This document shows, one piece after another, positions 1-58,087 of a stretch of 58,087 nt of DNA (position 1 is the first letter of the stretch; the number at the start of each line of letters is the position of its first letter). The notes under the pieces were generated by a model. That model worked only from the letters and a program-made list of their open reading frames with translations, had not been told where the DNA came from and ran no database searches. The position numbers and the translations under genes are program-made. The DNA lies in the NCBI GenBank assembly GCA_030148775.1, contig JASBST010000017.1, positions 1 through 58,087 of the forward strand, written 5' to 3'. The DNA is from Thiogranum sp. GTDB taxonomy: Bacteria > Pseudomonadota > Gammaproteobacteria > DSM-19610.

Positions 1-237
1 CACCGATTCGGCATCGAGCTTCAGATGGTGAACGATTTCGGCCACTGCCAGGCAGTGCACCAGATAGGGTTCGCCGGAGGCGCGCACCTAGCCCTGGTGG
101 GCGTCGCGCGAGCACGTCAGAGCGCGCGCCACGAGATCTGCGCCGGCAGGCTCGCGTTCCTGCGTCACCAATTGCAGCCAGACCTGCGGATCCGGTTCTT
201 CGCCGTGGGCGGTATGTGTGTCAGCGCGTGCGACCAT
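1..237 (-). pseudogene. relA: RelA/SpoT-family (p)ppGpp synthetase, N-terminal fragment with an in-frame TAG
   Basis: Only the first 79 codons lie in the window; the gene runs off the left edge. The reading frame starts at ATG 237. After an amber codon at 90-88 (codon 50) it continues with GEPYLVHCLAVAEI, the typical opening of the HD hydrolase region of long RelA/SpoT enzymes, which make or degrade the alarmone (p)ppGpp. The text before the stop ends in AHQG, and the family normally reads AHQGQ here, so TAG stands exactly where CAG (Gln) is expected. The N-terminus resembles RelA more than SpoT. It follows the lipoprotein gene by 40 nt on the same strand. The stop could be a real nonsense mutation, a sequencing or assembly error, or a suppressed amber. 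The family call is firm; whether the gene is functional is unknown. Confidence 0.72.
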
Positions 238-277
238 GGCAACAGTTTAGCCGCCGGCAGGCCGCCGGACCATGGCT

Positions 278-877
278 TTACAACGCCGACAGGGCCAGAT
301 CGGCTTGTACCTGCGCATACAGAGCTGCCAGCGCCGCCTGCATGGCCTGCGCCACGGCGTACATCGTTGTACCCTCGACCGGCTCCTGCCGGCCATAGTC
401 GCGCGTCCAGACGGTGCGCTTTGCATCAGCCGAAAACAGGCTGACCCTGAGGGCCACATCCACCTGCGCCCGGCGGTCGGCAGCGCGCACTTCCTCGAAT
501 TTCAGCACCCGCGCACGCAGCCGCCAGGCCGCCTCCCGACTCTGCGGATCCAATAGCTGATCGGCAATGCCCGACGCGCGCAGCCAGGTAGTCAGCGTAC
601 GTTGCACCAGACGCGGCGGCTGATCGAGCCAGAACTCATAGTGATAGCGCCGCAACTGCAGGGGCCGGTCCTGCTCGCAGTAGAGAATGGCCCGACCGCT
701 GTGCAACGGGTCGGCGCTGACATCGTCGATCACCAGCCCCCCGGTCAGGCGTGACTGTTTCACAGCCTGCACTGGCGGCACGGGCTGCAAGCGATAGAAA
801 CGATCTTCCGGCGCGGGCGGCGCCGACAGACAACCGGCCAGCAACAGGGGCAGCAGAACCATGATGACCTTATTCAC
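278..877 (-). CDS. ABC-type transport auxiliary lipoprotein (PqiC/MCE-associated)
   Basis: This 199-residue protein has a lipoprotein signal with a lipobox (LLLAGC) near residue 15, followed by the auxiliary-lipoprotein pattern RFYRL and a domain ending in an alanine-rich helix. Proteins of this type sit at the outer-membrane end of MCE lipid transporters, as PqiC does. I chose GTG 877 because GGGAGG lies about 7 nt upstream and the start overlaps the stop of the MCE gene by 8 nt (coupled translation). ATG 862 is an alternative start. It is the last transporter gene of the directon, before relA. The role as outer-membrane partner of the upstream MCE/MlaE/MlaF genes is inferred from the family and the gene order. 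Confidence 0.8.
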   Translation of the reverse strand: MNKVIMVLLPLLLAGCLSAPPAPEDRFYRLQPVPPVQAVKQSRLTGGLVIDDVSADPLHSGRAILYCEQDRPLQLRRYHYEFWLDQPPRLVQRTLTTWLRASGIADQLLDPQSREAAWRLRARVLKFEEVRAADRRAQVDVALRVSLFSADAKRTVWTRDYGRQEPVEGTTMYAVAQAMQAALAALYAQVQADLALSAL

Positions 878-1817
878 GTCGCCCTCCCGGATCGGCGGGT
901 GCCGGCGCGCTAAACAACCGGCGCGGGTTTTCCCGTATCTGCCGGCTGAACTCGCTGGCGTTGCGTGCCGTATCGTCAATATTCCGCAGAATGCTGTCAC
1001 TATAGCTCGCCAGCTGTTGCAGTGTCCGGCGCAGATCCGCAACCGCCTGCGCCAGGTCGGGCCGGGTAACATCCACCAGGGCATCGACCTTGGCGATCAG
1101 CTCCCGCGCCTGTCGACTGATACCGACCAAGCCGGCGCTCAGTGTCTGCAGGTCCGCCGTCGCCCCATCCACGTTATTCAAGACCCGCCGCGCTTGAGAA
1201 GCGCTATCCTCATTGAGAATGGTGGCCAGATGGGTGGCGCTGGTGTCCAGCTTGCCGACCAGACTTTGCGCGGCGTCGAGCAGAGACGGCAGTCGTGTTT
1301 CCAGCTCTCCTCCCACGCCCTGCACGGTCCTGGTCAGCGATTGCAGCAAAGGCCGAAGATGCGTGGAACTGAGATCACCCAGTTCACCCGCCAGCGCGCC
1401 CAGCACCGCGAACAGATCACCGCCCGGCCGGCTGGCCAGTGTTGCCCCGGGTTGCAGAAACTGTTCGGCCTGGCCATCTTGTATATCCAGCACGTAGTCG
1501 GCCAACAGGCTTTCGGCATAAATCCGGGTTACGCTGTCGACGGGGATACGCCAGCCTTTGCTCACCCGCATCTCCACGCGGTAAGACAACCCCTCGGCGT
1601 TGCGCTCGGGCTCGATCGCGCTGATACTGCCGATACCGTAACCTTCATAGGTGACCTGGGAACCCGTCTACAGTCCGGCGATATTGCCGTAACGGGTGTA
1701 GTACAGGTCGTAGGCGCCGGCGCCGCCGATAAGGTGATACATGGCGTACAGCAAAACGCCCAGACCGGCCAGTACAAACGAGCCCACGGCAAGATAGTTG
1801 ACCGTATCCTGTTTCAT
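870..1817 (-). pseudogene. MCE (MlaD-family) substrate-binding protein with an in-frame TAG at codon 50
   Basis: The frame from ATG 1817 gives a short cytoplasmic N-terminus, one transmembrane helix (about residues 9-30), then an MCE domain and a long helical tail, the MlaD architecture for lipid shuttling across the periplasm. Codon 50 (1670-1668) is TAG, between NIAGL and TGSQVTYEGYGIG, in the middle of the conserved MCE motif. CAG or a similar codon would restore a normal 315-residue protein. The rest of the frame is open and conserved-looking. The gene is 6 nt from the upstream ATPase gene and overlaps the downstream lipoprotein gene. Translation restarting at TTG 1589 would lack the membrane anchor. 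Family assignment is good. Genuine inactivation versus sequence error cannot be decided here. Confidence 0.75.
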
Positions 1818-1823
1818 TGTCGT

Positions 1824-2648
1824 TTAATCCACGATGTCCGTGAGACGCCGCAGATAAGCCTCGGTGTCCAGGGGTTGCTCTTCATAGGTCCGGGTCAACA
1901 GCTGCTGTACCCGCGGGATCGACGAAGTTCGCAGCTCCGCCACTGACCCGGTCATCAGAATGCGACCCTGGTCGAGCACGGTAATCCGATCGGCGATCTT
2001 GAATGCACTCTCGAGTTCGTGCGTCACCACCACCAGCGAGATCTGCATGGCGTTGCGGATACGCAGAATAAGTTCATCCAGATCAGCGGCCACCACCGTG
2101 TCCAGGCCGGCCGAGGGTTCGTCGAAGAACAGCAGGCCCGGATCCATCACCAGAGCGCGTGCCAGCGCGGCGCGTTTGAGCATGCCACCGGAGAGCTGAG
2201 CGGGCATCAGGTGCTCGAAACCGCCGAGATTGACCATCTCCAGCTTCATCCGGCTCATGATCCGCATGGTGGTGTGATCCAGCCTGGTATGTTCACGCAG
2301 CGGCAGGCAGACGTTTTCGCCCACGCTCATGGAGTTGAATAGCGCACCGCCCTGGAACGCGACCCCCATTTTCTTTCTCAGGACCGCCCATTGCCGGGTG
2401 CCGAGACCGCCGATGTCCTGTCCGAACAGTCGCACCAGACCGGCTCTGGGGCGGTGCAGTCCCAACAGACAGCGCAACAAGGTCGATTTGCCCGAGCCGC
2501 TGCCGCCCATGATCACCATGATCTCGCCCTGACGCACCTGAAGGGACACGTCTTCCAAAACCGGCCGGCCGGTGTAGGTTGCCGACAGATTCCGCACGTC
2601 CACCACCGGATCGCCAGTCGGTTCGATCGCTGCGCCCATGGTTGCCAT
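1824..2648 (-). CDS. MlaF-type ABC transporter ATP-binding protein
   Basis: A 274-residue ATPase that would power lipid movement by the adjacent MlaE-type permease. Visible motifs are Walker A (GGSGSGKST, near residue 50), the ABC signature (LSGGMLKRAALARAL), Walker B (LLFFDEPSAGLD) and the H-loop (VVVTHE). The AGLDTVVA context is typical of MlaF/Ttg2A proteins. ATG 2648 overlaps the permease stop by one base (TGATG), which supports coupled translation. An internal ATG at 2639 is a possible alternative. Downstream comes the MCE gene after 6 nt. The protein appears complete, with all nucleotide-binding motifs intact. Confidence 0.9.
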   Translation of the reverse strand: MATMGAAIEPTGDPVVDVRNLSATYTGRPVLEDVSLQVRQGEIMVIMGGSGSGKSTLLRCLLGLHRPRAGLVRLFGQDIGGLGTRQWAVLRKKMGVAFQGGALFNSMSVGENVCLPLREHTRLDHTTMRIMSRMKLEMVNLGGFEHLMPAQLSGGMLKRAALARALVMDPGLLFFDEPSAGLDTVVAADLDELILRIRNAMQISLVVVTHELESAFKIADRITVLDQGRILMTGSVAELRTSSIPRVQQLLTRTYEEQPLDTEAYLRRLTDIVD

Positions 2649-3451
2649 CACAATATGAGAAAAAAGGTGAAAATCATGTCGGCCACTACGATGGCACTGA
2701 TACAGAGCACGACCGAGCGTGTGGTGGCGCGGCCCAACCCCTCGGCGCCCAGACTCGCGTTGAAACCGTTGCTGGCGGCGATCAGCGCGATCAGAACGCC
2801 GAACACCAGACTTTTCGCCAATCCCTGCCAGATGTCGCCCGGCGTCAGCGCCAGCCAGACCTGTTGCAAAAAGGTACCGAAGCTGATTTTCAGTTCGATC
2901 ATACTGATCAGACCAGCGCCGACCATGGCCAGGCTGTCCGACAGCACCGTGAGCAGTGGCATCATCAGCGTCAGCGCCACCAGCATAGGCGCCACCAGAT
3001 AACGCACCGGCGAGATACCCATCACCCGCAGCGCGTCGATTTCCTGCGACATCTGCATGGTCCCGATGCGCGCGGCAATCGCCGAGCCCGAGCGCGCGGC
3101 GACAATGATACCGGCGATAAGCACACCGAATTCCCGCGTGACGGCGGTCGCCACACTGGCCACCACCTGAGATTCGGCGCCGAACTGGCGCAGGGTATAA
3201 ATACCCTGCATGGCCATCATCGCTCCATTGGCGAAGGCCAGAATCGAGACCACCGGGATGGCGAGCACGCCGACCTGCATCATTTCGTCGACTATCGCCC
3301 GCAGGCGCACGGGTTGGTGCCACCAGCGCCCCAGCAGAAGCCAGAACAGACTTTCGCCCAATAACATCGCCGCGTGACCGAAGTCCTCGACACCGCCGGC
3401 GACACGCCGCCCCAGCTGCTCGGTGAAGACGCGCAAAGCCAACGTGTGCAT
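2648..3451 (-). CDS. MlaE-family ABC transporter permease
   Basis: A 267-residue inner-membrane permease of the MlaE/TGD1 family. It has several hydrophobic segments and the conserved EIDALRVMGISPVRYLVAP stretch near the middle, the coupling region of this family. I chose ATG 3451 because the STAS gene stops at 3453, leaving a 1-nt gap; the longer in-frame start at 3490 would overlap that gene. With the ATPase, MCE and lipoprotein genes it forms a complete lipid (probably phospholipid) transporter between inner and outer membranes. The substrate is inferred from the family and is not visible in the sequence. Confidence 0.9.
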   Translation of the reverse strand: MHTLALRVFTEQLGRRVAGGVEDFGHAAMLLGESLFWLLLGRWWHQPVRLRAIVDEMMQVGVLAIPVVSILAFANGAMMAMQGIYTLRQFGAESQVVASVATAVTREFGVLIAGIIVAARSGSAIAARIGTMQMSQEIDALRVMGISPVRYLVAPMLVALTLMMPLLTVLSDSLAMVGAGLISMIELKISFGTFLQQVWLALTPGDIWQGLAKSLVFGVLIALIAASNGFNASLGAEGLGRATTRSVVLCISAIVVADMIFTFFLIL

Positions 3452-3452
3452 C

Positions 3453-3785
3453 TCAGGCTCCCGTGGCCAGCCGTTCGTCCAGCGAGGCATAGATGGGAAA
3501 AACCTGATCCAGCCGCGCCAGGCGCAGCACGTTCATTGCCGCCTCGCTCACGCCCGTCAACCCGAACTCGAGACTGTTGGAGCGCGCGTATTGGAACCCT
3601 TCCACCAGGCTGGCCACACCGGAGCTGTCGATATAATCGACCGCCGACATATCCACCAGGACGTTATGCATTTTCTTCAGCGACTTCATAATGGCGCGGC
3701 GCGCATCCGGCGAACGACTCAGATCCACGTCGCCGTTGAGCACCACCACCGAAAAGCCCTGTTTTTTCTCCACCGGGAACCCCAT
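3453..3785 (-). CDS. STAS-domain protein (anti-sigma antagonist / MlaB-like)
   Basis: A 110-residue single STAS domain. The hallmark is the loop DSSG at residues 53-56 within VDYIDSSGVASL, matching the phosphorylatable serine site of SpoIIAA/RsbV anti-anti-sigma factors. STAS proteins are also regular partners of MlaF (MlaB), so this protein could serve the transporter, a partner switch, or both. The start at 3785 follows a G-rich ribosome-binding stretch (GGGGGTGGC), and the longer in-frame start would overlap the kinase gene. It lies 14 nt after the RsbW-like gene and 1 nt before the permease gene, physically linking the regulatory module to the transporter. Confidence 0.88.
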   Translation of the reverse strand: MGFPVEKKQGFSVVVLNGDVDLSRSPDARRAIMKSLKKMHNVLVDMSAVDYIDSSGVASLVEGFQYARSNSLEFGLTGVSEAAMNVLRLARLDQVFPIYASLDERLATGA

Positions 3786-3799
3786 GCCACCCCCTTTTT

Positions 3800-4219
3800 T
3801 CACTCTATATATTTTTTCATCTGGTACAAATTGCCTCCGTCCGATGGCGGCTCGAGAAAGCCGCACTCGTCCATCAGGCTGTCGATCAGGTGAACGCCCA
3901 GACCGCCCGGCCTGATATCGCTCAAGTCGCGCGAGCGCACATTACCGGTGTCCACATGATTGGCGTAATCGCGCAATTGCAATACCAGCGCTCCTCGCTC
4001 ACGGATCGCGCGAAGCTCGATTTTTCCGCGCGGGTCCATCGCATACGCATGCTGCATGATGTTCATGCAGGCTTCGTTGACCGCGAGAATTAACGCCTGC
4101 GTCGCCTCTTCATTGAGCCCGGCCAGACAAGCCGCCTCTCGGGCCACGCAACGCAGCAGCTTCAAGCGGCTCGGTTGCGAAGCGAAGCGCACAAAAACCA
4201 GTTCCTCGCACTCAGACAT
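3800..4219 (-). CDS. RsbW/SpoIIAB-like serine kinase (HATPase_c, anti-sigma factor type)
   Basis: A 139-residue GHKL ATPase domain. The N-box reads NEACMNIMQHAY (residues 48-59), there is an RDY motif in the G1 region (83-85), and the glycine box GGLGVHLI lies at 105-112. Proteins of this kind bind a sigma factor or other target and phosphorylate a partner STAS protein on serine. ATG 4219 overlaps the phosphatase stop by 8 nt, indicating coupled translation, and the STAS gene follows after 14 nt. No sigma factor gene is nearby, so the kinase's output target is unknown. Kinase competence is inferred from the intact ATP-binding motifs. Confidence 0.85.
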   Translation of the reverse strand: MSECEELVFVRFASQPSRLKLLRCVAREAACLAGLNEEATQALILAVNEACMNIMQHAYAMDPRGKIELRAIRERGALVLQLRDYANHVDTGNVRSRDLSDIRPGGLGVHLIDSLMDECGFLEPPSDGGNLYQMKKYIE

Positions 4220-5960
4220 GAGGGCGTTCGTCCTCAATAATCAACAAGGTAAGATCGTCCTCGACCCCACCGCTGTTATCCACAACGGCGCCGGCGATCG
4301 CCCGCGCCCGGGCGTCGGGCGGCAAATGGGAATGTCGGCGCAATAAATCCGCCAACCCGTCACCTTGCAGGCGTTGTTCACCGACTCGGGCCTCCAACAA
4401 CCCATCGGTGTACAGATACAGGCAACCGCCGCGCAATTCGACCGTCTCATTGGGAAACGCCGTGTCTGGATTGATCCCCAGCGGTGGCGCCTGGGCGGGA
4501 AATGCCGAAACCGATGCGGTCCCTATCATGTGCAGTGCCGGCGGGTGTCCGGCGCTGGACAACAACACCTGACCGCGCCGCGGGTCGAAAACCCCCGCCT
4601 GCATGGTCACGAACATGCCGCGTACCGAGGTCTCGAAAATCTCCCGGTTGAGCATGGCCAGCAGCTTGCCGGGGTCGCTCACTCCCTTGCCAAGGCAGCG
4701 GAACAGGCTGGCCGTTTTCGCCATCAACAGCGCGGCCTGCATGCCTTTGCCGGACACATCGGCCAGGCAGAAGACGATACGACCGTCGGCGAGCGCGAAA
4801 TAATCGTAGAAATCCCCCGACACCGCACGTGCCGAGAGGTTGAGGCCGGCAATACCGCGCGATCGGGTCGCCGGCAGCAGACTTTTCTGCACTTCACGTG
4901 CGAGCTGCAATTCTTTTTGCAGCTCGGCGGCTATATGGTCGCGCTCGAGCAGCGCCTGTTCAAGGCGCCAGGTGAGTTCCTGATAGCTGAGATTGTCTTC
5001 GACCAGGCGCAAGTTGGCCTCGCGCAACACCTGTTCGAAATCCACCGGTAAACTGATACGCATGCCCATCGCGCTGGCGGCTTCGGACAGCGACTCGGTG
5101 ACCTGTTTCAGGAGTTGATCGCAATCGTCGTCCGTGGTGGCGAAATGCTCGTGGAGCACACGGCGGGTACGCTGAATCGTCCCACGCTTGTCTTCACAGC
5201 GATAAACAGCCGCCATCCAATCGGCGCACAGCGCCAGTCGACAAAGCAGGGCGTCCTGCGGCGCTGACTGCGCCGCGTTCGATCGATGATGATGGCCCAT
5301 CGCCGTGGCCAGATCCTCTGGCAACCCCCAACTGGTGGCCAACGCCAGCCCTACCTCGTCGTGAGTGGTCTGGAACAACGCCTGTTCCAGCTCGCGGCGC
5401 GCGTCAGGTTCGCTGCGACGCAACCGTTCCCACTCGCCGACATGCTGAGGCTGCAGGTAGAACATCACCAGCAGGCCGAAGTCCTGCAACAGACCCACAG
5501 TGAAGCACTCATCGGCGTCCAGCCCCGACGGCGCCGCCAGACTACGGGCGGCCACGGCCCGCAGCAACGCATCCTCCCAGAAGGCGTCGATGTCGAAGCC
5601 GGGAATCGATTCCGCACGCAGAGCATCGCGCATGGCGATACACAGCACCAGATTGCGCAACGCACGGTCGCCGAGAACAGTCACGGCGCGGGCCACCGAA
5701 CGGACCTGGCTGGCAAGGCCGAAGAAGGCCGAATTGGCCACGCGCAGAAGCTCGGCGGTCAGAACCGGGTCGTTGGCGACAATCGCCGCCAGATCCCGGC
5801 TACCGGTATCGGAACGGGAACAGGCCTGTACGACGCGGATCGCGTCCTTGGGTGGCGCGGGCAGATCCGATGGCCGGATTCCATGCGCGGTGAAAGCATC
5901 TTCCATAAGCAATCGATTGTGCATCCTGGTGCGTGCTCGGGTTTTCCATACGCCCAGCAT
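4212..5960 (-). CDS. HDOD domain - coiled coil - SpoIIE/PP2C phosphatase
   Basis: A 582-residue soluble regulator. Residues about 30-240 form an HDOD domain (AAIVANDPVLTAELLRVANS is typical), residues about 310-360 are a predicted coiled coil, and residues about 370-578 are a SpoIIE-type Mn-dependent phosphatase. The metal-binding motifs GDFYD (382-386), ADVSGKG (400-406), YTDG and EDDLTL are all present, so the enzyme looks active. Such phosphatases dephosphorylate STAS antagonists, and the next two genes are exactly an RsbW-like kinase and a STAS protein. An HDOD domain in place of the usual PAS/GAF/REC sensor is uncommon. The start is uncertain: ATGs at 5960, 5924 and 5906 are in frame and none has a clear Shine-Dalgarno sequence. 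Confidence 0.87.
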   Translation of the reverse strand: MLGVWKTRARTRMHNRLLMEDAFTAHGIRPSDLPAPPKDAIRVVQACSRSDTGSRDLAAIVANDPVLTAELLRVANSAFFGLASQVRSVARAVTVLGDRALRNLVLCIAMRDALRAESIPGFDIDAFWEDALLRAVAARSLAAPSGLDADECFTVGLLQDFGLLVMFYLQPQHVGEWERLRRSEPDARRELEQALFQTTHDEVGLALATSWGLPEDLATAMGHHHRSNAAQSAPQDALLCRLALCADWMAAVYRCEDKRGTIQRTRRVLHEHFATTDDDCDQLLKQVTESLSEAASAMGMRISLPVDFEQVLREANLRLVEDNLSYQELTWRLEQALLERDHIAAELQKELQLAREVQKSLLPATRSRGIAGLNLSARAVSGDFYDYFALADGRIVFCLADVSGKGMQAALLMAKTASLFRCLGKGVSDPGKLLAMLNREIFETSVRGMFVTMQAGVFDPRRGQVLLSSAGHPPALHMIGTASVSAFPAQAPPLGINPDTAFPNETVELRGGCLYLYTDGLLEARVGEQRLQGDGLADLLRRHSHLPPDARARAIAGAVVDNSGGVEDDLTLLIIEDERPHV

Positions 5961-6029
5961 AGCGGCCGATTCCGCTTCATCTACAGCATAGGTTTCCCAA
6001 GACTTTCAGCGGATTAGACCGGATGCGGC

Positions 6030-6914
6030 CTACATCAGCGCCTGCAGGGTGGCGGGAAATTGTTCGGCCGCCTCCTCAAAGGCGAAAAACAGCTCGTCTT
6101 CGCTCAAACCCACGGTATCCAACAGCGACTGGCCCAGTCGCACGTCGGCACGCGGCGCCGCCATAAAGTTGCCCTGCTCCGACTCGTTGACCAGTTGGTT
6201 GGCCAGATGCAGCAGATGCGCTTCGATCCGTGCATTGCCCGCCTTTTCCGGCTCGTGGTGACAATGGATGGCCTCGACCAGGGAGGCCGGGAGCTGCCAT
6301 TGCTCCATGAGCTTGGCCGCCACGCTGGCGTGGCTGAAACCGAGCCCCTCCAGCTCGGCGTGGTACAGCAATTCTTCATCACCGTTGGCGAGCAGCAGGA
6401 TGTCGCGCATCTCCTGCGCGCGCTGGTGATAAAGCACCAGACTGCCCAGATCGTGCATCAGGCCGGCGACGAACAGGCGCTCCGGATGGAGAATGTTGGC
6501 GCGAACCGCGAGGGTGCGCGACAACAAGCCGGTGTAGACGCTGTGACGCCAGAACGTATTCATGTCCACCAGCTCGTTGGGCACGCCGGCGAATGTCTTG
6601 ACCGCCGATATCGACAGCACCAACTGATACAACTCGGTGGTGCCGATGACGGTGATCGCCCGGCTGATCGTGTCGATCTTGCGGCTGAAGTTGTAGAACG
6701 AGCTGTTGGCCATCCGCAGCAGACGGGCTGTCAGGTTCGGATCGACCGCAATCACCTTGGCGATATCGGCTGCGCCGGTGGTCGGCAGATGGATCAATTC
6801 AAACAGACGCATGCATACATCGGGGGGCGACACCAGTCCTTCGACGTCGCTGAGCAGTGCACCGACCGAACGCTGTGCTGACTCGCTGATCAAAAGTGTA
6901 TTTTGGCTGTTCAT
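6030..6914 (-). CDS. HDOD-domain protein
   Basis: A 294-residue protein made essentially of one HDOD domain. It contains KVIAVDPNLTARLLRMANSS and GLMHDLGSLVLYHQ, which resemble the same segments in the adjacent HDOD-SpoIIE protein. HDOD domains are catalytically degenerate relatives of HD hydrolases and usually act in signalling or regulation. The gene is 69 nt upstream of the phosphatase gene on the same strand and may share its transcript. ATG 6914 was chosen because the upstream in-frame extension to 6983 shows no domain similarity. Divergent from the DUF1631 gene, with a 172-nt shared upstream region. Its specific role is unknown. Confidence 0.85.
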   Translation of the reverse strand: MNSQNTLLISESAQRSVGALLSDVEGLVSPPDVCMRLFELIHLPTTGAADIAKVIAVDPNLTARLLRMANSSFYNFSRKIDTISRAITVIGTTELYQLVLSISAVKTFAGVPNELVDMNTFWRHSVYTGLLSRTLAVRANILHPERLFVAGLMHDLGSLVLYHQRAQEMRDILLLANGDEELLYHAELEGLGFSHASVAAKLMEQWQLPASLVEAIHCHHEPEKAGNARIEAHLLHLANQLVNESEQGNFMAAPRADVRLGQSLLDTVGLSEDELFFAFEEAAEQFPATLQALM

Positions 6915-7086
6915 AGGGCCGCATTCCGGGTGATTGTTACAGCCCTTAACGACAGCAAACGCCGAAACTGGAGACTGGTGCATAGGGGTTTTGCTGACTT
7001 GATCACATATGCGCGGGTTGCCGCTGTGCTATCAATAGGACCCTGACGCTAACCCTAGCATTCAACCAGACCGGAGTGGTGCAGCC

Positions 7087-9372
7087 ATGCCAGATACCGC
7101 CAACGAAAAAGTTGTCAGCCTCGACGATTATGGGCAGATGCGGCGCGGGCTGGGCAACGGTCCCGGCACCAATGCGCTGCGTGAGGTCCGTGAGCTGGCC
7201 AGTAGCCGCCTGAAGCAGCAGGTCGGCCGAATGATGGAGAAAGTCGACGACGCATTGTTCGCCCGCGCCGAAAAGGCCGAGAACAACATGTCGCAGACCA
7301 CCTATTTCGACGCGATGCGTGAAATGCGCATCATCCGCGAAGACATCGAAGAGGATTTTATCGCCGGTTTCAATGCCCGCTTCAATCAGGGTGTTCCCCG
7401 CCAGAAGGGCAGCGACCAGAGCTTGAGCCTGAGCTTCGAGGACGATGCCTCCATCGGGCTGGTCGGCAAGGACGATATGGAAGAGGATCTGGCGATCGCC
7501 AACATGGTCACCAAAACCCGCGGCACCTGTACCCAATCGCTGTATTCTCTGGATAAACGCATAGGCTTCCTCATCCGCGATCCCGATCTGGAGCAGTGGC
7601 ACAACCCGCTCGGGCCCGAAGCCATCTGCGATGCGTTCCGCGAAGCGGCCAGACGCATAGAAACCGGGCTGGAGATCCGGCTGGTCATATTCAAGCTGTT
7701 CGACCAGCACGTGATCTGCCACATGGATGAACTGTACAAGGAAATCAATCAGGCGCTGGTCCGTCTGGGCGTACTTCCCGAGATCCGTGCCACGTTACGC
7801 AAGTCTGGACATCCCACAGGCGGCCATCCGGGTGTTCCCACGACCGACGGCGAGACCTGTGCGCCCGGGCAACCGGCTCTCGAGCACGGCGCTACCACGG
7901 CGGGATATGCGCCGTCGGGTTACTTGGCGGGCCCCGGAGCCCCCGTCGGCGGATCTACCGGTACGCCCTATACCGGGGACGGCGGCGCAGCTGCCGGTTA
8001 TGGCGGCATTCACGGCTCGCTGGCGGCGCTGACTTTTCTGCAACACGGCGGTTCGGGCGCGGGCGAAACGCCGACGGAACAGTTTGGCCTGGACAGCTCG
8101 GTCATCGCCTCCGGCCAGGTCAACATACTGCACGGCATCAAAGGGACGCCGCTGGCGCAGGAATTGGGCAAAGCGGGCGATATGACCATCGACATCGTCG
8201 CCATGCTGTTCGACTACATTCTCGACGAACCCAGCATCCCCGACGCCATGCGCGCCTTGATCGGGCGCCTGCAGATTCCGGTTCTGAAAGTCGCCCTGAT
8301 GGAGCGTGAGTTCTTTACCCGCAAATCCCACCCCGCGCGTCAGCTCCTCAACCGACTGGCCGCAAACGCGGTCAGTTGGGATGAGAGCCAGGGCAGCGAC
8401 GACCCCTTGTATCGCAAGATCGAGTCGACCGTGCAGACCATCGTCGACAAATTCGAAGATGACACCGGTCTGTTCGAGACCTTATTGAACGAGCTGGATG
8501 GGTTCCTGGCCCAGGAGGAGGAACGGGCGCAGATACGCACGGAACGTTCGGTGCGGGTTATGCAGGGTCGCGAACGCCTGGCGGTGGCCGAAGCCAGCAC
8601 GCGCGAGGAGATCGAACCGCGTGTTGGCGACGAGGTCGGCCTCGATTTTATCCGCACGTTCGTGACCGGACACTGGAAGAATCTTCTGTTTTTGATCTGT
8701 ACCCGCGAAGGAAAGGACAGCGAGGCCTGGCGTCGGGCGGTCGCCACCATGGACGATCTGATCTGGAGCGTCAAACCGAAGCACAGCCTGGATGAGCGCA
8801 AAAAACTGATAGCGATGCAGCCGGCGTTGCTGCAGGACCTGCGCCAGGGGATGGAACGGTTGTCGGTTCCCAGCAGCGAGCGCGACGACTTCATCGCGCG
8901 ACTGGTCCGGGCGCACGGCCGCACCGCCGCCAAAGCGCAGGACGGTGATCCCCAGCCACAGCCTTCCACGGCGCAACCAGACCACCCGGCGAAGACGGCG
9001 CCTGCGACCGGCGAGCACACGCCTTCCGTCCCCACGCGGTCGATGAAACAGGAAATCCGTATTCCCACCGCCGCCAACCAAGCCGCGCCCGAGGCAGACG
9101 ACGCCTGCAGCAGAAAGGTCCGGGCGCTGAAGACCGGCGACTGGCTCGAGGTGATCGCGGACGACGGCAGCGTCACGCGCGCGAAGTTGAGCTGGAAAAG
9201 CCCGATCACCGGCACCTACCTGCTCACCGACAGGCAGGGGCTGAAAGCCGGAAACTACACCCACGACGAACTGGCCGGCCTGGTCCGCCGCGCACGCGTG
9301 CGCATCCTCAACCGTACGCCGTTAATGGACCGCGCGGTCGGCGAAGTGTTGAAAGAGTATCAGAAACGTTGA
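7087..9372 (+). CDS. DUF1631 family protein
   Basis: A 761-residue protein recognised as DUF1631 by the conserved N-terminal region (about residues 30-150), a middle helical region (about 310-600) and the C-terminal segment RAKLSWKSPITGTYL followed by TDRQGLKAG. No enzymatic function is established; some database names (thymidine phosphorylase) are not supported by motifs here. Residues about 235-320 form a Gly/Pro/Ala/Thr-rich, probably disordered insert, and a second low-complexity linker lies at about 620-670. Starts at ATG 7087 and runs divergently from the HDOD gene. Cytoplasmic, with no signal or membrane segment. Confidence 0.82.
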   Translation: MPDTANEKVVSLDDYGQMRRGLGNGPGTNALREVRELASSRLKQQVGRMMEKVDDALFARAEKAENNMSQTTYFDAMREMRIIREDIEEDFIAGFNARFNQGVPRQKGSDQSLSLSFEDDASIGLVGKDDMEEDLAIANMVTKTRGTCTQSLYSLDKRIGFLIRDPDLEQWHNPLGPEAICDAFREAARRIETGLEIRLVIFKLFDQHVICHMDELYKEINQALVRLGVLPEIRATLRKSGHPTGGHPGVPTTDGETCAPGQPALEHGATTAGYAPSGYLAGPGAPVGGSTGTPYTGDGGAAAGYGGIHGSLAALTFLQHGGSGAGETPTEQFGLDSSVIASGQVNILHGIKGTPLAQELGKAGDMTIDIVAMLFDYILDEPSIPDAMRALIGRLQIPVLKVALMEREFFTRKSHPARQLLNRLAANAVSWDESQGSDDPLYRKIESTVQTIVDKFEDDTGLFETLLNELDGFLAQEEERAQIRTERSVRVMQGRERLAVAEASTREEIEPRVGDEVGLDFIRTFVTGHWKNLLFLICTREGKDSEAWRRAVATMDDLIWSVKPKHSLDERKKLIAMQPALLQDLRQGMERLSVPSSERDDFIARLVRAHGRTAAKAQDGDPQPQPSTAQPDHPAKTAPATGEHTPSVPTRSMKQEIRIPTAANQAAPEADDACSRKVRALKTGDWLEVIADDGSVTRAKLSWKSPITGTYLLTDRQGLKAGNYTHDELAGLVRRARVRILNRTPLMDRAVGEVLKEYQKR

Positions 9373-9534
9373 TACCGCGCCGATCAATTCCCGACTAAAC
9401 ATAGGCCTTTTGCGGCCGTTATGTACCGCTTGCGGCGCCCGTCGTTCAGCAACGGGCGGGCCGCGCACATCAACTACCATCAGTTTAACCAGCAGCCGAC
9501 AACCGCCCGGCCGGGATGGAGAAAGGAGCAACAA

Positions 9535-10224
9535 ATGTTTAAAACTGTCCGCTATTTACCGATTGTCGGCGTTCTTTTCGGCTTCCTCGGCGGTTGCGCC
9601 ACCGCACCTACTCACTTGAGTGACAAGGACTCATCCTCTCTCACCGGCGGTAAGCTCACAGTGGTCCAATACGAGCCCGATTTCTTCCTGCCCATGACCA
9701 ATACCAAGGGTATGTTCGCCGTGGTCGGTGTCGCGGCTGCGATCGGGGAAGGGAAAAAACTCGTCAAGGAGATGCAGCTTGTCGACCCGGCAAGCACGAT
9801 CAAGACGGCTCTGAGCCAGAGTTTGGCGGAACACTACGTGATGGACGACATCACGGTCATACCGCAGATCAAGGATTACGAAAACGATCCGAAAGCCGTC
9901 AGCGCCATGGCCGGCAATCATGGTTTCGTTCTCGATGTGCGCACCTTCGGCTGGGGCACCATGTACTATCCGTTCAAGACACAGTACAAGGTTAACTACA
10001 TCGCCCAGGCGCGCCTGATCAACGCCCGGCAAGGACGCCTGATCAGCGCCGAGAGTTGCACCATCAACGACAAGTATTCGAAACAGGCCCCGACCTACGA
10101 TCAGTTGATGGCGAATAACGGCGCCCTGCTGAAGACCAAATTAAACCAGGCTGCGCAGGAGTGCATCAGGCAGTTCAACGCCAAGATGGTCGGAGGCGCG
10201 ACCGCGGCCGTCGCGGCCAAGTAG
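9535..10224 (+). CDS. putative lipoprotein, function unknown
   Basis: A 229-residue protein with a signal peptide ending in the lipobox FLGGC, so Cys at about residue 21 is probably lipidated. The mature part contains no motif I recognise. It has a hydrophobic stretch (MFAVVGVAAAIGEG) shortly after the N-terminus of the mature part and a conserved-looking beta-rich middle. ATG 9535 is preceded by AAAGGAG at ideal spacing, so I prefer it over the longer frame from 9421. It ends in TAG and is followed by a strong hairpin. Probably monocistronic; likely sits in the outer membrane or periplasm. Confidence 0.75.
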   Translation: MFKTVRYLPIVGVLFGFLGGCATAPTHLSDKDSSSLTGGKLTVVQYEPDFFLPMTNTKGMFAVVGVAAAIGEGKKLVKEMQLVDPASTIKTALSQSLAEHYVMDDITVIPQIKDYENDPKAVSAMAGNHGFVLDVRTFGWGTMYYPFKTQYKVNYIAQARLINARQGRLISAESCTINDKYSKQAPTYDQLMANNGALLKTKLNQAAQECIRQFNAKMVGGATAAVAAK

Positions 10225-10236
10225 TGCGCGCCACAC

Positions 10237-10267
10237 CCGGTGCCCGAAGCCACTCTTCGGGCACCGG
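10237..10267 (+). terminator. strong hairpin terminator after the lipoprotein gene
   Basis: A perfect 13-bp stem, CCGGTGCCCGAAG with CTTCGGGCACCGG, closes a 5-nt loop 12 nt after the lipoprotein stop. There is no U-run on either side, so it may be a Rho-assisted or bidirectional terminator between this gene and the convergent DUF1624 gene that ends at 10323. Confidence 0.6.
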
Positions 10268-10322
10268 AACCGACAGACACGAGACCTTTGACCATTGCCG
10301 CATCGGCGTCGACGGGTACCCG

Positions 10323-11048
10323 TCAGGAAGAAGGCCGCAGCTTCACGTAGCCCGCCACAAGAGCGATCAGCAACGGTTGATGCAGCAGATAGATCATCAG
10401 GCTATGCCGTCCCGCTGCCGCCAGCCCGACGAACGGAGCGCGCTGAATATGAGGCTGCAGACGCCGCCCCCATCGCTGTAACAGCGGGCCCAGCGACATC
10501 CCCAACAAAACCACCCCGAACCAGGGCAATAAAGGCACATAGTCCTCGGTCAACGGCTTATGCGTCATCAGGCCGATCCAGCGGCGCCCCGGCGCGTCGA
10601 ACCAGGGCAATTGAACGCTGTTACCGAGAACGATCAAAGCCAGTCCCACGACCAGACCCAGCCAGGGCCGGCGCACAAACAGCAGTCCCAGGACGCTTGC
10701 CAGCGCAATAAAATGCAACACGCCAAAAAACACGAAGCGATCGGCGAACATCCACCAGGTCGCGGCGCTGACGAGCAAGGCAGCAGCTACAAGCCTGGCG
10801 AGGCGCATCAGGTTGCGCCGCCGGTCGATCCCGTGACGATTGGCCAAAACCAGACTGACCCCCACCAGCAACAGAAACGAACTGAGAATCAGCGTACGGG
10901 CGTTGAGCCAGAAGGGATCGCGATAGAAGTCGAAGTCGACGAGACGGAAATAAGCCAGATCGAAACAGAAATGGAACAGCACCATCATCGCGATGGCTAT
11001 CCCCCTTAAGGCATCGATCAACAGCAGGCGTTGAGGCGCCGCGCGCAT
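10323..11048 (-). CDS. DUF1624 (heparan-alpha-glucosaminide N-acetyltransferase-like) membrane protein
   Basis: A 241-residue integral membrane protein with about seven hydrophobic helices. The N-terminal pattern IDALRGIAIAMMVLFHFCFD, with the FHFCFDL histidine region, and the C-terminal RHSLMIYLLHQPLL are typical of DUF1624 proteins, distant relatives of acyltransferase-3 and eukaryotic heparan-alpha-glucosaminide N-acetyltransferase. A role in acylating a membrane or envelope glycan is plausible but unproven. It lies 7 nt downstream of fumC on the same strand, so it is probably co-transcribed. Confidence 0.82.
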   Translation of the reverse strand: MRAAPQRLLLIDALRGIAIAMMVLFHFCFDLAYFRLVDFDFYRDPFWLNARTLILSSFLLLVGVSLVLANRHGIDRRRNLMRLARLVAAALLVSAATWWMFADRFVFFGVLHFIALASVLGLLFVRRPWLGLVVGLALIVLGNSVQLPWFDAPGRRWIGLMTHKPLTEDYVPLLPWFGVVLLGMSLGPLLQRWGRRLQPHIQRAPFVGLAAAGRHSLMIYLLHQPLLIALVAGYVKLRPSS

Positions 11049-11055
11049 TACCGCC

Positions 11056-12435
11056 TCAGGCTTCGGGCACTGTCAGCCCGGCGGGGTCCAACAGTCGTTC
11101 GAGCGTCGGCCGGTCGAGCTCGGTCATCTCCAGGGCGACCTCGATCACCGGTCGGCCCTCGGCGTAGGCGCGCTTGGCGATCGCCGCGCCGCGCTCATAG
11201 CCGATCACCCGGTTCAACGCCGTCACCAGGACCGGATTGCGCCGCAGGGGCGCCTCGATGTTTTCCCGTCGCACCTGAAATCCGGATATCGCCTTTTCAT
11301 CCAGCGCCGACACCGCGCCGGCGAGCAGCTTGATGCTCTGCAGCAGATTGGACGCGATCAGGGGCAACATGACATTGAGCTGAAAATTGCCGGACTGGCC
11401 GCCGACCGTGATCGCCACATCGTTGCCCATGACCTGGGCACAAACCATCGCCACCGCTTCGGGGATGACTGGATTGACCTTGCCGGGCATGATACTGCTG
11501 CCCGGCTGCAATGCCGGCAGGGTGATTTCGCCCAGGCCGGCGAGTGGCCCGGAATTCATCCACCGCAGGTCATTGCTGATTTTCATCAGTGTCGCGGCCA
11601 GCGCCTTCAACTGCCCGCTCATCGCCACCGCCGCGTCCTGAGTGGCCAGTGCAGCAAAATAATTATCGCTGGGTGACAACGCCATACCGGTGCGCCGGGC
11701 CAGATACGCAGCCACACGAGCCCCCGCCTGCGGGTGCGCGTTGACGCCGGTACCCACCGCGGTGCCGCCCAGGGCCAGGCGCCGCAGTGACGGCATCAAC
11801 GCCTCGACGCCCTGACGGGCCTGAGCGATCTGGGCGGACCAGGCCCCCAATTCCTGGTCCAGTCGCAGGGGCATCGCGTCCATAAGATGGGTGCGGCCGG
11901 TTTTCACAACGTCCTTGAACTCCTCCGCGCGCCGGTCGATCGTCGCGCTTAGCGACACCAGCGCCGGCAACAGCCGCGTTTCCAGCTGCAGACAGGCACT
12001 GAGGTGAAGGGTCGCGGGGATGACGTCATTGGAACTCTGGCCGCAGTTGACGTGGTCGTTGGGGTGTATCGCCAAACCACTGCGCGCGCCGGCCAAGTGC
12101 GCGATCACCTCGTTGGCATTCATATTGGTACTGGTTCCCGAGCCTGTCTGAAACCGGTCGACCGGGAATTGATCGAGGTGGCTGCCGGCGGCGATTTCAT
12201 CGGCCACCTCCCGGATCGCCGTGGCCACGGCCGAGGGCAACAGCTCCAATTCGCCGTTGACGACCGCGCAGGCCGCCTTGATCATGCCCAACGCGCGCAG
12301 GAACGCCGCCGGCATCGGCAGACCGCTGATGGCGAAATTCTCCACCGCCCGCTGGGTCTGCACGCCGTAGTGAGCCTTGGCCGGAACCCGCAGCTCGCCA
12401 AGGCTGTCTTTTTCGATACGAAACTGTTCTGTCAT
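11056..12435 (-). CDS. fumC: class II fumarate hydratase
   Basis: A 459-residue member of the fumarase/aspartase superfamily that interconverts fumarate and malate in the TCA cycle. Visible motifs are GSGTSTNMNANEV near residue 95, GQSSNDVIP near 135, GRTHLMDAMP near 185 (catalytic His region) and the signature GSSIMPGKVNP near 315, which carries the catalytic serine loop. The NMNANEV and GRTH sequences favour fumarase over aspartase. The length is normal for FumC. ATG 12435 (MTEQFRIEKD) matches usual FumC starts, so the extension to 12462 was dropped. No iron-sulfur class I enzyme is seen in the window. Confidence 0.95.
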   Translation of the reverse strand: MTEQFRIEKDSLGELRVPAKAHYGVQTQRAVENFAISGLPMPAAFLRALGMIKAACAVVNGELELLPSAVATAIREVADEIAAGSHLDQFPVDRFQTGSGTSTNMNANEVIAHLAGARSGLAIHPNDHVNCGQSSNDVIPATLHLSACLQLETRLLPALVSLSATIDRRAEEFKDVVKTGRTHLMDAMPLRLDQELGAWSAQIAQARQGVEALMPSLRRLALGGTAVGTGVNAHPQAGARVAAYLARRTGMALSPSDNYFAALATQDAAVAMSGQLKALAATLMKISNDLRWMNSGPLAGLGEITLPALQPGSSIMPGKVNPVIPEAVAMVCAQVMGNDVAITVGGQSGNFQLNVMLPLIASNLLQSIKLLAGAVSALDEKAISGFQVRRENIEAPLRRNPVLVTALNRVIGYERGAAIAKRAYAEGRPVIEVALEMTELDRPTLERLLDPAGLTVPEA

Positions 12436-12667
12436 ATAACCCGCCCGAGTCCTCAGCAACACCCTACGCTACCGTTCACCGCGCGACAGCGCAATCCGGC
12501 ACTCGCGCGACCGCCGCTCTGACCCGCGCGTCCGCACCCGAGCGGACACACCCCATGTGCCTGGAAAAACGAAGGCTTTTGCAGCCTTGGTACAATCGGA
12601 CGCGACAGCGTCCTTCACTATCCTGGCGAACGGCCGACAGTATGTAGGAATGGCAGGCAAATATACA

Positions 12668-12689
12668 AGCCGACAGGGTGGTGTCGGCT
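12668..12689 (+). other. hairpin in the leader of the hydrolase gene
   Basis: A perfect 8-bp inverted repeat, AGCCGACA and TGTCGGCT, encloses a six-base loop GGGTGG about 31 nt before the hydrolase start. No U-run follows, so it is not a classical terminator. It might protect or regulate the mRNA 5' end. The remainder of the 285-nt gap between fumC and the hydrolase shows nothing I can name. Confidence 0.4.
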
Positions 12690-12720
12690 GTCGGGCGGGC
12701 GTCGGATTAAGGAGTAAATA

Positions 12721-13575
12721 ATGCATTCGATTCTTCGACTCCTCTGTTTCACGGCCCTCATCATCACCCCGACAGTAGAGGCTGGGAAAATAGACGCGAC
12801 ACTTCCGTCGGGACTGGGTGTCGGCGCCGAATATCGCCCGGGCGAGCCCGGCATGCCGGTGCTGGTGATATTGCACGGTTTTCTACAGACCAATCAGTTC
12901 CAGGCGACGCGAAATATTATCGATGAGCTTTCCGGCTCGGGATACGGCATCCTCGCCCCGAACCTTTCACTCGGCGTTGAAAACCGACGCAAGAGCCTGG
13001 CTTGCGGCGCCATGCACCGACACACGCTGAACGACGACATCGCGGAGATCGATTTCTGGGTGAACTGGACGTTGCAGCGAGGGCCGAAAGACGTCATTTT
13101 CATCGGTCACAGCTGGGGCGCGCAGCACGCCCTGGCCTATTTGCAGACCTACGCCAAGCGTCCGGTCAAGGGGTTGATCGCCGTCAGCCTGGTAAGAGCC
13201 CGCCAGGATCTCGCCTTACTCGCCAGCCAATCGGCTCTGGCGACCGAACTGTCGCGCGGCGACGCCCCCCCGCTCGGTCCCTACGAGCTGAACTTTTGCA
13301 AGAAATATTCCGGCACGCCCGAAAGTTATCTTTCCTACGCCGACTGGACAGATGACCGGGCGATCGAGGCGCTGCAGCGCGTTCGGGTTCCGGTTCACGT
13401 CATTCTCGGCAGCGGCGACAAACGCAGCGACCCGTACTGGCGCCAATCTCTGACGGAAACCGGCGCCACCGTCCAGGTCATCGAAGGCGCGGACCATTTC
13501 TTCTCGTCGTTGTACGAATTCGATCTGGCGGACGCCCTGCAAACCGGGCTCAGCGGGTTTCAAAACGTCGACTAG
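12721..13575 (+). CDS. secreted alpha/beta-hydrolase
   Basis: A 284-residue protein with an N-terminal signal peptide (about residues 1-21) and an alpha/beta-hydrolase fold. The oxyanion region reads VILHGFLQT, the nucleophile elbow is GHSWGAQHA (Ser near residue 124) and a candidate acid/His pair lies toward the C-terminus (GSGDKR; EGADHFF). It is probably a periplasmic or exported esterase or related hydrolase; the substrate is unknown. AAGGAG lies 7 nt before ATG 12721. The stop is TAG. The next gene (GGDEF/EAL) begins 18 nt later, so the two may share a transcript. Confidence 0.8.
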   Translation: MHSILRLLCFTALIITPTVEAGKIDATLPSGLGVGAEYRPGEPGMPVLVILHGFLQTNQFQATRNIIDELSGSGYGILAPNLSLGVENRRKSLACGAMHRHTLNDDIAEIDFWVNWTLQRGPKDVIFIGHSWGAQHALAYLQTYAKRPVKGLIAVSLVRARQDLALLASQSALATELSRGDAPPLGPYELNFCKKYSGTPESYLSYADWTDDRAIEALQRVRVPVHVILGSGDKRSDPYWRQSLTETGATVQVIEGADHFFSSLYEFDLADALQTGLSGFQNVD

Positions 13576-13593
13576 ACGGTGCATACAGGTCCG

Positions 13594-15897
13594 ATGCGAC
13601 GCCGTTACCTGCCTATCACCTCCTACCTCGCGATACTCATAAGCACCGCGATCGTACCGGTGCTGGTCACCGCCTATATGTCCTTGTCACAGGCCGCTGC
13701 CATCGAACAGCAGGCCAACCGGCAAATCCTGCGCGACGCCTACACCGAATTCGACATGACGCTGGCCGACATCGAACGCAGCCTGCTGCGCATCGGCACC
13801 AGCCTTTCGCACTGGGACGAAACCACCCAGAATTTCAGCGACTCGACCTACTACCGCTATTGGCGCGAAAATCGACTGCACGACGCCGCGCTGGTCGAAG
13901 CCGCGCTCGACTCCGTGGAGCTGTACCGGCCGGACGGAACGGCATTGGATCCCGACAACAACATCTCAGCGCAGGTCGAGGCCGCGTCGGTGAATCAGAC
14001 GGTGCTGACCATGAGGCGGGGCATACCGTACATCACTCATGTTCTGCCCGTGTACCCCGCTGCTGATATCACCCACCAACGCCCGCCCCAAGGCTTTATC
14101 GCCATACAAGCCGATCTCAATCAATTCCTGTCCAGCGCCGAATCGTTGAACCGCTCCGATCACGAAGGCCTGGTCTGGAACCTGAAAGAAGGCCAACAGG
14201 TGCCGCTGAGCGACGCGACAAAGCATATCCAGCTCAGTGTTTTCGGTTCGCCTGGCTTGAAATCGCTGGCCCGCCTGGTGCATCACAGTTTCATCGAACA
14301 TCTGGTGTTCAGCACGATACTCATCGTATTGTTCTCCCTGCTCCTGGTCTTTTCCCTCGGTCGCCCCCTGCAATTGCTCGCCCAGCACATAAAAAAACTG
14401 CACGATGGCGCCGCCGAGGGTATTCCCGAGACCATCCAGATCAAACTGGGCGTGACGGAACTGGAGCATGTGCGACAGGCCGTCAACGAGTATCGCGACA
14501 AGTTCCATAGCGCCAGGGACTCACTGATCGAAAAGAATCTGGAATTGGAACGTCTGACCTATCGCGACTCGCTGACGGGCGTGTTCAATCGCCGCGCATT
14601 CGAATCGCACGTCAAACTGGCACTGCAGAGCGCCAAGCTAGAGTCCAGGCACCACATTCTGTGCTACATGGATCTGGATCAGTTCAAAGTGGTCAATGAT
14701 ACCTGTGGCCACACCGCGGGCGATCAGATGCTGAAACAGGTCACCGCCTGCCTGCAGAGCCGGCTGCGGGAAACCGACATACTGGCGCGGCTGGGCGGCG
14801 ACGAGTTCGGCGTACTGTTAGAGAACTGCAAAATCGAAACGGCACTGCGGATCGCCGAGCAACTGCGTGAAACGATCAAGAACTATCGTTTCGCCTGGGA
14901 AGGAAAAATGTTCGATATCAGCGTGAGCATCGGACTGGTTGAGATTTCGCCGGACGTTCCCACCCCGGAAGACGTGCTCCGGGACGCCGACAGCGCCTGT
15001 TACATGGCTAAGGACCTGGGCCGGAACCGGGTTCAGGTGTACCAGATGGACGACGAAGTGTTGGTACAGCGCACTACCGAGATGCACTGGGTCTCGCATA
15101 TCACCCGCGCTCTCGAAGACAATCGTATGGTGCTACACAGCCAGATGATCGCTCCGATCGACCGGAACGAAAGCGCAGGCCTCTACATGGAGATCCTGGT
15201 CCGCATGTATTCCGAGGACGGTGAGCTCATCGCACCCATGGCGTTTCTTCCCGCCGCGGAACGCTATGGTCTGGTGAAAGACATAGACCGCTGGGTGATT
15301 CGGGAAGCGTGCGATCTGCTGCAACAATACCTGCCCGGTCTGGGCGATACGCCACCGCATATCGCGGTCAACCTCTCCGGGCCCTCGTTGGGAGACGCCA
15401 GTTTCCTGGATTTTGTGATGGAACAACTGACGCGCCCGCATCTGTCCCCGCGGCACTTCTGCTTCGAGATCACCGAGACCGCCGCCATCACTCACCTGGT
15501 GTCCGCAAAACACTTCATCAAGGAATTGCGCGCCAAAGGATGCCGTTTTTCGCTGGACGACTTTGGCAGCGGGCTGAGTTCCTTTGCCTCCCTGAAAAAC
15601 CTGCAGGTGGACTGCCTGAAGATCGACGGCCACTTCGTGAAGAACATGGCCGACGATCCCATCGACCATGCAATGGTTGAATCGATCAACCAGATCGGAC
15701 ATATCATGGGCATGCGAACGATCGGCGAGTTTGTCGAAAACGAACGCATTCTCGCGGCGCTGCGCGCTATCGGCGTCGACTTCGCCCAAGGCTACGGAAT
15801 CGCCAAACCGGAGCCTTTCGAAGCCGTACTGAAACGGATGACCCGGGAACGGCTCGACGCCGCCGCCGTTCCACGCCCGGCGGAAATCAGCTCCTAA
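13594..15897 (+). CDS. membrane-bound GGDEF-EAL cyclic-di-GMP enzyme with a CHASE4-like sensor
   Basis: About 767 residues. Two transmembrane helices (about residues 10-30 and 225-250) flank a periplasmic sensor domain of CHASE4 appearance, followed by HAMP-like, GGDEF and EAL domains. The GGDEF core LGGDEFG (near residue 400) is intact, with an RETD inhibitory-site motif five residues upstream. The EAL domain has MEILVR in place of EALVR but keeps the catalytic pattern (VNLSG, FEITET, LDDFGSG, LKIDG). It could therefore make and degrade cyclic di-GMP. ATG 13594 is favoured by AGGT just upstream; an in-frame GTG at 13579 would also work. Starts 18 nt after the hydrolase. Confidence 0.92.
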   Translation: MRRRYLPITSYLAILISTAIVPVLVTAYMSLSQAAAIEQQANRQILRDAYTEFDMTLADIERSLLRIGTSLSHWDETTQNFSDSTYYRYWRENRLHDAALVEAALDSVELYRPDGTALDPDNNISAQVEAASVNQTVLTMRRGIPYITHVLPVYPAADITHQRPPQGFIAIQADLNQFLSSAESLNRSDHEGLVWNLKEGQQVPLSDATKHIQLSVFGSPGLKSLARLVHHSFIEHLVFSTILIVLFSLLLVFSLGRPLQLLAQHIKKLHDGAAEGIPETIQIKLGVTELEHVRQAVNEYRDKFHSARDSLIEKNLELERLTYRDSLTGVFNRRAFESHVKLALQSAKLESRHHILCYMDLDQFKVVNDTCGHTAGDQMLKQVTACLQSRLRETDILARLGGDEFGVLLENCKIETALRIAEQLRETIKNYRFAWEGKMFDISVSIGLVEISPDVPTPEDVLRDADSACYMAKDLGRNRVQVYQMDDEVLVQRTTEMHWVSHITRALEDNRMVLHSQMIAPIDRNESAGLYMEILVRMYSEDGELIAPMAFLPAAERYGLVKDIDRWVIREACDLLQQYLPGLGDTPPHIAVNLSGPSLGDASFLDFVMEQLTRPHLSPRHFCFEITETAAITHLVSAKHFIKELRAKGCRFSLDDFGSGLSSFASLKNLQVDCLKIDGHFVKNMADDPIDHAMVESINQIGHIMGMRTIGEFVENERILAALRAIGVDFAQGYGIAKPEPFEAVLKRMTRERLDAAAVPRPAEISS

Positions 15898-16007
15898 CCC
15901 CGGCATCGCTTTCACAGCGCCCCGCACGACGCCGGCGCGTGCCGACTCGCCTTGTTGACCCTGCCGACGTGCTTGAGCGTCACGCGGAAATCCAACACAC
16001 TATCGAC

Positions 16008-16760
16008 ATGCTCAGGCTCACCCAGATCTCCAAGCGTTATGGCGACCACCCGGCGCTGGCGCCCACGGACCTTAGGATTGAGCGCGCCACCACCGTGGTG
16101 CTGGTGGGACCCAGCGGCTGCGGCAAGTCCACCCTGCTGCGCCTGATTGCCGGTCTGGTCACACCGGATTCGGGCACCGTTCATCTCGACGACACCCTGA
16201 TCACCGCCGATAACATCCAACAACTGCGCCAGCGCATGGGATACGTGATTCAGGAAGGCGGCCTGTTTCCCCATCTGTCCGTGCAGGCCAACGTCACGCT
16301 GATGGCACGCTATCTGCGTCGTGACCGCAACTGGATTGACGAGCGCCTGGAACAACTGATGCAGCTGGTACACCTGCCCCCCGACCTGTTGACCCGTTTC
16401 CCCTGTGAGCTGTCGGGCGGCCAGCGCCAGCGCGTCGGCTTGATGCGCGCATTGATGCTGGACCCGGAGTTGTTGTTGCTCGACGAGCCCCTGGGAGCGC
16501 TCGACCCCATGATCCGCTATCAACTGCAACAGGAACTGCGCGCAATCTTCGCGCAACTGGGAAAGACCGTGGTCCTGGTTACGCATGACCTGGCCGAGGC
16601 GGCATATCTGGGGCACACACTGGTGCTGATCAAGGACGGCCGGATTGTGCAGACCGGTCCGTTCGAAGCCTTGGCACGCCGACCCGCGGAAACTTTTGTG
16701 CAGGAGTTCATCCACGCCCAGCGCGGCCCCTTGGCGACGCTGACCGGGGCGGCGCAGTGA
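16008..16760 (+). CDS. osmoprotectant-type ABC transporter ATP-binding protein
   Basis: A 250-residue ATPase with Walker A GPSGCGKST (near residue 36), signature LSGGQRQRVGLMRAL, Walker B LLLLDEPLGALD and H-loop VTHD. The next gene, overlapping by 4 nt, is a binding-protein/permease fusion of the glycine betaine/choline (OpuB/OsmU/YehZ) kind, so this subunit very likely energises uptake of a quaternary ammonium compound. ATG 16008 (MLRLTQIS) matches the usual start of the family; the open frame extends upstream to 15939 without similarity. No CBS domains are attached, unlike OpuA/ProV. Confidence 0.9.
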   Translation: MLRLTQISKRYGDHPALAPTDLRIERATTVVLVGPSGCGKSTLLRLIAGLVTPDSGTVHLDDTLITADNIQQLRQRMGYVIQEGGLFPHLSVQANVTLMARYLRRDRNWIDERLEQLMQLVHLPPDLLTRFPCELSGGQRQRVGLMRALMLDPELLLLDEPLGALDPMIRYQLQQELRAIFAQLGKTVVLVTHDLAEAAYLGHTLVLIKDGRIVQTGPFEALARRPAETFVQEFIHAQRGPLATLTGAAQ

Positions 16761-18280
16761 AGCCGCTATGGGCGCTGGGCGTGGTGACCGTGCTGTGCCT
16801 CGGGGTGGTGAAACCTGCGCCGGCGGACACGACCGTCGTTCCGGTTCCGGTCACCGTCGGCTCCAAGGCGTTCACTGAATCGGTCATCCTGGGAGAAATA
16901 CTGGCCCGCCTGAGCGAACAGGCGGGCCACCCGGTCGTTCACAAAAAGCAGCTGGGCGGCACCCGTATCCTCTGGAATGCTCTGTTGAGCGGCGCGATCG
17001 ACGCCTATCCCGATTACACCGGCACCTTAATGCACGAAATCCTCGCCAAGGAGGATTTGCATACGCCCGCTCAGCTTCGACGCGCCCTGGCGCAGCGCGG
17101 TCTGCGTATGACCGGCCCGCTGGGTTTCAACAATACCTATGCGATCGCAGTGAGGGAGTCGCTCGCAACCCGGCTTCGCCTGGTAAGCGTTTCCGATCTG
17201 CGTGCCCACCCGGCCCTGGCACTGGGATTTGGCAACGAGTTCATGCACCGCGCCGACGGCTGGCCGGGCCTGCAACAGCGCTACCGTCTGCCACAGCGCA
17301 ACGTGAGGGGGCTGAACCACGACCTGGCCTACCGCGCAATAGCCGCCGGCACCCTGCAGGCGATCGACGTCTATTCGACCGACGCGGAAATTGCCTATTA
17401 CGATCTGCGCGTTCTCAAAGACGACCTGCATTACTTTCCTGACTATAGCGCGGTAGTCCTTTACCGTGCCGATCTGGAGCAACGCGCACCGAACGTGGTG
17501 ACGGGTTTCGGGCAACTCGCCGGGCGTATCGACGACGCCGCCATGCGCGCTATGAATGCGCAGGTCAAACTTCAAAGTCGCTCCGAGGCCTCTGTGGCGG
17601 CCGCGTTTTTGCAAAACGAATTCGATCTGCGGGTCAACCCGCGCCCGCAGGCGGTCTGGCAGACGCTGTGGCGCCACACGCGCGAACACCTCACGCTTGT
17701 AGGCTCGTCTTTGTCGACGGCCATTCTGTTCGCCGTCCCGCTGGGAATCCTGGCGGCGCGCAACCGACGCGCCGGTCAGGTGATACTGGGCCTGACCGGT
17801 GTGATCCAGACCATCCCCACGCTGGCGCTGTTCGTATTCATGATCCCCTTGTTGGGCATCGGTGCCTTACCGGCCCTGGCCGCGCTTTTTCTCTACAGCC
17901 TGCTGCCCATCGTTCGCGGAACCCACACCGGCCTGCAGAGTATCGCGCGCGAAATCCTGGACTCGGCAGAGGCCTTGGGACTGCCGCCCATGGCCCGGCT
18001 GCGCCTGATCGAACTGCCGCTGGCCGCGCGCAGCATTCTCGCCGGCATCAAAACGTCCGCCGTCATCAATGTCGGCGCCGCCACCATCGGCGCCCTGATC
18101 GGCGCCGGCGGCTACGGCGAACCGATACTTACCGGAATCCGTCTGGACGATGTCGGGCTGATTCTGCAGGGCGCGGTTCCAGCCGCGCTCATGGCGCTGC
18201 TGGTGCAGGGGTTGTTCGAGGCGCTCGAACGCGGCCTGTTGCCGCGCAGTCTGCGTGCATCGGCGCAAACAACCGTCTGA
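16757..18280 (+). CDS. osmoprotectant ABC transporter fused binding protein and permease
   Basis: A 507-residue fusion. A signal peptide (about 1-24) is followed by an OpuAC-type substrate-binding domain (about 30-285, beginning VGSKAFTESVILGEI and containing YPDYTGTL), then a permease with about five to six helices (about 310-500) and the EALGLPP coupling region. The order here is binding domain first and permease second. The start is GTG 16757, overlapping the ATPase stop (GTGA). Family members import glycine betaine, choline or related solutes in response to osmotic stress; the exact substrate cannot be read from sequence. Confidence 0.88.
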   Translation: MKPLWALGVVTVLCLGVVKPAPADTTVVPVPVTVGSKAFTESVILGEILARLSEQAGHPVVHKKQLGGTRILWNALLSGAIDAYPDYTGTLMHEILAKEDLHTPAQLRRALAQRGLRMTGPLGFNNTYAIAVRESLATRLRLVSVSDLRAHPALALGFGNEFMHRADGWPGLQQRYRLPQRNVRGLNHDLAYRAIAAGTLQAIDVYSTDAEIAYYDLRVLKDDLHYFPDYSAVVLYRADLEQRAPNVVTGFGQLAGRIDDAAMRAMNAQVKLQSRSEASVAAAFLQNEFDLRVNPRPQAVWQTLWRHTREHLTLVGSSLSTAILFAVPLGILAARNRRAGQVILGLTGVIQTIPTLALFVFMIPLLGIGALPALAALFLYSLLPIVRGTHTGLQSIAREILDSAEALGLPPMARLRLIELPLAARSILAGIKTSAVINVGAATIGALIGAGGYGEPILTGIRLDDVGLILQGAVPAALMALLVQGLFEALERGLLPRSLRASAQTTV

Positions 18281-18295
18281 GAGCCTCTGTCGCGA

Positions 18296-19219
18296 TCACG
18301 CCGGCCTGGACCAGCGCCTTCTAAAGCGCCCGAGTTCGGCTGCCGTGTAAAAATGTCGCGCGTACCTCGATCCGTACATTTCGTCCAGATAGTCATCGTC
18401 GAGGCGCAATCGTGCTATGAGGTTTTTATAAAGATCCCCGTAGGGCTTGCCCGCGCTGGGGTTTTCATGCGTGAGCTCGATCCCCGGGACTTCGATAAAG
18501 TCTTCCAGCACACGGTTGATGCTCCCGTTCATGTCCTCCAGCCGGATCAGCAAAGCATTGACGCCATTACCTGCATAGATCTGATAACCGCTGGCGTGAT
18601 CAAAGGCCTGCGCGTACAGATCCAGTCCCAGTACCTGGCCGAACTCACGTTCGTAGAACTGCGCCGGTCCCGCATGATCCGACCATCGGGTCAGAAACAG
18701 CTCGACCAGGATATCTGTATCCCCGGCCGGGATCTCGGTGTCAATCCCATACAACGGCGCGGCGACGTGAATCGTCCCATTCGAGCGCGCCGGCGTGAGA
18801 TATATATTCTCGAAAAACGCCGACACATTGCGCGCCACCGGATCTCTGGTCAAGGTGACGAATTTCCATTCCCCCGTGTCCGCCGCCGCTTTGATCTGTT
18901 GTTGCAGAAACGCCGAACGCCATAACAGCGGCAACGAGAGCTGCTCCTGATGCGAACGGAACAGCGCCTTCGAGTCGGCTTCGAGCCGCGTGATTATATA
19001 GTCGGATAGGAAATGAGTATGAAAAACCGGTCTTTCGTCCTGGGCTTGCGCGATTGCATTACAGACGCTGGTCGACCCCACCTTGCCCATCGTATGAACC
19101 ACCACCGGGGCTTTTGCCCGCGCTTTCCACTTTCGACGCAGCCGCTTGGTGAAACGCAGTTTTGAAAGCACATAGCTACGTTTACAGGCCGCGTCGGCGA
19201 GATCCGCTTTTAGCGTCAT
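18296..19219 (-). CDS. sulfotransferase-like / capsular polysaccharide synthesis family protein
   Basis: A 307-residue protein with a PAPS-type P-loop, VVHTMGKVGSTSV (near residue 40), and a second phosphate-binding-like segment, TLTRDPVARNVSAFFEN (near 120), the two landmarks of P-loop sulfotransferases. It resembles putative capsular polysaccharide synthesis proteins of this superfamily, which would sulfate a surface glycan. ATG 19219 is preceded by GGGGC; ATG 19231 is an alternative. It is isolated between the betaine transporter and tRNA-Ser, and its sequence looks somewhat richer in AT than its neighbours, so it may have been acquired. No glycan cluster is adjacent, so the substrate is unknown. 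Confidence 0.72.
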   Translation of the reverse strand: MTLKADLADAACKRSYVLSKLRFTKRLRRKWKARAKAPVVVHTMGKVGSTSVCNAIAQAQDERPVFHTHFLSDYIITRLEADSKALFRSHQEQLSLPLLWRSAFLQQQIKAAADTGEWKFVTLTRDPVARNVSAFFENIYLTPARSNGTIHVAAPLYGIDTEIPAGDTDILVELFLTRWSDHAGPAQFYEREFGQVLGLDLYAQAFDHASGYQIYAGNGVNALLIRLEDMNGSINRVLEDFIEVPGIELTHENPSAGKPYGDLYKNLIARLRLDDDYLDEMYGSRYARHFYTAAELGRFRRRWSRPA

Positions 19220-19604
19220 AGGCTGCCCCATTGTATCAATTGCGATGAATGGCAATTGCAGCGCCGTGCCGCGGGCACCGCTCAATGGTTTCCAATATAA
19301 AATGCAATAAGTGTTTGTCGTTTACAAATGTACGAGCCGGGTGGCATCGAGCCAGCGGGTGCCCCGACGAATCTTCTCCAAGCTCGGCTAAGCCAATGTT
19401 TTTCTTTTATTTAGAATTTCAGCTCGCGCTATCGCAGCAACGAAAGCGGCTATTTCCGATGCCGCGCCCGACGATTGAGGCGCGATATGAACCGGCCGCG
19501 GCATCGATTGCGTCAAGATAGCCGCGTGAGACCCGGCTACCGGGCTGAATTTGCGGGAAACGGAGAAACGGGGAGCGCGGGATTTTCGGGTCCCGGCTGA
19601 AGTT
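19220..19604. other. 385-nt gene-free stretch between the sulfotransferase-like gene and tRNA-Ser
   Basis: The part nearest the sulfotransferase-like gene is AT-richer and could hold its promoter, but I see no convincing -35/-10 pair. No hairpin with a U-run, repeat or attachment-site duplication of the tRNA 3' end was seen. Confidence 0.5.
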
Positions 19605-19695
19605 TGGCGGAGAGGGAGGGATTCGAACCCTCGGATCCCGCGAGGGATCACTTGATTTCGAGTCAAGCCCGTTCGGCCAGCTCCGGCACCTCTCC
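19605..19695 (-). tRNA. tRNA-Ser (anticodon CGA)
   Basis: A 91-nt gene including an encoded CCA. The acceptor arms GGAGAGG and CCTCTCC pair, the T-arm carries GGTTCGAATCC, and a long variable arm (GATCCCTCGCGGGATC) marks a class II tRNA. The anticodon arm is CTTGA CTCGAAA TCAAG, which gives anticodon CGA, reading the serine codon TCG. It stands alone on the minus strand. Confidence 0.96.
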
Positions 19696-19861
19696 AGAAA
19701 CAGATTTCAACTTGATAATCAAGGGACGGTCACACATGCTACCGTCCTAGCGGCGGCGCGGGGGTATTGTACCCCAGGGATTCGACGATGGCTAAAATTT
19801 TGCCCCATCGGCCGCTATTTCTATTAATGACTGGGCGGCATCAGCGGGTTTATTGGGTTTC

Positions 19862-21253
19862 ATGAAATTTCTGCCAGTTCTCGTCTGTCTGCTGCTTGCC
19901 GCCTGCGACCTGCGCCCCCAGACGCAGCTCGAGCGGGTACAGGACGAAGGGGTGCTGCGGGTGTTGACGCGCAACAGCGGCACCACCTATTACGAAGGCC
20001 CCTACGGCCCCACCGGAGTCGAGTACGATCTGGTGTCGGGTTTCGCCCGCTATCTCGGTGTCAAGCTCGATTTGCGTGTGCCGGACACGCTGTCGCAGAT
20101 TCTCGACGACATCCGCAGCGGTAAAGCCGATCTCGCCGCCGCCGGACTCACAGCCACCGATTCGCGCCGTGAGCAGTTGAATTTCAGCATTCCCTATCAA
20201 CAGATCACGCCGCAACTGGTGTACCGCAGCGGTACCCCGTCGCCGCAAAATCTCGACGACCTGAGGGGGACGCTCGAAGTCGTGGCACACAGCAGTCACG
20301 CCGAGCGCCTGCGTGCGCTGCAAGAGGAGTATCCCGATCTTTCATTCGTCGAAAACGATTCCCTGGAAAGCGAACAGCTGCTCAATCTGGTGTGGGAACA
20401 GGTGATCGACTATACCGTGGCCGATTCCAACGAAGTGGCCGTCAGTCGGCGTTTTTACCCCGAACTGCGCGTAGCCTTCGATATCAGCCCGCCCGAATCA
20501 CTGGCCTGGGCCTTTCCGCCGGGAGACGATCACAGTCTGCTCGATAAAGCCGACGACTATCTCCAGGCGCTGCGCAACAGCGGGCAGCTCAAACGCATAC
20601 TGGATAAATACTATGTCTATGTCTCCGACTTCGACTATGTCGGCACGCGTCGCTACATGCACCATATCGAACGCCGGCTGCCGGAGTTTCGCGCCTGGTT
20701 CGAAAAAGCCGGTAAAAAGACCGGCATCGACTGGCGACTGTTGGCGGCCATCGGCTACCAGGAATCCCACTGGAACCCCAAAGCGGTGTCGCCGACCGGT
20801 GTGCGCGGCCTGATGATGCTCACCCAGGGCACGATGAAACAGCTGGGAATCGATAAAAGCCGTCACGATCCGCAGGCCAGCATAGAAGGCGGCGCACGCT
20901 ATATCGCCCGGGTGAAACGGCGGCTGCCCAAACGCATCAAGGAACCGGCGCGCACCTGGATGGCGCTAGCCGCATACAATGTCGGTTTCGGTCATCTCGA
21001 GGACGCCCGCGTGCTGACGCAAGAAGGCGGAGACGATCCCGATAAGTGGGTCGACGTCAAGCAATATCTGCCTCTTTTGAGCCAGCAAAAGTGGTACAAG
21101 AAAACGCGCCACGGCTATGCGCGCGGCCAGGAGCCGGTGCGTTACGTGGAAAACATCCGCAGCTACTACGATATTCTGGTCTGGGTGACCGACCGTGAAC
21201 ACCCGCCGCGACCGCCTTCGCCAGCGCTGAACGTTGAATCGCCGGTGTTGTGA
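19862..21253 (+). CDS. mltF: membrane-bound lytic murein transglycosylase F
   Basis: A 463-residue lipoprotein with lipobox LLLAAC (Cys near residue 16). Residues about 30-250 form an ABC-type solute-binding (SBP_bac_3) domain and residues about 270-440 an SLT lysozyme-like domain with the catalytic Glu in IGYQESHWNP and the downstream GLMMLT and AAYNVG motifs. MltF cleaves the glycan strands of peptidoglycan to 1,6-anhydro ends from the inner face of the outer membrane. ATG 19862 was chosen; an in-frame TTG at 19853 is less likely. It ends 1 nt before the end of the convergent panC. Confidence 0.95.
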   Translation: MKFLPVLVCLLLAACDLRPQTQLERVQDEGVLRVLTRNSGTTYYEGPYGPTGVEYDLVSGFARYLGVKLDLRVPDTLSQILDDIRSGKADLAAAGLTATDSRREQLNFSIPYQQITPQLVYRSGTPSPQNLDDLRGTLEVVAHSSHAERLRALQEEYPDLSFVENDSLESEQLLNLVWEQVIDYTVADSNEVAVSRRFYPELRVAFDISPPESLAWAFPPGDDHSLLDKADDYLQALRNSGQLKRILDKYYVYVSDFDYVGTRRYMHHIERRLPEFRAWFEKAGKKTGIDWRLLAAIGYQESHWNPKAVSPTGVRGLMMLTQGTMKQLGIDKSRHDPQASIEGGARYIARVKRRLPKRIKEPARTWMALAAYNVGFGHLEDARVLTQEGGDDPDKWVDVKQYLPLLSQQKWYKKTRHGYARGQEPVRYVENIRSYYDILVWVTDREHPPRPPSPALNVESPVL

Positions 21254-21254
21254 G

Positions 21255-22097
21255 TTAGAAGATCAGGTTGTCGATCAGGCGGGCGCGACCCAGACGCGCA
21301 GCGCCAAGCACTACGCCGGAACGCGCCCCGGTACTCAACGGCCGCAGCGTTTCGGCGCTGCGCAGACTGACATAATCCGGCTCGAAGCCCAGGACGCGCA
21401 ACCGCTCCGTGGCCTCTTGCTCGATCTGTGGATACGCCGTTTCGCCGGCGGCGACCGCGGCGGCAACTTCACCCAGCGTACCATGCAGTTGCGGCGCGAT
21501 CTCGCGCTCGCGTGCCGACAGATACTGATTGCGCGAACTCAGCGCCAGACCGTCGGCTTCGCGCACCGTCTGCACACTGGCGATCTCGATTGGAAGTTTC
21601 AGATCGCGCACCATGGTTCGCACCACGCAGAGCTGCTGATAATCCTTTTCGCCGAATACCGCCACATCCGGCGCCACCAGGTCGAAAAGGCGCTTGACCA
21701 CCGTGATCACGCCGGAAAAAAAACCTGGCCGAAAAGCATCCTCGAGTCCCTGGCCGACGCTGGGCACGGCGTAACTGGCGTCGATCTGCACGGCGTGCGG
21801 GTAGATCGCCCGCACTTCGGGCGCAAACAGCAGATCGACGCCCGCGGTTTCCAGCCGCCGCCGGTCCGCTTCGAGCGTGCGCGGATAGCTCTCGTAGTCC
21901 TCACCCGGCGCGAATTGGGTGGGATTGACGAACACACTCACCACCACGCGCTCACCCAGCACCAGTGCGCGTTCGACCAGCGCCAGATGGCCGGCGTGCA
22001 GATTGCCCATGGTGGGAACGAAGGCGATACGTCGCCCGTCCGCCCGCCACGCCTCTATACGCGCGCGCAAATCGCCCAGCCCACTGATAGCCAACAT
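21255..22097 (-). CDS. panC: pantothenate synthetase
   Basis: A 280-residue enzyme joining pantoate and beta-alanine with ATP to make pantothenate (coenzyme A pathway). The nucleotide-binding HxGH motif is in PTMGNLHAGHLALV (near residue 30), with FVNPTQF, GEKDYQQL and the KMSKS-like LSSRNQYL further on. Length is typical. ATG 22097 overlaps the panB stop by one base, so the pair is translationally coupled. The complete cluster downstream of pcnB (folK, deoxynucleoside kinase, panB, panC) reads as one operon. Confidence 0.97.
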   Translation of the reverse strand: MLAISGLGDLRARIEAWRADGRRIAFVPTMGNLHAGHLALVERALVLGERVVVSVFVNPTQFAPGEDYESYPRTLEADRRRLETAGVDLLFAPEVRAIYPHAVQIDASYAVPSVGQGLEDAFRPGFFSGVITVVKRLFDLVAPDVAVFGEKDYQQLCVVRTMVRDLKLPIEIASVQTVREADGLALSSRNQYLSAREREIAPQLHGTLGEVAAAVAAGETAYPQIEQEATERLRVLGFEPDYVSLRSAETLRPLSTGARSGVVLGAARLGRARLIDNLIF

Positions 22098-22897
22098 TAC
22101 TCGAAACTATGCTCCACGTCGGGAAAACGCCCGTCCTTTACAGCCCGGACGTATTCGCTGAGCGCCGCTGGTATGTCCTCGGCGCCGCGCAGGAAGTTGT
22201 GTGAAAACACCGGGCGTTTGCCCGGGGTTATACCCAGAAGATCATAAAGCACCAGCACCTGACCGTCGCAATGCGGGCCGGCGCCGATGCCGATGGTGGG
22301 CATGGATACGGCCGCGGTGACGCGCTGCGCCAGATCCACCGGCACACACTCCAACACCAATGCCGACGCCCCGGCCTCTTCGAGACGCCGCGCGTCCTCA
22401 AGCAAACGGTCAGCGGCCGCCGGCTCCCGCCCCTGCACCCGATAACCACCCAGTTGGTGCACCGACTGCGGCGTAAGACCCAGGTGGGCACACACCGGTA
22501 TGCCGTGATCGACCAGGGCGCGCACACTGTCGAGCACCGGTTCACCGCCCTCGAGCTTGATCATATGGGCGCCGCCGCGGCGCATCAGGCGACCGGCATT
22601 GGCCAGTGCCTGAGACACGCTGGCATAACTCATGAACGGCATATCGACAATGCGCAGCGCCTGCGTACCGGCCCGGGCCACGCAGGCCGCGTGGTAAATC
22701 ATATCGGCCATGGTGACCGGCAGGGTGGTGTCGTGTCCCTGAATCACGTTGCCCAGCGAATCGCCGACCAGCACGATATCGACACCTGCCTGCTCCAACA
22801 GCCGGGTGAAACTGGCGTCATAGCTGGTCACGCAGGCGATTTTCTCTCCCTGCTGCTTGAAACGACGCAAGGTCGTCAAAGTCACTGCGGCGTTCAT
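22097..22897 (-). CDS. panB: 3-methyl-2-oxobutanoate hydroxymethyltransferase
   Basis: A 266-residue enzyme transferring a hydroxymethyl group from 5,10-methylene-tetrahydrofolate to alpha-ketoisovalerate, giving ketopantoate. Recognised by VTSYDASFTRLLEQAG at the N-terminus, the VGDSLGNVIQGHDTTLPVT motif and metal ligands around IKLEGG and CAHLGLTPQSV. The length fits PanB. The start at 22897 overlaps the end of the deoxynucleoside kinase gene by 4 nt, and the stop overlaps panC. Confidence 0.97.
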   Translation of the reverse strand: MNAAVTLTTLRRFKQQGEKIACVTSYDASFTRLLEQAGVDIVLVGDSLGNVIQGHDTTLPVTMADMIYHAACVARAGTQALRIVDMPFMSYASVSQALANAGRLMRRGGAHMIKLEGGEPVLDSVRALVDHGIPVCAHLGLTPQSVHQLGGYRVQGREPAAADRLLEDARRLEEAGASALVLECVPVDLAQRVTAAVSMPTIGIGAGPHCDGQVLVLYDLLGITPGKRPVFSHNFLRGAEDIPAALSEYVRAVKDGRFPDVEHSFE

Positions 22898-23565
22898 GGT
22901 TTTTCTCCCGACTGCGCCACGCGCAATGCCTCCGGAACCGGATTGAAGTAGTAGCGTCCGTTATTGACCCGCTTGATCTGCTCCAGCAACGCCTGGTAAT
23001 CCCGTTCGTTGTCGACCAGATTGATTTCGGCGGCATTGACGATCAAAAGGGGCGAGTCATCATAATAGTGGAAGAAACGGGTGTACGCATCGCAAAGCGA
23101 GCGCAGGTAGGCCGGCTCCATGGAGCGCTCGCTGGCGATTCCACGCTTGAGAATCCGCTTCAGTAACACATCGACCGGTGCCTGCAGGTAGATCACCAGG
23201 TCCGGCTGCGGCACATCGATGGTCAGGTGCGAATACACCTGTTCGTAGAGCTTGAATTCCTCGTGGTCGAGCGTCAACCGGGCAAACAGCCGGTCCTTGT
23301 CCATGAGGAAGTCCGCCACCCGGACCGGCTCGAACATGTCGCCCTGGCGCAACTCCTTCATCTGCTGGGCACGCTGCAGCAGGAAGAACAACTGTGTCTG
23401 CATGGCGGCGGCCCGCGGCGAGCGATAGAACCGCTCCAGAAACGGATTGTCCGCCGCGCCTTCCAGCAGCAGTTCACAGCCGAAAGACTCGGCCAGACGA
23501 CGCGCCAGACTGGTTTTACCGACACCGATCGGCCCTTCGACAACAATATATCCCGGGTTCTGCAT
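22894..23565 (-). CDS. deoxynucleoside kinase (dGK/dCK family)
   Basis: A 223-residue P-loop kinase. It has VVEGPIGVGKTSLARRLAE at the N-terminus (P-loop), a DRLFA motif near residue 90 (DRS-like), and an RGIASERSME lid-like region. Proteobacterial members often sit between folK and panB, as here, and phosphorylate deoxynucleosides for salvage; the preferred substrate is not certain. ATG 23565 was preferred over an upstream in-frame TTG at 23586 that would overlap folK. The 3' end overlaps panB by 4 nt. Confidence 0.88.
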   Translation of the reverse strand: MQNPGYIVVEGPIGVGKTSLARRLAESFGCELLLEGAADNPFLERFYRSPRAAAMQTQLFFLLQRAQQMKELRQGDMFEPVRVADFLMDKDRLFARLTLDHEEFKLYEQVYSHLTIDVPQPDLVIYLQAPVDVLLKRILKRGIASERSMEPAYLRSLCDAYTRFFHYYDDSPLLIVNAAEINLVDNERDYQALLEQIKRVNNGRYYFNPVPEALRVAQSGEKP

Positions 23566-23572
23566 AACGTCT

Positions 23573-24064
23573 TCAATCAACCTCAAGTTTGTTCATTCCG
23601 GCCGCGGAACACGCGGCGCACAACTCGGCGACGCGGCCCATACCGGGTATTCTCAGTTCGCTGTCGAGTTCGGCCAGCGGATAGAGAACGAAATTGCGGG
23701 TGGCGATACCGGGGTGCGGCACAGTCAAGCGCGCGCTGTCGATGACAGCCTGCGCGTACAGCAACAGATCCAGGTCTAGCGTGCGCGGCCCCCAATGACG
23801 TCCGCGCCGACGCGAGTGCCGCCGCTCGATGTCCTGCAGCGCGTCGAGCAGCTCCAACGCCGGCAGACTCGTCTTGAGCCAGGCCACGGCATTGACATAA
23901 TCAGGCTGGTCGGCCGGCCCCATGGGCGGATTGACATACAGCGAAGAGGCGGCGTGCAGACGACATCGCGCCGTATCCGCCAGTTCGGCCAACGCGCGTT
24001 GTATCTGTTCGACCGGATCGTTGAGATTGCTGCCAAGACCGATCCAGGCATCGACCTCAGCCAT
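23573..24064 (-). CDS. folK: 2-amino-4-hydroxy-6-hydroxymethyldihydropteridine pyrophosphokinase
   Basis: A 163-residue enzyme that transfers pyrophosphate from ATP to hydroxymethyldihydropterin in folate synthesis. The N-terminal WIGLGSNLNDP, the central RHWGPRTLDLDLLLY signature and the PHPGIATRNFVLYPL segment are diagnostic. The start ATG 24064 overlaps the pcnB stop by 8 nt; the longer open frame to 24148 lies inside pcnB. Normal length for FolK. Confidence 0.96.
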   Translation of the reverse strand: MAEVDAWIGLGSNLNDPVEQIQRALAELADTARCRLHAASSLYVNPPMGPADQPDYVNAVAWLKTSLPALELLDALQDIERRHSRRRGRHWGPRTLDLDLLLYAQAVIDSARLTVPHPGIATRNFVLYPLAELDSELRIPGMGRVAELCAACSAAGMNKLEVD

Positions 24065-25385
24065 CGACCGGCTTGCGGCGTCGCGCCCGGCGCCGCCGAC
24101 GGGACTTTTTCGGCACCGGCGCGACCAGCTTGTCGCGCTCCTCGGCATTCAGCGTCTGAAAGTGGGTCCACCACTCGGCCAGTTCCCCGTCCGCCTCGCC
24201 CACCTCGGCGCGCAACAGCAGAAAATCGTATGCAGCCCGGAAGCGCGGATGCTCCAACAAACGGTATGGCGCCTTGCCGCGACGCCGCTCAAGGCGAATC
24301 TGCAGATTCCAGATTTCACGCATCGGCAGACTGAAGCGTTTGGGCAATGAACTCACCTGCACCTGCTCGGCCGTGACCTGGTTGCCGGCCAGTTGCGCCG
24401 CCTCCAGCGGCGTGGCGCCCTGATCGCGCAACTCGCGCGCCCGCAGACGCATGGGCTCCCACAGCAGCGCGGCGTAAAGAAAAGCCGGCGTCACCGGTTT
24501 GTCCTCGCGCAGGCGCTGATCGGTATTTTCCAGCGCCCGCAGCACGAAGGTCAGCGGAAACGCATGTTCCTCCCAGCCCAGCGCCTCCTCGGTAAGAGGA
24601 AACAGGTATTTGAACATATTGTAGTGGCGCAGCAGTTCAAAGGTAGCGACCGCACAGCCGCCCAGAAACAGCTTCAGAATCTCCTCGAACAGCCGCGCCG
24701 GCGGAATATCGCCCAGCAGATGCCCCAACTCGAACATCGCCGCCTCGCCGTCCGGGTGGATGCGAAACCCGAGCTTGGCGGCAAAGCGCACGGCCCGCAG
24801 CATGCGCACCGGATCCTCGCGATAACGCTGTCGCGGATCGCCGATAAGGCGCAGGGTGCCGGCTTTCAGATCGTCCAGGCCGCCGACGTAATCGACCACG
24901 GAAAAATCCTTGATATCGTAATACAGCGCGTTGACTGTGAAGTCGCGCCGCCAGACATCGTCCTCGAGACTGCCGTAGACATTGTCGCGCAGAATGCGCC
25001 CGTCTTCGGTGTGGGCACGCACGGCGTCATCATCCCCGGCATCGCTGTCGTGGCGCGCACGAAAGGTGGCCACTTCGATCACATCCTGACCGAAGCGCAC
25101 GTGCGCCAGACGGAAGCGACGCCCGATCAGCCGGCAATTGCGAAACAGCTCCTTGATCTCGTCGGGCGTCGCGTTGGTACCGACGTCGAAATCCTTGGGT
25201 TCGCGCCCGAGCAACAGATCACGGACCCCGCCACCCACCAGAAAGCTCTGAAATCCGGCCTCTTTCAGGCGGTACAGCACTTTAAGCGCGCTGGAACTGA
25301 TGCTGGCCCGTGAAATTGCGTGCTCGGGCCGGGGGACAGTGACGGGCTGGACGCTACCGGTATCGATATCGCCTTGATTGGTCAC
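24057..25385 (-). CDS. pcnB: poly(A) polymerase I
   Basis: About 442 residues of the class II nucleotidyltransferase family, which polyadenylates RNA and speeds decay. The active-site motif is LVGGGVRDLLLGREPKDFDVGTNA with two catalytic aspartates in DFD, followed by RRFRLAHV, WRRDFTVNALYYD and ReDPVRMLRA-type motifs. The C-terminus ends in an arginine/lysine cluster (SRRRRRARRRK) typical of PcnB. The start is not certain: GTG 25385 avoids the tRNA-Glu gene that the longer frame would overlap. First gene of the folK-dNK-panB-panC operon. Confidence 0.93.
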   Translation of the reverse strand: MTNQGDIDTGSVQPVTVPRPEHAISRASISSSALKVLYRLKEAGFQSFLVGGGVRDLLLGREPKDFDVGTNATPDEIKELFRNCRLIGRRFRLAHVRFGQDVIEVATFRARHDSDAGDDDAVRAHTEDGRILRDNVYGSLEDDVWRRDFTVNALYYDIKDFSVVDYVGGLDDLKAGTLRLIGDPRQRYREDPVRMLRAVRFAAKLGFRIHPDGEAAMFELGHLLGDIPPARLFEEILKLFLGGCAVATFELLRHYNMFKYLFPLTEEALGWEEHAFPLTFVLRALENTDQRLREDKPVTPAFLYAALLWEPMRLRARELRDQGATPLEAAQLAGNQVTAEQVQVSSLPKRFSLPMREIWNLQIRLERRRGKAPYRLLEHPRFRAAYDFLLLRAEVGEADGELAEWWTHFQTLNAEERDKLVAPVPKKSRRRRRARRRKPVDG

Positions 25386-25461
25386 ATTATTTTCACTTGT
25401 TCCTGGTTCACAGACGGGTATAATACCACCCCGTCGGTCAGCAATCAGCGTCCGCCATTCC

Positions 25462-25537
25462 GCTCCGTTCATCTAGTGGCCCAGGATTCCGCCCTCTCAC
25501 GGCGGCCACAGGGGTTCGAGTCCCCTACGGAGCGCCA
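25462..25537 (+). tRNA. tRNA-Glu (anticodon CTC)
   Basis: A 76-nt gene with encoded CCA. The acceptor arms GCTCCGT and ACGGAGC pair, the anticodon arm is CCGCC CTCTCAC GGCGG giving CTC, and the T-arm has GGTTCGAGTCC. The anticodon reads GAG. Confidence 0.96.
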
Positions 25538-25599
25538 TCTTGCGGTAACATTGCGCGGTAATACTCCGGCCTGGTGAGCACCAAGCCGGGGGCCTGCGC

Positions 25600-26832
25600 T
25601 TGAATATTCTTATGATCTCCGACGTTTACTTTCCGCGGGTAAACGGCGTCTCCACCTCCATCGCCACGTTCCGGCGCTCGCTGCAACAACTGGGCCACAA
25701 CAGCACCCTCATCGCGCCACGTTATCCGCAGGGTGGAAGCCGCGACGAGGAAAACATTCAGCGCGTGGCCGCCCGCTATCTGCCGATGGATCCCGAGGAT
25801 CGGCTGATGAAAGTTGCGCACATACTGGCGGCGACGGAATCCCTGCGGCAGCAACACTATGACCTGGTGCACATCCAGACACCATTCGCCGCCCACTACG
25901 CCGGCATTCGCCTCGCGCGACGATTGCGGCTGCCGGTCATCGAAACGTACCACACCTATTTCGAGGAATATTTCCATCACTATCTGCCGTTCCTGCCGGG
26001 CGGGCTGACGCGTTACGGCGCGCGCTGGTTGACACGCCATCAGGCGCGGCAGCTCGACGCGCTGGTGGTGCCGTCGACCGCCATGCTCAGCGTGCTGGCC
26101 ACGTACGGCGTGCAGACGCAGACCGAGGTCATTCCCACCGGTATCGATTTCGCTGAAATCGCCGCCGGCGACGGCCCGGGGTTCCGCCGACGGTACGGCA
26201 TCGACCCGAAACGCCCCACGCTGGTCCACATCGGACGCGTGGCGCACGAAAAAAACATCGGCTTTCTGCTGGATGTGGTGGCACGGGTACGCCTCACCGT
26301 CCCCGATATTCTCCTGGTTATCGCCGGCGAAGGGCCGGCGCGACGCAGTCTGCAGCAACGCGCCGCGCAACTGGGCCTCGGCGGCAATTGTCTTTTTCTC
26401 GGCTACTTCGAGCGCGGCGCGGAGCTATGGGACTGCTATGCCAGCGGCGACGCTTTTGTGTTCGCCTCGTCCACCGAAACGCAAGGTCTGGTGCTGCTGG
26501 AGGCCATGGCCCTGGGCACTCCGGTCATCTCGACCGCCGTGCTCGGCACCCGTGACATACTCGCCGCCGGCAAAGGCGCCTTGATCGCCGCCGCGGACGT
26601 CGACGATTTCAGCGGAAAAATCCTGCATCTGCTGCGCCAACCCCGACTGCGGCAGCGTTTGTCGCAGGAAGCGCGTGTCTATGCACGTGATTGGAGCACT
26701 GTGATCATGGCGCGGCGTATGGCGGACTTTTACCAACGGCTGTTGCAGTTCGGTTCCGGCTCGCGCGAAACCAACACTGCGCCGTCCTCCGGACGCCGGC
26801 AAACGACCGCGAGCGCTCAGCGCCCGCGATAA
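25600..26832 (+). CDS. GT4-family glycosyltransferase
   Basis: A 410-residue retaining glycosyltransferase with two Rossmann domains. The N-terminal half begins MISDVYFPRVNGVSTSI and contains HIQTPFAAHYAG and ETYHTYFEEY. The C-terminal half has the nucleotide-sugar site GRVAHEKN and the E-x7-E motif in SSTETQGLVLLEAMA. The pattern matches diacylglycerol or phosphatidylinositol glycosyltransferases of GT4, so a glycolipid product is likely but not shown. The start is probably TTG 25600, with the hydrophobic MISDVYF strand four codons in. The last 35 residues are Ser/Thr/Arg-rich and probably disordered. Confidence 0.88.
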   Translation: MNILMISDVYFPRVNGVSTSIATFRRSLQQLGHNSTLIAPRYPQGGSRDEENIQRVAARYLPMDPEDRLMKVAHILAATESLRQQHYDLVHIQTPFAAHYAGIRLARRLRLPVIETYHTYFEEYFHHYLPFLPGGLTRYGARWLTRHQARQLDALVVPSTAMLSVLATYGVQTQTEVIPTGIDFAEIAAGDGPGFRRRYGIDPKRPTLVHIGRVAHEKNIGFLLDVVARVRLTVPDILLVIAGEGPARRSLQQRAAQLGLGGNCLFLGYFERGAELWDCYASGDAFVFASSTETQGLVLLEAMALGTPVISTAVLGTRDILAAGKGALIAAADVDDFSGKILHLLRQPRLRQRLSQEARVYARDWSTVIMARRMADFYQRLLQFGSGSRETNTAPSSGRRQTTASAQRPR

Positions 26833-26833
26833 A

Positions 26834-26852
26834 ACGCAATTAACGCTTGCGT
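26834..26852 (-). terminator. terminator-like hairpin at the convergent junction
   Basis: ACGCAA and TTGCGT form a 6-bp stem with a 7-nt loop, 2 nt after the glycosyltransferase stop. On the minus strand it is followed by TTTT, so it best serves as terminator for the DUF2173 genes. Confidence 0.5.
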
Positions 26853-26901
26853 ATTATTGAGTGGTCAGACCGGCGCCGCGCCCCGGATCCGCGAGCCGGT
26901 G

Positions 26902-27234
26902 TCAGTAATGGGAAGCTTCGGTCAAATCCCGCATTACCTGATTCAGCGAAGCCGTGGCGTTGTCGACGAAACACACCAGATTGCCCACGCTGCAAACACT
27001 GGTGCCGGCGCCGTGCACGATCCAGCCGCCCGGCGGCGCCCACCCGGTCAACTGGGTGAACATGGAAAACTGGTCGGTATTGCCCTGCACCATGCGTTTG
27101 TAGTCGTGTGCAAACTTGGCCATGCGCCGCATCAGGGGTTCGTCCAGCATGCCGTAGCCTTCCACCAACTCGCCGTCGTCGCGGAATTGGCACACGCCGA
27201 GCACGCCGTCGAGCGCGAGCAGTCGTTTAATCAT
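26902..27234 (-). CDS. DUF2173 family protein (copy 3 of 3)
   Basis: A 110-residue small soluble protein. Its pattern (LLALDGVLGVCQFRDDG near the start, a W-x-P-x-x-G-W core in GWAPPGGWIV, then a hydrophobic CSVGNLVCFVD strand) fits DUF2173, a family with a roadblock/LC7-like appearance seen mostly in sulfur-oxidising proteobacteria. No catalytic motif is present. It is the last of three tandem genes on the minus strand, 9 nt after the middle copy, with a terminator-like hairpin further downstream. Function unknown; roadblock-type proteins often form dimers that regulate small GTPases or complexes. Confidence 0.75.
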   Translation of the reverse strand: MIKRLLALDGVLGVCQFRDDGELVEGYGMLDEPLMRRMAKFAHDYKRMVQGNTDQFSMFTQLTGWAPPGGWIVHGAGTSVCSVGNLVCFVDNATASLNQVMRDLTEASHY

Positions 27235-27243
27235 AGTCGCGCC

Positions 27244-27582
27244 TCATACGTTCAGCGCCGCGTAGGCGGCCTCGAAATCCGCCGTTTCGTTGTGTAGCAC
27301 AACACCGCAGCTACCGTTGCCCACCGTCGAGTACTCCAGCCCGATCAGGGTGAAGCCCTTGACCGGATAAAAACCGCCCTGTCCGGTGGCGCTTTCCCAG
27401 CCGCGGGCCTGCAAGGTGGCGATGGCGATGTTGGCCACGAAAGTGTGCGCCAGCAGATCCAGCGAAGCGGGCTCCAGTTTGGAACCCTCGGCCAGGCGGT
27501 AATCGACAAGCTCCCCGGTGGGGTTGAAGCTGAACGCCGCATCGGCGCCTTCGAGTTTCATCAGATTTTCCAGACTGCTCAT
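27244..27582 (-). CDS. DUF2173 family protein (copy 2 of 3)
   Basis: A 112-residue soluble protein starting MSSLENLMKLEGADAAFSF. It shares the layout of its neighbours (short helix, beta hairpin with a glycine turn, long helix LDLLAHTFVANIAIATL, then a beta sheet ending in a helix), which looks like a roadblock/LC7 fold. It is the most divergent of the three, lacking the CSVGN/CVMAN-type strand with its cysteine in the same form. It lies between the two other copies with short gaps (9 and 30 nt), so they are probably one transcript. Confidence 0.68.
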   Translation of the reverse strand: MSSLENLMKLEGADAAFSFNPTGELVDYRLAEGSKLEPASLDLLAHTFVANIAIATLQARGWESATGQGGFYPVKGFTLIGLEYSTVGNGSCGVVLHNETADFEAAYAALNV

Positions 27583-27612
27583 GACATCCTCTTAAAACCG
27601 CTTAAAAACCAA

Positions 27613-27972
27613 TCAGACCATTTCACGCACATTCATCAGACTACGACGCATGCGCGCGAATACGGCATTGAGCACGCCTGGTTGATTGACCACAAAACAA
27701 AACGTATTGGCCATCACGCATACGGTGAATTGGGGACCCCGCACCATCCAGCCATGCGATTCGCTGAACGGGCAGTCTTTGCTGTCGATATTGGTGCAGA
27801 GAATATCGGCTTGCATATGCGTGCTCAACGTGGTGGCACGACACATGATCGAAGCCATCCGCGCCATCTCATCGCTAAGCTCGCCTTTGTAATTGTAACG
27901 ATCTCCGCGCCAGGCGTACTCGCCCGCCGCGATCACTCCCTCCATCAGTGCCAAATCGGCATAGACACTCAT
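27613..27972 (-). CDS. DUF2173 family protein (copy 1 of 3)
   Basis: A 119-residue soluble protein, first of the tandem set. Features include LALMEGVIAAGEY near the N-terminus, a long helix with MARMASIMCRAT, a GWMVRGPQFTVCVMAN segment that parallels copy 3, and a C-terminal helix. It contains four cysteines, more than the other copies. No signal peptide or membrane segment. It is divergent from the RDD-family gene, with about 130 nt between the starts. Confidence 0.74.
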   Translation of the reverse strand: MSVYADLALMEGVIAAGEYAWRGDRYNYKGELSDEMARMASIMCRATTLSTHMQADILCTNIDSKDCPFSESHGWMVRGPQFTVCVMANTFCFVVNQPGVLNAVFARMRRSLMNVREMV

Positions 27973-28100
27973 GCAACGGCTCCTTCTAGCTGTTTTTTTC
28001 GTTCACGTAGAGTACATAGCACAGGACGGCGGCCTTGTCACCGTTGCCGGCACCGCGCCAACAGCGGTAAAGTTCCGCTACTGTCGAGAGGATGGCAGCG

Positions 28101-28559
28101 ATGTCAGAATCGCAATCCGCGCCCAGACCCGCAAGCCTGTTCAGGCGCCTGGCCGCATTATTCTACGATACCTTGCTACTGATGGCGTTGTGGTTTGTGG
28201 CCGTGGCGCTGGTATTGCCGCTCAACCACGGCCAGGCTTTCGCGCCGCACAACCCGTTGCTGACCACCTATTTGTTCTTCGTCGCCTTCCTGTTTTACGC
28301 CTGGTTCTGGATGCACGGCGGCCAGACGATGGGTATGCGGGCGTGGAAACTGCAATTGCGCAGTTTGCGCCCGGGCCCGCCCAGTGTGTGGCAGCTGATG
28401 CTACGATTTCTGGTGGCGATTCCCGCCGCAGCGCTTTTCGGTCTGGGCTATCTCTGGATTTTGTTCGATCGCAGACGACTGAGCTGGCACGATCGCTATT
28501 CCGAGACCACGATCGTGCAACTGCAGCACAATCCCATGCGTTATCGCCGCAAAGACTGA
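28101..28559 (+). CDS. RDD-family membrane protein
   Basis: A 152-residue integral membrane protein with three hydrophobic helices and the RDD pattern: LFRRLAALFYDTLLLMALW at the N-terminus (R and D conserved), the GQTMGMRAWKLQL motif in the middle and LSWHDRYSETTIV at the end. RDD proteins are small membrane proteins of poorly defined transport or accessory role. ATG 28101 has GAGAGG nine nt upstream, better spaced than ATG 28092. It ends 6 nt before the convergent lptG stop. Confidence 0.85.
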   Translation: MSESQSAPRPASLFRRLAALFYDTLLLMALWFVAVALVLPLNHGQAFAPHNPLLTTYLFFVAFLFYAWFWMHGGQTMGMRAWKLQLRSLRPGPPSVWQLMLRFLVAIPAAALFGLGYLWILFDRRRLSWHDRYSETTIVQLQHNPMRYRRKD

Positions 28560-28565
28560 TCCGCC

Positions 28566-29636
28566 CTAACGGGGTTGGCCAAAGCGCGCGTACAACACGA
28601 CGCCCACTAACACCGACAGTGCCGGCAACACCGCGCTCAGGCCCACGTTCAGACCATATACCAGGCCGGCGTGGGAGACGACGCCGCCGAGCAACTGGAA
28701 GGCGACACCGGTCAACACCGCCACCAGCAGCCGTTGACCGAGCGGGCGCCGTCCCAGTGAACCGAGCACCAGCACCGCGGCGAGCGCCAGCATCGCCAAT
28801 ACGTTCAGCGGCGCGGCCAGCCGTTGCCAGAAACCCAGCCGCCAGAGACCGACGTCGTTGCCGTTCTGGGCAAGATAATCGATATAACGGGCCAGCTGCG
28901 GCAGGCTCAGGGTAGCGCTGTCGCGCGTAAGTAATCCCACCAGTCCCCGCGCCATCAGGGTCGGCCACCAGATACGGGCATGTCGCTCGACACCGATCCG
29001 CTGTGTCTCGAATCTGGTCACAACAACATCATCGAGTCGCCAACGACCGTCCTGCGGCTGTGCGCGCGCCGCGCTGATAATTCGCGACAGGCGCGGACCC
29101 GGGCCCAACTCATAGACCACCAGTCCCTGCACCGAGTCGTCGGGCCCGCTGCGCCCGATCTGGATAAAACGCTGCCGGTCGCGCACCCAGAAGCCGGCGT
29201 CGGTCTGCGTCCCGGCGCCCCCATGGATGGACTGAGCCCGCCACTGTTGCGCCAGGTGCTGCGCAGCGGGGGCCACCACCTCACCCAGCAACATTCCGCC
29301 GAGCAGCAGCAGCAAACCGATACGCATCACCGCCAGCAGCAATCGCGACGGCGAGCAGCCGGCGAGGCGCAAGGCATCGAGTTCGCGCTGCTCGGCGAGA
29401 TTGCCCAGGCCCAGCAGCACACCGATCAGCGCCGCCATGGGAAACACCTGCCAGGCACGCGTCGGCGTTCCCAGTGCCACGAACCTCAGCGCGTCGCCGA
29501 GCCCGTAATCGCCGCGCCCGATATCGCCCAATTGCCCCAACAGCACGAATAAGGCGTCCAGAACCACCACCACCGCCCAGGCCAACAACATGGCGTTCAG
29601 AACCGCGCGGCCGATATGACGATCCAAGCGGCTCAC
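28566..29636 (-). CDS. lptG: LPS export system permease LptG
   Basis: A 356-residue inner-membrane permease of the LptFG/YjgPQ family, part of the LptB2FGC transporter that pulls lipopolysaccharide from the inner membrane. It has six hydrophobic helices with a periplasmic beta-jellyroll between helices 3 and 4; AEQRELDALRLAGCSPSRLL is the typical coupling region. The start is GTG 29636, overlapping the lptF stop as GTGA; the longer frame to 29750 lies inside lptF. The stop codon is TAG, showing that amber is a working stop in this genome. Confidence 0.93.
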   Translation of the reverse strand: MSRLDRHIGRAVLNAMLLAWAVVVVLDALFVLLGQLGDIGRGDYGLGDALRFVALGTPTRAWQVFPMAALIGVLLGLGNLAEQRELDALRLAGCSPSRLLLAVMRIGLLLLLGGMLLGEVVAPAAQHLAQQWRAQSIHGGAGTQTDAGFWVRDRQRFIQIGRSGPDDSVQGLVVYELGPGPRLSRIISAARAQPQDGRWRLDDVVVTRFETQRIGVERHARIWWPTLMARGLVGLLTRDSATLSLPQLARYIDYLAQNGNDVGLWRLGFWQRLAAPLNVLAMLALAAVLVLGSLGRRPLGQRLLVAVLTGVAFQLLGGVVSHAGLVYGLNVGLSAVLPALSVLVGVVLYARFGQPR

Positions 29637-30700
29637 GCCGACGACCTCGCGCCACGCCACGGCCTGAGCCATAGCACTGCCGACAGCAGCATCAGCAGGT
29701 GCACCCACCACAAGCCCAGCCAGCCGGGGATTTGCTCGCGCGCCAACCACAATTCAGAGGTCGTGAGCAGATTGAAGTAAAGCGCGAACGCCAGCACGCC
29801 CAACCACAACGGATAGAAGCGGCTGGTAGCCGGGCGGAAGCGCGCCAGCGGCACGGCGAGCAGTGCCAGCACCAGTACGCTCAGGGGGCGCGAAAGGCGT
29901 TGCTGCCACTGCGCGCGCGCCGCCGGCTGGCTATCGCGCAACAGCTCCCGCGTGCTCACCGCGTCCCACTTGAAATCCTGCCTCGACGGCGCACTCAGCC
30001 GGATCTCGTATTGGCGATAGCTCAGCACGCGATAGTCGGCCTGACCCGGCTCGCCGTCATAACGATAACCCTGTTGCAAGACCAGAATGCGACCGCCATG
30101 GTGATCCGTTTCAAAGTGCGCCCGCTGCGCCACCAGAATCTGTTCGCCCTTGTCCTGCCGGCGATGGATGAACAGATCACGCAACTGACCCGCGGCGTCT
30201 CCCGGGCGCTGCGCATACAGCTGCCACTCCCCACCTGCCAGCGTATGGAAAACCCCGGCAGCCAGATTCGCCGCATTCAGTTCGCGCTGCGCCTCGGCGC
30301 GCACGCGATAACCCTGCTCGGCGGTATAGGGCACCAGATAGAAACTCAGCAGCGCCACCAGCAGCGTCACCAGCACGACGGGACCGGCGAGCGTTTGGTA
30401 CATGTGCCGGATACCGAAACCGCTGGCGCCGAGCGCCAGTGTCTCATGGTCGCGATTGAGGCGTCCGAGCAGCCACAGCAGCGCCAGATACAGCGTGACC
30501 GGCAGCAGAAACACAAAAAATCCGACCGACTTCAGTGCCAGCAGAGTCAGGATGGTGGCAGCGGGCAACTGGCCTTCTGCCGCCTGGCCGAGATACAGCG
30601 AAAATCGCGCCGTGACCAGTATCAGCCACAGCACCAAGGTGAAAACCAGCCAGTATTGCAGTAATTCCCGGCTGAGATAGCGACGTAAAACCGATGGCAT
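29633..30700 (-). CDS. lptF: LPS export system permease LptF
   Basis: A 355-residue partner of LptG with six membrane helices and a large periplasmic domain. Typical features are RYLSRELLQYWLVFTLVLWL at the N-terminus and LNRDHETLALGASGFGIRHM, the coupling helix region. The pair lptF-lptG overlaps by 4 nt. It diverges from pepA, the standard arrangement in gammaproteobacteria, and no extra gene intervenes. Confidence 0.95.
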   Translation of the reverse strand: MPSVLRRYLSRELLQYWLVFTLVLWLILVTARFSLYLGQAAEGQLPAATILTLLALKSVGFFVFLLPVTLYLALLWLLGRLNRDHETLALGASGFGIRHMYQTLAGPVVLVTLLVALLSFYLVPYTAEQGYRVRAEAQRELNAANLAAGVFHTLAGGEWQLYAQRPGDAAGQLRDLFIHRRQDKGEQILVAQRAHFETDHHGGRILVLQQGYRYDGEPGQADYRVLSYRQYEIRLSAPSRQDFKWDAVSTRELLRDSQPAARAQWQQRLSRPLSVLVLALLAVPLARFRPATSRFYPLWLGVLAFALYFNLLTTSELWLAREQIPGWLGLWWVHLLMLLSAVLWLRPWRGARSSA

Positions 30701-30720
30701 GCGTACCCGGTAAAAAGTTT

Positions 30721-30750
30721 TTGAGGCAGCGCCCGTGCATCCGGTACACT
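30721..30750 (+). promoter_or_regulatory. candidate sigma-70 promoter of pepA
   Basis: TTGAGG (30721-30726) and TACACT (30745-30750) are separated by 18 nt and lie about 48 nt before the pepA start. The match to the consensus is moderate. Confidence 0.45.
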
Positions 30751-30797
30751 GGGGTAATCAGTAGCTGTCAAGCATACCAGTTAGCGAGGAACACACC

Positions 30798-32303
30798 ATG
30801 GATTTCAACGTCAAGAGTGGCGAAGCGGACACGCTGCGCGGCGCCTGTGCGATTGTCGGGGTCGCCGCCCCCCGCCGTCTGTCGGCGGCCGCCTCGCGCC
30901 TGGACAAAATCGGCGGCGGCCGTATCGCCGCGCTGCTCAAAAGCGGCGACATCGACACGGATCTGGGTAAAACCACGCTGTTGCACAACCCCGGCGAATC
31001 GGTACCCGTGGGGCGCATCCTGCTGGTCGGCTGCGGCAAGAACAAGCAGCTCAGCCCCAAAGAGTTCCTGACCGTGGCCGGCGCGGCCGCCCGGGCGCTG
31101 CAAAACACCGGCGCGGCGGATGCCCTGGCCTACCTCACGGAACTGGACGTCGCCGAACGCGGCCTGGGATGGAAGGCGCGACAGATCGTCATCGCCGCGC
31201 GCGCCGCCCACTACCGCTTCGACGAGTTCAAAAGCCGCGATAAAACGCCCAAAGCACGCCTGAAGCGTCTGACACTGGCGGTCAACGGCCGCACGCAACA
31301 TAACGAAGTCAAGGCCGGCGTCGCCAGGGGACTGGCCATCGCCAATGGCATGGAACTGGCCCGCACGCTGGGCAATCGGCCCGGCAATCGCTGTACGCCC
31401 GGGGATCTGGCCGAGCAGGCCAGGCAACTGAAAAAGACCCACAGCAGCCTCAAGGTCGAGGTCCTGGACCAGAAGGCCATGGAAAAACTGGGCATGGGCG
31501 CCCTGTTGTCGGTGGCGCGCGGCAGTCGGCAGGCGCCGAAACTGATCGTGATGGAATACCGCGGCGGCAAGAAGAGCGCCAAACCCGTGGTATTGGTCGG
31601 CAAGGGCGTCACCTTCGACTCCGGCGGCATTTCCCTCAAACCCGGCAAGGGCATGGACGAAATGAAATTCGACATGTGCGGCGCGGCGAGTGTCTTCGGT
31701 TGCATGAGCGCGGTGGCCGAACTGGGCCTGCCCATCAACCTGGTCGGCGTAGTGCCGGCCACGGAAAATCTACCCGACGGCGACGCCAGCAAGCCCGGCG
31801 ATATCGTCACCAGCATGAGCGGGCAGACCATCGAGATTCTCAATACCGACGCCGAAGGTCGGTTGATTCTCTGCGACGCGCTGACCTATGTGAGGAAATT
31901 CAACCCCGACGTTGTCATCGACCTCGCCACCCTCACCGGCGCCTGTATCGTCGCCCTGGGTCACGAAGCCACCGGCCTGCTGGGCAACCATCAGCCACTG
32001 GTGGACGCCCTGCTCGACGCCGGCGAGAACAGCTGCGACCGCGCCTGGCAGCTGCCGTTATGGGAAGAATACGACGAACAACTGGCGAGTAACTTTGCCG
32101 ACATGGCCAATATCGGCAACGGCGGCGCCGGCACCATCACCGCCGCCAGTTTTCTCGCACGCTTCACCCGCGACTATCGCTGGGCGCATCTGGATATCGC
32201 CGGGGTCGCCTGGAAAAGCGGCGGCGAGAAAGGCGCCACCGGGCGGCCGGTACCGTTGTTGATGCAGTACCTGCTCGCGCGCAGCGGCAAGAGCGACGCC
32301 TGA
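30798..32303 (+). CDS. pepA: leucyl aminopeptidase (M17)
   Basis: A 501-residue cytosolic metallopeptidase that releases N-terminal residues from peptides. The N-terminal macro-like domain is followed by the catalytic domain with VGKGVTFDSGGISLKPG (metal-binding Lys and Asp, near residue 270) and the M17 signature NTDAEGRLIL (near 350). In some bacteria PepA also binds DNA, which cannot be judged here. Start ATG 30798. The next gene, holC, begins 16 nt after the stop, giving the familiar pepA-holC-valS order. Confidence 0.97.
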   Translation: MDFNVKSGEADTLRGACAIVGVAAPRRLSAAASRLDKIGGGRIAALLKSGDIDTDLGKTTLLHNPGESVPVGRILLVGCGKNKQLSPKEFLTVAGAAARALQNTGAADALAYLTELDVAERGLGWKARQIVIAARAAHYRFDEFKSRDKTPKARLKRLTLAVNGRTQHNEVKAGVARGLAIANGMELARTLGNRPGNRCTPGDLAEQARQLKKTHSSLKVEVLDQKAMEKLGMGALLSVARGSRQAPKLIVMEYRGGKKSAKPVVLVGKGVTFDSGGISLKPGKGMDEMKFDMCGAASVFGCMSAVAELGLPINLVGVVPATENLPDGDASKPGDIVTSMSGQTIEILNTDAEGRLILCDALTYVRKFNPDVVIDLATLTGACIVALGHEATGLLGNHQPLVDALLDAGENSCDRAWQLPLWEEYDEQLASNFADMANIGNGGAGTITAASFLARFTRDYRWAHLDIAGVAWKSGGEKGATGRPVPLLMQYLLARSGKSDA

Positions 32304-32319
32304 GGCGGCGACCGGGAAC

Positions 32320-32751
32320 ATGACGCAGGTCGACTTCTATCTGCTCCCCGGCGAACAACGCCAACAGCTCATGCACTTTGCCTGCCGCCTCGCCGATAAG
32401 GCCTATCGTCTCGGGCACCGCGTATACATCCACACCGAATCGGCCGAACAGACGCGCCAGCTCGACGAATTGTTGTGGACGTTCCAACAGGACAGTTTTG
32501 TTCCACACGCCGTTTTCACCGAGACGGCCGAATCCCCGCCTCCGGTGCAGTTGGGCCACGACGCTGAACCGGATGCCAGCCATCAGGTGTTGATCAACCT
32601 CGCCACCGAAGTGCCGTTGTTTTTTTCCCGCTTCGAACGCGTTGCCGAACTGGTCAACGCCGAGGAAAGCGTGCGCCACCACAGCCGCGAGCGCTACAGT
32701 TTCTACAAAGCGCGCGGCTATCCGCTACGCACCCACGAGCTCAGCAAATGA
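32320..32751 (+). CDS. holC: DNA polymerase III chi subunit
   Basis: A 143-residue clamp-loader accessory subunit that links the replicase to single-strand-binding protein. Recognised by the start TQVDFYLL, the ACRLADKAYRLGHRVYI segment and the ending FYKARGYPLRTHEL. The position between pepA and valS supports the call. It overlaps the following small gene by 4 nt (ATGA). Confidence 0.93.
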   Translation: MTQVDFYLLPGEQRQQLMHFACRLADKAYRLGHRVYIHTESAEQTRQLDELLWTFQQDSFVPHAVFTETAESPPPVQLGHDAEPDASHQVLINLATEVPLFFSRFERVAELVNAEESVRHHSRERYSFYKARGYPLRTHELSK

Positions 32752-33152
32752 CCGATCCGGACAAGTCCGCGGGCGATACCGACGGGATTCCCTTACTGGA
32801 AAACCCATTGCAGGCGGAGGTACTCGCCCAACCCGCCGGCTCGCCCGGGCAGCCCGGTCCGTCGAATTCGCCGCCACCCCCTGGCGCCGGATTGAGCGAT
32901 CCACAGGCGCTCGCCGAGCTGCTGCACGGCCCGGTGGGGCAACAGCTGCTGGCCGAACTGGCCGCGGACCTGCGACTGCTGGTCGCGGACAACCTGGAAC
33001 AGCAGCTACGGGAACAGCTGGCGCCGCAAATCAAGCAGGCGGCCGAGCAGGCCGCGTCGCCACTGGTCGAAGCGGTGCTCGCCCGGCTGCGTCAGGATCT
33101 GCCGAAACGCCTGTTCGAACTGCTCCGACCGGTACCGCCGCCGCGCGATTGA
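32748..33152 (+). CDS. hypothetical protein between holC and valS
   Basis: A 134-residue protein not assigned to a known family. The first 50 residues are rich in Pro, Gly, Ser and Asp and probably disordered; the rest is a leucine- and glutamine-rich helical region (about 55-125, with QQLREQLAPQIKQAAEQA) that could form a coiled coil. It is translationally coupled to holC (4-nt overlap) and precedes valS by 252 nt. Small proteins of this kind occur between holC and valS in other gammaproteobacteria. Cytoplasmic; function unknown. Confidence 0.65.
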   Translation: MTDPDKSAGDTDGIPLLENPLQAEVLAQPAGSPGQPGPSNSPPPPGAGLSDPQALAELLHGPVGQQLLAELAADLRLLVADNLEQQLREQLAPQIKQAAEQAASPLVEAVLARLRQDLPKRLFELLRPVPPPRD

Positions 33153-33337
33153 AACTCCACGTCTCACCCACACCGTCGCGACAGGCCGCCGGACCCTATA
33201 GACCCGCCATCGCATCGGTCTTTGTCCGCCACACCCGACTCGGCCCCGAAACAACATCCAAGTTATAAAGCCAGTGCTTGTGCGAGCCACAAATCTTCCC
33301 GAACTTCGCCGCAGTTGTGCCGCAAAGACCGTATGCC

Positions 33338-33365
33338 GTGAATCCAGGCGCGTGTGCGGTATAAT
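33338..33365 (+). promoter_or_regulatory. candidate sigma-70 promoter of valS
   Basis: A perfect TATAAT (33360-33365) is preceded by GTGAAT 16 nt upstream. The -35 match is weak. The expected start of transcription is about 30 nt before the valS ATG. Confidence 0.5.
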
Positions 33366-33404
33366 CCCCGCTCATTTTAAGCCCCACACGCCGGACTGAT
33401 TTGC

Positions 33405-36227
<2,823 letters not shown>

Positions 36228-36347
36228 ACATCCATCATCGACCGCCGTGACCTGTCGGCCCGGCCGGCGCCGGCGTTCCCGTGTCGCCGCACGCCGGTCC
36301 CGCCGGCGGTGCTATGCTTAGCTTTGACTTAGCGGACTGCACCACTC

Positions 36348-36698
36348 ATGAGCGAATTCGTCGATTATCTGCTCGAAGTCTTTGAACCGTTCGGACCCGT
36401 ACGCGCCCGGCGGATGTTCGGCGGTCATGGTCTCTACCACCGCGATGTCATGTTTGCGCTGGTGGCCGATGACAGGCTGTATCTGAAATGCGACGCGACC
36501 ACGGTCGAGCAGTTCCGGGCCCGGGAGCTGGAGCCTTTCCAATACCTGAAAGCCGGTAAATGGGTGCAGCTCTCCTATTATGCCGCACCGGAAGAAATAT
36601 TCGACGACCCCGAAACCGCTGTGCACTGGGCGAGGCTGGCCTGTGACGCCGCCTTGCGCGCGCGCTCCAAATCGCGCCCCAAGTCATCGCAAAATTAG
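36348..36698 (+). CDS. TfoX N-terminal-domain protein
   Basis: A 116-residue protein consisting of the TfoX/Sxy N-terminal domain only. Recognised by FGPVRARRMFGGHGLY near the start, FALVADDRLYLKCD in the middle and the LSYYAAPEEIFDD segment. TfoX/Sxy proteins take part in competence regulation, but single-domain members like this one have no established role. A short Ser/Lys/Arg tail follows. No competence genes are next to it. Confidence 0.85.
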   Translation: MSEFVDYLLEVFEPFGPVRARRMFGGHGLYHRDVMFALVADDRLYLKCDATTVEQFRARELEPFQYLKAGKWVQLSYYAAPEEIFDDPETAVHWARLACDAALRARSKSRPKSSQN

Positions 36699-36761
36699 CG
36701 TTCACTTATTCTTTCGACCGGGCTTTCCACCCGCGCCCGGCCTCGGTAAACTGCCGCCACT

Positions 36762-37211
36762 ATGAAAAACACTGGTAAAGTCATTGCCTTGCTCGCGGTT
36801 CTGGCCGCGGGTGGCTATTCCTATTTCGACAGTCAAGGATTGCCGGGGCTGGAACCGGCCCGAGAAGTCGTAGCGCCGCCGAGCGTCAATCTCGGCGAAG
36901 CGTTCAGAAACCGTCAAAGCAACGTTCAGGTCGAGGGCCAGGGAACGGTCAAGCGGATCCTGCCCGATGACCGCGAAGGCAGCCGCCATCAGCGCTTCGT
37001 CGTGCGCCTGAGCGACGGGCAAACCGTTCTAGTGGTGCACAACATCGATCTGGCGCCCCGTGTCAACGCCTTGCGCGAAGGCGACCGTGTATCCTTCTAC
37101 GGCGAATATGAGTGGAACGCCCAGGGCGGCATCGTCCACTGGACCCACCACGACCCGGCCCGGCGTCATGTCGACGGCTGGCTGAAGCACCAGGGACGCG
37201 TCTATCAGTGA
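36762..37211 (+). CDS. DUF3465 family protein
   Basis: A 149-residue protein with one N-terminal hydrophobic segment (signal or anchor, about residues 7-22) and an OB-fold-like DUF3465 domain (about 45-149), with GTVKRILPDD, HQRFVVRL, GDRVSFYGEYEWN and VHWTHHDPARRHVDGWL. The histidine-rich WTHHDP motif is characteristic. Probably periplasmic; function unknown. It is convergent with the DUF2970 gene, which ends 9 nt away. Confidence 0.82.
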   Translation: MKNTGKVIALLAVLAAGGYSYFDSQGLPGLEPAREVVAPPSVNLGEAFRNRQSNVQVEGQGTVKRILPDDREGSRHQRFVVRLSDGQTVLVVHNIDLAPRVNALREGDRVSFYGEYEWNAQGGIVHWTHHDPARRHVDGWLKHQGRVYQ

Positions 37212-37219
37212 TGTCGGCC

Positions 37220-37441
37220 TCAAGCGGAAGCCGCGGATACCACTAGCCGTACCACGGACCAAACCGTCAGAATGAACAGCACGGTGGCGATCAGACCCAC
37301 CACTATATAAAGCGCGGGGCTCCCCCGCTCAAAATCGTCCTGATGCTTTTTACTGCTTTGCACGCCGAACATGGAGGCGAAAACGCTGCCCACCACGCTG
37401 CCCAGCGGTTGCCGCCGCTGTTTGGATGGCTTCTGCTTCAT
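37220..37441 (-). CDS. DUF2970 family small membrane protein
   Basis: A 73-residue protein with a basic N-terminus, the QPLGSVVGSVFASMFGVQS segment typical of DUF2970, and one transmembrane helix at about residues 45-68. Function unknown. ATG 37441 gives the standard family length; the longer frame to 37456 is less likely. Confidence 0.78.
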   Translation of the reverse strand: MKQKPSKQRRQPLGSVVGSVFASMFGVQSSKKHQDDFERGSPALYIVVGLIATVLFILTVWSVVRLVVSAASA

Positions 37442-37675
37442 TCCAGACTCCCCCAATCATTCACAACTTCAGGCAATTAGAGCACAGATCGCGGCCAGTC
37501 GCTGAAACTCCCGGCTTAAGTTTATGTGCCACTTGCCGTTAGCCTCTAGCGATATTCGATTGATCAGAATTTTCACATAAATTCAATCAGTTGAAAACCC
37601 GCACGGCAAATCCCCCGGCACGGAAGCCTGTCCGTCACAGTCACAAACGATGCGCACAAGGTAAGTGGGACCTTT

Positions 37676-38734
37676 ATGTCGACGATAGTTATCATGGACC
37701 GGAATGTTGCCCGCGCCCGGCGACTGGCCGGTCTCGCCCGTGGCCTGCAAAGCGACATCCAACTGGAAATTTTTTATTGTCCCGAGGCGGCGATAGCCTG
37801 GCTCCACTGGCACCCGAGCGATCTGATCATCGCCGACGCCCGCTGTCCCGGCCATTGCGCCGAGCGGCTGATCCAACGCCTGCGGCGGACCGCCGGTGGC
37901 GAGCACCTGCCACTACTGATGCTGACACCCTGGGGGGAACACGCGCTGCGCCGCCGGGTACTGGACGCCGGCGCCACCGACCTTCTGGCCGATCCGGTCG
38001 ACGATCTGGAGTTTCACGCGCGTTGCAGCAATCTGCTGACGCAGCACCGCCAGCGGAAAATGATTCAAGAGCGCGCCCGCTGGCTGGAACAGCGGGTCGC
38101 CGAAGCCACCGGCGAAGTGCATCGGCGTGAGCATGAAACCCTGCTGCGACTGGCCAAAGCGGGCGAATACCGCGACGAGGAGACCGGCAATCACGTGATC
38201 CGCATGGCGAAGTATTCCCGCCTGATTGCGCAGCGACTCGGTCTGTCGGGCGAGGAATGCGAGACCATCGAACTGGCCGCGCCCATGCACGATATCGGCA
38301 AGATCGGTATCCCCGACCACATCCTGCGCAAACCCGCCCGACTCACCCACGGCGAGTTCGAAATCATGAAGACCCACACCCGGATCGGCTACGAAATCCT
38401 CAGGGACAGCCCGTCCAAATATCTGCAGATGGGGGCGGTCATCGCACTGAACCACCACGAAAAATACAATGGCACCGGTTATCCCGGACAACTCGGGAAG
38501 GACGAAATCCCGCTGCCGGCGCGTATCGTCAGTGTTGCCGATGCCTACGACGCGTTGACATCGGCGCGACCCTATAAAGCGCCCTGGCCGGCTAGCAAGG
38601 CGCTAGCCTACCTCGACAGCCAGCGCGGAAAATTTTTCGACCCCGCCTGCCTGGACGCGTTTTTCGCCGAACTCGAACACGTGGATCGCATCCGGGACAT
38701 GCTCTGCGACCCCAAACAAGCGCAGGTACGCTGA
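37676..38734 (+). CDS. response regulator-like HD-GYP domain protein
   Basis: A 352-residue regulator. Residues 1-120 form a receiver-like domain with an acidic pair near residue 8 and an Asp in IIADARCPGH, but the usual conserved Lys of the last strand appears as Asp (LLADPVDD). A coiled linker leads to an HD-GYP domain (about 155-345) with AKAGEYRDEETGNHVIRM, the HD motif MHDIGKIGIPD and NHHEKYNGTGYPG. HD-GYP enzymes degrade cyclic di-GMP, and the metal ligands seem complete. No partner histidine kinase is adjacent. Start ATG 37676, with GTGGGA a short distance upstream. Confidence 0.88.
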   Translation: MSTIVIMDRNVARARRLAGLARGLQSDIQLEIFYCPEAAIAWLHWHPSDLIIADARCPGHCAERLIQRLRRTAGGEHLPLLMLTPWGEHALRRRVLDAGATDLLADPVDDLEFHARCSNLLTQHRQRKMIQERARWLEQRVAEATGEVHRREHETLLRLAKAGEYRDEETGNHVIRMAKYSRLIAQRLGLSGEECETIELAAPMHDIGKIGIPDHILRKPARLTHGEFEIMKTHTRIGYEILRDSPSKYLQMGAVIALNHHEKYNGTGYPGQLGKDEIPLPARIVSVADAYDALTSARPYKAPWPASKALAYLDSQRGKFFDPACLDAFFAELEHVDRIRDMLCDPKQAQVR

Positions 38735-38777
38735 CACCTCTTTCCATTGTCCGTCGGTCTGGGTAGCATGCCACGCT

Positions 38778-40124
38778 ATGCGCCAGGTGCCGGTTCTCGT
38801 TGTGTCCCCGATTCTTTTCCACTGCGTCCTCCTGGTCTGCCTGGCCCTGCTACCCGGCGTAGCCGCAGCGGCCGCTGCCCCGGCACAGGTCGCCATTCCC
38901 CCGCCGCGACTCGGTCCCGATCAGCTGGCAGTGATCGTAAACGACGCCGATCCGCTCAGTGTGCGCATCGGCGACTATTACCGGCGGGCGCGCAAACTGC
39001 CCGCGGAAAATGTGATACACGTACGTTTCGATCCGCACGCCACCAACCTGCCGCCGGCGGAATTCAAGCAACTGAGAAAAACCATCGACAGCGCCACCGC
39101 AGCGCGCATCCAGGCCTATGCCATCACCTGGGCGAAACCCTACCGCGTCGATTGCATGTCGATCACCTCGGCGCTGAGTTTCGGATTCGACCGCAGCTGG
39201 TGTTCCAGCCACCTGTGCGCCGCCACCCGTCGCAGCCCGCTTTACGGCTACTCCGGCGCCAGCCCCTGGACGGATCGGGGTGTCCGGCCCAGCATGAGCA
39301 TCGCCGCGGAAAATTTTGCCGATGCCCGCGCGTTGATCGACCGTGGCGTGGCCGCCGACGGCACCCGGCCCAAAGGCACGGCTTATCTGGTCAGCACCAG
39401 CGACCGGGCGCGCAATGTCCGGGCCGCTCTTTATCCCCGCCTTGAGCGCAATATGCGAGGCTGGATCGAAACCCGGATCATGCAGACCGACGCCCTGCGC
39501 GAGCGCGACGATGTGATGTTTTATTTCACCGGCAAAGCACACATCGAGCAGCTCGACACACTGACGTTTCTGCCGGGGGCCGTCGCCGATCATCTCACTT
39601 CCAGCGGCGGGCGCCTGACCGACAGCGGTCAGATGAGCGCGCTGCGCTGGTTGCAGGCGGGTGCCACCGGCAGCTTTGGTACGGTCGTCGAGCCGTGCAG
39701 TCTTCCCGGAAAATTCCCCAACCCCGCCTTGCTCATGGAGCTGTACGGCAGCGGTCGCACGCTGCTCCAGTCCTACTGGACGAGTGTACAGCAACCCGGC
39801 GAGGGCATCTTCATTGGCGAGCCGCTGGCATCACCCTACGCCGGCCGGCAGTTGGCCAAAGAGCGCGACGGTTTACGCCTGCGCACGCGGGATCTGCTAC
39901 CCGGTGTCTATCGCCTCAGCCATGCCGATTACCCCGTTGGCCCCTGGCGTGAACTGGGATTGGTCAGGGCGCACTACCATCAACGCAGTTTTCTGCTGCC
40001 CTGGGCCGGCACCGGTTACTACAGTCTACACGCTCGGCAACGGCCGCTACCGCCCGACCCGGACAACCCGGAACATCTAAGCGAAGACAAAGCGTTTGGG
40101 GACGACGACGACACCTTGCGCTGA
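38778..40124 (+). CDS. TIGR03790 family exported protein
   Basis: A 448-residue exported protein with a hydrophobic signal (about residues 10-35) that matches the TIGR03790 family: LAVIVNDADPLSVRIGDYY, the RKLPAENVIHVRF motif, and the central YAITWAKPYRVDC. The function is not known. The C-terminus is acidic. The last 48 nt overlap, on the opposite strand, the 3' end of glgC. Start ATG 38778. Confidence 0.8.
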   Translation: MRQVPVLVVSPILFHCVLLVCLALLPGVAAAAAAPAQVAIPPPRLGPDQLAVIVNDADPLSVRIGDYYRRARKLPAENVIHVRFDPHATNLPPAEFKQLRKTIDSATAARIQAYAITWAKPYRVDCMSITSALSFGFDRSWCSSHLCAATRRSPLYGYSGASPWTDRGVRPSMSIAAENFADARALIDRGVAADGTRPKGTAYLVSTSDRARNVRAALYPRLERNMRGWIETRIMQTDALRERDDVMFYFTGKAHIEQLDTLTFLPGAVADHLTSSGGRLTDSGQMSALRWLQAGATGSFGTVVEPCSLPGKFPNPALLMELYGSGRTLLQSYWTSVQQPGEGIFIGEPLASPYAGRQLAKERDGLRLRTRDLLPGVYRLSHADYPVGPWRELGLVRAHYHQRSFLLPWAGTGYYSLHARQRPLPPDPDNPEHLSEDKAFGDDDDTLR

Positions 40125-41297
40125 GACATGAAAACGTTGGCGATCCTGCTCGGGGAACACGCCGATACGCTCCCCCGGCGGGATGCGGACATTCTTTTCA
40201 ACGATGCAGTGCTTGAGATGCGCGCCGTCACCCACCGCCACTCCATTGAACAGGATGGCGTCTTCGACGATGGCTTCATCGCCGACACGCACGTTGGAAA
40301 ACAAAATCGAATGGTTGACGCCGCCACCGGCAATCACGGCTCCGCCGGAGACGATGGAATTGACAAACACGCCTTCGGTTCCCGACTCACCGGGCACGGT
40401 ACGCGCCGGTGGCGTCTGTTCCTGGTAGGTGCGGATATGCCAGTCCGGCTGATACAGATCCAGCGGCGGCACCGGATCCAACAGGCTCATGTTGGCGGCG
40501 TAGTAGGCATCCAGCGTCCCTACGTCACGCCAATAGCGGTCGGGCGAGACGCGTCCGCCATCGCGGCCAAAACGATAAGCGCAGGCGCGGCCCCGGGCAA
40601 TCAGCGCGGGGAGAATATCGTGGCCGAAGTCGTGGCTGGAATTCGCATCTTCCTGATCGCGCCGCAAGACATCGAGCAAGTGCTGTTTGCCGAAGACATA
40701 TATGCCCATCGACACCAGCGCGCGCTGTGGCTTCCCGGGCAGCGTCCGGGGGGACGTGGGTTTTTCCTCAAAGCCGACGATTTCATCGCCGGCATCGACC
40801 TGCATCACGCCGAATGCGCCCGCCTCGCCCGCGTCGACCTCCATACAGGCCACGCTGACGTCGGCCTGCCGCTGCACATGTGCGCGGACCATCTCAGCGT
40901 AGTCCATACGGTATATATGATCGCCGGAAAGTATCAACACCCAGTCGGCGTCGCTGCGCTCCAGCATGTACAGGTTCTGATAGATGGCGTTGGCGGTACC
41001 GGTATACCAGCTCCCGTCGATACGCATCTGCGGCGGCACCGGCGTGATGTATTCGCCCAGTTCGGGGTTGAAGATAGACCAGGCGTCGCGCAGATGTTTT
41101 TGCAGCGAATGCGATTTGTACTGGGTCAGCACCAAAACGCGCCGAATGTCGGAATGCAGGCAATTGGCCAGACAGAAATCGATAATCCGGTATTTGCCGC
41201 CAAACGGCACGGCGGGCTTGGCGCGATCCGCGGTCAACGGATGCAAACGGGAGCCGACCCCGCCGGCAAGAATAATGGCCAGTGTTTTGTCCAACAT
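40077..41297 (-). CDS. glgC: glucose-1-phosphate adenylyltransferase
   Basis: A 406-residue enzyme making ADP-glucose from glucose-1-phosphate and ATP, the committed step of glycogen synthesis. The N-terminus has the pyrophosphorylase motif [21 protein letters not shown]; further on come [21 protein letters not shown] (metal site) and a left-handed beta-helix C-terminus. ATG 41297 matches the usual start. The other glycogen genes are not in the window. Its 3' end overlaps the convergent TIGR03790 gene by 48 nt. Confidence 0.95.
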
Positions 41298-41317
41298 GAC
41301 TGAGTCCCTGGAATCGT

Positions 41318-41335
41318 TGCAACAGTATTGTTGCA
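41318..41335. repeat. palindrome upstream of glgC (candidate operator)
   Basis: TGCAACA and TGTTGCA form a perfect 7-bp inverted repeat with a 4-nt spacer (GTAT), 21 nt upstream of the glgC start. It could be a regulator-binding site or a 5'-UTR hairpin. It lies about 208 nt upstream of the nasT sigma-54 site, so it is less likely to belong to that promoter. Confidence 0.45.
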
Positions 41336-41542
41336 GTGCAAGCAATGCCTGTGCCGTGTCGGTGCGCACGCGCCAAAAGGCCGCGCGGCGGGGAACCCTG
41401 GTGGTGCGGGCGTGCGCAGACGCCGCTGGGCGCACCGAAACCGGGAAGCGCGGGCGCAACCTGACTCATTGTTGTGCAGACGTCCTACCCGGTACCCGAC
41501 TCATGGCCCGACTCCGACCCGGTTTCAGTCGCTTACATCGGC

Positions 41543-41558
41543 TGGCACGGCCTTTGCT
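41543..41558 (+). promoter_or_regulatory. sigma-54 promoter of nasT
   Basis: CTGGCACGGCCTTTGCT matches the -24/-12 consensus (TGGCAC, N5, TTGCT) with the invariant GG-N10-GC spacing. The predicted transcription start near 41568 leaves an untranslated leader of about 25 nt before nasT. No clear NtrC palindrome was seen upstream of it. Confidence 0.75.
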
Positions 41559-41592
41559 GTGGCGAAACACAACCGTTTTACATGGACTCTCC

Positions 41593-42168
41593 ATGCAGTT
41601 GAAAGCGTTGTTGGTCAACGGCGATCCGGCGAGCGGCGAACTGCTCAGGCAATCGTTGCGCTCGTTGGGTCACGAGGTGGTGGCCGAATGTTGCGAGGAC
41701 ACCGATCTGCTCACCCAGGTCGGCATACACACCCCCGATATCCTGGTGGTTTTGTGCAACCGGCCCGCGGGGCTGTTGCCGAAACTTGGGCAGTTGTTGC
41801 TGCAAAGCGCCGTTCCGGTGGTACTGTTCACCGACGACAACGACCCCGAGATCATCCACCGTGCCGTCCACGCCGGGGTCAGCGCCTATATCGTCGACGG
41901 GCTGGAAGCCGGACGCATCGGTAGCATCCTGAATGTAGCCGTCGCCCGATTCGGCGCCTACGAACAACTGCGCCGCGAACTGCTGGACACCCGTGCCAAT
42001 CTGATAGAACGCAAAGCCGTCGAGCGTGCCAAGGGGATTTTGATGAAACAGCGCGGCTACGATGAGCCCAGGGCCTATCACGCACTGCGAAAGATGGCCA
42101 TGGACAAGAATCTGCGCATCGGCGAAGTGGCGGAAAACGTCATCGCTGTTGCCGATCTGCTGAACTGA
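41593..42168 (+). CDS. nasT: NasT-like ANTAR-domain antiterminator
   Basis: A 191-residue RNA-binding regulator. Residues 1-120 are a receiver-like domain in which the site normally holding the phosphoacceptor Asp reads ILVVLCNRP, so it probably is a pseudo-receiver. Residues about 125-188 are an ANTAR domain with [31 protein letters not shown], its signature helices. ANTAR proteins bind paired hexaloop hairpins in leader RNA and prevent termination; NasT does so for nitrate assimilation genes, usually under control of the nitrate sensor NasS, which is not seen here. ATG 41593 gives the standard length. A sigma-54 promoter precedes it, and an ANTAR-type terminator begins 9 nt after its stop. 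Confidence 0.9.
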
Positions 42169-42176
42169 AACCTGCC

Positions 42177-42258
42177 GTCCACCGCCAAAGACGGCGGTGA
42201 CGGGGACGAAGGCGTCCACTCCGCGACCGATGGGTCGGCGGACTGGGCGCTTTTTTTT
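42177..42258 (+). promoter_or_regulatory. candidate ANTAR (NasT) attenuator after nasT: two hairpins plus terminator
   Basis: P1 is ACCGCC, loop AAAGAC, GGCGGT (42181-42198), extended by GTC/GAC at its base. The loop has the A1/G4 bases of ANTAR targets. P2 is GGAC, loop GAAGGC, GTCC (42204-42217), with G4 but G at position 1. P2 shares bases with the 5' arm of a long terminator stem (42212-42250) that has one mismatch and one bulge and is followed by eight T (42251-42258). The arrangement allows NasT to decide between stopping after nasT and reading on into the porin gene. Confidence 0.7.
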
Positions 42259-42639
42259 GCTCTATCACAATTCGATCGGGAAGCTTATGCCAGCCGTCTT
42301 GGAACGCCACAGTTTCAGCCCCCGTACGCCAATGGGGCGTCGGTAGTGGCGGCCGGCATCAACCCGGACAGATCCCCCCGCCTTGGACCGCTGGTACGGC
42401 GCGCGCCCGAGATAGCGTCCGCCCTCTTTAACCATCCGCCCCGGGAAGCGGTGCAGCCACGTTTCTGCGCGTCGCCTGCGGGTGGACGAAACCACGCCTC
42501 CGGGCGCAAGCGAACACGGCCACGACGATGTCTTTGCAGCAGCCCGCCCGACGCAACGCTTGCCTCAGGCTCGAAACCGGGGAACGACCAGTTTTATACC
42601 CACCTACAAACAGCAACAGTAATCGGAGCAGTCACAGAC
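42259..42639. other. gene-free stretch between the nasT attenuator and the porin gene
   Basis: About 380 nt with no coding region of convincing character, no tRNA and no strong hairpin with a U-run. It could be a long 5' untranslated region if the porin is read from the nasT promoter, or contain its own promoter. Confidence 0.5.
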
Positions 42640-43854
42640 ATGAACAACATCGCCAAACGATTCGAACAGCCACGCCTGCAGGCACTTGCTCTCAGCGCCT
42701 TCCTGGCTTGCGGCGCCCCCGCAAAAGCGGGCACCTTCACCGAAGCGCTCACCGCGGGCAAGGCGGAGGTCAACATGCGCTTGCGCTATGAACGGGTCGA
42801 GCAGAATAACGCGCTAAAAGACGCCGACGGACTCACGCTGCGTACCCGCCTGGGTTACGGCAGCGCCGATTACCGCGGGCTGCGCGCTTACCTGGAAATG
42901 GAGAACACCAGTAGCCTGATCGAGGACTTCAACAGCGGCCCCGGCGGCAATGGCAAAAGCTCGTACTCGGTCATCGCCGACCCCGACAACAGCGAAGTCA
43001 ATCAGGCCTATGTCAGCTACAGCGGAATTCCCGATGCTCATCTGAAGATCGGCCGCCAGCGTATGATCTGGGACAACGCCCGCTTTCTCGGCAATGTCGG
43101 CTGGCGGCAGAACGAACAGACCTATGACGCGGTGGACTTCACCAATACCACGGTGCCACATCTCAGCCTGAACTATGCCTACATTGACAAGGTGCGCAAT
43201 ATCTTCGGCGCAGACGCCGATATGAGCAATCATCTGATTCACGCCTCGTTCGACGGCCTGGATTTTGCCGCGCTGACACTGTACGGCTATTTCCTCGAAT
43301 ACAACGCCAGCAGTGGACTGCGCGCCAACTCGAATCGGACACTGGGCGGTTTTATCGATGGTGACTATGGCGCAGGCAGCACCAGGTTGCTGTACCGAGC
43401 CGAATACGCCAGGCAAAGCGACTACGCCGACGGCAACAACGCTATCGACGCCGACTATTATCACTTCATCCTGGGAGGGACGGCCAAGGGGATCAGCGTC
43501 AAATTCGGCTACGAGTTGCTGGGCGCCGACAGTTTCAGCGGTTTCGAAACACCGCTCGCCACCAAGCACGCCTTCAATGGCTGGGCCGACATTTTCCTCA
43601 ATACGCCGGTCGACGGCCTGCAGGACCGCTATCTCTCCGTCGGCGGGAAGTTCAAGGGCTTCAAACTGCTCGGCGTGTACCACGATTTCCGCGCCGACAA
43701 GGGCGGCGCCGATTACGGCAGCGAAATCGACCTGCTGGCGATAAAGAAGTTCACCAAGCACTATTCCGCCGGCATCAAATACGCCCGTTACAATGCCGAC
43801 GATTTCTCGGTAGACAATGACAAGTTCTGGCTGTGGGCCGAACTGAAGTTCTGA
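42640..43854 (+). CDS. outer-membrane porin-like beta-barrel protein
   Basis: A 404-residue exported protein. A signal peptide (about residues 1-31, ending ACGAPAKA) precedes a long run of alternating-polarity strands with many aromatic residues and a final phenylalanine (LWAELKF), as expected of outer-membrane barrels. GRQRMIWDNARFLGN and the alternation resemble alginate-export-like or uncharacterised porins. Its place between nasT and nrtA suggests a channel for nitrate or another anion across the outer membrane; this is inferred from position. ATG 42640 with CGGAG upstream was chosen over the longer frame. A strong terminator follows. Confidence 0.78.
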   Translation: MNNIAKRFEQPRLQALALSAFLACGAPAKAGTFTEALTAGKAEVNMRLRYERVEQNNALKDADGLTLRTRLGYGSADYRGLRAYLEMENTSSLIEDFNSGPGGNGKSSYSVIADPDNSEVNQAYVSYSGIPDAHLKIGRQRMIWDNARFLGNVGWRQNEQTYDAVDFTNTTVPHLSLNYAYIDKVRNIFGADADMSNHLIHASFDGLDFAALTLYGYFLEYNASSGLRANSNRTLGGFIDGDYGAGSTRLLYRAEYARQSDYADGNNAIDADYYHFILGGTAKGISVKFGYELLGADSFSGFETPLATKHAFNGWADIFLNTPVDGLQDRYLSVGGKFKGFKLLGVYHDFRADKGGADYGSEIDLLAIKKFTKHYSAGIKYARYNADDFSVDNDKFWLWAELKF

Positions 43855-43887
43855 ACGGGCTGCAACGTCTCCCGGCGGTACCCTCCG

Positions 43888-43922
43888 ACGCCGGCGGCCG
43901 CTAACGGTCGCCGGCGTTTTTT
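43888..43922 (+). terminator. intrinsic terminator after the porin gene
   Basis: A 12-bp stem (ACGCCGGCGGCC with GGTCGCCGGCGT, one G-T pair), a 6-nt loop and six T make a strong Rho-independent terminator 33 nt after the stop. Confidence 0.85.
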
Positions 43923-43935
43923 ATCCCGCCCCATC

Positions 43936-43950
43936 GCACCAGCGCGGTGC
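43936..43950. promoter_or_regulatory. NtrC-binding-site-like palindrome upstream of nrtA
   Basis: GCACC, AGCGC, GGTGC matches the NtrC core GCACC-N5-GGTGC exactly and is centred about 107 nt upstream of the predicted sigma-54 start. A second weaker repeat (GCAC TGCT GTGC, 43970-43981) lies nearby. Confidence 0.6.
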
Positions 43951-44024
43951 GCCCGTGCCCCAACGAACAGCACTGCTGTGCGGGCGTTGAGATATTTTAT
44001 TCTTGTTTACAGCAAGTTGGATGA

Positions 44025-44040
44025 TGGCACGCATTCTGCT
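44025..44040 (+). promoter_or_regulatory. sigma-54 promoter of nrtABC
   Basis: TGGCACGCATTCTGCT has the GG-N10-GC spacing and differs from the consensus only at the first base of TTGC. The predicted start near 44050 gives a leader of about 180 nt before nrtA. Confidence 0.7.
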
Positions 44041-44114
44041 GTGGAGTCCGTGACGTCTCCAGTTGTAACGGCGCAGCCGGGGATTTAAGAAACCACCCAC
44101 AATTTGAACCCCAT

Positions 44115-44202
44115 CTGGCCGATGTCGGCCGGATTGTTATGGACAAAGGTGTCTGTGCGCCTGGGACCAGCGGGTCCCGGCCGAAGACGCCTTTATTCGT
44201 TT
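44115..44202 (+). promoter_or_regulatory. candidate ANTAR (NasT) attenuator in the nrtA leader
   Basis: P1 is CTGGCC, loop GATGTC, GGCCGG (44115-44132). P2 is ATGGAC, loop AAAGGT, GTCTGT (44139-44156); its loop has A1 and G4. The bases AAAGGTGTCT (44145-44154) can instead pair with AGACGCCTTT (44185-44194) around an inner hairpin CTGGGACC/GGTCCCGG, forming a terminator followed by a T-rich tail (44192-44202). P2 and the terminator are mutually exclusive. In addition, CCGGCCGA (44178-44185 area) is complementary to the P1 3' arm region TCGGCCGG. nrtA starts 27 nt further on. Confidence 0.65.
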
Positions 44203-44228
44203 CAGGCACGCAAAAATTCGGAGCCCAC

Positions 44229-45620
44229 ATGCTAGACAGACAGCCGCGCACGGCAAAACCCTCCTCCCTCAAACGCATCCTATTCGCGCTCAGTCTGGGC
44301 CTCTTCGCCGCTGCCAACAGCAGCGCCGATATTGGCCCGCCCGAGAAGGAAGACCTGAAATTCGGCTTCATCAAACTCACCGACATGGCTCCGTTGGCCA
44401 TCGCCTACGAAAAGGGTTACTTCGAGGACGAAGGCCTGTATGTCACACTCGAAGCGCAGGCCAACTGGAAAGTGCTGCTCGACGGCGTCATCGACGGTCA
44501 ACTGGACGGGGCCCACATGCTCGCCGGACAACCGCTGGCGGCGACCATCGGCTTTGGCACCAAGGCGCATATCGTCACCCCTTTTTCCATGGATCTGAAC
44601 GGCAATGGCATCACCGTTTCCAACGAGGTCTGGGAACAGATGAAACCCCTTATTCCGAAGCAGGAGGACGGCCGGCCGGTGCATCCGATCAAGGCCGACT
44701 ATCTGAAACCGGTGGTCGCCAAATACCGCGATGAAGGCAAGTCCTTCAAGATGGGCATGGTCTTTCCAGTCTCGACGCACAACTACGAGTTGCGTTATTG
44801 GCTCGCCGCCGGTGGGCTCAACACCGGCTACTATGCCCCCGAGAAGGGCGACATCTCGGGCACGCTGCAGGCCGATGTCCAGCTGTCGGTCACCCCGCCG
44901 CCACAGATGCCGGCGACACTGGAGGCCGGGACCATCTACGGCTACTGCGTCGGCGAGCCGTGGAACCAACAGGCGGTGTTCAAGGGCATCGGCGTGCCCG
45001 TGATCACCGACTACGAAATCTGGAAAGACAATCCGGAGAAGGTCTTCGGCATGACCGAGGCTTTTACACAGAAATATCCGAACACCACCGCGCGTGTGGT
45101 CAAGGCCCTGCTGCGCGCCGCCAAGTGGCTCGACGAGGACAACAACAAAAACCGGCCGGAGGCGGTCAAGTATCTATCGCAACCGAACTATGTCGGCGCC
45201 GATTACAACGTGATCGCCAATTCGATGACCGGCACTTTCGAGTACGAAAAAGGCGACAAACGCGAGGTACCGGACTTCAATGTCTTCTTCCGCTACTTCG
45301 CCACCTACCCTTATTACTCCGACGCTGTGTGGTATCTGACGCAGATGCGCCGCTGGGGGCAGATCGCTCAATACAAGCCCGACAGTTGGTATATCGATAC
45401 CGCCAAGAGCGTCTACCGGCCGGACATTTACGCCAAAGCGGCCAAGGCGCTGATCGCCGAGGGCAAGATGAGCGCGGCGGATTTCCCGGACTTTGCCACC
45501 GAAGACGGCTTTCGCGAACCCCAGAGCGAGTTCATCGACGGCATCACCTTCGACGGCACCAAACCGAACGCTTATCTGGAAAAGTTTCCCATCGGTCTTA
45601 AGGGCGAGCAAACCCCCTGA
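44229..45620 (+). CDS. nrtA: nitrate ABC transporter substrate-binding protein (NrtA-like)
   Basis: A 463-residue protein with a signal peptide (about residues 1-33), then a CmpA/NrtA-type binding domain ([22 protein letters not shown], the [19 protein letters not shown] segment and [13 protein letters not shown]). It binds nitrate (or a related anion) in the periplasm for import. ATG 44229 is preceded by GGAG at good spacing. No separate nasS gene is seen; whether this protein also senses nitrate for NasT is speculation. Followed by the permease and ATPase genes with short gaps. Confidence 0.9.
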
Positions 45621-45647
45621 TCGCAATCATTCAGCAGGACTCATCGC

Positions 45648-46673
45648 ATGCAGACAGAAACAACGCTCAACAAATACCAGGCTTACAACCTTAAGTTCAT
45701 GGACCGCTTGCTGGCCTTTCTCTCCAGCGATTTGCGCGCGGGCGGCGCCAGGCAACTGGTGCTGACGATCGGTGTGCCGTTGGCGGCGATCGCGATGTTT
45801 CTCATGCTGTGGAGCGTACTGGCGGCCAAAGTGCAGACTTCGCTGGGCCAGCTGCCTGGACCGGCCAAGGTGTGGGAACAGACTCTGGCACTAGTCGACG
45901 AACACCAGGCCGCACGCGCCAAGGAAGCCGCCTTCTATCAGCGCCAGGAGAAACGCAACGCCGAAAAACTCGCCGCCAACCCCAACGCCGAGGTCCGCAT
46001 CCGCGCCTACACCGGCGCGCCTACCTTCTTCGATCAGATTCTCACCAGTCTGGTCACCGTGGCCACCGGCTTTTTAATCGCCTCGCTGATCGCCGTCCCC
46101 ATCGGCATCGTCACCGGCATGAGTCAAACCCTCTACTCCGCACTCAACCCCATCATCCAGTTGTTCAAGCCGGTCTCACCCCTGGCCTGGCTGCCGATCG
46201 TCACCATGGTGGTCAGCGCGGTCTATGTGAGCAAGGACCCGTGGTTCGCCAAATCGTTTCTCAATTCCGCCATCACGGTGACTTTGTGCTGCTTGTGGCC
46301 GACGATCATCAATACCGCGGTGGGCGTTTCGACGGTCAATAAAGACCTCATTAACGTATCGCGCGTGTTACGCCTGCCGTGGCTGACCAAGACTGTCAAG
46401 ATCGTGCTCCCCTCGGCGATACCGATGATGTTCACCGGGTTGAGGCTGTCGCTCGGCATAGGCTGGATGGTTCTGATCGCCGCGGAAATGCTGGCGCAGA
46501 ATCCCGGCCTGGGCAAATTCGTCTGGGATGAGTTCCAGAACGGGAGCTCGAACTCGCTGGCCCGCATCATGGTGGCGGTACTGGTCATCGGCTTTATCGG
46601 TTTCGTGCTGGATCGCGGCATGCTGATGCTGCAACGCAAGTTCTCCTGGGACAAGAGTGTCATCACCCGCTGA
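45648..46673 (+). CDS. nrtB: nitrate ABC transporter permease
   Basis: A 341-residue BPD-type permease with about six to seven membrane helices. Residues about 80-120 form a charged periplasmic or cytoplasmic loop (VDEHQAARAKEAAFYQRQEK). The EAA-like coupling motif is in VSRVLRLPWLTKTVKIVLPSA. It follows nrtA by 27 nt. The membership in the NrtB/NasE/SsuC family and the context make nitrate uptake the most probable function. Confidence 0.92.
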   Translation: MQTETTLNKYQAYNLKFMDRLLAFLSSDLRAGGARQLVLTIGVPLAAIAMFLMLWSVLAAKVQTSLGQLPGPAKVWEQTLALVDEHQAARAKEAAFYQRQEKRNAEKLAANPNAEVRIRAYTGAPTFFDQILTSLVTVATGFLIASLIAVPIGIVTGMSQTLYSALNPIIQLFKPVSPLAWLPIVTMVVSAVYVSKDPWFAKSFLNSAITVTLCCLWPTIINTAVGVSTVNKDLINVSRVLRLPWLTKTVKIVLPSAIPMMFTGLRLSLGIGWMVLIAAEMLAQNPGLGKFVWDEFQNGSSNSLARIMVAVLVIGFIGFVLDRGMLMLQRKFSWDKSVITR

Positions 46674-46684
46674 AGTCTAGAGGT

Positions 46685-47590
46685 ATGAGCATGAACGACA
46701 AATGTCATCTTGAATTGACCCACGTCAATATCGATTTCCCCACCGACACGGGGCCGTTTCGCGCCCTGGAGGACGTCAGCCTGAAGATCGACAAGGGCGA
46801 ATTCGTCACTCTGATCGGTCACTCGGGCTGCGGCAAATCCACCGTTCTGAATATCGTGGCCGGGCTGCATCGTGCCACCGCCGGCGGCGTGATTCTCAAC
46901 GGTCGCGAAGTCGCCGAGCCCGGCCCGGAACGAGCCGTGGTTTTCCAGAACCATTCGCTGCTGCCCTGGCTGACGGCCTACGAAAATGTCGAACTGGGCG
47001 TGAAACAGGTCTTCAAAGGCAAGAAATCACGCGCCGAAATGCGTGACTGGATCGAACACAATCTGGAACTGGTGCATATGGGCCACGCGCGCGACAAGCG
47101 CCCGGACGAGATCTCCGGGGGCATGAAACAACGCGTGGGTATCGCACGCGCCCTGGCCATGCAGCCGGAAGTGCTGCTGATGGACGAGCCGTTCGGCGCT
47201 CTGGACGCGTTGACGCGCGCGCATCTTCAGGACTCGTTGATGGAAATCCACGCCACGCTCGGCAACACCGTCATCATGATCACCCATGACGTCGATGAAG
47301 CGGTACTGTTATCCGATCGCATCGTGATGATGACCAACGGTCCCGCGGCGACCATTGGCGAAGTGCTGCACATTCAGCTGGAACGTCCGCGCGAACGTCT
47401 TGCCCTGGCGGACGATGTCCGCTACAACCACTACCGTTCCGGCGTGCTGAAATTTCTTTACGAGCGCCAGAAGCGTCCCGAGGAAAACAAAAAAACACCC
47501 GCCGACCGCGGCACGACGCACGCCGACAGTGAAAACACACCGGATGAGGTCGAGCCCGAGAACGTTGCGTTGCGCGTCGTGGGTCATTGA
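46685..47590 (+). CDS. nrtD: nitrate ABC transporter ATP-binding protein
   Basis: A 301-residue ATPase with Walker A GHSGCGKST (near residue 45), Q-loop VFQNHSLLPWLTAYENV, signature SGGMKQRVGIARAL and Walker B VLLMDEPFGALD. The FQNHSLLPW and PFGALDALTRAHLQ features are typical of nitrate/sulfonate importers. It lacks the binding domain fused to NrtC and is closest in layout to NrtD/NasD. The C-terminal 50 residues (about 255-301) are charged and probably disordered. ATG 46685 was used; ATG 46691 has better spacing from AGAGG. Confidence 0.88.
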   Translation: MSMNDKCHLELTHVNIDFPTDTGPFRALEDVSLKIDKGEFVTLIGHSGCGKSTVLNIVAGLHRATAGGVILNGREVAEPGPERAVVFQNHSLLPWLTAYENVELGVKQVFKGKKSRAEMRDWIEHNLELVHMGHARDKRPDEISGGMKQRVGIARALAMQPEVLLMDEPFGALDALTRAHLQDSLMEIHATLGNTVIMITHDVDEAVLLSDRIVMMTNGPAATIGEVLHIQLERPRERLALADDVRYNHYRSGVLKFLYERQKRPEENKKTPADRGTTHADSENTPDEVEPENVALRVVGH

Positions 47591-47641
47591 TGACCCCGGC
47601 CCGGGTGACATGCCCGACGTCGCTGCGGGACGCCGCCGCTC

Positions 47642-50156
<2,515 letters not shown>

Positions 50157-50161
50157 GATTT

Positions 50162-50347
50162 CTATCGAACCAGGTAAAGCAGTCCCAGGCCGACCAGCAT
50201 GCTGATCAGGCCCGACACACGCATGGCGCGGTCGTCCACCGCGGCCACGGCCGCCAGCAGACGCCGCATGCTCTGCAGACTGAGAAAGGGCAGAATACCC
50301 TCAAATACCAGCATCAGGGCCAATGCCGCCCAGAGATCGTTCCACAT
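50162..50347 (-). CDS. DUF2065 (YjeT-type) small membrane protein
   Basis: A 61-residue protein with two hydrophobic helices (about residues 5-22 and 42-60) joined by a short basic loop, the known YjeT/DUF2065 layout (LALMLVFEGILPFLS, VSGLISMLVGLGLLYLVR). Function unknown; regularly found between hflC and hisZ/purA. ATG 50347 gives the family length. A terminator for hflC ends about 20 nt before its start. Confidence 0.85.
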   Translation of the reverse strand: MWNDLWAALALMLVFEGILPFLSLQSMRRLLAAVAAVDDRAMRVSGLISMLVGLGLLYLVR

Positions 50348-50367
50348 TCTGCCACCCCTGGCGTCAC

Positions 50368-50401
50368 AAAAAAAAGCCGGGCGACCCAAATCGCCCGGGC
50401 T
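50368..50401 (-). terminator. intrinsic terminator between hflC and DUF2065
   Basis: On the minus strand, AGCCCGGGCGA and TCGCCCGGCT pair with one bulged base around a 6-nt loop and are followed by eight T. It would end the hflK-hflC transcript. Confidence 0.85.
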
Positions 50402-50431
50402 CTGCTGAGTCGATGCAAGCGGCGGGCGGGC

Positions 50432-51304
50432 TTATTTCGCCTTGGTGCCGTTAAAAAACTCGAAAAACTCGCCGTCGGGCTGCAACAGCATCACGTCGTT
50501 GCCTTTGTGAAAACTCTGCTGGTAAGCCTGCAGGCTGCGATAAAAGGCGTAGAAGTCCTTGTCCTTGCCATAGGCCTCAGCGTAAATCTCGGCGGCACGC
50601 GCATCACCCTGGCCGCGGATCTGCTGCGCATCGCGGTAGGCATTGGCGATGATCACCTGACGCTTACGATCGGCTTCGGCGCGGATTTTTTCCGCCTCCT
50701 CCGCGCCCTGGGAGCGGAACTCCTTGGCGACCCGGGCGCGTTCGGCCTGCATGCGACGGAACACCGAATTGCTGACCTCCGCGGGCAGATCGACGCGTTT
50801 GACGCGCACGTCGACGATTTTGATACCGATGGCGCGCGCCTGAACATTGGCGTCGGCGGTCAATTGCACCATCATCTCATCGCGCACGCCGGAGACCACC
50901 TCGTTGACAGTGCGCTTGCTGAACTGGCCACGCATGCCGTCCTTGATGATCTGCTCCAGCCGCTGCGAAGCATGTCGTTCGTCGCCGAGCACCGTGGTGT
51001 AATAGCGCCCGGCATCGACAATGCGCCACATGACGAAGGAGTCGACGATCACATTTTTCTTCTCGACTGTCAGGAAGCGTTCCGGGTCGACGTCCAGCGT
51101 GAGTATGCGCGCATCGTATTTGCGCACGTTGTTGACGAACGGAATCTTGAAGTGCAAACCGGGTTTGATGTCGGTTTTCACAATCTCGCCCAAACGGAAC
51201 AAAAGCGCCTTTTCCCATTGCCCGACACGATACATGGAGAAAGCGCCGATCACGACGACTAGCAGCAACAGGGCGACAATGAAATTTCTGCTATTAGCGG
51301 TCAT
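50432..51304 (-). CDS. hflC: HflC, FtsH-modulating SPFH protein
   Basis: A 290-residue inner-membrane protein with an N-terminal transmembrane helix (about residues 7-25) and an SPFH/band-7 domain. With HflK it forms a large complex that surrounds the FtsH protease and modulates its access to membrane proteins. Typical segments are LLFRLGEIVKTDIKPGLHFKIPFVN and VRVKRVDLPAEVSNSVFRRM. ATG 51304 is shared with the hflK stop region by a 1-nt overlap. Confidence 0.97.
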   Translation of the reverse strand: MTANSRNFIVALLLLVVVIGAFSMYRVGQWEKALLFRLGEIVKTDIKPGLHFKIPFVNNVRKYDARILTLDVDPERFLTVEKKNVIVDSFVMWRIVDAGRYYTTVLGDERHASQRLEQIIKDGMRGQFSKRTVNEVVSGVRDEMMVQLTADANVQARAIGIKIVDVRVKRVDLPAEVSNSVFRRMQAERARVAKEFRSQGAEEAEKIRAEADRKRQVIIANAYRDAQQIRGQGDARAAEIYAEAYGKDKDFYAFYRSLQAYQQSFHKGNDVMLLQPDGEFFEFFNGTKAK

Positions 51305-52515
51305 CAGCGTGACTCCCGTTGGCTGCGCGGCGGGCGCACGCTGTTATCGCTGGTACTGGGCGCCGACATATCGGTTGTGGTACTGCTGGAGCCATTGTTC
51401 GTCTCATTGGAGAACTGCCGCATGGCGGAGTTCTGTTTCATCAGCTGGTCGATGGGCAGATACATCAGATTATTGGCGTTCTTGCTGTCGACCAGAACTT
51501 TACTGGTCTGCGCCATCACCGACTCCATGGTTTCGAGATAGAGGCGCTTACGGGTGACCTCGGGCGCTTTCTTGAACTCGCCGAGCAGTTGGCTGAAACG
51601 GCTTGCCTCACCTTCGGCCTTGGCGACCAGGGACTCCTTGTAGCCATTGGCTTCCTGGATCTGCCGGGCCGCGGCGCCGCGGGACTTGGGAATGATGTCG
51701 TTGGCATAGGCTTCGGCCTCGTTTTTCAACCGTTCCTTGTCCTCGCGCGCCTTGATCGCGTCGGAGAACGCCGCCTGGACTTCTTCCGGCGGCTGCGCAT
51801 CCTGCAGATTGACGTCCGAAACCAGCAATCCCGCGTGATAGGAGGTCAGCGTTTTCTGCATCAGGGTTTTGATGTCCGCCACCACCTGGGCACGGCCTTC
51901 CTTGAGCACGAAATCCATGTCGTTCTTGCCGATCACCTCACGAATCACGCTTTCGGCCACCTGTTTGAGCACCACGTTGGGGTCGCGCACATCGAACAGG
52001 TAGCGCTGCGGATCGCTCACCTGATACTGCACGGCCAACTGGATGTTGACGATGTTCTCGTCCTGGGTGAGCATCAGCGCTTCGCGTGGCACCGCCACGA
52101 CACTCTGGCCGGCATTACCCGAACGATAGCCGATTTCCACGAAACGGCGTTGTTCCACATCGACGATCTCGACTTGCTCGATGGGATAGGGGATATGCCA
52201 GTGCGGGCCGGGTGCGGTGGTTTCGGAATAGGCGCCAAAGCGCAGCACCACACCCTGCTTGCCGGCGTCGACAATGTAGATGCCCGAGAATATCCATACC
52301 AGCGCGACTATGGCGGCGATCAGTCCGAAACCCTTGAATCCGGACCCGCCGCGGCCCTGACGTCCGTCGCCACCGCTGCTCTTGCGGCCGCCGCCGAACA
52401 GTCCGCCCAACTTGTCCTGCATGTTCTTGACGACTTCGTCGAGATCGGGCGGACCCTGGTCTCCACGACCGCCCCAAGGGTCCTTGTTACCGCCTCCCGG
52501 CTCATTCCAGGCCAT
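51304..52515 (-). CDS. hflK: HflK, FtsH-modulating SPFH protein
   Basis: A 403-residue partner of HflC. The N-terminus is rich in glycine, Asp and Arg (MAWNEPGGGNKDPWGG, and GRGGSGFKGFG near 60), followed by one transmembrane helix (about 63-85), an SPFH domain and a helical region. The C-terminal tail is Ser/Thr/Asn-rich. Complete and of normal length. It begins 62 nt after hflX on the same strand. Confidence 0.97.
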   Translation of the reverse strand: MAWNEPGGGNKDPWGGRGDQGPPDLDEVVKNMQDKLGGLFGGGRKSSGGDGRQGRGGSGFKGFGLIAAIVALVWIFSGIYIVDAGKQGVVLRFGAYSETTAPGPHWHIPYPIEQVEIVDVEQRRFVEIGYRSGNAGQSVVAVPREALMLTQDENIVNIQLAVQYQVSDPQRYLFDVRDPNVVLKQVAESVIREVIGKNDMDFVLKEGRAQVVADIKTLMQKTLTSYHAGLLVSDVNLQDAQPPEEVQAAFSDAIKAREDKERLKNEAEAYANDIIPKSRGAAARQIQEANGYKESLVAKAEGEASRFSQLLGEFKKAPEVTRKRLYLETMESVMAQTSKVLVDSKNANNLMYLPIDQLMKQNSAMRQFSNETNNGSSSTTTDMSAPSTSDNSVRPPRSQRESR

Positions 52516-52577
52516 GTATCACTCCGCGTTGAACAAATAAAACCACTCTCCTTGCGGGAGGGGGCTGGGTGCAAATT

Positions 52578-53900
52578 CTAGGGAGCTTGGGCCTCGCCCG
52601 CAACACGCAAGGGGAGTTCCCGCTCGGCCAACAGCCGATATTGACGCCCTTCGTGGCGCAAAAGGGTCGCCAGCTCATGTTCGCTGATGCGCATTTCCAG
52701 CCACCAGCCGCCAGCTTCGTCAGTCTGTTCCTGCACCACCTGGCCGGTCTGGTAGAGACGCGCCCGCAGGCGCCCGTCCGCGGCCGGCAGATACAGCCAG
52801 CCGGTCACCAGATCGGCGAGAAAGGTCTCACCCAACGCCTGCTCCAGCAGCTCCAGGCCGACGCCGCTGGCCGCCGAGCACCACAGCCGGGTGGCCCGGC
52901 CGTCGACATCCCGGAGCAACTGCGCCGGTTCGCCGCTGAGATCGATCTTGTTGTATACCAGGATCTGCGGCACGTCGGCGGCACCAATCGCGGCCAGCAC
53001 CTCGTCGACCTGCTCGATCCGGGTATGGCGCTCGGGGTCGTGGGCGTCGACCACGTGCAGCAGCAGGTCGGCGCGCAGCGTCTCCTCCAGGGTGGCGCGA
53101 AAGGCCGCCACCAGCTGGTGCGGCAGCTTGCGCACGAAACCGACGGTATCGGCCAGCACCAAAGGACCGAAACCCGGCACATCCAGCCGTCGCAGCGTCG
53201 GATCGAGTGTAGCGAACAATTGATCGGCGGCGTATACCCGCGCGTGGCACAGGCGGTTGAACAGGGTCGATTTACCGGCATTGGTATAACCGACCAACGC
53301 GACCGTCGGCACCTCCGCGCGCTGGCGGGCGCGCCGGCCCTGCTCGCGCTGCCCGCGGACCTTGTCCAGCCGTTTGTGAATCTGCTTGATGCGTTGCGCC
53401 AACAGCCGGCGGTCGGTCTCCAACTGGGTTTCACCGGGACCGCGCAGACCGATACCGCCCTTTTGCCGCTCCAGATGGGTCCAGCCGCGCACCAGGCGGG
53501 TCGACAAATGCTGCAATTGCGCCAGCTCGACTTGCAGCTTGCCCTCGAAGGAACGTGCCCGTTGGGCGAAAATATCCAGAATCAGACCGGTGCGATCCAG
53601 CACACGGGCCTGCAAAAGCCGCTCCAGATTGCGTTCCTGGCTGGGGCTGAGTTCATGGTTGAAAATCACCAGCCCGGCGCCCCGCGCCTCGACTTCGCAG
53701 CGGATTTCCTCGGCCTTGCCGCCGCCGACGTAATAGCGCGGGTCGGGCGCGGCCCGGCTGGCGGTCAGCGTGGCGACCACCCGGGCCCCGGCCGAGCGCG
53801 CCAGATCGGCGAACTCCAACAGATCCTCGGGCACGGACTGGCCGGGAAAATCGACGTGAACGAGTATGGCCCGTTCACTGCTCTGGGGGCGTTCAAACAT
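52578..53900 (-). CDS. hflX: GTPase HflX
   Basis: A 440-residue ribosome-associated GTPase that helps rescue or split stalled ribosomes after stress. G1 is GYTNAGKST, G3-type DTVGFVRKLP and the NKIDL motif (G4) are visible; the N-terminal HflX domain and RTRL-like ARSFEGKLQVELAQLQHL precede them. ATG 53900 (MFERPQSSE) matches common starts; the extension to 53948 was dropped. The stop is TAG. Follows hfq by 53 nt. Confidence 0.96.
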   Translation of the reverse strand: MFERPQSSERAILVHVDFPGQSVPEDLLEFADLARSAGARVVATLTASRAAPDPRYYVGGGKAEEIRCEVEARGAGLVIFNHELSPSQERNLERLLQARVLDRTGLILDIFAQRARSFEGKLQVELAQLQHLSTRLVRGWTHLERQKGGIGLRGPGETQLETDRRLLAQRIKQIHKRLDKVRGQREQGRRARQRAEVPTVALVGYTNAGKSTLFNRLCHARVYAADQLFATLDPTLRRLDVPGFGPLVLADTVGFVRKLPHQLVAAFRATLEETLRADLLLHVVDAHDPERHTRIEQVDEVLAAIGAADVPQILVYNKIDLSGEPAQLLRDVDGRATRLWCSAASGVGLELLEQALGETFLADLVTGWLYLPAADGRLRARLYQTGQVVQEQTDEAGGWWLEMRISEHELATLLRHEGRQYRLLAERELPLRVAGEAQAP

Positions 53901-53953
53901 AGAGAGACGACCCGGGGCCGGCGCCGCGCCGGCCACGAATCGACACAATGAGA

Positions 53954-54208
53954 TCAGGCGTTACCGGGTTCGCCGCCGTTACCGTCATCACCGCTCGCTA
54001 GACGCACGTTGCGCGCCGGAACCACCGTGGAGATCGCGTGCTTGTACACCATCTGACTGACGCTGTTTTTCAACAGCACCACAAATTGGTCGAACGACTC
54101 AATCTGCCCCTGCAGCTTAATGCCATTTACCAGATAAATCGCCACCGGAATACGCTCCTTTCGCAACGTATTCAGGAAGGGTTCTTGCAGTGACTGACCT
54201 CTGGCCAT
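53954..54208 (-). CDS. hfq: RNA chaperone Hfq
   Basis: An 84-residue Sm-like protein that pairs small RNAs with mRNAs. The Sm1 region has [29 protein letters not shown] (positions 8-36) and the Sm2 motif is [10 protein letters not shown] (about 55-64). A short Gly/Asp/Asn C-terminal tail follows. The start ATG 54208 is preceded by AGAAGGAG. The gene lies between miaA and hflX, the conserved order. Confidence 0.98.
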
Positions 54209-54348
54209 GTCATTTCTCCTTCTTCTAGATAACGTGCAAATTCGCCACCCAACCCGGCAACTGCTTGCATGGGAAGCGAGCACAAAGTCATTTAACGCCG
54301 CATCCGCCTGCGGTTAAGGTTTTCCCTAGGAACAAAACTATAACACAG

Positions 54349-55290
54349 TCAACGTACTGCTGCGCCAGCCCTGGCAGCAAGATTCATTATAGATGTTAGC
54401 GGATCAACCGCCTGCGGATCCAGCCGGTACGCACCCGTCTCGCCTCGCAGCCAGGTCATCTGGCGCTTGGCGTACTGGCGTGTCGCGATAATGGCCCGTT
54501 CGACCCAGGCGTCGGCGCCAAGGTTCCCCTCCAGATGCGCCCAGGCCTGCCGGTAACCGACCGCCCGCATCGACGGCAGCTCGGCGTGCAGGTCGCCGCG
54601 TGCGCGCAAGGCGCGCACCTCCTGTAACAGACCCGCCGCCACCATGGCGCGAAAGCGGGTGGCGATATCCCGGTGCAGACGCGCGCGATCGGACGGGGCG
54701 AGGACAATTTTCAGGAACCGCCAGCCCGAGGCCGGCCCGCGCCCAGCCGCCTGCAGCTCGCTCAAAGCCGCGCCGCTGAGGGCGTGCACCTCCAGCGCGC
54801 GCTGAATCCGCTGCGGGTCATTGGGGTGGATACGGGCGGCGGCCAGCGGGTCGATCCGCCGCAGGCGCGCGTGCAGCGCTTCCCAGCCCAGACGGGAGGC
54901 TTGCGCCTCGAGTCGCGCACGCACCCCGGGGTCGGCCGCCGGCAGCTCGGACAATCCCACTTCCAGCGCACGGAAATAGAGCGTGGTACCGCCCACCAGC
55001 AGCGGTGTTCGGCCGCGCTCGCGGATCCCGGCCATGGTGCGCAGCGCGTCCTCGCGAAACTGCGCGGCCGAGTAAATCTGCGATGGTTCGCGTATGTCGA
55101 TCAGATGGTGGGGCGCGCGCCGCAAGGTCGCCGCGTCGGGTTTGGCGGTACCTATATCCATGCCGCGGTAGATCAACGCGGAATCGACGCTGACGATCTC
55201 CAGCTCCAGCCGCTGCGCCAGCTCGACCGCCACCCCGGTCTTGCCCGAAGCGGTCGGGCCCATCAGCAGAATGGCCAGCGGCTGGTCCAT
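54349..55290 (-). CDS. miaA: tRNA dimethylallyltransferase
   Basis: A 313-residue enzyme that adds an isopentenyl group to A37 of tRNAs reading UNN codons. The P-loop [15 protein letters not shown] is near residue 10, followed by [29 protein letters not shown] and [16 protein letters not shown] 55290 is the usual start; the longer frame lies within mutL. It begins 17 nt after mutL. Confidence 0.97.
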
Positions 55291-55307
55291 CGAAGATGCC
55301 GGCCGGC

Positions 55308-57092
55308 TCAGCGCCCGCGCAGAAACAAACCGTCGAGCGCCTTCATATCCAACTGCACCCAGGTGGGCCGGCCGTGATTGCACTGGCCCGAACGTTCGGT
55401 GCGCTCCATGTCGCGCAGCAGCGCGTTCATCTCCGGCAGTGTCAATTGACGGTTGGCGCGCACCGAACCGTGGCAGGCCATGGTCGAGAGCAACTGGTTG
55501 ACTGTCTCCTCGATGCGGCGACTGCGGCCGTGATTGCGGCAATCGGCGAGCACATCGCGCACCAGCGCGGCGCTGTCGCCATCGGCCAGTAAGGCCGGCA
55601 CCTGCCTCACCAGCAATTGTTCCGGCCCCCGCCGATCGATTTCGAAGCCGAGCGCGGCGAACCAGTCCCGGCGCTGTTCGGCCTCGTCGGCCTCGGCCTC
55701 GCTGACCGCCAGATTCAACGGCACCAGCAGGGGTTGCGAGCGAATACCCTGAGCCTCGTAACTGCGCTTCAAATGCTCGTAGCTGATGCGCTCATGCGCG
55801 GCGTGCATATCCACCAGCACCAAACCCTGGGCGTTTTCCGCGACAATGAACACCCCTTTCAATTGCGCCCGCGCAAACCCCAATGGCGGCGAATCGGAAG
55901 CCTCGACATGCGCCGGCACACCCGTCTCGGGCAAGGGTTCGGGCTCGCCGTGCAGGCGCCTGTACGGCGCCAGCTGCTCGCTGACCTGCAACGGCATCGC
56001 CTGCTGCTGGCGCGGCGCCGGCCAGGCGACGCCCCCCGCGGTTCCGGTCGCCGCCGGCGTGACGGCGGCAACGCCGCCACCGGCCACCGCCGGACGCACA
56101 TCGGCCAGTACCCGCTGGACGGTACGAAACACCATGTCGTGCACCAGGCGCGAGTCGCTAAAGCGCACCTCGTGCTTGGCCGGATGGGCATTGACGTCGA
56201 CACTGGTCGGGTCAATTTCGAGATAGAGCACAAAGGCCGGAAAACGGCCGTGGTACAGCACGTCCTGATAGGCCTGGCGCACGGCGTGGGCGAGCAATTT
56301 GTCGCGCACCGCGCGGCCGTTGACAAAGAAATACTGCAAATCCGGCTGGCTGCGGTTGAAGGTCGGCTGCGCGATCCAGCCGGACAGGCGCAACCCGGCG
56401 GCGGCATGATCCAGGCCGATGGCCTGTTGGCTGAACGCCTCGCCCAGCACCGACTGCAGCCGTTGCAGCCTTTCGGCGTCGTCGGCGGCGGGACGCAGAT
56501 GATGCAGCAGTTTGCGTTTGCGCCGCACCACCAGTTCGATATCGGGCCGGCTCAGGGCGATACGCTGATAAACGCCCTCCAGATGCTTGTGCTCGGTGGC
56601 CTCCGCGCGCAGGAATTTGCGCCGCGCCGGCACATTGAAAAACAAATCGCGCACTTCGACAGTGGTCCCGTTCGGGTGCGCCACCGGCTCGGGCGCCGGA
56701 CTCTGCTCGCGCCCGTCGCCGCGGACTTGCCAGCCGCTGTCGTCGGCCAACGTGCGCGATTGCAACAGCAGACGCGACACCGAGGCGATGCTGGGCAGGG
56801 CTTCGCCGCGAAACCCCAGACTGGCAACCTTTTCCAGATCGTCCAGCGTGGCGATTTTACTGGTGGCGTGACGCGACAAGGCCAGCGCCAGGTCCTCGCG
56901 GTGGATGCCGTGACCGTCGTCGCGGATCCGCAGCAACCGCTTGCCACCTTCCTCGATATCGATTTCGATACGTTCAGCGCCGGCGTCGAGGCTGTTCTCC
57001 AGCAGCTCCTTGAGTACCGAGGCGGGCCGCTCTACCACCTCGCCGGCGGCAATCTGGTTGACGAGTTGCGGATCGAGGGGATGAATGCGCAT
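55308..57092 (-). CDS. mutL: DNA mismatch repair protein MutL
   Basis: A 594-residue GHKL ATPase that couples MutS recognition to strand incision. The N-terminal domain has [17 protein letters not shown], the ATP-binding motif DDGHGI, and [15 protein letters not shown]; the C-terminal dimerisation domain ends at LFLRGR. A proline-, alanine-rich linker occupies residues about 330-410. No endonuclease motif DQHAxxER is present (the matching segment is [13 protein letters not shown], which lacks the full endonuclease set), as expected in gammaproteobacteria with MutH. ATG 57092 selected. Confidence 0.97.
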
Positions 57093-57140
57093 AGGCCGCC
57101 ATGTTACCGCGCCCGGCCGGCCGCGCAAGCGCCCGCGGGA

Positions 57141-58087
57141 CTAACCGCCGGGAATCGTGATCACCGCGCCGACCAGCAGATTATCGTCGCGCAACTGATT
57201 ATGGCGGCGCAACGCGGCCATACTTACACCATAGCGCTGCGCCAGCTCGCTCAAGGTGTCGCCACGGCGGATTACGTGACGGCGCACCCCGTTCCTGGCC
57301 AACAGTGTTCCCGGCGGCGGATTGTCGCGGAAGTACTGGCGCACCCCGGCCATGATCGCCGCCGCAAGCTGCCGCTGATGTTTGCTGCTGCGCAGGCGCA
57401 GCTCTTCCGAGGGATTGGAAATAAACGCGGTTTCCACCAGCAGCGACGGAATGTCGGGCGACTTCAATACCACGAAACCGGCGTGCTGCACCCGGTTCTT
57501 GTGCACCGAACCGACCCGTTTCATTTCCGCGAGCACGTTGGCGGCCACCTCGTTGCTGGCCTCCAGCGTGGCGGTCTGGGCCAGATCGAGCAGCACTTCG
57601 GCCAGCAGATCGTCCTTGTCGTCCAGACTCACCCCACCGACCAGATCGGCGGCGTTTTCGCGCGCCGCCAGCCAGCGTGCCATTTCCGAGGACGCCCCGC
57701 GGCGGGAAACGGCATACACCGAGGCTCCTTTCACACGCGTATCCTTGAACGCATCCGCGTGGATGGAAATGAACAGATCGGCGCGGTGTTTGCGGGCGAT
57801 CTCCATGCGCTTGCGCAGACCGATGTAATAGTCACCGTCGCGCACCATCACCGCACGCATGCCCGGTTCCTTGTCGACCAGCGATGCCAGGCGACGGGCG
57901 ATCGCCAGCACCACGTCTTTTTCACGCGTGCCTTTCATGCCGCGGGCACCGGGATCCTCGCCACCGTGACCGGCGTCGATGGCGATCACCAGATCACGCA
58001 GTTTGGTGGGCTGCTGTTTTACCGGCGTTTTCGGCGTGCTACCGGCGCGCTTGGAGGCATCGTAGAGATCGACCACCAGGCGATGGC
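57141..58087 (-). CDS. amiB: N-acetylmuramoyl-L-alanine amidase (AmiB type), 3' part
   Basis: The C-terminal 315 residues of a periplasmic amidase whose start lies beyond the window. The Amidase_3 domain has VIAIDAGHGGEDPGA (zinc His), a catalytic Glu region (VLLVETAFISNPSEE is the last motif) and a LysM domain (about the final 50 residues, with RHVIRRGDTLSELAQRYGVS). The sequence at the right edge (HRLVVDLYD) is the end of an AMIN domain. These enzymes split the septal peptidoglycan in cell separation and are usually activated by EnvC/NlpD. It precedes mutL with 48 nt between. Confidence 0.95.
   Translation of the reverse strand, partial: HRLVVDLYDASKRAGSTPKTPVKQQPTKLRDLVIAIDAGHGGEDPGARGMKGTREKDVVLAIARRLASLVDKEPGMRAVMVRDGDYYIGLRKRMEIARKHRADLFISIHADAFKDTRVKGASVYAVSRRGASSEMARWLAARENAADLVGGVSLDDKDDLLAEVLLDLAQTATLEASNEVAANVLAEMKRVGSVHKNRVQHAGFVVLKSPDIPSLLVETAFISNPSEELRLRSSKHQRQLAAAIMAGVRQYFRDNPPPGTLLARNGVRRHVIRRGDTLSELAQRYGVSMAALRRHNQLRDDNLLVGAVITIPGG

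Follow-up and report, generated by a model that had tools for sequence, protein, structure and literature searches.

Genes for a partner-switching module, comprising an HDOD-SpoIIE phosphatase, an RsbW-type kinase and a STAS protein, were found immediately before genes for an MCE lipid transporter in a 58,087-nucleotide stretch of DNA from the gammaproteobacterium Thiogranum sp. (hereafter the window). Gene order and its conservation, co-occurrence, sequence motifs and the tail of the MlaF-type ATPase are the basis for a model in which the module probably controls the transporter directly, with the STAS protein replacing MlaB and phosphorylation corresponding to the off state. Phosphorylation, binding of STAS to MlaF, the sign of the control and the signal are the parts of this model that we infer.

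All genes named in the first-pass annotation were found on the minus strand and in the order given there (Table 1), and its account of three tight junctions agreed with the sequence: phosphatase and kinase genes overlap by 8 nt (stop ending at 4212, ATG at 4219), STAS and MlaE genes are separated by 1 nt (stop ending at 3453, ATG at 3451), and MlaE and MlaF genes overlap by 1 nt (the MlaE stop ending at 2648, where the MlaF ATG begins). The start of the STAS protein is ATG 3785 or, alternatively, GTG 3803. PDB matches of the window MlaF include MlaF chains, and MlaE permease, MlaF ATPase and MCE protein occur together in the window, the MCE frame being interrupted. Neither MlaA nor MlaC was detected with Pfam among the genes of the window operon, of which the ABC_trans_aux gene is the last.

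Table 1. Genes of the module and of the transporter in the window.
Feature	Coordinates	Strand	Evidence
HDOD protein, first gene of the set	6030..6914	-	PF08668 4.9e-60 (Pfam)
HDOD-SpoIIE (PP2C-type) phosphatase	4212..5960	-	PF08668 4e-52 and PF07228 3.7e-39 (Pfam)
RsbW-type HATPase, presumed STAS kinase	3800..4219	-	PF13581 (HATPase_c_2) 5.7e-24
STAS protein with DSSG site	3453..3785	-	PF01740 1.1e-17
MlaE-type permease, without fused STAS domain	2648..3451	-	PF02405 8.9e-70, only family found
MlaF-type ATPase, C-terminal extension ending EAYLRRLTDIVD	1824..2648	-	PF00005 (ABC_tran) 7.9e-31; tail kept in relatives
MCE protein gene, in-frame TAG at 1670-1668 (codon 50)	870..1817	-	sequence; MCE profile
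ABC_trans_aux lipoprotein	278..874	-	PF03886 8.6e-12

The TAG within the MCE gene was absent from the first-pass annotation. The frame starting after it gave only sub-threshold Pfam matches, one of them MCE-related (Mce4_CUP1), and the pieces on either side of it each matched an MCE profile made from relatives (196 and 56 bits; L002). None of 17 rows of relatives, two of which repeat others, carries a stop at this position. Recoding of TAG was considered for this codon and for another TAG near base 87, and was set aside; within this gene set the HDOD gene itself ends in TAG (6032), and the genes neighboring it end in TGA or TAA. The TAG in the MCE gene may be a true mutation or an error of the draft assembly, which are indistinguishable here.

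The assignment of kinase and phosphatase was supported by profiles and motifs. A profile of 14 kinase relatives matched RsbW (6m36) at 1.8e-22, and in the linked loci the kinase motifs GGLG and EAxxN (N-box) are present in 141/141 and 140/141 cases, respectively. The translation of the window phosphatase contains both SGDFYDY and ADVSGKG; among 131 linked copies, GDFxD was found in 124 and DxxGKG in 128, seven and three copies being without them. Input domains of the phosphatase differ among loci (HDOD, GAF or receiver), and an HDOD gene also lies upstream in L053-L058, L061, L062 and L067. Fusions of the PP2C domain with the kinase exist in L083 and L123. The kinase tree (FastTree, 131 rows, 139 columns) is poorly resolved and linkage labels need 10 changes on it, for which reason a single origin of the linkage is not claimed. 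A sigma factor as the true target of the kinase, named in the first-pass annotation as evidence that would count against the coupling it proposed, was not found among the eight window genes scanned with Pfam.

The STAS protein has DSSG in all 141 linked loci and in 108/108 distinct sequences. Its nearest solved structures, by comparison with the PDB and with Foldseek, are anti-sigma factor antagonists; MlaB appeared neither among PDB matches at E<=0.01 nor among the best 50 Foldseek rows. In a tree with long branches and few columns these STAS proteins form a clade of their own (95/97) that includes neither MlaB nor the STAS-MlaE fusions. The first-pass annotation had asked whether the protein groups with MlaB or RsbV: it stands apart from MlaB, and its greatest resemblance is to RsbV-type proteins, so that it is RsbV-like rather than MlaB-like and binding to MlaF is not given by its family. 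A second, dedicated MlaB for this transporter, another finding that had been expected to speak against the proposal, was not found in the genome (86.7% complete), whose sole MlaB-like gene detected is part of a canonical operon elsewhere, at C32, which the contig end truncates.

The gene order recurs in other genomes, as the first-pass annotation had proposed to check. In 369 genomes evenly drawn from the class, 54 of the 59 strong kinase matches adjoin MlaE and/or MlaF, and they span 32 family codes. The search profile (A1) derives from 14 members that are MlaE-linked and hence favors linked relatives; one other search used the window protein alone. The linkage exceeds what chance would give: MlaE follows STAS in 27 of 30 loci of relatives, the exceptions being L026, cut by a contig end, and L046 and L050, which are without MlaE. 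Within 3.5 kb, 65 of 80 named loci contain MlaE and 68 contain MlaE or MlaF. STAS adjoins MlaE rather than MlaF in 125/141 linked loci and directly precedes MlaF in 11, including L091, L169 and L234, whose downstream sequence, as far as examined, yielded no MlaE; in five (L083, L165, L238, L241 and L245) MlaF was seen on the opposite strand only. Locus L176 reads STAS-MlaF-MlaE-MCE-MlaA and then a MlaC-like gene, and contains no second STAS; MlaA is also present in L168, and MlaA together with MlaC in L165. Apparent fusions of STAS with MlaF or MlaE (L169, L172, L173, L174 and L177) were dismissed, as their N-terminal extensions were taken for STAS gene sequence read out of frame, and a separate STAS frame was then identified in every one of these loci.

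Kinase and transporter also go together at the level of genomes. Of the 369 genomes, 57 carry the kinase together with MlaF of the corresponding type, 2 the kinase only, 3 this MlaF only and 307 neither (Fisher's p = 1e-60, a value that ignores relatedness and shared operons). MlaF without kinase was found in G085 and G252, the tail of the latter being unchanged in kind. Four kinases are clearly separated from the transporter genes. In three of these genomes (G137, G359 and G062) a cognate MlaF, with 58-70% identity and the same tail, lies on another contig, and no STAS was found beside it; in the fourth (G330) no MlaF exceeds 48% and the kinase frame holds a TGA. G202 has a MlaF of this type (73%) elsewhere, its kinase lying at a contig end, so that separation is not established for it; two copies of MlaF occur in G308, which belongs to the genus of G202. 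Mean-field DCA of STAS, kinase, MlaF, MlaE and PP2C (88 complete sets, 76 without near copies, effective number 45) gave no usable coevolution signal, since the top pairs lay mostly at termini and gaps, and equally high scores were reached by pairs that should not be in contact. Of the coupling put forward in the first-pass annotation, a dedicated link of the module to this MlaF-type transporter has good support from conserved gene order, co-occurrence and the conserved MlaF tail, whereas STAS phosphorylation, MlaF binding and switching are predictions.

The tail of MlaF bears on how such control might be exerted. The pattern Y-x-x-x-L is kept in 99/100 complete MlaF copies of linked loci (89/90 distinct). 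According to the excerpted text of PMC7367683, the C-terminal tail of E. coli MlaF docks at the MlaF-MlaB interface, and the substitution Thr52Glu in MlaB weakens MlaF binding; in the excerpts of PMC5016091, T52A abolishes ATPase activity. In the direct-control model, STAS would substitute for MlaB as the partner of this MlaF in the cytoplasm, and the kinase would phosphorylate the first Ser of DSSG. By analogy with Thr52 of E. coli MlaB, this residue would sit in the MlaF interface, so that phosphorylated STAS would leave MlaF and the transporter would be off. Acting through a sensor domain (HDOD here, GAF or receiver in other loci), the SpoIIE phosphatase would restore STAS and transport, unphosphorylated STAS being divided between kinase and MlaF. 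Several observations speak against this model: the RsbV-like character of STAS; 12 of the 80 named loci with neither MlaE nor MlaF within 3.5 kb, nine of which have an FHA-like gene close by; the placement of STAS beside MlaE in most linked loci; MlaF without the kinase in G085 and G252; the phosphatase copies that lack a motif; and the interrupted MCE frame of the window. In E. coli, Thr52Ala is not a simple mimic of the unphosphorylated state (PMC7367683).

Three other readings were weighed. In the first, which is unlikely, STAS would remain on MlaF whether phosphorylated or not, with phosphorylation tuning ATPase activity rather than assembly. MlaB T52A of E. coli keeps the complex and abolishes ATPase activity, as stated in the excerpts of PMC5016091, which fits such tuning; against it, Thr52Glu lowered the amount of MlaF recovered in pull-down (excerpts of PMC7367683). 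Somewhat less probable still, the module could act on something else (a sigma factor, an anti-sigma-like protein or the neighboring network of FHA proteins and Ser/Thr kinases) and merely be co-expressed with the transporter. The resemblance of STAS and kinase to RsbV and RsbW would suit this, as would modules with other neighbors: nine rows of the kinase tree have FHA-like neighbors without MlaE/MlaF, the cluster in L098 including a CHASE2 Ser/Thr kinase. However, fourteen rows have both kinds of neighbor, three of the four clearly separated modules keep their cognate MlaF elsewhere, and the direct adjacency of STAS to MlaF in some linked loci also argues against it. A reversed flow, in which the state of MlaF sets free STAS and the kinase informs some further target of transporter load or membrane damage, is improbable: partner switching is symmetrical and a dedicated link gives no direction, but varied sensor domains on the phosphatase are as expected of an input side and no further target gene was recognized in the operon.

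As in RsbU/RsbW/RsbV and SpoIIE/SpoIIAB/SpoIIAA, genes for a PP2C phosphatase, a HATPase kinase and a DSSG STAS protein are adjacent; unlike in those systems, an MCE transporter comes next, the scanned genes include no sigma factor, and input domains are HDOD, GAF or receiver. E. coli MlaFEDB shares MlaE, MlaF with a C-terminal extension, an MCE protein and a STAS protein, but the window STAS is RsbV-like and encoded with kinase and phosphatase, and the genes of the window operon include one for an auxiliary lipoprotein but neither MlaA nor MlaC. SypA/SypE and stressosomes, in the excerpts of their literature, share the kinase/STAS logic, with some outputs beyond a sigma factor. Among the matches listed for partner switching, only the MlaFB structure paper, judging by its excerpts, concerns an ABC transporter, without a kinase.

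The first-pass annotation held the coupling to be undescribed, and no description was found among the papers listed in the literature searches, which covered mostly sources outside subscription journals and preprints. The idea of MlaB phosphorylation is, however, already in print: excerpts of papers from 2016 (PMC5016091) and 2020 (PMC7367683) propose it as a hypothesis, with the same Ser/Thr position and control of MlaF, and name no kinase. New here are a candidate kinase and a candidate phosphatase encoded with the transporter. Their presence with the candidate substrate in many families makes the question of phosphorylation directly testable.

On balance, and with somewhat less assurance than for the model itself, the locus may well represent a widely distributed class of lipid transporters of the envelope, switched post-translationally by reversible Ser phosphorylation of a STAS subunit, with a dedicated kinase, a sensor-bearing phosphatase and a STAS protein of signalling rather than MlaB descent; a module of gene regulation would thus have been re-used as a transporter switch. 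A gene set that usually switches gene activity appears here to be wired to an envelope lipid pump, a pairing found again in many bacterial families; if this is true, partner switching would extend from gene regulation to the direct control of an ABC transporter.

The operon's eight genes all lie on the minus strand within the window's first 7 kb, and their junctions, read as coordinates from the sequence, agree with those reported in the first-pass annotation. The MCE gene carries an in-frame TAG at codon 50 (window 1670-1668, minus strand), absent from 17 printed rows of related loci (L-numbers), among which L168 duplicates L070 and L171 duplicates L061. It is either a real mutation or an error of the draft assembly (111 contigs, 86.7% complete). 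A second in-frame TAG (about 89-87, minus strand) lies in a RelA/SpoT-looking gene at the contig edge; in the same-genus locus L171 the RelA/SpoT gene, 3' of the lipoprotein gene, is uninterrupted according to Pfam. Divergent from the operon, the plus strand encodes a DUF1631 protein (7087-9372); L171 has a gene of similar appearance upstream.

Coordinates of the operon genes in the window
Gene	Position	Strand
HDOD	6914-6030	minus
HDOD-SpoIIE	5960-4212	minus
RsbW-type HATPase	4219-3800	minus
STAS protein	3785-3453	minus
MlaE	3451-2648	minus
MlaF	2648-1824	minus
MCE gene	1817-870	minus
ABC_trans_aux lipoprotein	874-278	minus

The kinase-STAS-MlaE/MlaF order recurs beyond the window. A kinase-only query matched 40 of 144 relatives, and 27 of the 30 loci returned showed kinase (or kinase fusion), STAS and MlaE in succession; L026 ends at a contig edge, and L046 and L050 have no MlaE. 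From a scan of named genomes the 80 best of 141 loci were retained, those of Thiogranum, Thiohalobacter and Methylohalomonas lacus among them; 65 had MlaE within 3.5 kb, 3 MlaF alone and 12 neither. An FHA-like gene was nearby in nine of these 12 (by a short sequence pattern, confirmed by Pfam for L098 only); L093 stops soon past STAS, and L063 and L089 gave no STAS match.

An even sample of 369 genomes of the class (G-numbers) yielded 67 kinase matches at E<=1e-15 in 64 genomes. MlaE and/or MlaF adjoined 54 of the 59 with E<=3.3e-33, the linked kinases being distributed over 32 family codes. Unlinked strong kinases were those of G137, G330, G359, G202 (contig end) and G062, with FHA-like neighbours, by sequence, in the first three (L046, L223, L227). 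No linkage was seen in the five inspected of eight weaker matches (G377, G062:C35, G064:C6, G087, G123). Phylum-wide, 7 of 398 evenly sampled genomes had a kinase match at E<=1e-30, five of them new to the analysis. Of these five, G509 and G390, outside the class, show kinase-STAS-MlaE-MlaF-MCE-lipoprotein, and G576 kinase-STAS-MlaF-MlaE-MCE; no transporter link was found in G656 (contig ends 1.4 kb on) or G724.

Directly 3' of STAS, the 141 linked loci have MlaE (130) or MlaF (11). In five of the 130 (L083, whose sequence stops within MlaE, L165, L238, L241 and L245) the sole MlaF seen is on the opposite strand. L176 reads STAS-MlaF-MlaE-MCE-MlaA followed by an MlaC-like gene, and L165 STAS-MlaE-MCE-MlaA-MlaC. 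The window's phosphatase has HDOD as its input domain; ten further SpoIIE proteins picked for scanning had GAF (8) or receiver domains (2). Genes for an FHA protein and a PP2C phosphatase, at L098:7851-11965 together with a CHASE2 Ser/Thr kinase and at L304:9090-10725, adjoin the modules. FHA-like genes adjoin other modules too, whether or not transporter genes are present, and these signalling genes and the modules may form one network. Past the operon, L168 (9703-11787, MlaA coming next), L167 (4538-5842) and L213 hold an additional pair of MlaE and short MCE genes, at which no own MlaF was seen; therefore one MlaF may serve two permeases there.

Close relatives of the L176 MlaF (E<=1e-75) occurred in 60 of the 369 genomes: kinase and MlaF were both found in 57, kinase only in 2 (G232, contig cut; G330), MlaF only in 3 (G030, contig cut; G085; G252) and neither in 307. 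This co-occurrence arises largely because both share one operon, and the telling cases are kinases clearly away from MlaE and MlaF. G137, G359 and G062 encode the cognate MlaF at another site, next to MlaE and MCE, with 58-70% identity as against 37-48% for the remaining MlaF matches listed; no STAS was found at that site, and the G062 MlaF as listed has one TAG. G330, with a TGA inside its kinase frame, has no MlaF above 48% identity. G202 has a cognate MlaF elsewhere (73%) but was left out of the separated set, as its kinase borders a contig end and its congener G308 has a pair of such MlaFs, of which one is linked. G085 retains the transporter genes but has neither kinase nor STAS, the MlaF tail reading DAFIERLLN; that of G252 reads DDYLDMLTRN. 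L304 lacks kinase and STAS, retains the transporter genes and has a changed MlaF tail tyrosine, and may be a natural case in which the switch was lost.

DSSG is present in all 141 linked loci (108/108 distinct STAS sequences); among 159 STAS proteins it is missing only from those of the weak outgroup modules L180 and L181. The first-pass annotation had cast this STAS as MlaB and kinase partner in one. In a tree of 41 domains the kinase-linked STAS proteins formed one clade (95/97), separate from MlaB, from other RsbV-like proteins and from STAS-MlaE fusions. The window STAS drew PDB matches to antagonists of anti-sigma factors and to further STAS proteins, MlaB not being among them at E<=0.01. 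Its predicted structure (pLDDT 92.5) had TM1442, RsbV, RsfB and SpoIIAA, and not MlaB, among the best 50 structure matches. Contig C32 of the genome carries a second MlaE next to genes for MlaF, for a short MCE protein and, truncated by the contig end, for an MlaB-like STAS; the top PDB matches of this STAS were MlaB or other Mla-transporter STAS subunits; three more STAS matches above the cut-off lie elsewhere within frames of 524-731 aa.

Linked loci contain 129 MlaFs (29 fragments, 100 complete), and Y-x-x-x-L occurs near the C-terminal end of 99 of the complete ones (89/90 distinct), L076 being the exception. A coevolution test gave no usable result, the sequences being too few, and literature searches found no description of this operon among the papers listed. 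MlaB phosphorylation was hypothesised by Thong et al. in 2016 (PMC5016091) and is discussed by Kolich et al. in 2020, who note no experimental evidence for it (PMC7367683). The main text of a review of STAS-only proteins does not contain the word 'lipid' (PMC8256260). According to the 2020 paper, the C-terminal tail of E. coli MlaF docks at the MlaF-MlaB interface, Thr52 of MlaB is placed near the centre of this interface, and Thr52Glu reduces MlaF binding (PMC7367683).

The simplest reading, of which the genomic and motif parts alone are observed, is a kinase/SpoIIE switch acting through STAS on MlaF. STAS would be the partner of the operon's MlaF, the HATPase would phosphorylate it and cause it to leave MlaF, and SpoIIE would reverse the phosphorylation; the sign of this control, with phospho-STAS off MlaF, is borrowed by analogy from E. 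coli MlaB Thr52Glu.
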